35,823 nucleotides of DNA from a virus. The DNA lies in IMG/VR virus record IMGVR_UViG_3300010397_000068, positions 1-35,823 of that record; one strand, 5' to 3'. Below the pieces are notes generated by a model. That model was not told the DNA's origin. It did not search any database and saw only the letters and a program-made list of their open reading frames with translations. The position numbers were made by a program, and so were the translations under genes. This document shows positions 1 through 35,823 of this stretch, piece after piece (position 1 is the stretch's first letter; every line of letters begins with the position of its first letter).

Positions 1-123
1 CTGGTAGAGCGACGAGAGTGGCTGGCCCAGGTACAGCTCGAGGTCGTACAGCAGGTTCTGCCGCCGCATCGACTCCAGCGGCGACATCTCCATGCGCGTG
101 ACCTGGTCGATCAGCGCAGCTGC
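1..123. repeat. Terminal direct repeat marking a circular contig
   Basis: Bases 1-123 are identical to 35701-35823. Identity stops only because the window ends. The repeat lies inside the portal coding sequence and the reading frame runs through it, so it most likely represents the overlap of a closed circle (unit length 35,700 bp) and not a biological terminal repeat, which would more often sit between genes. Confidence 0.95.
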
Positions 124-165
124 GAGGCTGCCTCTATCCTGTTTGAACCATGGCGTTGCGCCCAC
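1..165 (-). CDS. Portal protein, N-terminal part (gene continues at 35700 on the circle)
   Basis: This is the 5' end of the portal gene whose remainder is at 34015-35823. Reading the minus strand across the circle junction, the frame is open back to a stop at 229-231. I chose the GTG at 163-165 because GGAAGG lies 9 nt upstream and there is no ATG between that GTG and the internal ATG at 91-93. The 24 extra residues include PWFKQDRGSLAAALIDQVTR, which looks like portal N-terminal sequence. The joined protein would be about 616 residues. The alternative start is the ATG at 93, giving 592 residues. Confidence 0.8.
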   Translation of the reverse strand, partial: MGATPWFKQDRGSLAAALIDQVTRMEMSPLESMRRQNLLYDLELYLGQPLSSLYQ

Positions 166-284
166 GCTCCAGCACCTTCCGGTGGCGGCGCGCGTGGTCG
201 TTTCGTCGTTGGTGCGCCTGGTTGTATGTCATTGCAATGATTCGATAACGCAGTGCTCGAACCGGGGACAATGTCCCCGCTTGG
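166..284. other. Intergenic region upstream of portal
   Basis: This 119-nt gap lies between the 66-residue gene and the portal start. It contains one copy of the CGGGGACA-N-TGTCCCCG palindrome (263-279) and the portal ribosome-binding site. I see no convincing promoter and no other gene. Confidence 0.5.
263..279. repeat. 17-bp palindrome, copy 1 of 3
   Basis: CGGGGACAATGTCCCCG has 8-bp arms around one central base. The same element (central base complemented) recurs at 8834-8850 and 26186-26202. This copy lies between the 66-residue gene and the portal ribosome-binding site. Confidence 0.85.
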
Positions 285-485
285 TCAGTCCTGCTTTTTG
301 CCCTTGCCGGCCTTCGGCGTCGACTCTTCGACGGGGCCGGAGATCGCGGCGTCCATCTTGGTCAGCGCGTCTTGCGAGGCGAGCCGATCTGGGGGCGAAA
401 CGTTGTGCATGTGAGGCGCGCCCGCGAGCAGGAACCGAACGACCCGCGCCTCTTCTTTCTCGAACTCGACGGTGATTTTGGCCAT
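285..485 (-). CDS. Hypothetical protein between terminase and portal (66 aa)
   Basis: The ATG is at 485, just after the terminase stop (494-496). The predicted protein starts MAKITVEFEKEEARVVRFLL and has a lysine-rich tail ending KGKKQD. The Shine-Dalgarno is weak (GGGGTAAG), so translation may be coupled to the terminase gene. I do not recognise a family. Small proteins in this position are common in packaging modules, and its place argues for a virion-assembly or packaging role, but nothing in the sequence proves it. Confidence 0.65.
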   Translation of the reverse strand: MAKITVEFEKEEARVVRFLLAGAPHMHNVSPPDRLASQDALTKMDAAISGPVEESTPKAGKGKKQD

Positions 486-493
486 TCGCGCGC

Positions 494-1900
494 TTACCCC
501 AGCCTTCTGCGTCTGTCAGCAAAATATCCGCGGTGACTGGTGGGCTGCGCCTCCTGCTGGCGCTTCATGTACTCCTCGAACGGGTCGAGCAGCTTCTTTG
601 GCGGCGGCGGCGGTGGCAGCGCGCGCAGCATGTCCCGGGCGTAGCGGTGGGCGTACAGCCAGGCGTCGCCCAGGTCGGAGTGGTCGGCGTCCGTTGCCAC
701 CTTGCCGGGCCTCTTCCAGCGCAGCCGGCGCGCCTCGCGCAGCATTGCCGACTCGGGCTCAACGGTGGCAACGCCGCTGCGCAAGTCGTCGTTCAGCGTC
801 TGGATGAATTCGACCTTGCGGGCCTTGTCGGCCATCACCCACAAGATCTTCGGGGCGTCGTTGCGGAAGGTCTCGATCGTCTTCTTCGTCGTGTGGCCAG
901 CCGGGTCGAACACCACCGGGCCCGGGAAGCGCTCCTGCTGCTGCAGGATCTTCTCGAACAGCTGGTGGTTGGTCTGCTTGCCGTCCCATTCGACGATCCA
1001 CCCCAGGTGGGCCCTGTCTCGCGCCTGGGTGACGTCCACGCGGCTGAGGGCGTCTTTGTCGCTGAAGCCGAAGTCGAGCCCGTAGACGTGCGCGTAGAAC
1101 GGCGCCGGCGCGGCAATGACCGCCTTGTCGGGGATGGCGTACACCAGGGCGTCGGGGTCGACGATCCAGAGCCCGAGCCACTCACGCCGATAAATTATGC
1201 TGTCTTCAGTGAGCTTGAAGCGCTCGCGCGACTCCTGCAGCGGGTCGCGCCCCTGCCGGGTGAAGAACGGGTTCTGTGAGGCGTTGACCGGCGGGCCGCA
1301 CTTCCACTTCGATTCGTGGCAGGCGTCGAAAAAGAACCCTTCGGCGACCGGGCCCGGCGTGCCGTTGGCCCACACCTGGCCGAGGTAGTCGAGCGTGACC
1401 GGGAAGATCGCCGACTCGCATTCGTGGGCGAACCAGTCGGGCGCCAGCTGCGCCTCGTCGATGTCGACGAAATGCGCCTTGCGGCCGCGAGCTCGGGCGA
1501 CGTCGCTGCGATCGTGGAAGCTGAAGATCTCCAGCCGCCGTCCCTCGAGCGACCACCACTTGTCGGACCAGTGCTCTTGCAGCCCCAGGTCGAACTCACG
1601 GTTGTACTGCTGCAGCTCCTCCCAGATGATGTCGACGCCCTGCTCACCAGTGGGCGCGAAGTAGAACACCCGCGCGTTGGTGTGCTCCTCGAACGTCTTG
1701 AGCGTCTTGCCGACGACGGCCGTGGTCTTCCCGGTGCGGCGCCCCCAGTGCCGAGACAGCAGCGGGGCCGGGTCGTCGACCAACGTGAGCTGGTAATCTG
1801 CCAGGATCGGCCGGAAGCGCTGATAGCCGTCCCAGGTGCGCGCGCCGCGCGCGGCGACTACCCGCCGGGCGAGATCGCGAACGTCATCGCCCCACTGCAT
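494..1900 (-). CDS. terL: Terminase large subunit
   Basis: ATP-driven DNA-packaging motor and nuclease, 468 residues, a usual length for the family. The N-terminal ATPase shows a Walker A variant GRRTGKT near residues 53-59 and a Walker B HFVDIDEA near 143-150. The C-terminal RNase H-like nuclease shows acidic residues in YGLDFGF (D276), VVFDPAG (D332) and DADHSDLGDAWLYAH (near 410). It ends in a proline-rich, basic tail. The ATG at 1900 has no clear Shine-Dalgarno and lies 17 nt inside the preceding small gene, suggesting coupled translation. It is followed by the 66-residue gene and then portal, the expected packaging order. Confidence 0.95.
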   Translation of the reverse strand: MQWGDDVRDLARRVVAARGARTWDGYQRFRPILADYQLTLVDDPAPLLSRHWGRRTGKTTAVVGKTLKTFEEHTNARVFYFAPTGEQGVDIIWEELQQYNREFDLGLQEHWSDKWWSLEGRRLEIFSFHDRSDVARARGRKAHFVDIDEAQLAPDWFAHECESAIFPVTLDYLGQVWANGTPGPVAEGFFFDACHESKWKCGPPVNASQNPFFTRQGRDPLQESRERFKLTEDSIIYRREWLGLWIVDPDALVYAIPDKAVIAAPAPFYAHVYGLDFGFSDKDALSRVDVTQARDRAHLGWIVEWDGKQTNHQLFEKILQQQERFPGPVVFDPAGHTTKKTIETFRNDAPKILWVMADKARKVEFIQTLNDDLRSGVATVEPESAMLREARRLRWKRPGKVATDADHSDLGDAWLYAHRYARDMLRALPPPPPPKKLLDPFEEYMKRQQEAQPTSHRGYFADRRRRLG

Positions 1901-2063
1901 CGGGAGGCAGCCGCGAGCGTTCGATCAGCTCAACCGCCAGCCGTTCGACGTACTCGTAAAACGGCGCCATGAGCCGCTGCAGACGCTCGTGGGCAGCGTC
2001 CTCCTGCTGCACCTGCCAGCGCATCCAGTTCGCGTCGGCGCGCGCCTGTTCGGCCGGCGTCAC
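1884..2063 (-). CDS. Small helical protein upstream of terL (59 aa)
   Basis: Read directly from the minus strand. A GTG at 2063 overlaps the previous stop by 4 nt (GTGA), and the frame runs to a TGA at 1884-1886. The predicted protein has a central stretch, RWQVQQEDAAHERLQRLMAP, followed by EYVERLAVELIERSRLP, which look alpha-helical and possibly coiled-coil. It overlaps the terL start by 17 nt. I do not recognise a family. Its place directly ahead of terL would suit a small terminase subunit or packaging accessory, but that is inference. Confidence 0.6.
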   Translation of the reverse strand: MTPAEQARADANWMRWQVQQEDAAHERLQRLMAPFYEYVERLAVELIERSRLPPDAVGR

Positions 2064-2185
2064 TTCGACTCGCGCGCGCTGTTGTAGGCGATCGCCGCGG
2101 CCACGTCGGGCCGCTTGCCGGCCTCGATCTCGGTCGCGATGTTCTTGCGGATGGTCTTCTTGCTGCGGCCCCGTCGAAGCGGCAT
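2060..2185 (-). CDS. Conserved very small phage protein (41 aa)
   Basis: An ATG at 2185 overlaps the preceding stop by 1 nt (TGATG), with GGAGG 5 nt upstream. The protein is very basic at its start (MPLRRGRSKKTIRKNIATEI) and continues EAGKRPDVAAAIAYNSARESK. The pattern MPL-(K/R)-x-G-x-S-xKTI-x-KNI-x-TE-x-x-AGK resembles a small basic protein that I know from many tailed phages, usually of unknown function. The close spacing with both neighbours supports a real gene. Confidence 0.8.
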   Translation of the reverse strand: MPLRRGRSKKTIRKNIATEIEAGKRPDVAAAIAYNSARESK

Positions 2186-2508
2186 CAGTCCCTCCTGAGC
2201 GGGCGGCCCCACTTGTCGACGATGAGCGATTGGCGCGACAGCAGCCGCTGGCGGGCGTAATCGTCCCGCTGGGCGCGCGCCACGGCGCTCAGGTCAAGCT
2301 GCGGCGTCGGCTCTGGCTCGGGCGGCGCGGGCGCCTTGCCGCCGTTGGCGACCCACTCTTGGTGCTTCTTCTCCAGCTCCTTGATGGCGGCCAGCATGCG
2401 GAACTTGTCGGCCTCGGGCAGCTTCTTGAACTCGCGGATGACGTCGGCCGCCGGCATTCCCATGCCGCTGGCATACGTCTCCAGCGCCTCACGGATCGCC
2501 CTCAGCAC
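2185..2508 (-). CDS. Hypothetical packaging-module protein (107 aa)
   Basis: It starts at a GTG (2508) that overlaps the previous gene by 7 nt. The N-terminal 60 residues look helical (ADVIREFKKLPEADKFRML, then a charged KELEKKHQEW stretch). A proline-rich linker (APAPPEPEPTP) follows, then a short C-terminal region ending DKWGRPLRRD. No enzymatic motif is visible. A helical, DNA-binding small terminase is one possibility given its position, with the gene at 3142-3531 as the rival candidate. Confidence 0.7.
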   Translation of the reverse strand: MLRAIREALETYASGMGMPAADVIREFKKLPEADKFRMLAAIKELEKKHQEWVANGGKAPAPPEPEPTPQLDLSAVARAQRDDYARQRLLSRQSLIVDKWGRPLRRD

Positions 2509-2729
2509 GGGAAATCCATGCTGATTTGGTCCACGTACGTCACCTGCCAGGACAACGCATCGTCCGGCACGCGGCCGCCCTCGCCGGACGTCAAGATGGC
2601 GAAGTTTTCGGGCGACGTGTAGAGCTTCTTGACCACGCCGTCGACCCTGAGCGCGTAGACCACGCGCGAGCGGTTCGGCTCATCGCCCGCCCAGGTCGGA
2701 AGGTAGTGATCCGCCTCCACGTTCAGCAC
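2502..2729 (-). CDS. Hypothetical protein (75 aa)
   Basis: I chose the GTG at 2729 because GGGAG lies about 8 nt upstream and the start overlaps the end of the GNAT gene by 7 nt. The longer open frame upstream is only the shadow of the GNAT gene. The predicted protein has alternating hydrophobic residues suggestive of beta strands (SRVVYALRVDGVVKKLYTSP) and ends VTYVDQISMDFPC. I do not recognise the family. Confidence 0.65.
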   Translation of the reverse strand: MLNVEADHYLPTWAGDEPNRSRVVYALRVDGVVKKLYTSPENFAILTSGEGGRVPDDALSWQVTYVDQISMDFPC

Positions 2730-3145
2730 GTGGCACGCTCCCACTTCACCCCGCGCCGCTCGCACCAGCGCTGCCAGCTGGGCGTGGGCAGCAGCGCCGT
2801 CATCGGCTTGAGCATGCCCATCGGCCGCCACAGCAGCGTGTCCATCAGCAGGCGCAGGCCGATGCCGTCGCCGCGGAACCCGCGCTTCACGTAGAGCATG
2901 GCGACGCCGGTCGGAGCCGCGACGACGAAGCCGAGCAGCACGCCGCCCGACTCGGCCACGTGCACCTGGCCGTCGCGCATCCAGTGGTCGACCATGGGCC
3001 CGTGCATCATCTTCCACTCGCCCCACGGGATGCTATTGCGGCGGGGCCAGCGCACCTTGACGGTGGTCTCGAACACGAACTGGTAGTCGGTCGGCCGCAT
3101 GGGGCGGATCTCGACGGGCAGCTCAGACTCGGCGACGGCGGTCAC
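2723..3145 (-). CDS. GNAT-family N-acetyltransferase-like protein (140 aa)
   Basis: The N-terminus shows an IRPMRPTDYQFVFE start typical of GNAT domains. The acetyl-CoA-binding motif A is visible as LYVKRGFRGDGIGLRLLMD (R-G-x-G-I-G). The length suits a single GNAT domain. The GTG at 3145 overlaps the preceding stop (GTGA). GNAT-like proteins next to terminase genes occur in several phage lineages, and their substrate is generally unknown. It might modify a host or virion protein; the sequence does not say which. Confidence 0.8.
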   Translation of the reverse strand: MTAVAESELPVEIRPMRPTDYQFVFETTVKVRWPRRNSIPWGEWKMMHGPMVDHWMRDGQVHVAESGGVLLGFVVAAPTGVAMLYVKRGFRGDGIGLRLLMDTLLWRPMGMLKPMTALLPTPSWQRWCERRGVKWERATC

Positions 3146-3531
3146 TTCTTCACCGCGGTCACTTCGATCGCCCCTTCCCGCCGCGCCTGCGCCGCCTCGG
3201 CCTCTCCCAGGAGGCGTTCGAGCTCCATGCGCACGCCGAGCGCGATGCGCTCGTTTTCGGTGAGCGAGACGGCGTCCTTCACGCCCACCAGCTCCCCGTA
3301 GACCTTGGCCGCCGCCGGGGACGCTTTCTCGCCCGCCAGCGCCTGCACGAACATGGCGTTCACCAGCTTGCAGATGCGCGACGGGTTCTCCTGCTTCCGC
3401 AGCGCCGCCTTGACCTTGTCGCGGTACTCGCGCTCTGCCTTGGACATTCCCCCTGGGTTGCCCGACTCACCGGGCTTGAACGGACGTCCCGGAGCGTTCC
3501 GCACAGCCAAGCTGCCTCCAGCCGCGCTCAT
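3142..3531 (-). CDS. DUF5681-like phage protein, candidate terminase small subunit (129 aa)
   Basis: The N-terminal region carries GRPFKPGESGNPGGMSKAE, matching the FKPGQSGNPxGRPK signature of DUF5681 proteins, which usually lie beside terminase genes. A basic helical part (EYRDKVKAALRKQENPSRI) and a C-terminal helix (RMELERLLGEAEAAQARRE) follow. AAGG lies about 8 nt before the ATG at 3531. It is the first full gene of the packaging transcription unit. A micro-ORF overlaps its start, and a conserved late-promoter-like element lies just upstream. A small-terminase function is likely by position but not shown. Confidence 0.75.
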   Translation of the reverse strand: MSAAGGSLAVRNAPGRPFKPGESGNPGGMSKAEREYRDKVKAALRKQENPSRICKLVNAMFVQALAGEKASPAAAKVYGELVGVKDAVSLTENERIALGVRMELERLLGEAEAAQARREGAIEVTAVKK

Positions 3532-3554
3532 TGCCGACCTTCACGTTTCGTCAT
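3528..3554 (-). CDS. Leader micro-ORF (MTKREGRQ)
   Basis: An ATG at 3554 opens an eight-codon frame whose TGA overlaps the ATG of the next gene (ATGA). It begins 7 nt after the GTAGCC of the promoter-like element, so a transcript starting there would be nearly leaderless. The lysis gene at 16127 begins with the same ATGACGAAA at the same distance from its element. It may serve translational coupling or be the start of a downstream-box-like signal. Confidence 0.4.
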   Translation of the reverse strand: MTKREGRQ

Positions 3555-3561
3555 TCACCGC

Positions 3562-3590
3562 GGCTACTCACAAACGCCGCAGCAGCGCAA
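3562..3590 (-). promoter_or_regulatory. Late-promoter-like element, copy 1 (packaging unit)
   Basis: On the minus strand, TTGCGC (3590-3585), a 17-nt spacer ending TGTGA, then GTAGCC (3567-3562). The block TGTGAGTAGCC is shared with three other intergenic copies at 16135, 20580 and 32762, always 12 nt behind a TTGNNN. It precedes the packaging genes. The -10 position does not resemble a sigma70 TATAAT. Confidence 0.65.
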
Positions 3591-3593
3591 GAG

Positions 3594-3767
3594 CTACGCT
3601 GGATGCCCGATGGCCATCTCTCGTGGCGTCGCCACCCGAATCACGTCCGCCTCGTTCGCGGTGCGCGCCGTGTGAGACCAGCGGACCCCGCGCGGCCACT
3701 TGCTGCCCATCCAGAGTCGCACCCGAATCCACCCGTGGTCGTACCGGTGTTCAATCAGCGCCACCAC
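3594..3767 (-). CDS. Hypothetical small protein (57 aa)
   Basis: The frame is open upstream to 3986, but the only convincing ribosome-binding site is GGTAGGG just ahead of two consecutive GTG codons (3767 and 3764). The predicted protein reads ALIEHRYDHGWIRVRLWMGS, then KWPRGVRWSHTARTANEADV, ending REMAIGHPA. This looks like a small beta-rich protein and is more protein-like than the rest of the frame. I do not recognise it. It lies at the 3' end of the cargo operon. The start is uncertain. Confidence 0.45.
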   Translation of the reverse strand: MVALIEHRYDHGWIRVRLWMGSKWPRGVRWSHTARTANEADVIRVATPREMAIGHPA

Positions 3768-4005
3768 CGGAGCCCTACCAGTGATTCGAAGGACACACGC
3801 GGGGCGTTCTTCTGGGGGGTTCCCCAGGCGTTGCTGCTGTTGCCCCGCGTGGCCGGCGTGTTCGCGCGACGCCGCGGGTATGTCCCTAAGAGCGCGCCCA
3901 CGTTCGCCAGTCGACCCAAGCCCCGAACGGTCGACCGAGAGGCGTTGCCCGCGCGAGCGGGCGCCTTGGCGGTGAGGCGTTTGCATTCGCTCCCAGGCTG
4001 GCGGG
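3768..4005 (-). other. Gap with several strong inverted repeats; possible structured RNA
   Basis: On the minus strand this 238-nt gap holds GCCCGC-TCGC-GCGGGC, two copies of GGTCGAC about 11 nt apart, and CTGGGG-AACC-CCCCAG. Two overlapping frames are open (one from 4057 to 3755, one from 3986 to 3594), but neither has a good start signal and neither looks clearly protein-like throughout. It could be a transcript end with stacked hairpins or a small structured RNA. There is no U-tract to support a classical terminator. Confidence 0.35.
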
Positions 4006-5772
4006 CTAGGTCTCCACCAGAGGCTGGTACGTGTCTGCCGTCTTGCCCGACAACCATGCGACAGCCTCAGTGGCGTCGGCGACGGTCGGCGGGACCCTGA
4101 GCATGTACGCCTTCCAGCGCGAGTCCGGCGTGGCGCCGGCGCGGGCGGCGGTGCGGTTGAAGATGCGAGCTCCGAACTCGGCTCGGGCCTCCGCGCTCGT
4201 CAGACTGCCGTCCGGCTCTGGCGTCGAGTTGAGCAGGCGCACCATTACGATCGGCTCGTCGTTCTCAACCTCCTTGCGGTAGAGCACGCCGTACTTGGTC
4301 CGGTTTACCGCCTTCGCTCCGGAGTCGAGCAGGTAGCGCGCGGCGCCGTAGCGCTCGATCATCACCCGCCGAACCTCCGCGTTCGCCTCGGCCTCGATTT
4401 CGGCCACCGTGATGCTGGCGGGCGCGTCGATGACGTGCGCCGGAACCCGCACACCGTGCGAGCCGTAGAGCGCCCAGCCATCGCGCCATGCGATGAACGG
4501 GCCGTCCTCCCGGTGCGGGCGGTTGTTGTCGTCCTTGGCGATGACCGTGGGCCGGTCGCTCACGATGCAGAACTTGGCGTGCATGAATCGCGGGCCGCCG
4601 TGGATGGCCGCCGCCTCGTAGTGCTGGAACTTCTCGTAGATAGGCAGCTCGAGCTTGGCGACGTGGCGGAAGAACGAGAGGTAGGCCGACCATCCGGACC
4701 AGAAGTTCCCGCCGACGTACATCCGGCCCCACCATGTCGAGCAGCGCACCAGGAACATTGCGACGGGATCGGCCGTGGCGGCGTGCGTGGCGTCGTCCGT
4801 GGCGGCGTGCGTGGCGGCGCGCGTGGCGGCGTCCGTGGCGGCGTACGTGGCGTCGGCCGTGGCGGCGGCCGTGGCGTCGGCCGTGGCGGCGCGCGTGGCG
4901 GCGTCCGTGGCGGCGCGCGTGGCGGCGTCCGTGGCGGCGCGCGTGGCGTCGTCCGTGGCGTCGGCCGTGGCGGCGCGCGTGGCGGCGTCCGTGGCGGCGC
5001 GCGTGGCGGCGTCCGTGGCGTCGGCCGTGGCGGCGTCCGTGGCGTCGGCCGTGGCGGCGCGCGTGGCGGCGTCCGTGGCGGCGCGCGTGGCGGCGTCCGT
5101 GGCGTCGGCCGTGGCGGCGTCCGTGGCGGCGGCCGTGGCGGCGCGCGTGGCGTCGTCCGTGGCGGCGCGCGTGGCGTCGTCCGTGGCGGCGCGCGTGGCG
5201 TCGTCCGTGGCGGCGCGCGTGGCGTCGTCCGTGGCGGCGCGCGTGGCGGCGTCCGTGGCGGCGCGCGTGGCGGCGTCCGTGGCGGCGCGCGTGGCGTCGT
5301 CCGTGGCGGCGCGCGTGGCGGCGTCCGTGGCGGCGCGCGTGGCGTCGTCCGTGGCGGCGGCCGCTGATCTCTTAGCCTCTGGCCGCGGTAGCGGCTTCAG
5401 CGTTCGGGTCATGTGAACCCCGCGAGCCACCGCGAAGGCGACAGCCCGCCGCAGCGCCATCTCGAGCTCGGTTTCCGTGAGGCGCCGGCCGAACAGGTCA
5501 CGCTGCTTCTGGGGGTTCTCCCGCAGCCACCAAACGCCCGCCGCAGCCGATGCAGCGATGGCACCGCCGATCGGAGACGCGCAGAACACAATCCGCTCGG
5601 GGCGCGCGAGGTTCGCCGCTTCGTACAGCCCGTTGACGGCGACCCGCATCGCGTCGCGGTCGTTGTCGTCCATCGGGGTGGTATTGAGCCCGTTGGCGAT
5701 CCAGCGGTCTCGCCACGGGGCGAGTTGGGCGCGGTGTTCCTCGGTCAGCTCGTATTTGCGTTTGGTGGCCAT
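4006..5772 (-). CDS. DUF6745-like protein with a long tetrapeptide-repeat region (588 aa)
   Basis: The ATG at 5772 has AGGAG 9 nt upstream. Three parts are visible. The helical N-terminus (about 1-135) includes WRDRWIANGLNTTPMDD and a short hydrophobic segment (GGAIAASAAAGVWWL). A repeat region (about 137-334) of A-T-x-(A/D) tetrapeptides follows, encoded by 12-bp units. The C-terminal domain (about 335-588) has NRPHREDGPFIAWRDGW and DSGAKAVNRTKYGVLYRKEV, resembling what I know as DUF6745. Function is unknown; proteins of this type occur in actinobacteria, myxobacteria and their phages. It follows the RQGDV gene by 29 nt, so the pair is one operon with its own promoter near 6230, away from the structural genes, which suggests lysogenic cargo. 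Confidence 0.75.
   Translation of the reverse strand: MATKRKYELTEEHRAQLAPWRDRWIANGLNTTPMDDNDRDAMRVAVNGLYEAANLARPERIVFCASPIGGAIAASAAAGVWWLRENPQKQRDLFGRRLTETELEMALRRAVAFAVARGVHMTRTLKPLPRPEAKRSAAAATDDATRAATDAATRAATDDATRAATDAATRAATDAATRAATDDATRAATDDATRAATDDATRAATDDATRAATAAATDAATADATDAATRAATDAATRAATADATDAATADATDAATRAATDAATRAATADATDDATRAATDAATRAATDAATRAATADATAAATADATYAATDAATRAATHAATDDATHAATADPVAMFLVRCSTWWGRMYVGGNFWSGWSAYLSFFRHVAKLELPIYEKFQHYEAAAIHGGPRFMHAKFCIVSDRPTVIAKDDNNRPHREDGPFIAWRDGWALYGSHGVRVPAHVIDAPASITVAEIEAEANAEVRRVMIERYGAARYLLDSGAKAVNRTKYGVLYRKEVENDEPIVMVRLLNSTPEPDGSLTSAEARAEFGARIFNRTAARAGATPDSRWKAYMLRVPPTVADATEAVAWLSGKTADTYQPLVET
4771..5364. repeat. Tandem 12-bp repeat array, about 49 units
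   Basis: On the plus strand the unit is GTGGCGNCGNNC, repeated without interruption or length change. The minus strand encodes GCC-ACG-NNC-GNC, that is A-T-x-(A/D) with x = Arg, Asp, Ala, rarely His or Tyr. Two of four codons are invariant and the other two vary only in their first two bases. Because the unit is 12 bp and lacks stops, several frames are open in this array; only the minus-strand frame of the 588-residue protein continues into unique sequence on both sides that looks like a protein domain. Confidence 0.95.
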
Positions 5773-5801
5773 GGTCGTCGTCTCCTTCGGTCTGATGGTG
5801 G

Positions 5802-6182
5802 TCAGTCGGCAACGTTGCGGAGCTCGGCGGGGCTGTACTCCTTCTGGATGCGGACCCGATAGGTACCCGCGTCCAGATGGATCGTCCGGTGCTCCTCGTG
5901 AATCACCGACACGCCGTGCTCGTTCGTCACCTCCAGCAGCCGATCCGGGATGAGTCCGCCGCCCAGACCGAGCGCCACCAGGTCAGGCTGCGCGGTCGTC
6001 GCCTGCTCGAGGTAGAGCGCCGCTCCCCGCTCCGCGATCCGGTGCGAATGCCCAGTCACCTCGCCGAGCGCCAGCACCACCTCGCCCTTGCCATCGTCGA
6101 GACGCTTCCGCCCCGCGACCGATTCCGTCACCTGCTCGATGAACACGTCGCCCTGCCGGTACTGCTTGTTGATCTTCTTCAT
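5802..6182 (-). CDS. Conserved RQGDV-motif protein (126 aa)
   Basis: The ATG at 6182 was chosen over the upstream GTG because GGAGG lies 8 nt before it and the -10 box overlaps the upstream codon. The protein begins MKKINKQYRQGDVFIEQV, then LALGEVTGHSHRI, and near the end HEEHRTIHLDAGTYRVRIQ. This pattern (QGDV ... GEVTGHxHR ... HxxI.L..G.Y.V..Q.E) resembles small conserved proteins found beside DUF6745/leucine-rich-repeat genes in bacteria and phages. Function is unknown. Three tandem operator-like 9-mers lie in its promoter. Confidence 0.8.
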   Translation of the reverse strand: MKKINKQYRQGDVFIEQVTESVAGRKRLDDGKGEVVLALGEVTGHSHRIAERGAALYLEQATTAQPDLVALGLGGGLIPDRLLEVTNEHGVSVIHEEHRTIHLDAGTYRVRIQKEYSPAELRNVAD

Positions 6183-6197
6183 GGTCCTAGCCTCCGT

Positions 6198-6232
6198 TTG
6201 CACACGTTACGCACGTTTCGCACAGCGGTCAA
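6198..6232 (-). promoter_or_regulatory. Sigma70-like promoter with three tandem 9-bp operator repeats
   Basis: On the minus strand, TTGACC (6232-6227), 17 nt, TAACGT (6209-6204). On the plus strand, three abutting 9-mers cover the spacer, the -10 and the start region: TTGCACACG (6198-6206), TTACGCACG (6207-6215), TTTCGCACA (6216-6224). The same repeat type sits in the same place in the early promoter at 13271-13299. A regulator bound here would block RNA polymerase. Confidence 0.7.
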
Positions 6233-6238
6233 CGAAAA

Positions 6239-6466
6239 TCAGCGCGCCGGCATCGAGCTCCACCCGCGCTTCGCCTTCTCCCGACACTCGGCGGCGTCGT
6301 CGCACGTCAACTCCGTCTTGTAGTCCTTCACGCCGGTCAGCTCGCGCTCGACCTGGGCGGCGGCCAGCACGTACCGCGATCGCCAGCAAACGCCGAGCTC
6401 CCACAGCCAGTTCACCAGCTGCAGGTATCGCTTCGTCACCGGCGACGGGACGGCGGCGACGGTCAC
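6239..6466 (-). CDS. Hypothetical protein, last gene of the early operon (75 aa)
   Basis: A GTG at 6466 overlaps the helicase stop (GTGA), with GGGAGG 7 nt upstream. The protein includes RYLQLVNWLWELGVCWRSRY and VERELTGVKDYKTELTCDDA. It is probably helical. No family recognised. Being co-translated with the helicase, it may act in replication. The much longer open frame above 6466 is a shadow of the helicase gene. Confidence 0.65.
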   Translation of the reverse strand: MTVAAVPSPVTKRYLQLVNWLWELGVCWRSRYVLAAAQVERELTGVKDYKTELTCDDAAECREKAKRGWSSMPAR

Positions 6467-8124
6467 AGGCCAGCCTCCCGGCCCATCAGCGTGGCGAGCT
6501 CGGCCCGCGGGATCGCCTTGTAGCCGTTCTTGAAGATGGCGCCGCAGATCCGGCCGGCGGTCTCGAACGGCATGTTGAGCGCGTCGATCCCGTACTTCCC
6601 CAGGAACTTCATGTGGCCGAAGGTGCACAGGCCGTGCTCGCGGCGGCCGATGGCCGTCGACAGCAGCTTGGACGCCTGCGCCTTCGTGCAGTTCTCCGGG
6701 ATGGGGATCTTGAAGCGGCTGAGCGCCGAGATCTGTTTGTCGCTGGCCGGCGTCGCGTACCGCTCTGACCACTCGTCGGTCGACGGGTCCTTCACACGAA
6801 AGATGCCGAAGGGGTCGACCTCCTGCACCCGCGTCCGCACCTTGCCCTTGAGCGCCGCCCGGCGGGCCGCCTCGATCTGGCGCCGGTGCTCGAGCTCGCG
6901 CGCGGCCGCCTCCAGCGCCTCGTCGGCCAGCATGCCGCCGTCGGCGTCGGCCACCTTCTCTTTGGCCAGCGCCAGCGTCTCGTCGTCGTACTTGCCGGCG
7001 AGGATGTCAGTGGCGGTCACCAGCGAATGCTTGCCGGCGTTGCCCACCAGGTCGACCAGCAGGCAGTCGACCTTGCCCGGCGCGATCCGGAGGCCGCGCC
7101 CGGCGCACTGCGCGTAAAGCGAGCGGCTTTCGGTCGGCCGCGCCATCACGACGCAGGAGATCGCCGGGTCGTCGTATCCCTCGGTGAGCACGCCGACGTT
7201 GAACAGGAACTGGTAGGCGCCGGCCTTGTGGTCGCGCAGCACCGTGGCGCGGGCCCGCGGGTCCGTCCCACCGTCCACCGCGCGCGCCGAATCCTTCCGG
7301 TATCGGTTGCAGATCTCGGCCAGCCGGTGCGCGTTCTCCACGCTGGTGGTGAAGATGATCGTGCGCCGGTCGCCCGCGTGCTCGAGCGCGGCGCCCACCA
7401 CCCCGTGCAGCGCCTCCTCGGCCGACATGATCGCGTCGAGCTCTCCCTGGTTCAGGTCCCCGGCGACCGTGCCGACCGAGCGCAGATCGATGGCCGCGAC
7501 CTCCACTTGCAGCGCCCGGATCGGGCACAGCCAGCCGTCCTTGATGGCGTCGCGGATCTCGTAGACGAACGCCACCGAGTCGAACACCAGCCCCATCGCC
7601 TTTTCGTCGTGGCGATCGGGCGTGGCGGTCAGCCCAAGGTGCCGCGCGCCGGGGAATGCGTCGTAGATCGCGCGGTAGCTGGCGCTCGGCGCGTGGTGGG
7701 CTTCGTCGGTGACGATCAGGTCAGGGCTGAAGCGGTCGCGGAAGGTCGACAGCCGATCGCCCCGCAGCGTCTGCACGCTGGCCACCACCACCTTCGTCCC
7801 GCGGGCGTACTGGTCGGCCTTCTCGATCGAGACCGCCTGTCCGGTCACGTCCTCCAGCGACTCGCGCCCCTGCTCGATCAGCTCCTGGCGGTGCGCCAGC
7901 CAGAGCACGCGGCCGCCGTGCTGGCGGACATACGTCGCCGCCGTGCGCGTCTTGCCGGTGCCGGTTGGGAGCACCAGCAGCGTGGACTGATGCTCCCCGA
8001 GGCAGGCGTGGATCCGGGCGATCGCCTCGTCCTGGTAGGGGCGCATCGTCATGCGCAACGGCTCCGGCGCGGCGATCCGCGCCGGTCGGTCGAACAGCGA
8101 CAGTGTGGCCCCTGTCGCACTCAT
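6463..8124 (-). CDS. Superfamily 2 DEAD/DEAH-box helicase (553 aa)
   Basis: ATP-dependent helicase of the type-III-restriction/UvrB-like SF2 group, probably serving phage replication. Motifs seen: MRPYQDEAI (Q-like motif near 28-35), LPTGTGKT (Walker A, 52-59), IVTDEAHH (motif II, 137-144), LTATP (motif III, 165-169) and QCAGRGLR (motif VI, near 340). The C-terminal 200 residues hold charged helices and a region ending FKIPIPENCTKAQASKL that may bind DNA or partners. The ATG at 8124 overlaps the ParB-like stop by 1 nt (TGATG). A nuclease domain is not visible, so a complete restriction enzyme is unlikely. Confidence 0.92.
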   Translation of the reverse strand: MSATGATLSLFDRPARIAAPEPLRMTMRPYQDEAIARIHACLGEHQSTLLVLPTGTGKTRTAATYVRQHGGRVLWLAHRQELIEQGRESLEDVTGQAVSIEKADQYARGTKVVVASVQTLRGDRLSTFRDRFSPDLIVTDEAHHAPSASYRAIYDAFPGARHLGLTATPDRHDEKAMGLVFDSVAFVYEIRDAIKDGWLCPIRALQVEVAAIDLRSVGTVAGDLNQGELDAIMSAEEALHGVVGAALEHAGDRRTIIFTTSVENAHRLAEICNRYRKDSARAVDGGTDPRARATVLRDHKAGAYQFLFNVGVLTEGYDDPAISCVVMARPTESRSLYAQCAGRGLRIAPGKVDCLLVDLVGNAGKHSLVTATDILAGKYDDETLALAKEKVADADGGMLADEALEAAARELEHRRQIEAARRAALKGKVRTRVQEVDPFGIFRVKDPSTDEWSERYATPASDKQISALSRFKIPIPENCTKAQASKLLSTAIGRREHGLCTFGHMKFLGKYGIDALNMPFETAGRICGAIFKNGYKAIPRAELATLMGREAGL

Positions 8125-9233
8125 CAGAACGCCAGCTCTTCGCCGTCGTCGCCACCGGGCAACGGCACGTCCGTCTCGGCCCCGGTCTCATCGACCGCCA
8201 CGACGCGGACGCCGCGCTTCCCGGTCGCCGGCTTGGCCTTGGTCGCCTCCACGGCGTTCGCCGCGCCGCCCACCGGGACAAACTTGCCGTCCACGGCCAC
8301 ACGCGCCTTGTCGCCGCCCAGCTTCAGCTCGGGCGGCACGTTGTCGCCGCCGTGGCGCCCCACCACGCCCGTCCCGCCGCACGCCGGGCAGTTCGGCGTC
8401 GATGCCGGCTGCGCCTTGCAGTAGAAGCACAGCGAGGCCGGGATGGCGTCCCGCACCGCGTGGCCGGCGTTCTGCACCTGCTCGCGGATGCGCTGCAGGT
8501 GCGCGCCCGCCACGGCGTAGTCGCCGCGCTTCTCCATCTCGGTCAGCTCGCGCAGGATGTTCTTGAGCGACTGATCCCAATCGCCCAGCCACTTCGCCGT
8601 CTCGTCGATGACCGATCGGCTGGCCAGCGACACCTCCAGGTCGAACGTCTTGAACCCGTCGGGAAGCTCGATCGGGCCGCCCGCGGCCTCTTCGGTCACG
8701 GCCGGCGCAGCGGACGCGGCGGCGCGCTGCTCGGCCTTCTTGACCGCTCCTGGGGTGATCCCGGCGGCGCGCGCGACGGCCTTGCGGGCCTCCGCTTTGA
8801 CCTTGTTCGGAGACTTTGACGCGCCGCTAGAACCGGGGACATTGTCCCCGTTACTCAGCGCGTCGTTTGAGCGGATCTTTTGCTCCTGCAGGGCGACCAG
8901 CCGGAGGATCGCCTGCGCCCGCTCACCCTCGGAGTGCCGGCGGTAGATGTTCTCCTTTTCCTCCAGCTCGGCGGCTTCCTTGTCGGTGCAGTCGACGACG
9001 TGGAACCACAGCTTCTTGCGCTTGTTCAGCAGGGCGCCGGCGAACCGGTCGCGCCCGCAGATCAGCAGCTTGTCGTCGGCCCGGACGGTCGGCGCGTGGA
9101 TGTACTCTTTGCCGCTGTCGTCCTCATCCTTGGCCAGCGCCTGGACGTGGGGCGCCTTCGTCCGGCGCTTCACGTCGTTCATGTCGACGCGGATCGCCTT
9201 GACGGCCAGCTGCTTGTATCCCAGCCACTTCAC
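8124..9233 (-). CDS. ParB/Srx-fold protein with a C-terminal zinc-ribbon motif (369 aa)
   Basis: The N-terminal about 110 residues resemble a ParB N-domain: APTVRADDKLLICGRDRFAG (the GxxR box) and ELEEKENIYRRH (the ENxxR box). A helical, possibly helix-turn-helix part follows (ARAAGITPGAVKKAEQR). Near residue 270, CFYCKAQ and CPACGGTG form a CxxC...CxxC zinc ribbon. The GTG at 9233 overlaps the preceding stop by 4 nt. ParB-like proteins in phages can act as DNA binders, nucleases or partition proteins; no ParA partner is visible. A copy of the 17-bp palindrome lies inside the coding sequence, encoding GDNVPG in the linker. Confidence 0.8.
   Translation of the reverse strand: MKWLGYKQLAVKAIRVDMNDVKRRTKAPHVQALAKDEDDSGKEYIHAPTVRADDKLLICGRDRFAGALLNKRKKLWFHVVDCTDKEAAELEEKENIYRRHSEGERAQAILRLVALQEQKIRSNDALSNGDNVPGSSGASKSPNKVKAEARKAVARAAGITPGAVKKAEQRAAASAAPAVTEEAAGGPIELPDGFKTFDLEVSLASRSVIDETAKWLGDWDQSLKNILRELTEMEKRGDYAVAGAHLQRIREQVQNAGHAVRDAIPASLCFYCKAQPASTPNCPACGGTGVVGRHGGDNVPPELKLGGDKARVAVDGKFVPVGGAANAVEATKAKPATGKRGVRVVAVDETGAETDVPLPGGDDGEELAF
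8834..8850. repeat. 17-bp palindrome, copy 2 of 3, inside the ParB-like gene
   Basis: CGGGGACATTGTCCCCG. It keeps the frame open and falls in the likely linker after the ParB-like domain. See the copies at 263-279 and 26186-26202. Confidence 0.85.
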
Positions 9234-9520
9234 GCGAGCACCGCCCCGGCCATCGCCAGTTCGAACTCGTCGCGCAGGCGCCGCAGCACCTTGGCGCGCT
9301 CCCCAGCTGCGGCCACGCGCTTCTTCCGGCGCTCGCGCTGGTCGTGGTCGCCGTAGTAGCTGCCGCCGTCCATGTCGGCGGCCGAGTCTTCGAGCGCCGC
9401 CCGGATGAGCCGGGCGAGAGCGACCGTGACCTTCGTCTGGTCATCCTCGAACGGCACCACCGCCGGCGCGGTGCAGTCGGTGGGGTACTTCTCATGAGCG
9501 GCCAGCAGCCCGCCGTTCAT
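9230..9520 (-). CDS. Hypothetical protein (96 aa)
   Basis: The ATG at 9520 overlaps the previous stop (ATGA), and the stop overlaps the ParB-like start (GTGA). The C-terminal half is strongly charged and helical (DHDQRERRKKRVAAAGERAK, then VLRRLRDEFELAMAG). No known motif. Tight coupling on both sides places it in the replication/recombination operon. Confidence 0.7.
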   Translation of the reverse strand: MNGGLLAAHEKYPTDCTAPAVVPFEDDQTKVTVALARLIRAALEDSAADMDGGSYYGDHDQRERRKKRVAAAGERAKVLRRLRDEFELAMAGAVLA

Positions 9521-9726
9521 CGGCCACCCGCCTTGATCTCGGCCAGCGCCTCAAGATAGGCGGCCGCGAACATGTCGAACACCTCGGCCACCGCTTGACG
9601 CGGTGTCACCGACGCGGTAGACGCCTGGGGCTTCTTAAAATCGGGGCGTGGCGCAGCCTGGTAGCGCGTTCGGTTCGGGACCGAACGATCAGCCGGACCG
9701 GCCGACGCAGCGGAATGGGGTTCCAT
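9517..9726 (-). CDS. Small protein whose 5' part overlaps the attP candidate (69 aa)
   Basis: The ATG at 9726 has GGAG 6 nt upstream. The first half (ADRSVPNRTRYQAAPRPDFK) is the antisense translation of the tRNA-Pro fragment at 9642-9690. The second half (TPRQAVAEVFDMFAAAYLEA) looks like a normal helix. If the phage integrates through this tRNA segment, the gene would be split. Either it is a real gene with an N-terminus captured from the tRNA, or only the C-terminal half is functional. Confidence 0.5.
   Translation of the reverse strand: MEPHSAASAGPADRSVPNRTRYQAAPRPDFKKPQASTASVTPRQAVAEVFDMFAAAYLEALAEIKAGGR
9595..9623 (+). promoter_or_regulatory. Sigma70-like promoter pointing into the tRNA-Pro fragment
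   Basis: TTGACG (9595-9600), 17-nt spacer, TAGACG (9618-9623). The predicted start (about 9630) is roughly 12 nt before the tRNA 5' end at 9642. No plus-strand gene follows, so it fits a promoter for a tRNA rebuilt after integration. The -35 is near consensus, the -10 is weak. Confidence 0.45.
9642..9690 (+). other. attP: 5' half of tRNA-Pro(CGG), candidate attP core
   Basis: The segment reads as a tRNA from position 1 to the variable loop: acceptor strand CGGGGCG, TG, D-arm GCGC-AGCCTGGTA-GCGC, then anticodon arm TTCGG-TTCGGGA-CCGAA with anticodon CGG, then CGATC. The expected T-arm (GGTTCGAATCC-like) and 3' acceptor strand CGCCCCG are absent downstream. The close match to bacterial tRNA-Pro in the D-arm and anticodon loop makes chance unlikely. 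It lies about 200 bp beyond the integrase stop, the usual place for an attachment site. The exact crossover point cannot be seen without the host attB. Confidence 0.75.
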
Positions 9727-9844
9727 GCTGGTCTCCGTTCTGAGGTTGTCTCGAGCCCACAAGGCTCCGCGCGCCTTCTGCACACAGAAGGGCCACCGAC
9801 GGCTGCGGGAAGAACGCGCGAAGGCTTGCAGGCTCGAAATCCAT
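9689..9844 (-). CDS. Possible small protein between integrase and attP (51 aa)
   Basis: An ATG at 9844 has AGAAGG 8 nt upstream. The predicted product starts MDFEPASLRAFFPQPSVALL and ends in the attP region, overlapping the next start by 38 nt. Its second half looks less protein-like. It may be a real small gene (such as an excision factor), but no family features are visible, so this is a weak call. The stretch 9845-9897 otherwise holds nothing I recognise. Confidence 0.3.
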   Translation of the reverse strand: MDFEPASLRAFFPQPSVALLCAEGARSLVGSRQPQNGDQHGTPFRCVGRSG

Positions 9845-9897
9845 CGGTGGCACCTTCTTGGATGACAGAGCCGAAACACGACCGCAAGAAAAAGCGA

Positions 9898-10962
9898 TCA
9901 GGCCCTTGCTTTTTGTGACGCAGGACCTATGGGCGCGCGCTTCGGCGGCGCCCGATCGCGCCACTCGCGGAAGCGGGCCGCCTCGATCTTGTCGCGCGTC
10001 CCGATCGCTTCCTCCAGCGACTCAACGTTGTAACGCTGCTGGCTCTCCAGCGTGGAGTGGCCGGCGAGCTTCATCACGCGCACTGAGTCGGCGCCGCGGC
10101 GGATCGCCAGCGTCACGAACGAGCGCCGCAGATCGTGCAGCCACGTCGGCCCGCTCGGCCCGTCGGCGGCGGCGCGCCGCTCGAGCTTATTGAACCGGCG
10201 GGTGAAGAAGTCCGGCGAGTACGGGCGCTGCCGGCGCGGGTTCACAAACGCCCAGCGGCAGAAGCGCGCCTCACGCAGCGATCGCCGGTAGACGTCGAGC
10301 GCGCGCAGCGCGTCCGCGCTCACGATGGTCACGCGCCCCTTCTTCCGGCCGCGCCGCCCCTTGGCGATGCCCGGCGGGATCGTGATGAGCCGGCGGCGAC
10401 GGTCGATCCAACACACCTCGAGCAGCGCGAGCTCGCGGCGGCGCATCCCCGAGCTGTGGGCGACCAGCACCAGGGCGCGCTCGAGCAGATCGGCCCGGCG
10501 CAGGAAGGCGCCCAGCGAGATCGGCGCGGCCGCGTCTTCCTCCACGACGTTGAGCCGCACGTTTTGCACGGGCGCCAGCAGATCGGCCTCAGTCGCCGCC
10601 GCCAGCGGATCGCGCTCCTGCCAGCCGCGCCGCATGGCCAGCTTCGTCAGGCGCCGGATGAGGATCACTTCGTTGTTGATCGTCTTGTCGCTCGGCGGCC
10701 GGCGGCGGATCGTTACCTCGCCGCGCCGGGTCTTGCGGTACGCGCGCACGCGGTCGATGCCGGTCTCAGCCACCGCCTCTGGCCCGAGCAGTCGCAGGAC
10801 GTGCTTGCCCTCGCTCCGGCGCGTCTTCGGCGCCTCGAGCTGCTCGATCTCTGGCTCGTATCGCTCCCAGAGCTCCAACCATGTCAGGCGGGCGCCGGTC
10901 GGCCGGATCGCCGCCGTCACCGCAGCGGTTATCCGCTGCACCAGCTCGTCGTTCGTCTCCAC
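9898..10962 (-). CDS. int: Tyrosine-family integrase (354 aa)
   Basis: Site-specific recombinase for integration and excision. The catalytic set is visible: first Arg in HSSGMRRRELALLEVCW, the beta-hairpin Lys in a basic stretch (KGRRGRKKGRVTI), HxxR in WLHDLRRSFVTLA, then His and the nucleophile Tyr in LAGHSTLESQQRYN. The N-terminal half resembles a core-binding SAM-like domain (TWLELWERYEPEIEQLE). I chose the GTG at 10962 because CAGGAGA lies 8 nt upstream; an ATG at 11007 is possible but lacks a good ribosome site. The 73-nt gap to the upstream gene holds only that signal and a GC-rich hairpin. attP candidate lies downstream at 9642-9690. Confidence 0.93.
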   Translation of the reverse strand: METNDELVQRITAAVTAAIRPTGARLTWLELWERYEPEIEQLEAPKTRRSEGKHVLRLLGPEAVAETGIDRVRAYRKTRRGEVTIRRRPPSDKTINNEVILIRRLTKLAMRRGWQERDPLAAATEADLLAPVQNVRLNVVEEDAAAPISLGAFLRRADLLERALVLVAHSSGMRRRELALLEVCWIDRRRRLITIPPGIAKGRRGRKKGRVTIVSADALRALDVYRRSLREARFCRWAFVNPRRQRPYSPDFFTRRFNKLERRAAADGPSGPTWLHDLRRSFVTLAIRRGADSVRVMKLAGHSTLESQQRYNVESLEEAIGTRDKIEAARFREWRDRAPPKRAPIGPASQKARA

Positions 10963-11035
10963 GTGGGCGTCTCCTGTCGCGACGCCACTCCCCCCGGAGG
11001 GCGACATCGGATCCCAGACGTCGGGCTTGAGTGAT

Positions 11036-11728
11036 TTACGTAGGAGCGTGCGCGCAAGCACGCTTTGACCAGCACCCGCGGCAGTGTTCGCCGGGGCGCG
11101 GCGTTTCGTCGAGCATGGCGGCGTTCTTCACCTCGCCAAAGATGCGCATCCAGTCGGCCGACCCGATCACCACCTCGCGGCCGACGTCCCAGAAGCCGTC
11201 GCGGGCGTAGTAGATCATGGGGATGTAGCTCGCGCTGTCCGTGCGCGCGGCCAGCGCCGTCCCGGCGGCGTTCACCTGCAGGTTGTCGACGGCGGGCGTG
11301 GTCGGCCACTTCCCCGTTTTCCAGTCGGCCACGTAGATGCACCCGTGGCGCTCCCAGGCGATGTCGGCGCGCCCGGCGGTCAGCAGCGAAGGCTGGCCCG
11401 GCGCCGGATCGTAGACGTGCGGCTGGGTCTCCACGGCGGCCACGTACTGGCCGTCGAAGCCGAGCCCCCACAAGATCTCGGTCTCGACGTTCACCGTCGG
11501 CCTGAACTCGTCGGTCGACGCCAGCAGATCGATCCACCCCTGCATCTCCATGTCGTCGACCTGGGGCACCTGGCCGCGCGACATCCCCACCGGGTCGACC
11601 TCGACGGCGGCGTGGAACTTCGTGCCGCGATCCATGGCCGCCTGCTGCTCTGGCGTGCGCGGCCGCTCCCGATTCAGCTTCCGCGCGAACCCGCAGTGGC
11701 GCACCAGCGCCGACGCCGAGACAATCAC
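11036..11728 (-). CDS. Cas4/RecB-like PD-(D/E)XK exonuclease with a probable Fe-S cluster (230 aa)
   Basis: The nuclease core is visible as LLTAGRADIAWERHG followed by IYVADWKTGKWP (Asp then D-x-K) and a downstream Gln helix (DNLQVNAAG). One Cys near residue 12 (VRHCGF) and a C-terminal CRGCWSKRAC (C-x2-C-x5-C) form the split four-Cys pattern that binds a 4Fe-4S cluster in Cas4 and AddB nucleases. I chose the GTG at 11728, which overlaps the previous stop (GTGA) with GGAGG 5 nt upstream. Beside an annealase it most likely makes the single-stranded DNA that the annealase uses. No Cas1/Cas2 or CRISPR array is present. Confidence 0.85.
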   Translation of the reverse strand: MIVSASALVRHCGFARKLNRERPRTPEQQAAMDRGTKFHAAVEVDPVGMSRGQVPQVDDMEMQGWIDLLASTDEFRPTVNVETEILWGLGFDGQYVAAVETQPHVYDPAPGQPSLLTAGRADIAWERHGCIYVADWKTGKWPTTPAVDNLQVNAAGTALAARTDSASYIPMIYYARDGFWDVGREVVIGSADWMRIFGEVKNAAMLDETPRPGEHCRGCWSKRACAHAPT

Positions 11729-11910
11729 GACGGCCTCCGGTCGATCGGTTTCTCTCCGGCCATCGCGCGCACCGCGTCGGCGATGAACTGGTCGCGGTGC
11801 GCGAAGATGTAGCAGCTCGGGCACGGGCAATACTTCGCCCGCTTGGTGGCGCAGTAGCGCACGCAGGCCATCGACACCCGCGTGGCGAGGTGCCAAAACC
11901 AGCGCCTCAT
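11725..11910 (-). CDS. Small Cys-rich protein between annealase and nuclease (61 aa)
   Basis: The ATG at 11910 overlaps the annealase stop (ATGA). Five Cys fall in a short stretch (ACVRYCATKRAKYCPCPSCY, residues about 15-34), suggesting a zinc-binding fold. A helix follows (DQFIADAVRAMAG). No family recognised. Its position between the two recombination genes suggests an accessory role. Confidence 0.65.
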   Translation of the reverse strand: MRRWFWHLATRVSMACVRYCATKRAKYCPCPSCYIFAHRDQFIADAVRAMAGEKPIDRRPS

Positions 11911-12887
11911 TTCGCCTGCCCCTTCGCCCGCGCGTCGGCAAGCAGCACGTCGTAGAGCGGCTTGCCGTGGGCGCTCAGCAGCAGGTGCGCCGTCACGGCC
12001 TGCATCTCCGTCAGGCGCCCGAGGATGCGAACGGCGTCGATCTGCGCTGTCTCGATGCCGAACCGCTCGGCGAACCAGATGCGCATCATGCCCAGCTTCC
12101 AGCCGAGCCGCTTCAGCTGGCCCTTGATGGCCTCCAGCGCCTCGGGACTGGCGGCCTCGCCGGTGTCAGGGGTATCGCTTGAAGGTGCGTCGGCAGGAGC
12201 CGCACCAGGAGAACTGGCCGATTCCGTCGGCTGGGATGCGGACGGCGAACGCAGGGGATCGGCAGATGGGGCAACGCCGCCGGCGCCGGCCATCAGGTCG
12301 TGCGGGTTGCTCACGCGGCTCTTGAGCTTCCACATCGTCTTCGGCTTGCCGTCGCGGTCCTTGCTCTGGTAACTGATCGCGTACTTCGCTTTCCATTCTT
12401 CCCTCCAGTTCGCGTCCCACATGTCCGTCGCGACGCCCAGATCCTTGCAGCAGCGAGAGAGCGCGTCCGTCTTCGCCCCCTCGACGCAGCTGGCGTACGA
12501 CATGTTCGGGTTGTTCTCCCGGTAGAAGCACTCGCCGACGGCCTCAGCGACGAAGCGGCCCAGGCACACCAGGGCGCCGTGGTAGACGACGATGTTGCCC
12601 ATCACGCGGGCCGGCGAGCGCGGCAGGATGCTCCACCCCCCGGCGCCGAACGCGCGCGTCAGGATCCGGCGGTAGGCGACGCCGGGCAGGAAGACGATGC
12701 CGTCGGGCTTGATCTCGACGTCGCGCGGGTCCGGCGGCTCGGCCAGCACCTTGCGCGCGGCCTCGGGGAACGGCTCGGTCGCCGCCCCCTCGAACCCGCG
12801 GAAGAACTGCGCCGGCGGCGTTGCCATCTCACCGGCCGGCGCGCGCTGCGCCAGCGCCAGCGATTCGGATGCGTTGGTTGCGGTCAT
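11907..12887 (-). CDS. Mgm101/Rad52-like single-strand annealing protein (326 aa)
   Basis: The central domain (about residues 60-165) carries GVAYRRILTRAFGAGGW, then ALVCLGRFVAEAVGECFY, then EGAKTDALSRCCKDLGVATD with MWDANWREEWKAKY. This is the arrangement of the mitochondrial Mgm101 family of the Rad52 superfamily, also used by phages as recombinases. A low-complexity Ser/Pro/Ala linker (about 205-245) joins a C-terminal helical domain (KGQLKRLGWKLGMMRIWFAE). The ATG at 12887 has AAGGA 6-7 nt upstream. With the Cas4-like nuclease it would form an exonuclease-annealase recombination pair, functionally like lambda Exo/Beta. Confidence 0.85.
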   Translation of the reverse strand: MTATNASESLALAQRAPAGEMATPPAQFFRGFEGAATEPFPEAARKVLAEPPDPRDVEIKPDGIVFLPGVAYRRILTRAFGAGGWSILPRSPARVMGNIVVYHGALVCLGRFVAEAVGECFYRENNPNMSYASCVEGAKTDALSRCCKDLGVATDMWDANWREEWKAKYAISYQSKDRDGKPKTMWKLKSRVSNPHDLMAGAGGVAPSADPLRSPSASQPTESASSPGAAPADAPSSDTPDTGEAASPEALEAIKGQLKRLGWKLGMMRIWFAERFGIETAQIDAVRILGRLTEMQAVTAHLLLSAHGKPLYDVLLADARAKGQAK

Positions 12888-13150
12888 TGGGGATCCTTTC
12901 GTACGCTTCGGTTGTAGGTGTCGCAGCGGTCGCACCTGCACGACCCGGAATGGCCAGCCGGGCGGCCGGCGATGAGAGGCGTTTCGAACATCGGCGCCAC
13001 CTCGTAATTGCCGACGAGCGCAGCCACGACGTTGACGGCGCGTTCCTCGATCTGCTCGTCCGTCAGGGGGACGCCGTCCCGCACGCGCAGGACGGTGAGC
13101 CCGTCGGCGACCAGGCTGATGAGCGCCGCGTGCAGCGGCGGCCGGCTCAC
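12884..13150 (-). CDS. Hypothetical early protein with a CxCxxC motif (88 aa)
   Basis: The GTG at 13150 overlaps the preceding stop by 4 nt (GTGA); a second GTG at 13153 is the alternative. The middle looks helical (TDEQIEERAVNVVAALVGNY) and the C-terminus has SCRCDRCDTYNRS, a possible metal site. The stop overlaps the annealase ATG. Second gene of the early operon; no family recognised. Confidence 0.65.
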   Translation of the reverse strand: MSRPPLHAALISLVADGLTVLRVRDGVPLTDEQIEERAVNVVAALVGNYEVAPMFETPLIAGRPAGHSGSCRCDRCDTYNRSVRKDPQ

Positions 13151-13263
13151 CACGACACATCCTCGTCGTCGTAGGTGCGGCCGTCGTCCGGCTCGCTGTC
13201 GTCGAAGAAGTCGGACAGCTCTACCTCGATGAACTCGGGCACCGCTTCGTTCGTGTTGTCCAT
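13147..13263 (-). CDS. Very acidic small protein, first gene of the early operon (38 aa)
   Basis: Starting MDNTNEAVPEFIEVELSDFF, 15 of 38 residues are Asp or Glu and only one is basic. The ATG at 13263 lies about 8 nt past the -10 box at 13276-13271, so the transcript could be leaderless. An in-frame ATG at 13269 is less likely, being upstream of the expected start of transcription. Small acidic first-expressed phage proteins are often DNA mimics or inhibitors of host enzymes; here that is only a suggestion. Confidence 0.6.
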   Translation of the reverse strand: MDNTNEAVPEFIEVELSDFFDDSEPDDGRTYDDEDVSW

Positions 13264-13270
13264 GCCCATC

Positions 13271-13299
13271 ACATTACACACGTTACACACGAGCGTCAA
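13271..13299 (-). promoter_or_regulatory. Early leftward promoter with tandem 9-bp operators
   Basis: On the minus strand, TTGACG (13299-13294), 17 nt, TAATGT (13276-13271). Two abutting 9-mers, TTACACACG at 13274-13282 and 13283-13291 on the plus strand, fill the spacer and overlap the -10. The arrangement equals that at 6198-6232. It probably drives the recombination, integration and replication genes. The rest of the 13264-13329 gap holds nothing else I can identify. Confidence 0.75.
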
Positions 13300-13329
13300 C
13301 AACAAATCGACAGGGGGTGTCGGACGGGA

Positions 13330-13809
13330 TCAATCCGAGATGCGCGGCCAGGTCGCGAGCGGGACGCCGTACTCTTGCAGCCACCGCTGGGCGATGGCAC
13401 GCGGCACGGGCCGGTAGTGCTCGGACGTGGCGGGGAAGCAGAAGCTGCGCAGCGATGCCGGCGATCGGCGGATGGCCTTAGCCTCTTCGGCGACGGAGAC
13501 GCCGGCCGACTCGAGCGCCGCAATCAGCGGGTGCTCCCGCAGCTTGCTCGGGCGCCCGGGGCGAGGCGCGGCGATGTCGCTTGTGTGCATCGTGTGCAAT
13601 GTGCTACGACGATCGTGTGCCGTCAACAGGAAATCCGTGGGCTTCACCAGCGGGAAGAACGCTTCAACCAGCGCCGCGCGCACCTCGGCCGGCGGTGACT
13701 TCTTGCGGTAGAGGTACGCCCAGAAGTCGCCCGGGTCGATGTCGAGTCGGCGGGCGACGGCCTCGCCAGAGGCTACGAGAACGCTGGGTAGGTCGGCCGG
13801 TGGCTTCAC
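13330..13809 (-). CDS. Putative regulator with two helix-turn-helix-like halves (159 aa)
   Basis: The frame holds two similar helical segments: ASGEAVARRLDIDPGDFWAY with PPAEVRAALVEAFFPLVKP, and ALESAGVSVAEEAKAIRRSP with RAIAQRWLQEYGVPLATWP. The second resembles short phage Cro/C1-type regulators. A basic linker (APRPGRPSKLREHP) separates them. The start is unclear: GTG at 13809 (directly abutting the RusA GTG), TTG at 13818, or ATG at 13590, which would give only the second half. An operator-like site lies inside the gene at 13582-13603. It is the best candidate for the lysogeny repressor, although the family match is weak. Confidence 0.55.
   Translation of the reverse strand: MKPPADLPSVLVASGEAVARRLDIDPGDFWAYLYRKKSPPAEVRAALVEAFFPLVKPTDFLLTAHDRRSTLHTMHTSDIAAPRPGRPSKLREHPLIAALESAGVSVAEEAKAIRRSPASLRSFCFPATSEHYRPVPRAIAQRWLQEYGVPLATWPRISD
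13582..13603. promoter_or_regulatory. Third operator-like site, inside the regulator gene
   Basis: On the plus strand, TGTGTGCAT (13582-13590) and CGTGTGCAA (13591-13599) followed by TGTG. Aligned with the reverse complement of the early promoter operator, 18 of 22 bases agree. The ATG at 13590 lies within it, so the site could control an internal start or a weak promoter (minus-strand TTGACG at 13626-13621 lies 17 nt upstream of CACATT). Confidence 0.55.
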
Positions 13810-14220
13810 GTGGCGCAAAGTAGCACGCTCGCCGGCCTGTGGGTGCCGGGGCCTCTGCCGGGGCTCAACGAGATGATCGCCGCGGCGAAGGGATCAGGCG
13901 GCCGCGGCGCCGGATACGCCCGCCTGAAACGCGACTGGACAGAGGCCGTATGGGCGGAAGCGAAGCGCCAGAAGGTGCCGGCGTTCCCACACCGAGTGGT
14001 GCTCCAATTTACTTGGCACGAGCGCGACCGGCGCCGCGATCCCGACAATGTGGCGGCGGGCGGCCGAAAGCTCGTGCTCGACGGGCTCGTGATGGCCGGC
14101 GTCCTACGGGGCGACGGCTGGCGCTTCGTTCAGTCGTGGTCGGACCGCTTCGACGTGCGCCCCGAGCGGCCGGGCGTCGCGGTTCAGATCAGCCGCTACG
14201 ACGGCGCGGTGCTGTTTTAG
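13810..14220 (+). CDS. rusA: RusA-family Holliday-junction resolvase (136 aa)
   Basis: The family signature is clear: LWVPGPLPGLNEMI at the start, then RRRDPDNVAAGGRKLVLDGL with Asp77, Asp79, Lys87 and Asp91 in the positions of the RusA catalytic residues, then GDGW. The length is typical. It resolves recombination intermediates, likely trimming branched DNA before packaging. It is one of only two plus-strand genes. The GTG at 13810 abuts the GTG of the divergent regulator within CACGTG. Its stop overlaps the stop of the convergent endolysin gene. No good Shine-Dalgarno is visible. Confidence 0.9.
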   Translation: MAQSSTLAGLWVPGPLPGLNEMIAAAKGSGGRGAGYARLKRDWTEAVWAEAKRQKVPAFPHRVVLQFTWHERDRRRDPDNVAAGGRKLVLDGLVMAGVLRGDGWRFVQSWSDRFDVRPERPGVAVQISRYDGAVLF

Positions 14221-14729
14221 AGCTCGATGTAGCCGACCAGGTGCCCGCGGACGCCATCGCTCGGCTTCCACAGGTGCTGGCCCCAGGCGTCGCCAGTCGT
14301 CGACCCCGCGGCGTTCGTGTCGGGCTCGATGGTGGTGAGCGTCTGACCGTCCGGGCTCACCGCCAGCACGAAGCCGACGTGGCCGAGTCCCTTCCCCTTG
14401 TCGAGCACGAACACGTCGCCGGGCGCGGCGAGCTGGCGGCGGGCTACCAGCGGCGACAGCTCCCACATGTGCAGCGCGCCGGGCGTGCGCGGGCACGGGT
14501 TCGGCGCCACGGCATTGGCGGCGGCCGTGCGGAAGCACCAGAAGACACCGGCGGCGCACCAGGGATGCCCCTCGAGCGAGATGTCGGCCGGAAGCGCCAG
14601 CCCGACGGCGCGCTGGTAGTCGTCCACCCGCGGCCCGCGGAAGCGGCCCCAGGGCGCGCCGCCGCCATGGATGCCGCTCGCGAGCTCGCTCTGCGCGACG
14701 GCCAGCGCCGCCTGACCGAGCGCGCTCAC
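14217..14729 (-). CDS. CHAP-type endolysin (170 aa)
   Basis: Peptidoglycan hydrolase. The catalytic pattern of NlpC/P60-CHAP enzymes is visible: Cys in HPWCAAGVFWCF, the GDVFVLDKGKGLGHVGFVLA stretch with the catalytic His, and TIEPDTN with the third polar residue. No signal peptide is seen, so export needs a holin. I chose the GTG at 14729, which overlaps the previous stop (GTGA). It ends the lysis cassette and converges with rusA. Confidence 0.85.
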   Translation of the reverse strand: MSALGQAALAVAQSELASGIHGGGAPWGRFRGPRVDDYQRAVGLALPADISLEGHPWCAAGVFWCFRTAAANAVAPNPCPRTPGALHMWELSPLVARRQLAAPGDVFVLDKGKGLGHVGFVLAVSPDGQTLTTIEPDTNAAGSTTGDAWGQHLWKPSDGVRGHLVGYIEL

Positions 14730-15430
14730 TTCCCGCCCCGGCGCCGCCCGTCCAGCCGGCGCAGCAGCCGCGAGTTGCGCACCGCCAGCCGCTTGCCCGC
14801 CGTGGCGATCCCGGCCAGCGATGCGTAGCGCAGGCGCGCGAACACCTCGTTTTCGTTGCCGTCGGAGTCCAGCACCACCATGTAGCCCCCGGGGCTCATC
14901 CCGAAAGGCGCCTTGACGGTGCCCATGTGATCCCAGGGGCCAGCGCTGTCGGCGTCGAACCAAGCGGGCAGCACGTAGTTGCTCACCTGGACGGGGCGCG
15001 TTTCGTCCAGCACCTCCGTCTGATGGGTGTAGGCGTCGCCCTCCACCGGATCGGCCACTTCCTTGGCGACCTGGGTGCCGTCCGGGCGCGGCATCCACTG
15101 GTCGCAGAACAGGTCGATCAGCGTCTCGATGAATTCGTGACTGAGCGTGATCGACGTCGCCGCGCCCTGCGCCAGCACGCGCACGTAGGGGCGCCCGACG
15201 AGGTCGACCGAATGGAACCCCAGCGCGCCCGGCTGGTCGATGTCATCGACGATCTCGACGATATAGATGTCGTCGGCGGGGAGCTGCGCCACCGTCTCGT
15301 ATGCGGCGGCCGCCGGCGGCTTCAGTCCCCACGCCGCCGCGACCTCTTCCAGCTGCTCCCCGCACGCCTGGACGGCGAACAGAAAGACGTCCTTGGGCAG
15401 CGAGCTGGAGTTGATGCACGCGAACTGCAT
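14726..15430 (-). CDS. HExxE zincin-like phage protein (234 aa)
   Basis: It begins MQFACINSSSLPKDVFLFAV. The region TSITLSHEFIETLIDLFCDQ carries H-E-x-x-E, followed by AKEVADPVEGDAYTH, and then VSNYVLPAWFDADSAGPWDH. This order (HExxE, DPVE, NYVLPAWFD) resembles a family of phage proteins with a metallopeptidase-like site, of uncertain substrate. The ATG at 15430 overlaps the upstream stop by 1 nt. It lies between the membrane proteins and the endolysin, suggesting a role in lysis or envelope degradation. Confidence 0.75.
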   Translation of the reverse strand: MQFACINSSSLPKDVFLFAVQACGEQLEEVAAAWGLKPPAAAAYETVAQLPADDIYIVEIVDDIDQPGALGFHSVDLVGRPYVRVLAQGAATSITLSHEFIETLIDLFCDQWMPRPDGTQVAKEVADPVEGDAYTHQTEVLDETRPVQVSNYVLPAWFDADSAGPWDHMGTVKAPFGMSPGGYMVVLDSDGNENEVFARLRYASLAGIATAGKRLAVRNSRLLRRLDGRRRGGK

Positions 15431-15606
15431 CAGCGCCCCGCGTCCGCGCGCTCGTCGTGGATCGGCTGCGGGCACCACGGCTGCGTCGGGTCGGCCGCGC
15501 ACGTCGGCGTCGGCCCGGTGGTCGCGTAGCAGGCGGCCGCCACCGCGATCCCAAGCGCCACCGGGATGAAGAGCGCCAGGAACACGTCCCGAGCGAAGCC
15601 CCTCAC
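15430..15606 (-). CDS. Small membrane protein, spanin-like candidate (58 aa)
   Basis: A GTG at 15606 overlaps the previous stop (GTGA). One hydrophobic segment (LALFIPVALGIAVAAACYAT) ends in AAAC, a lipobox-like site, followed by a Pro/Thr-rich tail (TGPTPTCAADPTQPWCPQP). This resembles small outer-membrane spanin subunits (Rz1-like) in size and composition, but could be only a membrane protein. Confidence 0.6.
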   Translation of the reverse strand: MRGFARDVFLALFIPVALGIAVAAACYATTGPTPTCAADPTQPWCPQPIHDERADAGR

Positions 15607-16127
15607 TGGAACGTGACCGGGTGAGCCGCCAGCCATGCCCGCGCGTGCGCCGCCTTCAGCGCCTCCAGCGGGTCGCCGGTGGCGGTCTCCTGTAGCGCGG
15701 CCTTGCTGGCGATCCACTGCAGCGCACATTCCACCTCGGCCAGCGCCAGCGGCCCGCCGATGCCGGCGATCAGCGCGGCCACCGCGGCCTCGTAGTTCGC
15801 CTGCGCGATCGCCGTCTCCGCGCTCGGCAGGATGTCCAGCGCGGCGGCGTGCAGCGCGGCCTCCGAGCAGTTCACGAAACCGGGCGTGTTGGGCGGCGGC
15901 GTTGGTCCCAGCACCGACTTGCAGCTGGAGAGCGACAGCAGCATCACGAGCGCGAGAATGGCCGCGGGCGGCTTGAAGTACGCCGGGAACGCCACCTTCA
16001 CGTCGGCCAGGATGGCAACGGCGATGGGGGCCCACACGTAGTGGCTCTGAGACAGCCAGTCAGCGACGCCGCCGATGATCCCCACCAGCCCCAGCAACAG
16101 GATGTGCAGCACCTGCTTTTTCGTCAT
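15603..16127 (-). CDS. Holin-like membrane protein with an internal lipobox (174 aa)
   Basis: Three hydrophobic segments lie at the N-terminus: HILLLGLVGIIGGVADWL, YVWAPIAVAILADVKVAF and PAAILALVMLLSLSS. The third ends in LSLSSC, matching a lipoprotein signal. The soluble C-terminal part (about 100 residues) is Ala-rich and helical. The ATG at 16127 has no Shine-Dalgarno and starts 7 nt after the late-promoter-like element, so the mRNA may be leaderless. It may be a holin, a spanin component, or a fusion of both. Confidence 0.65.
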   Translation of the reverse strand: MTKKQVLHILLLGLVGIIGGVADWLSQSHYVWAPIAVAILADVKVAFPAYFKPPAAILALVMLLSLSSCKSVLGPTPPPNTPGFVNCSEAALHAAALDILPSAETAIAQANYEAAVAALIAGIGGPLALAEVECALQWIASKAALQETATGDPLEALKAAHARAWLAAHPVTFQ

Positions 16128-16134
16128 GATTCGC

Positions 16135-16163
16135 GGCTACCCACAGGGCACCGGCGAAGGCAA
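16135..16163 (-). promoter_or_regulatory. Late-promoter-like element, copy 2 (lysis genes)
   Basis: On the minus strand, TTGCCT (16163-16158), 17 nt ending TGTGG, then GTAGCC (16140-16135). ATGACGAAA follows after 7 nt, exactly as in copy 1. It is the only copy with G in the middle of TGTGRGTAG. Confidence 0.65.
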
Positions 16164-16169
16164 GTTCAT

Positions 16170-16463
16170 TCAGCGTCGGCGGAATGCGGTGTCGAGATCG
16201 GCGGCCCATTTATCGGGGCCGTCGTTGGGTACGCCGCGATTGGCCTCCCTGGTCTCGTCCTCGATTTTTGCCGCGCGGGCGTCAGCTCGTGCCGCCGTGG
16301 CTCGGAGTCGGGCGAGGAATCTCTCGCACTCATCCGGTCGAGTGCGGTGGAGGCTCGCCCCAAAAGCCGCCAGTGCTCGCCCGAGGTCTCGGTAGACGTA
16401 CCCGAGGTCGATGCACTCCATTCCGAGCTTTGAGAGAGCGCGGTCGCGTTCTTCATTGGTCAC
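16170..16463 (-). CDS. Hypothetical protein (97 aa)
   Basis: It begins at a GTG (16463) with GAGGAG only 2 nt before it, so the true start may differ. The protein is charged and largely helical (RDRALSKLGMECIDLGYVYR; ARADARAAKIEDETREA). No family recognised. It lies between the tail fibre and the lysis genes. Confidence 0.6.
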   Translation of the reverse strand: MTNEERDRALSKLGMECIDLGYVYRDLGRALAAFGASLHRTRPDECERFLARLRATAARADARAAKIEDETREANRGVPNDGPDKWAADLDTAFRRR

Positions 16464-16469
16464 GGCTCC

Positions 16470-16781
16470 TCACTGGTCTTTCGGTTTTTCGACACGATCG
16501 GAGAAAGTCGAAGCAACCCCCGTTTTCGGAAGCTCCGGGGGGCCGACGTCGCGAGCTCGCATCAGCGTGACCGCCCCGTAGACCTTGCGCGCCGCCCGGT
16601 AGAGCTTGGATGCGCCCACGGCGACGCCAGACCCGACGAGCGATGCGGCCCCCACCAGCGCACCCACAGCCTTTAGCGTGGTGGTCCACCGCTTCGCCCA
16701 TGCCCGAATGGCGTGTGACCAGCTGCGCCCGCGCGCGTCCTCCAGCTGGGCCGCTATGATTCTCTCGAGGTCCCGCCGCAC
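16470..16781 (-). CDS. Small membrane protein, holin candidate (103 aa)
   Basis: The GTG at 16781 follows the fibre stop by 13 nt; no clear Shine-Dalgarno. A helical basic N-terminus (RRDLERIIAAQLEDARGR) leads to one hydrophobic segment (LKAVGALVGAASLVGSGVAV) and a soluble tail. Its position beside the lysis cassette fits a holin or antiholin. The first 30 residues could also be read in the neighbouring frame (ATG at 16791), but that frame lacks a membrane segment. Confidence 0.55.
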   Translation of the reverse strand: MRRDLERIIAAQLEDARGRSWSHAIRAWAKRWTTTLKAVGALVGAASLVGSGVAVGASKLYRAARKVYGAVTLMRARDVGPPELPKTGVASTFSDRVEKPKDQ

Positions 16782-16794
16782 GGTCGTCCATGGG

Positions 16795-18678
16795 TCAAAA
16801 GATGTTGGGCGCCATCAGCAGGTTGGCGGTGAAGATCATGTTGCCGGTCATCCCGGTCCCGGTGCCCGACACGAGGACCCCCCAGCGGTCACTTGCGCTG
16901 GGGCTGCCCACGGAAACGGTGCCGGTGGTCAGGTTGCCCGCGGAGACATTGTTGAGCGTGATGGTCGAGAACGAGGAGCCGTTGCGGGTGATCTGAACGG
17001 CCAGCGTCCCCGAGGTGATCGCGTTCGTGATGATCCGGACGTTGAGAGCGACGTTCGTCGCGGCGAAGCTCTGGACGTACTCGAGCGCCGTTCCGCCCTG
17101 CCCAGCCGTGGATGACGTCCCGAGCCAAACCGCGCCTCCGGTGACGAGCGTCGACCCTGCGACGTTGATGTAGTAGGGCAGCGTCCCCGAAACCGCAGCG
17201 GGGAGGCCGCCGACGCCAGCGATGCCAACCGTGCCGCTGGTGTCCGCGGCCACGATGATGTTGCCCGATCCGCTGAGGGTGGTGCAGGTAAGATTCCCCC
17301 CGAGCTTGGTCTGCCCTCCTGCGACGTGGAGCGCCACGGCAGTCGACGAGACGAGGCCGCCGATGGTCGGGGCGTTGTCGATGTAGACGGTCGCCGCCTC
17401 GGTCATCGAGACGGACGATCCTGGGTTGGCGTAGCTCACGGCCCGGATGCGCTCCGTCGCATAGATGCCTGCCGTTACGCCCGTTCGTATGGTGGTGTTC
17501 GATGGGTTGACGTCCACGAAGGTGTTGTCCGACGTCCCCGTTGCCCCCAGCGCGCCACCGCCCACGTTGAACTGCACCCGGTCGCGGTCCGCGTTCGTCG
17601 TGTGGCCACAGACCAAAGAAGCGTTCGTGGGCACCGATGCCCCGTTGATTCCGACGGCGTTGCCGGCCGCCTGGACGTGCAACGCCGTGTCGAAGGTGTA
17701 CGTTGAGTCGCCAACCGGAATGGCCGTTGGCCCCGCGCTGAGCATCACCTGCGATGCGGCCGGGAGTCCGGCATACGACGTTCCGCACGTTCCAGCCGAC
17801 GTGGTGATAGCCCCCGTGAGAGCGGGAAGCTGCGCGCAGGCCGAAGAGCCGGAAAGGTCGGAAAAGTCAGGCTGTGTGCATGGTATGTTTCCGTTGTTCA
17901 ATATCGACGTCGCGAACTCGTGAGCCGGGCATGCCTGCGTTCGCACGCCGTGGGTGACGTTCCCAGCGTCGTCCTTGCTGCTGAAGGTGTGCGACGTCGA
18001 GTCGCCGTAGAAGGTCACCCACCCTGCCGCCGGGGTCGCCGGGGCAGCCATCGACTTGATCGACGTGACGCCGGCGTTCGAGACCGTGAAGAACCGGTTG
18101 GCGTAGGTGGCTCCGTTCACGAAGGCGAACTCACCACCGGCTGCGATGGAGGCGTTCAGGATCGTATGGTTGCCGGAGTCCATGCCGAGGAGATTCCGGC
18201 CGGCCGAGGCGATCCACCCGTTCGTGGTCGCGCCGGTGTTGTCGGCGTTGGGCAGGTTGATGAACCCGGCTGCGGCCGTGATGTTCACCTCGCCGTTGAC
18301 CGATTCCACTTTGGCGGCGTTGTCCCAGGTGAAATCTGGCGAGCTGCTCATGTTGGTGCCCGTGCCGTAGGCGATCTGCTGGGCGGGGATGACAATCCCG
18401 CACGTCGCCACCGGGGAGCCAGAGCACGAGATCGGCGACGTCCCGACGACGCCCGTGATGGTGCCGGTCCCACACGGCACGCTCATCGGGAGGAAATGTC
18501 CGGTGCTGTCAACCGCAACGCAGCGGGTGCCCGAGCCGGCCAGGTCGTTGACCTGAAGAGTCCCAACGTTGAGGCATGCGAGGTTGTTCCCGTCGCGATC
18601 GTCCTGCCAAATGTAGGCGGCCCGCGCCGTTCCGCCGAAGGCGCTCAGCAAGCAGACGATGCTGGCCACTCGCTTCAT
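16795..18678 (-). CDS. Large fibre-like protein with an N-terminal Sec signal (627 aa)
   Basis: The protein is Gly/Ser/Thr/Val-rich with many short beta-type repeats (TIGGLVSSTAVALHVAGGQT; GSGNIIVAADTSGTVGIAG) typical of elongated tail fibres, and ends TGNMIFTANLLMAPNIF. No S74 chaperone domain is visible. Unusually, it begins MKRVASIVCLLSAFGGTARA followed by AYIWQDD, a convincing Sec signal peptide with an A-x-A cleavage site. Start is the ATG at 18678; a GTG at 18687 overlapping the SGNH stop would add three residues. Its place after the esterase suggests receptor binding. Confidence 0.75.
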   Translation of the reverse strand: MKRVASIVCLLSAFGGTARAAYIWQDDRDGNNLACLNVGTLQVNDLAGSGTRCVAVDSTGHFLPMSVPCGTGTITGVVGTSPISCSGSPVATCGIVIPAQQIAYGTGTNMSSSPDFTWDNAAKVESVNGEVNITAAAGFINLPNADNTGATTNGWIASAGRNLLGMDSGNHTILNASIAAGGEFAFVNGATYANRFFTVSNAGVTSIKSMAAPATPAAGWVTFYGDSTSHTFSSKDDAGNVTHGVRTQACPAHEFATSILNNGNIPCTQPDFSDLSGSSACAQLPALTGAITTSAGTCGTSYAGLPAASQVMLSAGPTAIPVGDSTYTFDTALHVQAAGNAVGINGASVPTNASLVCGHTTNADRDRVQFNVGGGALGATGTSDNTFVDVNPSNTTIRTGVTAGIYATERIRAVSYANPGSSVSMTEAATVYIDNAPTIGGLVSSTAVALHVAGGQTKLGGNLTCTTLSGSGNIIVAADTSGTVGIAGVGGLPAAVSGTLPYYINVAGSTLVTGGAVWLGTSSTAGQGGTALEYVQSFAATNVALNVRIITNAITSGTLAVQITRNGSSFSTITLNNVSAGNLTTGTVSVGSPSASDRWGVLVSGTGTGMTGNMIFTANLLMAPNIF

Positions 18679-18683
18679 GGGCT

Positions 18684-19310
18684 TCACGTCCCGAACTGCA
18701 GCCGCTGGTAGACGCGGTTGCTGAGCACGTTCTGGCCTGCCGTCTTGGTGGGGTGGGTGCCGGGCGCCTGGGTCAGGATGCCCGAGGACAGGTCGGTGGG
18801 GTTCTGGATCGGCTCGTCGAAGGTGAAAATCTGGTCGCGGATGTTGATCCACTCGGCGTTCGGCTCCGCCGCGACCACCGCCTTGATGGCGGCGTTGGTG
18901 TTCTGCGTGTCGACGTCGTGCGCGCCCGAGCCGTCGGGCCAGAGCTCGCTCTGGTACCACATGTTCGAAATCACGTGGAACTTGCAGTTCGGCCGGGCCG
19001 CCTTCACCGCCGCGAAGTACGCCACGTAGTTGGCGGCGCTCGTTGCCGGGGGGATCGGCGTCCCGCTGTGGTTGTCGTGGTCGTTGAGCCCGCACAGGAT
19101 GATGCAGTGGTCCGGGTTGAGGGCGGTGGTGGTGGCGACGCGGGAGAGCATGTCCGTGGTCGTGTCACCCCCCACGGCGTTGACGCCGAAGGTTGGCGGG
19201 GGAGAGCCGGCGCCGTTGAAGAGGGCTTGGATGGACGCCTGCAGCGGGATCATCCATTGGTAAGTCGCGTCGGGAAACCCTGCGGTCATGGAGTCCCCGA
19301 TGAAGACCAC
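18684..19310 (-). CDS. SGNH/GDSL-type esterase (208 aa)
   Basis: Catalytic blocks are clear: block I VVFIGDSMTAG (Ser), block II glycine in VNAVGGDTT, block III CGLNDHD (Asn), block V APGTHPTKTAG (His). Such enzymes remove acetyl groups from surface polysaccharide and are found in phage receptor-binding complexes. The start is problematic: the only conventional codon near the fold's first strand is the GTG at 19310, without a Shine-Dalgarno. The frame is open up to the TGA that ends the lectin-like gene (19353-19355), in the same frame, so the esterase may be made partly by readthrough. Its stop overlaps a possible GTG start of the fibre gene. Confidence 0.85.
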   Translation of the reverse strand: MVFIGDSMTAGFPDATYQWMIPLQASIQALFNGAGSPPPTFGVNAVGGDTTTDMLSRVATTTALNPDHCIILCGLNDHDNHSGTPIPPATSAANYVAYFAAVKAARPNCKFHVISNMWYQSELWPDGSGAHDVDTQNTNAAIKAVVAAEPNAEWINIRDQIFTFDEPIQNPTDLSSGILTQAPGTHPTKTAGQNVLSNRVYQRLQFGT

Positions 19311-19352
19311 CTTCTGTGCTGGTTTGATGCCCAGCGCCCCGACCGGGGGCAG

Positions 19353-20099
19353 TCAAACTAAGACGTAGCCGTAGGTGATGTCGCTCACGAAGACGTTGCC
19401 GGTCGTCGCGTTGTAGGCGAAGAACGCCCGGGCGCCGGCCGTGAGGTTGGTGAGCACCGACGTATTGCCGACAGCGACGTCATCCACGTACGCGACGTAG
19501 GTGGTGCCGTTGAACGAGACCGAGTAGTTGTGCGGATTGCCGTCGACCACGTGCGACGTGACGATGTTGGTGGTGCCGCCATTCTTCGACAGCTGCAGCA
19601 CCAGGTGGGTCGCGTCGATGGACGTGCGCGCGCACAGGTTCACCGTCTCGTTGAACGCCGCGTTGGAGACGCCGACGAACTGCCCGCCCGCCTCGACGGC
19701 GGAGAACCGCCCCCGGAACGACCAGGCGTGCCGCTTGGTCGTCAGGTCGGTGTAGATGCCGCCGGTGAAGGTGAGGACGTGCGCCGACGCGGGGGTCCGT
19801 CCGCCTCCCTCGATGCCGGCGTCGTTGGCGTCGATCGTCGGGTTGACGGCGTCCGTCGCCGGCTGGATGTTGGTGGGCTTGACGTACTGCCAGGACAGCC
19901 CGGGAACGGCGGCATTCAGCACCGCCTGACGCGCGGTCGCCCATGGATTGCCGCCGCCGATCTGCGTGTACGGGGTGCCATCGGCGCTCACCTGCAGCAC
20001 GCCGCCAACGCGGGCGATCACCGACTCGCCAAGGACGCTCAGATCCGGGGCAACGTCCTTGAAGCTGAGGCCGCCCGGGACAGTTTGCTTGCCAGCCAT
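19353..20099 (-). CDS. Lectin-like (concanavalin/LamG-type) virion protein (248 aa)
   Basis: It begins MAGKQTVPGGLSFKDVAPDL. The C-terminal 130 residues show alternating beta strands with WSFRGRFSAVEAGGQFVGVS, LVLQLSKNGGTTNIVTSHVV and NYSVSFNGTTYVAYVDDVAV, typical of a jelly-roll lectin domain. The ATG at 20099 overlaps the upstream TAA (TAATG), with GGGGG 5 nt upstream. The frame continues past its TGA into the SGNH esterase. It probably forms part of the receptor-binding complex. Confidence 0.7.
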   Translation of the reverse strand: MAGKQTVPGGLSFKDVAPDLSVLGESVIARVGGVLQVSADGTPYTQIGGGNPWATARQAVLNAAVPGLSWQYVKPTNIQPATDAVNPTIDANDAGIEGGGRTPASAHVLTFTGGIYTDLTTKRHAWSFRGRFSAVEAGGQFVGVSNAAFNETVNLCARTSIDATHLVLQLSKNGGTTNIVTSHVVDGNPHNYSVSFNGTTYVAYVDDVAVGNTSVLTNLTAGARAFFAYNATTGNVFVSDITYGYVLV

Positions 20100-20527
20100 T
20101 ACGTCCCCCTCACGTTGACGGCCACGTTGAGCACGCCGGCGGCGCCGCCCGACGCTCGCGTGTAGACGACGCGCCCCCACTTGAAGCGCGGGAAGTTCGC
20201 CCCGGCCAGCGTGAACTGCGCCTTGCCCGACGTGCCGCCCGACGGGTTCGAACTGGTCATGTCGGCGGTGCGCGTGATGGCGACGGGCCCCAGGACGCTG
20301 CGCGAGACGTTCGGATCCTCGTCGTTGGTCACCTCAAGATCGAACGCGCCGGTTGCGGCGGTCGTTGTCCCGGTGAGCGGCCATTTGATCTGGACCCCGA
20401 TGGAATCCATATCTTCGAGCCGGATCCAGGGACCGACGACGGTCGCCGTCGAGCGGCTATCCGGGGGCGTCGCGTTCGACATGTCCCCGGCAACGATGTA
20501 GGCGGGATTGTTCTTGAACCGACTCAC
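20099..20527 (-). CDS. Virion beta-sandwich protein (142 aa)
   Basis: A GTG at 20527 has a strong GGAGGT 5 nt upstream. The protein starts MSRFKNNPAYIVAGDMS and continues with alternating strands (SIGVQIKWPLTGTTTAATGA, then FDLEVTNDEDPN). This pattern is common in phage proteins that attach to fibres or decorate capsids, but the family is not clear. First gene of the receptor-binding unit. Its ribosome site and start codon lie inside a hairpin (20527-20559). Confidence 0.65.
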   Translation of the reverse strand: MSRFKNNPAYIVAGDMSNATPPDSRSTATVVGPWIRLEDMDSIGVQIKWPLTGTTTAATGAFDLEVTNDEDPNVSRSVLGPVAITRTADMTSSNPSGGTSGKAQFTLAGANFPRFKWGRVVYTRASGGAAGVLNVAVNVRGT

Positions 20528-20559
20528 GAAACACCTCCATCCGTGGAGAGGGCGTTTCG
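20527..20559 (-). promoter_or_regulatory. Hairpin masking the ribosome-binding site of the gene at 20527
   Basis: On the minus strand, CGAAACGCCCTC (20559-20548), a 9-nt loop, then GGAGGTGTTTCG (20538-20527). Nine consecutive pairs (one G-U) plus two after one mismatch enclose the Shine-Dalgarno and the first base of GTG. The 11-nt arm CGAAACACCTC (plus strand) is the same as that at the capsid gene. Confidence 0.7.
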
Positions 20560-20579
20560 TCGTGAGCCCTACAGTAGCC

Positions 20580-20608
20580 GCCTACTCACAGCGCGGCCTT
20601 TGCTTCAA
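20580..20608 (-). promoter_or_regulatory. Late-promoter-like element, copy 3 (receptor-binding unit)
   Basis: On the minus strand, TTGAAG (20608-20603), 17 nt ending TGTGA, then GTAGGC (20585-20580). The TTGA overlaps the stop codon of the upstream gene. It lies 20 nt before the ribosome-masking hairpin. Confidence 0.65.
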
Positions 20609-21186
20609 GTATTTGTTTGCTGGCGCACCTCGACGTCGCGCCGGTCTGCGGGCGTCGCCATCGCGGTCACGTTGGCGCCCGACGTCGCCTTCGGCTTGCC
20701 CTTGGGCGGCTCTCCCTCCTGGGGCTTCTCCTGGGGCCCGCCCAGCCCGCCCGTCACCACGTCGGCCGGCGGCTTCTGGAAGAGCACGGCCAGCACCGTC
20801 TCGGCCCAGCCTTCGTACGGCGGCGCCGTCGTCACGAGATCATGGAGCGCCTCCCGCTCGAGCTCTCCGTAGATCTCAGGGAAGGCGAACGAGACCGCGT
20901 CCACCTCGTCGGGCCCCAGCATCCCCGCGCGCATGAGCGCGCGCGTGCGATCGTGCGGCGAGGCGATCACCGCGAACACCCGGTCGAGCCGATCCTGGTC
21001 GACCGCCGACAGCGGCAAGGGCGCGCCCCACTTGTCGAGCTGCAGCTTTGGCGTCCTCGTCATGAGGTACTGTTTCGCCAGCGTCGGCGGATCGGGCTCT
21101 GCGGTGAGCACCTGCATCATCCGCTCGAGGTCGACGTGCGCGGGCTCCGGTGGCGCCGGCGCGGGCGGCTTGTTGAGCCAGCTCAC
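20605..21186 (-). CDS. Hypothetical virion-module protein (193 aa)
   Basis: The GTG at 21186 overlaps the preceding stop. It starts with a proline-rich stretch (PPAPAPPEPAHVDLERMM), a helical middle (DRLDRVFAVIASPHDRTRAL), and a disordered C-terminus rich in Gly, Pro and Lys. No family recognised. It ends the ejection-protein operon and may be a chaperone or minor ejection protein. Confidence 0.65.
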   Translation of the reverse strand: MSWLNKPPAPAPPEPAHVDLERMMQVLTAEPDPPTLAKQYLMTRTPKLQLDKWGAPLPLSAVDQDRLDRVFAVIASPHDRTRALMRAGMLGPDEVDAVSFAFPEIYGELEREALHDLVTTAPPYEGWAETVLAVLFQKPPADVVTGGLGGPQEKPQEGEPPKGKPKATSGANVTAMATPADRRDVEVRQQTNT

Positions 21187-23189
21187 GGCGCGATCACTTC
21201 GTGAATGAGCGCAGCATGCCCCAGGTTGTGGTCGTTGACGTCGAGCGCGTGGTGCAGCGCCGCCGGGAGGCCCGCGGCGGTGCGCTCCTCGGCGGTCGCC
21301 GGGCGGCCGAACAGGCGCACGCCGTTGAGGAGCTTGCTGGGCGCCCCCGAATCCTTCGCGGCGGCTCCGACGGTCGCTGTCCGTGCCGCGGTCGCCGGAA
21401 TCGTCTCGGCGGCGGCTGGAGCTCCAGCGGCGACCCGCGACAGCCCGTAGTCGATGTGCCGACCGACCTGGGCGGCCGCGCGGCCGGCCGCGGGAAGAAC
21501 CTTCGTCGCGAGAGCGGCCGCGGCCGCCTCCTTGATGCCACCGCCGGCGAGGTGCACGCCCTCGCCCAGCATGCCGCCGGCCAGCATCTCAGGCGCGGCC
21601 TCGCGCAGTCGGCCCACCAGCGACTTGGCGCCGGTCTGCTCGTTCATGAGGCGCTCTTTGAGCACGTCCCGCATCGGGATCAGCACGGACGTGCTCTTGT
21701 TGCGGGCCCTGAAGCGATCGAGGTTCACGCCGGGGGCCACGTCTTCCAGCTGCGAGGTGGCGTCCTCGATCGCGCCGCGGTAGGCGCCGTAGAGATCGCG
21801 CTTCACCTGCGTCTTGAGCGCGCGCGAGGCCCCCGGCGTCGTGCCAAACGCGGCGTCGCCGATCTCGTTCCGCATGCCGCGGAGCTGCTCCCCGCTCAGG
21901 ACGGCGTTTTCCGCCTGCTTGCCGCCGTAGTTCTTGACGAGCGAATCGATCTCGCGCTGCACCGCCTCGGCCGCCTGCCCCTTGCCGGCGCCGAGATAGC
22001 CGTCCTTGAGCTTCTTCATCGGCCCAACGACGTCGGTCAGCTTCACGCCGCCGGCGTCGGTGATCGCCTTGTAAACGGGCGCGTTCATCGCGTCATTGCG
22101 GTCGATGATCTCCTGGACGCTCTCCAGCGCCTTCTTTGGGTTCCGCGCCGCCGCCGTCGACAGCGTGTGCTCGAGCGCCGGATCTTCGTCGAGCACGTCG
22201 CCCAGGCGCTCGCCCTCCTCGCCCGCGCGCGCGGCCAGCTTGCGCACCTGAGACTTTGTCGGCTTCGCCCCTTCGCCTTCGCCCTGGACGACGTCCTTGA
22301 GCGCCCGGGCGCGCACTCGCGCCGGAGCCCCCTCGATCGCGCCAGCCCCGGCCCCCAGCGCACCGCCGAGCGCGGCGCCTTCGAGCGCATCGCGCGCCGA
22401 TCCGGTCTGGCCGCCGCCCTGGATCCCGCCCTCGAGAGCGCCTGTCCCGGCGCGCGTGAGCAGCGGACCCGCCACCCTCCCCAGGACGGGGGCGACGAGC
22501 TTGCCGGCGCCACCGGCCAGGACGGTGGAGACGACGCCACGGGCGGTCGGATCGTCACGCAGTTCACCCGGCAACCCCTGCGCCGGCTTCGGCAACGGCG
22601 TGTTGATGTCCTGCGGCGGGCTCACGAATGCGGCGCGGGCGGGCAGGCCGATCTCCCCCAGCGGCGTCACCTGCGCCCCGGTGCCGATCCCGAGATCTTC
22701 GTCGCTCATCGACTCCGAGCGCGGACGATGGTTGACCGGCGCCGGCGCGGGTGGCGGTGCCGTGGCGGCCAGCCACTGATCGACAGGATCGGACGCCGCC
22801 GACGGGGGAGGTCCGCCGACGCCGTAGAACTTCGCCTGCTGCTCGTGAAGGGCCTGCGCGTAGCGGGTCGCCGCGTCTGGGTCCTTGAACTTGCCGAGAT
22901 GCCTCCCGGTCTTCATGTACTGCTTGACGGCTTCGTCGTCCGACAAAACGCGCGCATGAGGTCCATCGCTCACCGTCGGAAGCAGCACCTCCTTGCCGTC
23001 GATGTTGAACGATGCGGATCGAACCGTGCTGATCGACCCGTCCGGGTTCTTCACCCGGGGACGGTGCGCAAGGTCGATATTGCCCGGCTCCAGCAACCCG
23101 TCGAATTTGCCCGTGGGGCCGGCGGATTCTGCAGCGGGCGCCACCGGCGGCGCTGTCGCCGCGAGCCATGCGTCGGCGTCATCCGCCAC
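21183..23189 (-). CDS. Large internal virion/ejection-type protein (668 aa)
   Basis: The GTG at 23189 overlaps the previous gene by 11 nt. Near residues 35-120 it carries GNIDLAHRPRVKNPDGSIST, then VLLPTVSDG, then MKTGRHLGKFKDPDAATRYA. This motif (GNIDLxxRPxVxNxDGSxSTV ... TGxHLGxFxxxxxA) recurs in podophage internal virion and multi-domain lytic proteins. The middle has Gly/Ala-rich, possibly membrane-active helices (GALGAGAGAIEGAPARVRAR). No lysozyme motif is evident. Last and largest of three ejection-type genes. Confidence 0.75.
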   Translation of the reverse strand: MADDADAWLAATAPPVAPAAESAGPTGKFDGLLEPGNIDLAHRPRVKNPDGSISTVRSASFNIDGKEVLLPTVSDGPHARVLSDDEAVKQYMKTGRHLGKFKDPDAATRYAQALHEQQAKFYGVGGPPPSAASDPVDQWLAATAPPPAPAPVNHRPRSESMSDEDLGIGTGAQVTPLGEIGLPARAAFVSPPQDINTPLPKPAQGLPGELRDDPTARGVVSTVLAGGAGKLVAPVLGRVAGPLLTRAGTGALEGGIQGGGQTGSARDALEGAALGGALGAGAGAIEGAPARVRARALKDVVQGEGEGAKPTKSQVRKLAARAGEEGERLGDVLDEDPALEHTLSTAAARNPKKALESVQEIIDRNDAMNAPVYKAITDAGGVKLTDVVGPMKKLKDGYLGAGKGQAAEAVQREIDSLVKNYGGKQAENAVLSGEQLRGMRNEIGDAAFGTTPGASRALKTQVKRDLYGAYRGAIEDATSQLEDVAPGVNLDRFRARNKSTSVLIPMRDVLKERLMNEQTGAKSLVGRLREAAPEMLAGGMLGEGVHLAGGGIKEAAAAALATKVLPAAGRAAAQVGRHIDYGLSRVAAGAPAAAETIPATAARTATVGAAAKDSGAPSKLLNGVRLFGRPATAEERTAAGLPAALHHALDVNDHNLGHAALIHEVIAP

Positions 23190-24636
23190 GGACCAGCTCC
23201 CGGATCCTGGCTTCAACCTGCGCCGCACGCGGATCGCCGGCGGCACGCAGCCGTTGCAGCAGATCAGACCCAGCGCGCAGCTGAGCGGCGCGATCCGGAG
23301 GTGGCGCTGGCGGGCCCACGTGCCGGGGAGCGGGGCGCGCGCTCGGCGCGGCGGGCGGTGGGGCTGTCGCGGCTGGTGCCGGCGCTCCAGATCCGAGATG
23401 CCGCGAGACATTGCCCCCGGTGATCTGGTCGAGCGTCTGATGCAGCCGCTGCAGCTTCGTGGCGCGCGCTTCGGGCGAGTCCGACGGGCGCACCTCGTAT
23501 TGATCCTGCCACAGCCGGTCGGCCGCCTCTGGGTTGGCGACAGCCTTCTTGCTCACGAGATCGCCGATAACCGCCGCCTTCAACCGTGCGTTGGCGCCCT
23601 CCGCGGTCTGCCCCTCGGAGTCCTTGAGCGCGTACGGGGTGACCCCCTCGAGCATGCCCGGCTGGAACCCGGCGACCGTCTTGAAGTCGGCGGCCAGCGG
23701 CGGCGCGGCGGCGGCGCCCTCGTTCGCCTTCGCCTGCGCGGCGGCGTTCGTGCGGCTGGTCACCGCCTCATCCTTCCGCTTCGCCTCCTCCACGTGCTTC
23801 GAGATCGTTTCGTAGAGCGGCTTGACGTACTCGGCGTGCGCGGCCGCGCGCTTCTCGTGGAGCGCCGCGATCGCCTCGTGGGCGTCGATGTCCGGTTGCG
23901 ACAGCCCCACCGCCGCCAGCCGGGCGCGCCCGATCCGCTCGAGCTGGGCGTAGGCCGCCGCCTCGCGCAAGGAAACGTCCTGCAGCATCTGCTGGCGGGC
24001 CTTGAAGGCGTCGTCAATCCCGGTCCGCGCCATCACGACGTGGTCTTTCATTTCCGCGATGTGCGCCTTTTGCTTCTCCATGTCGGAGGCGATGATGCTG
24101 CCCACCGTGTCGAGCGTCGGCGGCGCGTGACCGGCGCGCACGGCCGCACCGACTACCTTCGCGTCCCCGACGGCGCCCAGCGCCAGCCCGAAGCCGCGGA
24201 GCACGTCGCCCCAGGTGTCGCCGTGGTGGAAGAACGACGCCGGCGGCGTGTTGTCGAGCCGTTGCTGCGCGACCGCGGCGCGCGCGCGGCCCTCGTCGAT
24301 CATCTTCTGCGTGTCCGCGTACGCCTTGTCGGTCTCGCTCTGGAAGCCCTGGCCGGCGAGCTCGGCGCGGCGGGCGCTGTCGGCCGCGATCTCGGCCTCG
24401 CGCCTCTTCTGCGCGGTCTTTTCGTTGATGACACCTTCGCCCTCGGCCGAGGCCGCGTCCTGTCCCTTCTCCGCTTCGACCTGGACCGGCGACAGCGCCT
24501 TGGTCTCGGTGTTGGTGCCCCTGGTGGTGGTCGAGCCGCTGGTGTCGGTCTGCTCGTGCTCGGGCGGCATCACGCCGGCCGGATACGGGTAGGCCGTTTG
24601 ATCGGCCGCCTGGTTGGCGTTGAGCGCGGGATCCAT
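23179..24636 (-). CDS. Ejection-type coiled-coil protein (485 aa)
   Basis: The ATG at 24636 overlaps the preceding stop by 1 nt (TGATG). The protein is rich in Ala, Gln, Glu and Lys with long helical runs (KTAQKRREAEIAADSARRAE; ISKHVEEAKRKDEAVTSRTN). A short hydrophobic helix (VLRGFGLALGAVGDAKVVG) lies near residue 150. The C-terminal 80 residues are Pro/Ala-rich. Composition and position fit podophage ejection proteins that form a channel through the envelope, but no specific family is recognised. Confidence 0.7.
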   Translation of the reverse strand: MDPALNANQAADQTAYPYPAGVMPPEHEQTDTSGSTTTRGTNTETKALSPVQVEAEKGQDAASAEGEGVINEKTAQKRREAEIAADSARRAELAGQGFQSETDKAYADTQKMIDEGRARAAVAQQRLDNTPPASFFHHGDTWGDVLRGFGLALGAVGDAKVVGAAVRAGHAPPTLDTVGSIIASDMEKQKAHIAEMKDHVVMARTGIDDAFKARQQMLQDVSLREAAAYAQLERIGRARLAAVGLSQPDIDAHEAIAALHEKRAAAHAEYVKPLYETISKHVEEAKRKDEAVTSRTNAAAQAKANEGAAAAPPLAADFKTVAGFQPGMLEGVTPYALKDSEGQTAEGANARLKAAVIGDLVSKKAVANPEAADRLWQDQYEVRPSDSPEARATKLQRLHQTLDQITGGNVSRHLGSGAPAPAATAPPPAAPSARPAPRHVGPPAPPPDRAAQLRAGSDLLQRLRAAGDPRAAQVEARIRELVRGG

Positions 24637-25595
24637 CAGGCGTACGCCCGCGCGGCCTCGATGCCGCTCACACGCTGGTGGAGGCGCCCGAGCCCCCCGA
24701 GGATGTCGGAGATCGCCGTGGCGCTGATCCACTTCTTGCCGTCGGGCCCGGTGGTGACGTCGTGGGTCGGCAGATCGGTCGCCATCGGGCCGAACCGCTT
24801 GCCGGGCACCTGCCCCGGCGCGCCCGGATCCTTGTACTCCCACTCTTTCGGCTTCGAGAGCGAGTCCAGGAACTCGTCCGACATCTTCGTGCCATCGTGC
24901 ACGTCGGTCTTCAGCTGCGGATCGGATGCCGCGATGCCCTTGCCGGCGGCGGCGTAGAGCTGCCCCATGGCCGCCTGGTTGGCCGCGTTCGCCTGGGTCT
25001 GGATCTGCTGCTGGCCCATCTGCGCGCTGAAGGGCGCCTGGTTGGCGCTGTTGTAGGCGTTCGCGGCGTTCGCCACCGCACCAGACGACGTCGCGAACTG
25101 CTGCTGTCCGGCGTTCTGGTTCTGGGCGGTCGCATTGGCGAGCGTCTGGCGCGCGGCCTCCTGCTCCTGGGCGGCCATCGCGGCGCCGGGCGCGGTGCTG
25201 GCGATCTGCGTCTGCTGGGCGCTCGACAGGCCAGCCCGAAGCGCCTCGCCCGGGTTCGTTCCGGTGTAGGCGGCGGCGGCGTTGACGGCGTTGCGGGCGT
25301 TCTGGTCGGTCTGCGCCCGCATGAGGTTCGTGGCCGCCGTCGGCGCGCCGCTGGCCGCCGCGCGCAGCTGGTCGATCGTCTGCTGCTGCAGGTTGGTGGC
25401 ATGCTGCATTTGCCCCTGGGCCTGCTCCTGATTCGCCTGCTGGCGCCCGTAGTCCTGGTTATAGGACGTCGCCGCGTCCAGTAGGTTCTTGTAGGCAGGG
25501 TTGTCCGTCGTCGCCAGGTTCGGCGGTGCCGGGTTGGTGATCCCCAGCTTGTCGGTGCCGTACCGGATGTCATCGAGCGGGTTGTACCAAGCCAT
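24636..25595 (-). CDS. Ejection-type protein with an S74-like C-terminal motif (319 aa)
   Basis: The ATG at 25595 has GGGGG 6 nt upstream. The first about 230 residues are Ala/Gln/Asn-rich helices (QQANQEQAQGQMQHATNLQQ). The C-terminus has SDPQLKTDVHDG, SKPKEWEYKDPGAPGQ, KRFGPMATDLPTHDVTTGPD and AISDILGGLGRLHQRVSGIE. This order (SDxxLKT ... W.YKDP ... G.mA.DL ... L..LH.R) resembles intramolecular chaperone (peptidase S74-type) domains that also occur at the ends of podophage ejection proteins. First gene of the ejection operon. Confidence 0.75.
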   Translation of the reverse strand: MAWYNPLDDIRYGTDKLGITNPAPPNLATTDNPAYKNLLDAATSYNQDYGRQQANQEQAQGQMQHATNLQQQTIDQLRAAASGAPTAATNLMRAQTDQNARNAVNAAAAYTGTNPGEALRAGLSSAQQTQIASTAPGAAMAAQEQEAARQTLANATAQNQNAGQQQFATSSGAVANAANAYNSANQAPFSAQMGQQQIQTQANAANQAAMGQLYAAAGKGIAASDPQLKTDVHDGTKMSDEFLDSLSKPKEWEYKDPGAPGQVPGKRFGPMATDLPTHDVTTGPDGKKWISATAISDILGGLGRLHQRVSGIEAARAYA

Positions 25596-25622
25596 TCAGC
25601 GCCCCCTGTTCAGGCGTTCATC

Positions 25623-25650
25623 TTGACGGGCCACCCTCGGCGCTTACACC
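25623..25650 (+). promoter_or_regulatory. Promoter candidate for the plus-strand lipoprotein
   Basis: TTGACG (25623-25628), 16-nt spacer, TACACC (25645-25650). The ATG at 25659 lies only 8 nt past the -10 box, so the mRNA would be almost leaderless. The -35 is strong, the -10 weak. The 63-nt gap 25596-25658 also contains the ribosome site of the divergent gene at 25595. Confidence 0.5.
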
Positions 25651-25658
25651 CTGGGACC

Positions 25659-26171
25659 ATGCGAGTCATCATTTTTTGCGCCCTCGCGGCGCTGGTTGGT
25701 TGCAGCGACGGCTCCGTTCCAGAGGCCGCCGCAACGGGCGGCGCGGGCGGGCAAACGGTGGCGGCGACCGGCGGCACCGGCGGCCACGTCATGATGATGA
25801 CCGCGACGGGCGGCGTTGCCGGCGCTGCGGTCGGCACCGGCGGCACGGGCGGGTCGCAGGCCATCGACGCCGGAACTGACGCGCAGACGAAGAACTGCGC
25901 CGCCCTTACCCCGGTCGATATTACGCAGGTCGTGTCGGTGACGAAGTCATTTTCCAAATATGGCCAAAGCTCCCCGACTTCCTGCTCTCCGACATCAGAA
26001 ACGGCGAACATCGTCAATGGCGTCGACGTCAACGAACCGTCCTGGACCGCAAGCGGCTTCAACGCGAACGGATCTGGATCCACCTGCACAATCGACATGT
26101 ACTGGACTGGCAGCAGCCCGTCCTGCGGAACGATAACCGCCGTCGCTATATTCACCGTCCAGCTCAATTGA
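25659..26171 (+). CDS. Lipoprotein cargo gene (moron) with Gly/Thr-rich linker (170 aa)
   Basis: It starts MRVIIFCALAALVGCSDGSV, a short signal peptide with lipobox LVGC. The next 60 residues are a low-complexity linker (ATGGAGGQTVAATGGTGGH), a style I associate with Myxococcota lipoproteins. The C-terminal domain (about 85-170) has Cys pairs and a pattern like TSETANIVNGVDVNEPSWTA. Function is unknown; phage-encoded lipoproteins often block superinfection or change the host surface. It is alone on the plus strand between tail and ejection genes, with its own promoter and a 3' inverted repeat. The ATG at 25659 was preferred over one further upstream because the signal peptide begins there. 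Confidence 0.8.
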   Translation: MRVIIFCALAALVGCSDGSVPEAAATGGAGGQTVAATGGTGGHVMMMTATGGVAGAAVGTGGTGGSQAIDAGTDAQTKNCAALTPVDITQVVSVTKSFSKYGQSSPTSCSPTSETANIVNGVDVNEPSWTASGFNANGSGSTCTIDMYWTGSSPSCGTITAVAIFTVQLN

Positions 26172-26219
26172 TGCGCCGCCAGAAGCGGGGACATTGTCCC
26201 CGTTAGCGAATCGCATCAA
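26168..26219. terminator. Nested inverted repeat between convergent genes, with palindrome copy 3
   Basis: Outer arms TTGATGCG (26168-26175) and CGCATCAA (26212-26219) enclose the 17-bp palindrome CGGGGACATTGTCCCCG (26186-26202). It spans the lipoprotein stop and lies just before the convergent tail gene stop (26238), the place for a bidirectional terminator. There is no U-tract on either side, so termination is not certain. Confidence 0.5.
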
Positions 26220-26237
26220 GTGAATAACTGCGCGGCC

Positions 26238-29200
26238 TTACGACTGCCAGCGCCGTCCCGGCGTGAGCTTCCGCGGGCCGTACTTGATGCCCACGATCGC
26301 GGACCAGGCATCGAGCCGCACGCCGACGTCGCCGCTGGCCAGCTGCATCTCGAGGGAGAACGATCCGCACTTCCCGAGCCCGCCGGTTTTCGCCTCGTAC
26401 TCGCCGCGGGTGACCGTGACCGGCGACAGAGCGACTCTGGCGCCCGTCTCCTGGTCGTTGAGATAGACGAGCAGCGTCTGTTGCGGGCCGCTCACCTCCG
26501 TCAGGTCGAGCAGCAGCCGCACGTTGTAGAGGCGCAGGTAACCGCCCATGTCCGCCGGGCGATACCAGGCCGAACGGATGCGGCCGAGGTAGCTGGCGTT
26601 GGTGCCGGACGGATCGTTGAGGTTGGCGTCGGTGCCCTCGGTCCACATGGTGCCGCCGCTCAAGAACAGGACGTCTTGCGCGCCAACCGAGCGCATGAGC
26701 AGCGGGGCGTTGCCTTGCGGAAAGGTGTCGCGGATCCAGAGGCTGCGCAGGCGGTCGAACACGTACTGGCCGGCCAGGCCGAGGAAACGGATCTCGTTCT
26801 GGTCGCCGTTGTAGGTCGCCGAAATGAGGGTGTCTGGCGTGTTGACGAGCGGTTGCCCAAGGTACTGGTCGACCGGGAGGCCAACGAAGTCGATGCCCAG
26901 CGAGCCGTTGATGCGGTAGATGCCCTGCTCGCTGCCAAAGTAGACCTCTGCGCCAGTCGAAACGTACGGCTGGCCCAGCAGCAGGCCGACCTCGGACGAC
27001 AGCCGCACCGGTTGGTACTGGTTGCCGCCCCCGGTGTTGTCGGGGCCGCCGTGGGGGACGTAGTAGATGCCCCGCGAGCTCTTGAAGAGGACGAGCTTGT
27101 CATCGCAGGCGGCCATGCCGGAGAACGGCCCAAGCTCGTCGGGCGTGTCGAAGTTGAACGACGCGGGGAACTCGGGCGAGGTGCCCTGGAGGATCGGCTT
27201 CGAATACCAGACGCGCGTCGGGAAGTCGCGATCGATGCCCCACAGCCGCCCGTCGAACAGCACCACGTGGGAGAACGGCGGCGTGACGGTGGCCGGCTGC
27301 TCGCCGACGTCGCCTTCGCTCAGCGCCGTGATGAGCTGCGTGCCCAGATCGATGTCAGAGTTGAAGTCGGTGAGAGAGATCTGCGTTGTCGCCTGCGCCG
27401 TGCCGGTTTGCTTCGACGTCAGGAAGTACACCGATCCGTTGGCGAACGTGCGATAGAGCTTCGCCGTCCGCACGCGCAGCTGCGACTCGAGCGGCGTAAG
27501 CGTGGCCACCCAGGCGACGGCGTTCTGCCCGGCCGATAGCGTAACGAAAGTTGGGATGCTGGGCGTCGATCGCCAGAGGTTGCCGGCCTCGTCGCTCATT
27601 TCGACGACAAGGACGAAGCCGTAGGTGCTGCCTGGGGTAAGTCCGCCGCCGGTGGTGGCGGTCAGCTGCACCTTGTAGGGCAGCGCGCTGGCGCCGTGTC
27701 CGACGATCTGCTGCCCGTCGACCGTCTGCAGCAGGTGACCGGAAGGCAGGTAGGAGGCCGACGCGGTCTTGACGCCCTGGCCGAGGTTCACGCCCTGCAT
27801 GTTCGAGGCTTTGAGGTGCAGGACGTCCCACCGGTCGATCGCGTACTGCACCGGGTGCGAAACAGCACCGGTGTCGGTTCGGGCAAGGCGCGGCAAGATG
27901 AACGAAAATGCGCTGGCGCCGGTGCGCACCACCTGGCACTGAGATCCGGCGAAGATGGTTCCCGTGCGATCGCAGCCGGCCGGCGGCCCCGCCTGCATGG
28001 GGATCATGCGCGCCTGTGGCTCGCAGAACTGGTTGATGACGATCGTGGTGCCGCCGTATTCCAGCGCCATCTCGTAGAACGAGTGCTGAAAGTCAGCTCC
28101 TGGGGCAAGAGTCCCGGGCAGGCCGATGTGAACGCCGGCGATCCAGTGCATCGCGTCCGTCCCCGGCTCGCGCCAGCCATTCGAATCGATGTAGATGCCG
28201 GTGCCGTCGGGAACGATCTGCGTCTCAGCGCCAGCGCCAGGGGCCGTTATCGACTTCGACGCCCAGATGCCGCCGGTCGACGTCTGGAAGACCACCACGT
28301 GGCCGCCGCCGCCGTTGACGGCCACGCCAGCGAAGCCGGTCACCGTGGGCCGCGAGCCCGCCGCCGTCGCCGTGAGGACGGTGCCCGCGCTGTTGAACCG
28401 GATCACCGCCTGGACGTTGGCGCGAGAGATCGCCGCGTACCGAACGCCGGAGCCGTCGGGGTCTGGCAACAGCTGCACGCACTGGGTGACGCTCACGGCG
28501 GTGGTAACGTTCGTCGCGAGCGCCATCGCGCTCGTCACCTCGAGAATGTGCAGCTGGTTGCTCGTGTCCTGGTAGACGACGGTCGCGTTGGCCGAGCCGG
28601 GATAGATGATCGCGTCGAGGCCAGAGCCGGTGGCCACGCCGCCCGCGATCAGTATCGTCGGCCCCGCCGCCGCCGCGCCGTTGCCGGTCCAGGTCTGGCC
28701 GACCAGGTTGTTGCCCTCGATCCAGACCAGCAGGAACGTCCCCGGAGAGCCCGGGAAGTAGACGGCGCGCGGCCGCTTGGCGGTGGTGGTGACGCTGGTC
28801 GATCCGAACGTGAACGGCAGGCCCTGCGCCTCGCCCTCGGCCAGCGTCTTGAACATCGCCGTCGCGAACGTCGGAGCGGTCGAATCAGCCCAGGCGCTGA
28901 ACTGCATGCCGTTGCCGACCGCAAACGTCGTAAATGGCCGCGGATCATTGATGTAGCCGAGCGACTTCCGCGACCATAGCGGCAGGGACGCCTGCCCGGA
29001 TCCGGCGCTCGGGGTGCCCCCGTAGAGCGGCAGAAACTGCGGCGGGACGGTCCAGCGCGTGGCGGCCGTGGGCGAGTAGAGCCGGGCGCAGGTGTTCACG
29101 TCGCTCGACATCTCGGTCAGTGCGAGGAGGCCGCCGCCGGGGAGCTCCACGGCGCGGACGATGTCCTTGCCGCCGGCGAGGGTGAGATCGTCGGCGACGC

Positions 29201-29360
29201 TGTGCGCCCAGGCGTGCCGCCGGCGCCACTCTCCGGTGCGCTCCATCCGAACGTCGTCGAGCCGGATGTAGGTCCCCGGCGATTGGATGAGGGGCGCTTC
29301 CTTGCCCGAGAGGCCACCGGCGACGGGAAGGCGGATCGTCTGTTTCTGCAGGCCCGACAT
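26238..29360 (-). CDS. Large tail nozzle/stabilisation-like protein (1040 aa)
   Basis: It begins MSGLQKQTIRLPVAGGLSGK. The protein is beta-rich with regularly spaced motifs, notably FDGRLWGIDRDFPTRVWYSK, PASFNFDTPDELGPFSGMAA, KSSRGIYYVPHGG and GAEVYFGSEQGIYRINGSLG. This WYSKP/G.Y.I..G pattern resembles propeller-like tail-tube/nozzle proteins of podophages (P22 gp10/T7 gp12 type). Size and position between connectors and ejection proteins fit. The ATG at 29360 overlaps the preceding TGA (TGATG). No tape-measure protein exists in the genome, consistent with a short tail. Confidence 0.75.
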   Translation of the reverse strand: MSGLQKQTIRLPVAGGLSGKEAPLIQSPGTYIRLDDVRMERTGEWRRRHAWAHSVADDLTLAGGKDIVRAVELPGGGLLALTEMSSDVNTCARLYSPTAATRWTVPPQFLPLYGGTPSAGSGQASLPLWSRKSLGYINDPRPFTTFAVGNGMQFSAWADSTAPTFATAMFKTLAEGEAQGLPFTFGSTSVTTTAKRPRAVYFPGSPGTFLLVWIEGNNLVGQTWTGNGAAAAGPTILIAGGVATGSGLDAIIYPGSANATVVYQDTSNQLHILEVTSAMALATNVTTAVSVTQCVQLLPDPDGSGVRYAAISRANVQAVIRFNSAGTVLTATAAGSRPTVTGFAGVAVNGGGGHVVVFQTSTGGIWASKSITAPGAGAETQIVPDGTGIYIDSNGWREPGTDAMHWIAGVHIGLPGTLAPGADFQHSFYEMALEYGGTTIVINQFCEPQARMIPMQAGPPAGCDRTGTIFAGSQCQVVRTGASAFSFILPRLARTDTGAVSHPVQYAIDRWDVLHLKASNMQGVNLGQGVKTASASYLPSGHLLQTVDGQQIVGHGASALPYKVQLTATTGGGLTPGSTYGFVLVVEMSDEAGNLWRSTPSIPTFVTLSAGQNAVAWVATLTPLESQLRVRTAKLYRTFANGSVYFLTSKQTGTAQATTQISLTDFNSDIDLGTQLITALSEGDVGEQPATVTPPFSHVVLFDGRLWGIDRDFPTRVWYSKPILQGTSPEFPASFNFDTPDELGPFSGMAACDDKLVLFKSSRGIYYVPHGGPDNTGGGNQYQPVRLSSEVGLLLGQPYVSTGAEVYFGSEQGIYRINGSLGIDFVGLPVDQYLGQPLVNTPDTLISATYNGDQNEIRFLGLAGQYVFDRLRSLWIRDTFPQGNAPLLMRSVGAQDVLFLSGGTMWTEGTDANLNDPSGTNASYLGRIRSAWYRPADMGGYLRLYNVRLLLDLTEVSGPQQTLLVYLNDQETGARVALSPVTVTRGEYEAKTGGLGKCGSFSLEMQLASGDVGVRLDAWSAIVGIKYGPRKLTPGRRWQS

Positions 29361-29902
29361 CAGCTCACCACCACGTGGACGCCGCGCACCTTGGCCGCGG
29401 CAGATCCGGCCTGCAGCGTGAACTTCAGCAGGACGATGCCGCCTGGGTTCGGGATCGTTCCGCTGATCTCCTGCTTCCCGAACGTGCTGGACGCCTGCGC
29501 CGTCGAGCCCACGAGCGTGCCAGCAGCGTCAGGCAGGCCCGTGGCGCCCAGGACGCCGCCGACGCGCAGGTGGAACTGCGCCGTGCCGCCGGCGGACGCG
29601 GTGTAGAGCGCGGCGGCGATGTCGAGGGTCGGCTTGGTGATCCCGGCGCACAGGAACGGAAAGCAGAGATCGGGCGCGGCGAACTCGCTGCCCGACGTGG
29701 TACTCACGAGCGCGGAGCTGGCGAAGCTGGCAAGCACGCCGCCGCCAGATCCACCGGTGACGGTCTCGTTGATCACCGTCTTGATGAACTGGGTGAGGTT
29801 TCCGCCGGCCGGCTTGTCGATCTTCTCGTAGAGACCGACCAGGATGTCGAGCAGGCCCTGGTCGGTCGCGATGCCGGCGGCGGTCGGTCGCCGGAAGCTC
29901 AT
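29360..29902 (-). CDS. Virion protein, unknown family (180 aa)
   Basis: The ATG at 29902 overlaps the previous stop (ATGA). It starts MSFRRPTAAGIATDQGLLDI with a short helical region, then a beta-rich C-terminal half (AQFHLRVGGVLGATGLPDAA; GGIVLLKFTLQAGSAAAKVR). The latter resembles a small beta-sandwich. It lies between a connector-like gene and the tail nozzle, so a tail or head-tail joining role is likely. Confidence 0.65.
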   Translation of the reverse strand: MSFRRPTAAGIATDQGLLDILVGLYEKIDKPAGGNLTQFIKTVINETVTGGSGGGVLASFASSALVSTTSGSEFAAPDLCFPFLCAGITKPTLDIAAALYTASAGGTAQFHLRVGGVLGATGLPDAAGTLVGSTAQASSTFGKQEISGTIPNPGGIVLLKFTLQAGSAAAKVRGVHVVVS

Positions 29903-30570
29903 GGCGGGGCAAAGATCCAGGTTGACCGGCGCCGCACGTCCTCGATGCGGTCTGGGTCGGCGGTGCGCTGGTCGGACGCCCACCGCCGCACGCGCCCGGC
30001 GATCCCGGTGTTGTGCGGATCGCCCGGGACGCCGTAGCAGATGGCGACGAGCTGCCCGGCGTCCGTCTCTTCCCGCGCCAGCGCCGTGATGGCGGCGTCG
30101 TAGACCAGGAAGTCGGAGAACTGGTCCAGCTCGGCGTCGAGCGCATCCGTGGGCGCGGCCAGCACCGGCGGCTGCGGGATGTAGTCGAGCGCGTAAGCGC
30201 CCGCCGCCCGCTGGATCGGCTCGATGAACAGCGCAGCCCCGGCCGGCCGATAGCTCCGGTCCCACTGCTGCGACCCCGACTTGGCGCCGAACTTCGTCAG
30301 GTAGATCTGGTTGTCCGTCCCCGGGTTCAGGCGGACGAAACGGATCTCCATGAAGTCGGCGGGGAACGCCTGCGACTGCTGCCCGTTCGCCAGCGTGAAC
30401 GGCAGGGTGGTGATCCGAAAGTCCTTGTTGACGGCGACCACCATCGCCCAGAGCTTCCGGTAGGCGTCGTTGATAAACTGGTCGAGCTCGGAGCCCGAAA
30501 GGACTGTCGAGCCCGACACGTCGTACAGCGTCTGCACCCGCTGCTCGAGGGTCGAGAGCTGGGTTGCCAC
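29899..30570 (-). CDS. Head-tail connector/adaptor-like protein (223 aa)
   Basis: The GTG at 30570 has GAGGAG 9 nt upstream. The N-terminus is helical (TLEQRVQTLYDVSGSTVLSG; LDQFINDAYRKLWAMVVAVN), followed by strands and then ELDQFSDFLVYDAAITALAR. The phrase QF-x-x-F-L-V-Y-x-A-A-x-x-A-L-A resembles podophage tail-tube/adaptor proteins of the P22 gp4 or T7 gp11 type. Position after the capsid genes and before the nozzle supports this. Confidence 0.7.
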   Translation of the reverse strand: MATQLSTLEQRVQTLYDVSGSTVLSGSELDQFINDAYRKLWAMVVAVNKDFRITTLPFTLANGQQSQAFPADFMEIRFVRLNPGTDNQIYLTKFGAKSGSQQWDRSYRPAGAALFIEPIQRAAGAYALDYIPQPPVLAAPTDALDAELDQFSDFLVYDAAITALAREETDAGQLVAICYGVPGDPHNTGIAGRVRRWASDQRTADPDRIEDVRRRSTWIFAPP

Positions 30571-30576
30571 GGTGGG

Positions 30577-30786
30577 TTACTCCTCGTCCAGGGCCTTCTC
30601 GATGCACGCCTTGACGTACTGACTGAGTGCCGTCTTCGCCTGGTCGCGGCTTCCCTCGTCCACCCCAAGGGCGTCCATGAGATCGTTGACGGCGCTTTCC
30701 TCCACGTCGCCGTAAGACTTCATGGGGGCCTCGTCGCTGTCGTCGCCCGACTTGCGCCGAGCGATGCTCTCCACCTCGGACGCCAT
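30577..30786 (-). CDS. Small charged head-module protein (69 aa)
   Basis: The ATG at 30786 overlaps the previous stop by 1 nt (TGATG). The protein is acidic and helical (SVES... with KSGDDSDEAP, then SAVNDLMDALGVDEGSRDQA and a helix ending KACIEKALDEE). Family unknown. It lies between two virion genes and is tightly coupled to both. Confidence 0.65.
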   Translation of the reverse strand: MASEVESIARRKSGDDSDEAPMKSYGDVEESAVNDLMDALGVDEGSRDQAKTALSQYVKACIEKALDEE

Positions 30787-31199
30787 CAGACGCCGTTCTC
30801 TACGCCGATCAACAGCGTCATGGTTCCGGTCGACGCGAGGTCAGTCGCGGCGCCGGCGCTGTTGCGCAGCTGCAGGAAGATACTGCCGTCGATGGTGCCG
30901 GCGACCGTGCCGCCCGGGATGGCGACCGACGTCACCTGATCGGTGAGCCAGTCGGGCACCACCGAGCCCGTGTTGCCGGTGAAGTCGACTTCCTTGCAGA
31001 CGAACCGCTTGTAGCCGCGGGGCAGCTGGATCTTGTACTGCCCAGCCGTCCCCTGCTTCGTGGCGACCACCCGCGAGTCGGCGTCCTGCCCGGTGATCGC
31101 ACCGGACGCCCCGATGAGCATCCGGTGCGTGAAGAACTGGACCCCCTTCCGGTTGACGAAACCGGAAACGGGCCACTTGTCAGTCGAGCTTGCTCCCAT
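30786..31199 (-). CDS. Head decoration or completion protein candidate (137 aa)
   Basis: The ATG at 31199 has AGAGGT 8 nt upstream. It begins MGASSTDKWPVSGFVNRKGV and is beta-rich (GQYKIQLPRGYKRFVCKEVD; SIFLQLRNSAGAATD). It immediately follows the capsid gene (12-nt gap), a usual position for a decoration protein. The fold looks like a small beta-sandwich, but the family is not certain. Confidence 0.65.
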   Translation of the reverse strand: MGASSTDKWPVSGFVNRKGVQFFTHRMLIGASGAITGQDADSRVVATKQGTAGQYKIQLPRGYKRFVCKEVDFTGNTGSVVPDWLTDQVTSVAIPGGTVAGTIDGSIFLQLRNSAGAATDLASTGTMTLLIGVENGV

Positions 31200-31211
31200 G
31201 ATGGCGACCTC

Positions 31212-32657
31212 TTAGGCGTGCTGGATGACCGCGTTCTTGACCGGGGCGTTGCAGCCGAAGACGCCGTAGTAGCCGACGCGGCACTCGACGCCGTCGTCCG
31301 CCGCCTGGCGCAGGATCTTGTTGCCGTCGGCGGTGATGAAGTCGGGGATCTTCGTGGTCCCCGCGCCGTAGCAGCGCAGCGTGTCCATCTGGAGCATCCA
31401 GCTGAACTGGGACTGGCAGTAGAGGTCCGGGAAGATCTCCACCTCGCCCTTCGTGGTCTCGAGCGCCACGCCCTTGAACCCGATGCCGTAAGGCCCCTGG
31501 ATCTCGATGGGCCGGCGGCGGGCCTGCCCCTCGAGCAGCAGGTTGCCGTAGCGGGTGGGGTTCATGAAGATCACCCCGGCCGTGCCGCCGAAGCGGATGC
31601 GCTCGACGCTGGCCTTGATGATCGCTTCCTCCTCCGACATGTTGCGAGCGTCGAAGTAGACGAAGGACAGGCGGCTGTCCGTCGACCGGTCGTTGCCGAA
31701 GAAGTTCTCACCCCCCGACGGCGCCGTGTAGGCGTTGTTGAGGATGTTGCCCCAGGCGGCCAGCCCCTGGATGGCGGTGGGCACCGGCGACGCGTTGTTC
31801 TGGCGGTCACCGGACGCGAAGATGTAGTCGGTGTTGCCGATGCCGGTCACCGTGTTCAGGTTCGCGTTGGTGGTGACGGTTCCGACCAGCGTGCCGGCGC
31901 TGGAGAACGTGAAGTTGACCGCGGTGACGGTCAGGACGGCGCCCGAGTTGCGGAGCGCGCCGCTGTTCTCGAACTGCGCGAACTGGAGATCCATCCCCTG
32001 CTCGAACAGAACGACGTCTTCCGGCGTGCTCAGCGTGATGACGTTGCTGGCCAGGTTGGTGGTCGAGGCGATCTGCCCGATCTGGCCGTAGCCGGCCCGG
32101 TAGATCTTGGTGCTGAACGAATGCATCGTGGCGTCCAGCGCGCCGTCGATCTGGGCCACGAACTTGTCGTAGAAGCTCCCCAGCTTGTCGCCCGCGGTCG
32201 CCAGCAGAAGACCGTCGATGGTCGCCCGCCCGTAGTCCTTCATCCACGTGCCGGACCACTGCTTGACCTTGGTGAAGCCGTAGGTGGAATCCTCCGACTT
32301 CGCCGCCGCCGTGGCGTAGGTCGCCGACCGGGCCGGCGAGTTGCCGACGCGGTTCGCCCACACGGGGTTGGAGCCGGTCCACGACAGCTTGCGCACCATG
32401 GCCGCCAGCGCGCCCTTCGACCATCCGACTTCGCCCAGGAAGTCGTCGTCGTAGCGACGCTTGAGGGCACTCGTCAGGTTGGCGAACGTGCCGCCGGTGC
32501 TCGCCAGGATGCGAACGCCGAACATTGCCGCGCCGAGCGAATCGAGCGCCGCGAGGCCGAGCAGCAGCACCGCAACGTGATTGACAACGGGGCCATGAAC
32601 GAACAGCGCACACGCAGCAACAAGGGCCGCGACAACAAACAGCAACGCTCGACGCAT
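31212..32657 (-). CDS. Major capsid protein with a hydrophobic N-terminal extension (481 aa)
   Basis: Position after scaffold, length and sequence fit an HK97-fold capsid: FANLTSALKRRYDDDFLGEV, then GWSKGALAAMVRKLSWTG, and SATYATAAAKSEDSTYGFTK resemble the N-arm and early domain of phage capsids. The start at 32657 has a strong ribosome site (GAGGTG 6 nt upstream). The first 44 residues (MRRALLFVVAALVAACALFV and LFVHGPVVNHVAVLLLGLAA) form two hydrophobic segments, not expected in a capsid. An internal ATG at 32525 (MFGVRILAST) would give a normal capsid of 437 residues but has no ribosome site. The extension may be cleaved or the upstream start may be under control of the hairpin at 32658-32715. 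Confidence 0.85.
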   Translation of the reverse strand: MRRALLFVVAALVAACALFVHGPVVNHVAVLLLGLAALDSLGAAMFGVRILASTGGTFANLTSALKRRYDDDFLGEVGWSKGALAAMVRKLSWTGSNPVWANRVGNSPARSATYATAAAKSEDSTYGFTKVKQWSGTWMKDYGRATIDGLLLATAGDKLGSFYDKFVAQIDGALDATMHSFSTKIYRAGYGQIGQIASTTNLASNVITLSTPEDVVLFEQGMDLQFAQFENSGALRNSGAVLTVTAVNFTFSSAGTLVGTVTTNANLNTVTGIGNTDYIFASGDRQNNASPVPTAIQGLAAWGNILNNAYTAPSGGENFFGNDRSTDSRLSFVYFDARNMSEEEAIIKASVERIRFGGTAGVIFMNPTRYGNLLLEGQARRRPIEIQGPYGIGFKGVALETTKGEVEIFPDLYCQSQFSWMLQMDTLRCYGAGTTKIPDFITADGNKILRQAADDGVECRVGYYGVFGCNAPVKNAVIQHA

Positions 32658-32715
32658 CGAAACACCTCACGAGTTGGGTTGTGAAAACCCGGCCTCGAGC
32701 GCTTGAGGTGTTTCG
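32658..32715 (-). promoter_or_regulatory. Hairpin masking the capsid-gene ribosome-binding site
   Basis: On the minus strand, CGAAACACCTCA (32715-32704) pairs perfectly over 12 bp with TGAGGTGTTTCG (32669-32658), ending right at the ATG. Between them CGAG pairs CTCG, and GGGTT pairs AACCC around TTCAC, giving an extended stem. The Shine-Dalgarno GAGGTG lies within the main stem. Confidence 0.8.
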
Positions 32716-32761
32716 GCTTTGGTGTTGCGTCTTGGGGCGCTCTACCCCGGTGACAATTCCG

Positions 32762-32790
32762 GCCTACTCACAGCGTGAGAGGCGTTGCAA
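32762..32790 (-). promoter_or_regulatory. Late-promoter-like element, copy 4 (capsid unit)
   Basis: On the minus strand, TTGCAA (32790-32785), 17 nt ending TGTGA, then GTAGGC (32767-32762). It lies just after the scaffold stop and about 105 nt before the capsid ATG, so the transcript leader would carry the hairpin. Confidence 0.65.
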
Positions 32791-32799
32791 CTATTTTCG

Positions 32800-33996
32800 T
32801 TACAAACCGAACTGGCGCTTGATCTCGATGTCGCGCGCGTCGCGATCCTTGGGCAGCTTCGGGGGGTTGGTCGGCGCGCCGCCGCCGGCCCGCTTCCCGA
32901 GCGACGGGCTGCCACCGCGGGGCGCCGGCGCGGGCTCGTCTTCGGTCTCGGTGCGCGCGGCCTGGGCGGCGAGTCGCGCGGCCAACTTCGGGTTCTTCTC
33001 CCGCAGATGCGCCTCGACGTTGTTCCCGGCCTTCTTGACGAAGTCCCTCGGATGGCCGTTCTTGCCGCTGTCGAGCCACATCTGGTGGGACGTGAGCAGC
33101 ACCAGGTGGTACGGGCTCACCACCCTCTGCTTGCCGTCCTCCGTGATGGTGACCGGGACTTCCGACTGCGTGAGGGGCAGATCGGCGTCTTTCAGGTCTT
33201 CGGCGACGTTGGCTTCAGCGCGCGCGATGTTCGCCGCCTGCTCGTTCCCCTCGCGTCCGTTGACCTTCGCTTCGAGCTCCTCCAGCTTCTTCTCGAGCGC
33301 CAGCACCTCGGCCGACTTCTTGGGCGCCGCGGCCGGCGCGTCCTCGCCGCCTTCCAGCTCGGGATCCTTCACCAGGAGCTTCTCCAGGAGCTCGGCCGTC
33401 TCCGTCTTGGACAGGCCCAGCGCCTTGACCTTCTGGGCCAGCGTCCCTTCCCGGATGGACTTCGCCACCGGCTCGACGGCCTCGAGCTTCTTCTGCAAGT
33501 CCTTGACGGTGGTCTCGAGCTCGCGGGCCCGGCGCTCGGCCTCGAGGTTGGCGAGCGCGGCGCTGCGGCGGGCGGCGGGCGCGGGCTTCTGCGGCTCGTC
33601 GTCCGTCTTGGCGGCGGCGGCCGGCGGCGTCTCGTCGTCGTCGAGCTTCAGCGGCTCATCGCGATCCTTGGGCACCTTCGCCGGCTTGCCGCCAGCGGCG
33701 GCTTCGGTGCCGGCCGTGGTCTGGTCGCCCAGCGCCGCGCCGGGGGGCGTCTCGTCGTCCAGCTTGGTGCCGCGCGGGGCGCCGTTGTCCCACTGGATGA
33801 CCTTGGTCGCGTTCGCGGTCGCCTGCACGGTCGGATCGGGCTGCATCGGTGGCGCGTGCCGCTGGCCGCCGGTCGGAACCTCGCTGGCGGTCGCGGCGCC
33901 GGTGACGCGCTGGACGCGCTCTCCAGTTGGCTGGCGTGGTGCGATTGCGGGCGGTGGTGCAACAGGTGCGGACGCGGTGACTGCTTGTTTCGCCAT
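32800..33996 (-). CDS. Scaffolding-like protein (398 aa)
   Basis: It lies between portal and capsid, the normal place for scaffold. The N-terminal 140 residues are disordered and Pro/Ala/Thr-rich. Long charged helices follow (RRARELETTVKDLQKKLEAV; EVLALEKKLEELEAKVNGRE), likely coiled-coil, and the C-terminus is basic (PPKLPKDRDARDIEIKRQFG), as in capsid-binding tails of scaffolds. The ATG at 33996 has AAAGGAGA 8 nt upstream. I see no protease motif. Confidence 0.8.
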   Translation of the reverse strand: MAKQAVTASAPVAPPPAIAPRQPTGERVQRVTGAATASEVPTGGQRHAPPMQPDPTVQATANATKVIQWDNGAPRGTKLDDETPPGAALGDQTTAGTEAAAGGKPAKVPKDRDEPLKLDDDETPPAAAAKTDDEPQKPAPAARRSAALANLEAERRARELETTVKDLQKKLEAVEPVAKSIREGTLAQKVKALGLSKTETAELLEKLLVKDPELEGGEDAPAAAPKKSAEVLALEKKLEELEAKVNGREGNEQAANIARAEANVAEDLKDADLPLTQSEVPVTITEDGKQRVVSPYHLVLLTSHQMWLDSGKNGHPRDFVKKAGNNVEAHLREKNPKLAARLAAQAARTETEDEPAPAPRGGSPSLGKRAGGGAPTNPPKLPKDRDARDIEIKRQFGL

Positions 33997-34014
33997 GGAC
34001 GTTTCTCCTTTGGG

Positions 34015-35823
34015 TCAGGCTGCGGCCGGGATCGGCGTGACGGGCGGAATCTGAGTGATGGTCGGCGCCACCGGCGCGATCGGCGCCTGGCCACCGGGCG
34101 GCGGCATCATCGGCGGCGCCGGCGGGACCATGGGCGCCTTCGCCTTGTCGACCGCCGGCTGCAGGGCGTCGATGAGCCGGCGCATGTCGCTCAGGCGCTC
34201 GGCCGGGTAGTTCGACCCGTCGTACATCGCGCGCAGATAGCGGGCCCGGGCGTACGACTGCATCGCCGACGGGTCAATGTACGGGTCCGGCGTGACGTAC
34301 TTGCCGTCGTTTAGAATGCTGTCGCAGATCGCCTCCATCGCATACGGCTGCGCCAGCGTGAGGTCGATGAGCGGCGATAGATCGGGGATGTCGAGCCCCT
34401 TCAGCGCGTCTTCCTTGCTCAAGAAGCCGCCCTGGATCAGTTCGGTGGCGCGCTGCAGGCGGGCCGCCACTGTCTGGCCGAACACCGACGTGGGGAAGCG
34501 GCGGATCTCATACTCGGCGTCGGCGTTCTCCATGGTGAGCTCGCGCCACACGCCGCGCGTGACCGCCCGCCACTTCGGCTTCATGCCCTTCTGCGCCAGC
34601 TCCTTGGTGAACCGCCACCACCAGCCGGCCGCCTCCACCCGCATGTCTTCCCAGCGCTGCGACAGGAGCGCCAGCCGATCGGTCTGAAGGTCGGACGCCT
34701 CACGGATGGCAACGGCGGCGTTCAGCCCGGGCTGCTTCTGCCCCCGGGCGATGAACTGCGAGACGCCCCAGGTGTCGTACGCCTGCTTGTTGAGCAGCTC
34801 GGCGTACTGGTAGATCTCGCCGTTGACGGCCGGCGGGGTGTCGATCTGCGCCGCCTGATTCTTGTAGCGAAGCAGCTGTATGTAGTCGTTGTTGAGCTTG
34901 GCGGGCGACTCTTCGTTCTCCTGCAACTGGATGTACTTCACCGACGACAGGTGGTGCGCCTCGCGCAACGTCCGCTGCAACTCGTTCAGCTCGATTTGAA
35001 TCGACCGGATCATGGTGATCCCACCGACGCCCCACATGCCCACCGGGCGCTCGTCGAACACCTTCTTGATGAGCGGGAATCCGTCGTACTTCCAGACGTC
35101 CTCGCCCTCCTTGGTCAGGATCTCCGTCCCGGCCACCATCACGTGCTTGCCGGGGATGATGTTGCCGTCGTTGTCCCGGCTGGCCCGCTGCCACGCCTCG
35201 ACGACGCGCACCAGCTCGCGGTTCGTGATGTAGATGATCGACGGCGGCGTGGACACGGCCTGCCTGCGCAGCTTCTGCTCGTCGACCTTGTACTCTTCGG
35301 CCGCCTGCTCCACCGGCATGTAGCGGACGTGGTAGGCGCACTCCGGCTCGCCGTAGATGCTCTCCCCCTCGTCGAACATGAATTCCCACGACGGGAAGCG
35401 GGCGCCGTGGATGCTGGCGCCGTCCATCCAGAGCTTGTACACGCCGCCGTCGCCCGTGATGAGGTCGCGGAAGGCAAAGGACGCCTCGTCCTGGTAGTGC
35501 ACCTCTTCGGCCCAGGCGTCCGACATCTCGGTCATGTCCCGAGCGCCCATCCGGATCTTGTAGTCGGCGCCGTCGGGCAGGAACTGCGCGCGCGGCCGAA
35601 ACGAACAGATCCGATTGCGGACGGTGTTGGTCAGCGAGTAGCAGACGTTGAAGACGAGGTTTTCCGGGTTCCACAGGCGCGCGCCGTGGTCGCCCTGCAC
35701 CTGGTAGAGCGACGAGAGTGGCTGGCCCAGGTACAGCTCGAGGTCGTACAGCAGGTTCTGCCGCCGCATCGACTCCAGCGGCGACATCTCCATGCGCGTG
35801 ACCTGGTCGATCAGCGCAGCTGC
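34015..35823 (-). CDS. Portal protein, main part (5' end wraps to 1-165)
   Basis: Forms the dodecameric gate for DNA packaging and ejection. Within the window this covers all but about 45 N-terminal residues (the last 10 codons repeat those at 94-123). Typical podophage portal phrases are seen: RMGARDMTEMSDAWAEEVHY, KLWMDGASIHGARFPSWEFM, GFPLIKKVFDERPVGMWGVG, SIQIELNELQRTLREAHHLS, GQKQPGLNAAVAIREASDLQ. The C-terminus is a Pro/Met-rich tail (PMVPPAPPMMPPPGG). Following terL and preceding scaffold, it fits the usual order. Full length about 616 residues with the GTG start at 165. Confidence 0.9.
   Translation of the reverse strand, partial: AAALIDQVTRMEMSPLESMRRQNLLYDLELYLGQPLSSLYQVQGDHGARLWNPENLVFNVCYSLTNTVRNRICSFRPRAQFLPDGADYKIRMGARDMTEMSDAWAEEVHYQDEASFAFRDLITGDGGVYKLWMDGASIHGARFPSWEFMFDEGESIYGEPECAYHVRYMPVEQAAEEYKVDEQKLRRQAVSTPPSIIYITNRELVRVVEAWQRASRDNDGNIIPGKHVMVAGTEILTKEGEDVWKYDGFPLIKKVFDERPVGMWGVGGITMIRSIQIELNELQRTLREAHHLSSVKYIQLQENEESPAKLNNDYIQLLRYKNQAAQIDTPPAVNGEIYQYAELLNKQAYDTWGVSQFIARGQKQPGLNAAVAIREASDLQTDRLALLSQRWEDMRVEAAGWWWRFTKELAQKGMKPKWRAVTRGVWRELTMENADAEYEIRRFPTSVFGQTVAARLQRATELIQGGFLSKEDALKGLDIPDLSPLIDLTLAQPYAMEAICDSILNDGKYVTPDPYIDPSAMQSYARARYLRAMYDGSNYPAERLSDMRRLIDALQPAVDKAKAPMVPPAPPMMPPPGGQAPIAPVAPTITQIPPVTPIPAAA

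Follow-up and report, generated by a model that had tools for sequence, protein, structure and literature searches.

In the textbook view, elements that integrate into tRNA genes retain the host tRNA promoter. The locus described here carries the 5′ half of tRNA-Pro(CGG), preceded by a promoter-like element and lying beside a tyrosine integrase gene of the opposite strand. Does this half serve as an attachment site, and from whose DNA would the tRNA be read after integration? The best explanation, to which a probability of roughly 0.87 is assigned, is that a temperate Myxococcota phage has its attP core in this segment, and that the host tRNA-Pro(CGG) is split, rebuilt from the phage 5′ half and read from phage DNA.

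The window is the entire virus record IMGVR_UViG_3300010397_000068, 35,823 bp with a GC content of 0.687. Because it has an exact 123-bp direct terminal repeat (1–123 and 35701–35823), the record is probably a complete phage genome, and the attP-like site is internal to it. Profile and family searches identified an integrase, a terminase, a portal, a helicase, an Mgm101-like recombinase, and a PD-(D/E)XK exonuclease, every one of them encoded on the minus strand (Table 1). Another minus-strand gene (4006–5772) encodes a 588-aa protein in which the four-residue units AATD, AATR, and DATR make up a long low-complexity stretch. The tRNA half is located 213 nt past the stop of the integrase, in which the catalytic residues R207, K234, H309, R312, H335, and Y344 are all present in the alignment. 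The imperfect inverted repeat between the two possibly represents arm-type sites or a structured end of the int transcript.

Table 1. Features around the tRNA half in the window and in the integrated element of genome G395 (contig C424).
Feature	Position	Strand	Details
Window
Small ORF over promoter and tRNA half	9517–9725	−	Stop overlaps start of next ORF (9520)
−35-like hexamer TTGACG	9595–9600	+	Host tRNA-Pro genes L002, L003, L005, L048, and L059 have TTGACW at similar distance
−10-like hexamer TAGACG	9618–9623	+	Spacer 17; 18-nt gap to tRNA nt 1 (9642)
attP identity block, nt 1–44 of tRNA-Pro(CGG)	9642–9685	+	Acceptor 5′ strand to complete anticodon stem-loop; 44/44 exact in 5 MAGs
Candidate integrase core, perfect 7-bp inverted repeat CGTTCGG/CCGAACG	9667–9687	+	7-nt spacer TTCGGGA (anticodon loop); from sequence
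Imperfect 23-nt inverted repeat	9751–9837		83%, 41-nt spacing; between attP and integrase
Tyrosine integrase, 387 aa	9898–11061	−	Pfam PF00589 8e-14; PHROG phrog_1 2e-27; alignment; stop faces attP
G395, contig C424
lon	1012–3660
Orphan tRNA-Ser(TGA) nt 1–39 with 6-nt leader (45 bp)	3848–3892		188 nt after lon
Two tandem tyrosine integrases (L136/L137)	18593–19765, 19950–21197		In 17-kb prophage with terminase
Second 45-bp copy	21205–21249		Start of intact tRNA-Ser(TGA) 21211–21294, then host DNA

The segment had been predicted to read as tRNA-Pro(CGG) from nt 1 to the variable loop over 9642–9690, with the T-arm and the 3′ strand absent. The identity to host genes in fact holds through the anticodon arm, for 44 nt and not 49: positions 9686–9690, CGATC in the phage and AGGTC in the host, are outside the tRNA identity, and the variable loop was therefore included 5 nt too far. 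The predicted absence of the 3′ part was borne out by ARAGORN and Rfam, as everything from the variable loop onward is missing from the phage. No tRNA is called by ARAGORN over the full 35,823 nt, no complete cognate tRNA being encoded, and the Rfam tRNA score of 21.9 bits is below the cut-off of 29, as expected for a half. The exact 44-mer is found in five stretches of genome_contigs, a collection of 84,980 species. Four of the stretches carry the label Myxococcales and the fifth Proteobacteria; each match is an intact tRNA-Pro(cgg) gene, and four of the five genomes belong to one Myxococcota order. This identity is longer than the 40 nt or so set beforehand for a match in the host lineage, and is judged not to be due to chance because blastn against single host genomes gives E values of about 1e-16 to 1e-17. 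The order is taken as the candidate host from the tRNA identity together with weak portal relatives (26–28%).

Within the matched region, the inverted repeat of the phage extends 2 bp beyond the tRNA identity, and that of the host is 5 bp. An inverted repeat in the anticodon arm is the usual layout of a tyrosine-integrase core site (PMC8371274). When the phage 5′ side was joined in silico to the host 3′ half, as the original prediction had proposed, tRNA-Pro(cgg) was restored in six of six hosts, while the reciprocal junction of host 5′ and phage DNA gave no tRNA in any host. It follows that, if the site is attP, only the side of the phage promoter allows the tRNA to be rebuilt. The adjacent integrase probably recombines attP with the anticodon arm of the host tRNA-Pro(CGG). 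The orphan left at the integrase-proximal junction would consist of the host promoter and host 5′ half, and at the distal junction an intact tRNA would form from the phage 5′ half and the host 3′ half. With its 5′ half coming from the phage, this tRNA would depend on phage DNA for its transcription, with TTGACG-N17-TAGACG as the likeliest promoter. None of 318 genomes of the host class (one incomplete genome per species) has a doubled core, and the search thus gave no integrated copy of this phage. In the candidate order, tRNA-Pro(CGG) is present as a single copy (within 2 mismatches) in 16 of the 18 genomes, with no prophage at these loci. The exact core is absent from viral_contigs, and megablast of the attP region against phages gave no match.

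The same arrangement is found in an integrated state in relatives. Genome G395, which came from a search of the candidate order (the phylum-wide integrase search covered a sample without it), encodes an integrase 56% identical to that of this phage over 317 aa. In its contig C424, lon is followed by an orphan 5′ half of tRNA-Ser(TGA), the prophage, and a second copy of the half that begins an intact tRNA-Ser; in its relative G384, lon and an intact tRNA-Ser are found uninterrupted in the same short stretch. From this repeat layout and the G384 order, the original 5′ half is read as stranded beside lon, and the working tRNA-Ser as having a 5′ side supplied by the element. The regions upstream of the two 5′ halves have TAA-TAGCTGA in common, in register (GTAAGTAGCTGA vs. 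GTAACTAGCTGA), and are otherwise different. The second of the tandem integrases is directly upstream of tRNA-Ser, so that it, and not the 56% relative, may be the one using the site. C424 also has, at 22487–22717, a weak 50% match to a repeat similar to that of the 588-aa phage protein. A second example is “pSK06” of Rhizobium leguminosarum (NZ_CP022570, L124). Its integrase shares 92% identity with the one encoded by phage RHph_I3_18; after it come an orphan 5′ half of tRNA-Pro(GGG) and, beyond that, HAD-hydrolase and cellulose-synthase genes, and no intact tRNA is on the record. With phage genes on one side and presumably chromosomal genes on the other, it looks like a prophage–chromosome junction contig and not a plasmid. 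Thus, the 5′-side attP originally predicted is strongly supported by the exact host match, the neighbouring integrase, the in silico rebuild, and related elements integrated likewise.

Furthermore, 5′ halves are found in phages of other lineages. Mvi-Yong1342-1, reached via a blastn match, has a tRNA-Pro(TGG) 5′ half next to a D3-like integrase, and more were found among phages with such integrases: VSN-002 with tRNA-Pro(TGG), RHph_I3_18 with tRNA-Pro(GGG), and Yong-M3-232 with tRNA-Val(TAC), the anticodons of the phage 5′ halves being read by eye from the loop. All four have the half at the integrase stop or shortly beyond it, on the other strand. D3, Cruim01, Medea1, and Yong-L1-251 also have D3-like integrases and carry 3′ halves. 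Since both attP types occur within each of two integrase clades in the tree, the reversed attP is suggested to have arisen at least twice. Three viral contigs have 5′ halves upstream of the integrase start and on the same strand: tRNA-Ala in L039 and L042 (about 4318–4362), apparently the same phage, and tRNA-Gly in L040 (about 4613–4656). Integration of these would be predicted to swap promoters, the integrase coming under that of the host tRNA and the tRNA under one from the phage. Sphingomonas parapaucimobilis plasmid unnamed4 (L122) carries phage genes, a VSN-002-like integrase (42%), and a tRNA-Val(TAC) 5′ half at about 4130–4170; this is another reversed attP, apparently not integrated at that place. 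The conjugative Novosphingobium sp. ES2-1 plasmid p2 (NZ_CP063447) has an orphan tRNA-Pro(TGG) 5′ half (L084 3003–3043) with no integrase annotated nearby. The annotated “telomere resolvase” of Sphingopyxis phage VSN-002 (L083 1030–2148) is a D3-like tyrosine integrase with attP adjoining. MT835499 was rejected as a reversed attP, being a full tRNA on an apparent bacterial chromosome contig, as were the plasmid tRNA-Pro matches L119–L121, which are full tRNAs.

Is the rebuilt tRNA also read from the element just upstream of the half? TTGACG-N17-TAGACG is present exactly as predicted, about 18 nt before the tRNA 5′ end on the plus strand. No sigma-70-like match upstream of the half scores higher than this one, at 8.06 (top 1.3–1.7% of equal-width windows in the phage genome); host tRNA-Pro genes score 3.2–8.8 by the same measure, with gaps of 13–24. 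Its −10 agrees with the consensus at only three of six positions, and a standard promoter scan, which requires T at the last −10 position, found no match at the site. Over the promoter scores of five reversed phages, Fisher p is about 0.005, driven by this phage, Yong-M3-232, and RHph_I3_18; the other two are without a notable promoter by the same score. The element had been described as having no plus-strand gene to serve. This is correct in that every gene identified by family is on the minus strand, but a small minus-strand ORF overlaps the site; its codon-usage score is +0.29 in the C-terminal part and −0.33 over the tRNA part, i.e., coding-like in the C-terminal part only, and Mvi-Yong1342-1 has an annotated CDS at the equivalent position. 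The weak −10, the overlapping ORF, and the reversed phages scoring poorly would all fit a variant of the best explanation, compatible with its attP part, in which TTGACG is incidental. The rebuilt tRNA would then be transcribed through from some other phage promoter, or its expression would be weak and CCG would be read by tRNA-Pro(UGG). Of the alternatives this one survives best, but it is considered unlikely, as the same geometry is seen in host tRNA-Pro promoters and as, in the RHph_I3_18 case, the phage attP and NZ_CP022570 have 59 nt in common including a 17-nt leader, and further upstream they diverge except mainly at TTGC and TAA, which remain in the same register (TTGCAT-N17-TAAACG in the host and TTGCGC-N17-TAATGG in the phage). 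TTGACG-N17-TAGACG is a plausible promoter resembling those of host tRNA-Pro genes, and the scores are supportive and not proof. Of the prediction that the tRNA is read from a phage promoter, supply from the phage side follows from the geometry, the 5′ half being on the phage, and the promoter itself is a candidate.

Much less probable is that the segment is a degraded phage tRNA gene, or a transcribed tRNA 5′ fragment such as an anticodon-nuclease decoy, with no role in integration. Such an origin could be imagined from the commonness of tRNA-Pro genes in phages, from a promoter-like site able to drive a half-tRNA RNA, and from the weak full-length alignment that Rfam forces on the segment. 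It would hardly account for an exact identity to one host order that stops at the boundary of the integrase core, or for a site beside the integrase stop that recurs in four unrelated phages and in integrated junctions.

The relatives of the integrase itself point to tRNA genes as targets. Its nearest viral relatives (L031–L034, 34–39% identity) have a tRNA-Lys(TTT) 3′ half downstream of the integrase, and two more distant Myxococcota integrases adjoin intact tRNA-Met and tRNA-Arg in the ordinary orientation. The clade therefore uses tRNA genes, at their anticodon arms, with this phage as the odd member in the tree of the first-found relatives. No close relative of the integrase was found in viral_contigs or phages. 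The G567 prophage region has only an unrelated tRNA-Arg, no tRNA half was seen at the Azospirillum integrase locus L125, and the helicase relatives L046 and L047 are uninformative for attP, their sequences stopping before it. That the tRNA is conventionally rebuilt at the host-promoter side, the phage 5′ sequence being merely extra, would agree with most tRNA integrators, including these nearest viral relatives, in carrying a 3′ half, but is scarcely tenable for a phage that lacks the 3′ half and whose DNA makes no tRNA with the host 5′ side.

Reversed-orientation integration using a tRNA 5′ half was reportedly described in bacteria by Zhao and Williams in 2002 (J Bacteriol 184:859), and archaeal pTN3-like integrases with the 5′ half are said to have been treated by Cossu in 2017. 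The arrangement, originally presented as very unusual, is indeed rare, but there is earlier documentation of it, and several of the phage lineages examined here have it. The bacterial tRNA retains its original promoter with very few exceptions, and pTN3-like integrases use the tRNA 5′ half, the tRNA then being expressed from the promoter of the integrase, an arrangement seldom met in bacteria (PMC8371274). Like this phage, the reversed elements including pTN3 carry the tRNA 5′ part; they express the rebuilt tRNA from their own DNA, as is predicted here (PMC8371274, PMC6563490). This phage differs from pTN3 in an attP that is not within the integrase gene and is on the other strand, and from reversed-orientation elements known before in being a Myxococcota phage with tRNA-Pro(CGG). 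In tRNA-dependent lysogeny, as in Fionnbharth and mycobacteriophage clusters K4/L, the lysogen's tRNA is also supplied from phage DNA with a phage promoter (putative here), but there the phage brings the whole tRNA and a core of ~10 bp (PMC10865867), whereas here it brings half a tRNA, with a 44-bp core, and the host supplies the rest. The 5′-half phages with D3-like integrases (Sphingopyxis VSN-002, Rhizobium RHph_I3_18, “Microcystis” Mvi-Yong1342-1, and “Synechococcus” Yong-M3-232) share the half past the integrase stop on the opposite strand, and differ in integrase clade and in using tRNA-Pro(TGG/GGG) or tRNA-Val(TAC). In Pseudomonas phage D3, whose attP is annotated, the tRNA is likewise opposite to the integrase and past its stop, but it is the usual 3′ half (tRNA-Leu) and the host promoter is kept. 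The mechanism is therefore of a rare known kind and not a new system; its recurrence across lineages is the fresher observation.

The original prediction also made the host tRNA-Pro(CGG) supply dependent on prophage DNA. The gene is indeed single per genome in the candidate order, but dependence on the phage promoter may be partial because tRNA-Pro(UGG) may also read CCG. A stronger form, in which the phage controls the only tRNA-Pro(CGG) of the host, its promoter replacing that of the host while the stranded host promoter runs antisense into the integrase and helps to lock lysogeny, is doubtful; if true, the supply of the tRNA for CCG codons in a GC-rich host would be altered in lysogens. The integrated examples from a Myxococcota MAG and Rhizobium, with the further phage attP sites, suggest that the reverse solution arose repeatedly in evolution and has been under-recorded, 5′ halves probably being overlooked by tRNA finders. 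The ownership of the promoter of the rebuilt tRNA thereby becomes testable in culturable systems, for example with Rhizobium phage RHph_I3_18.
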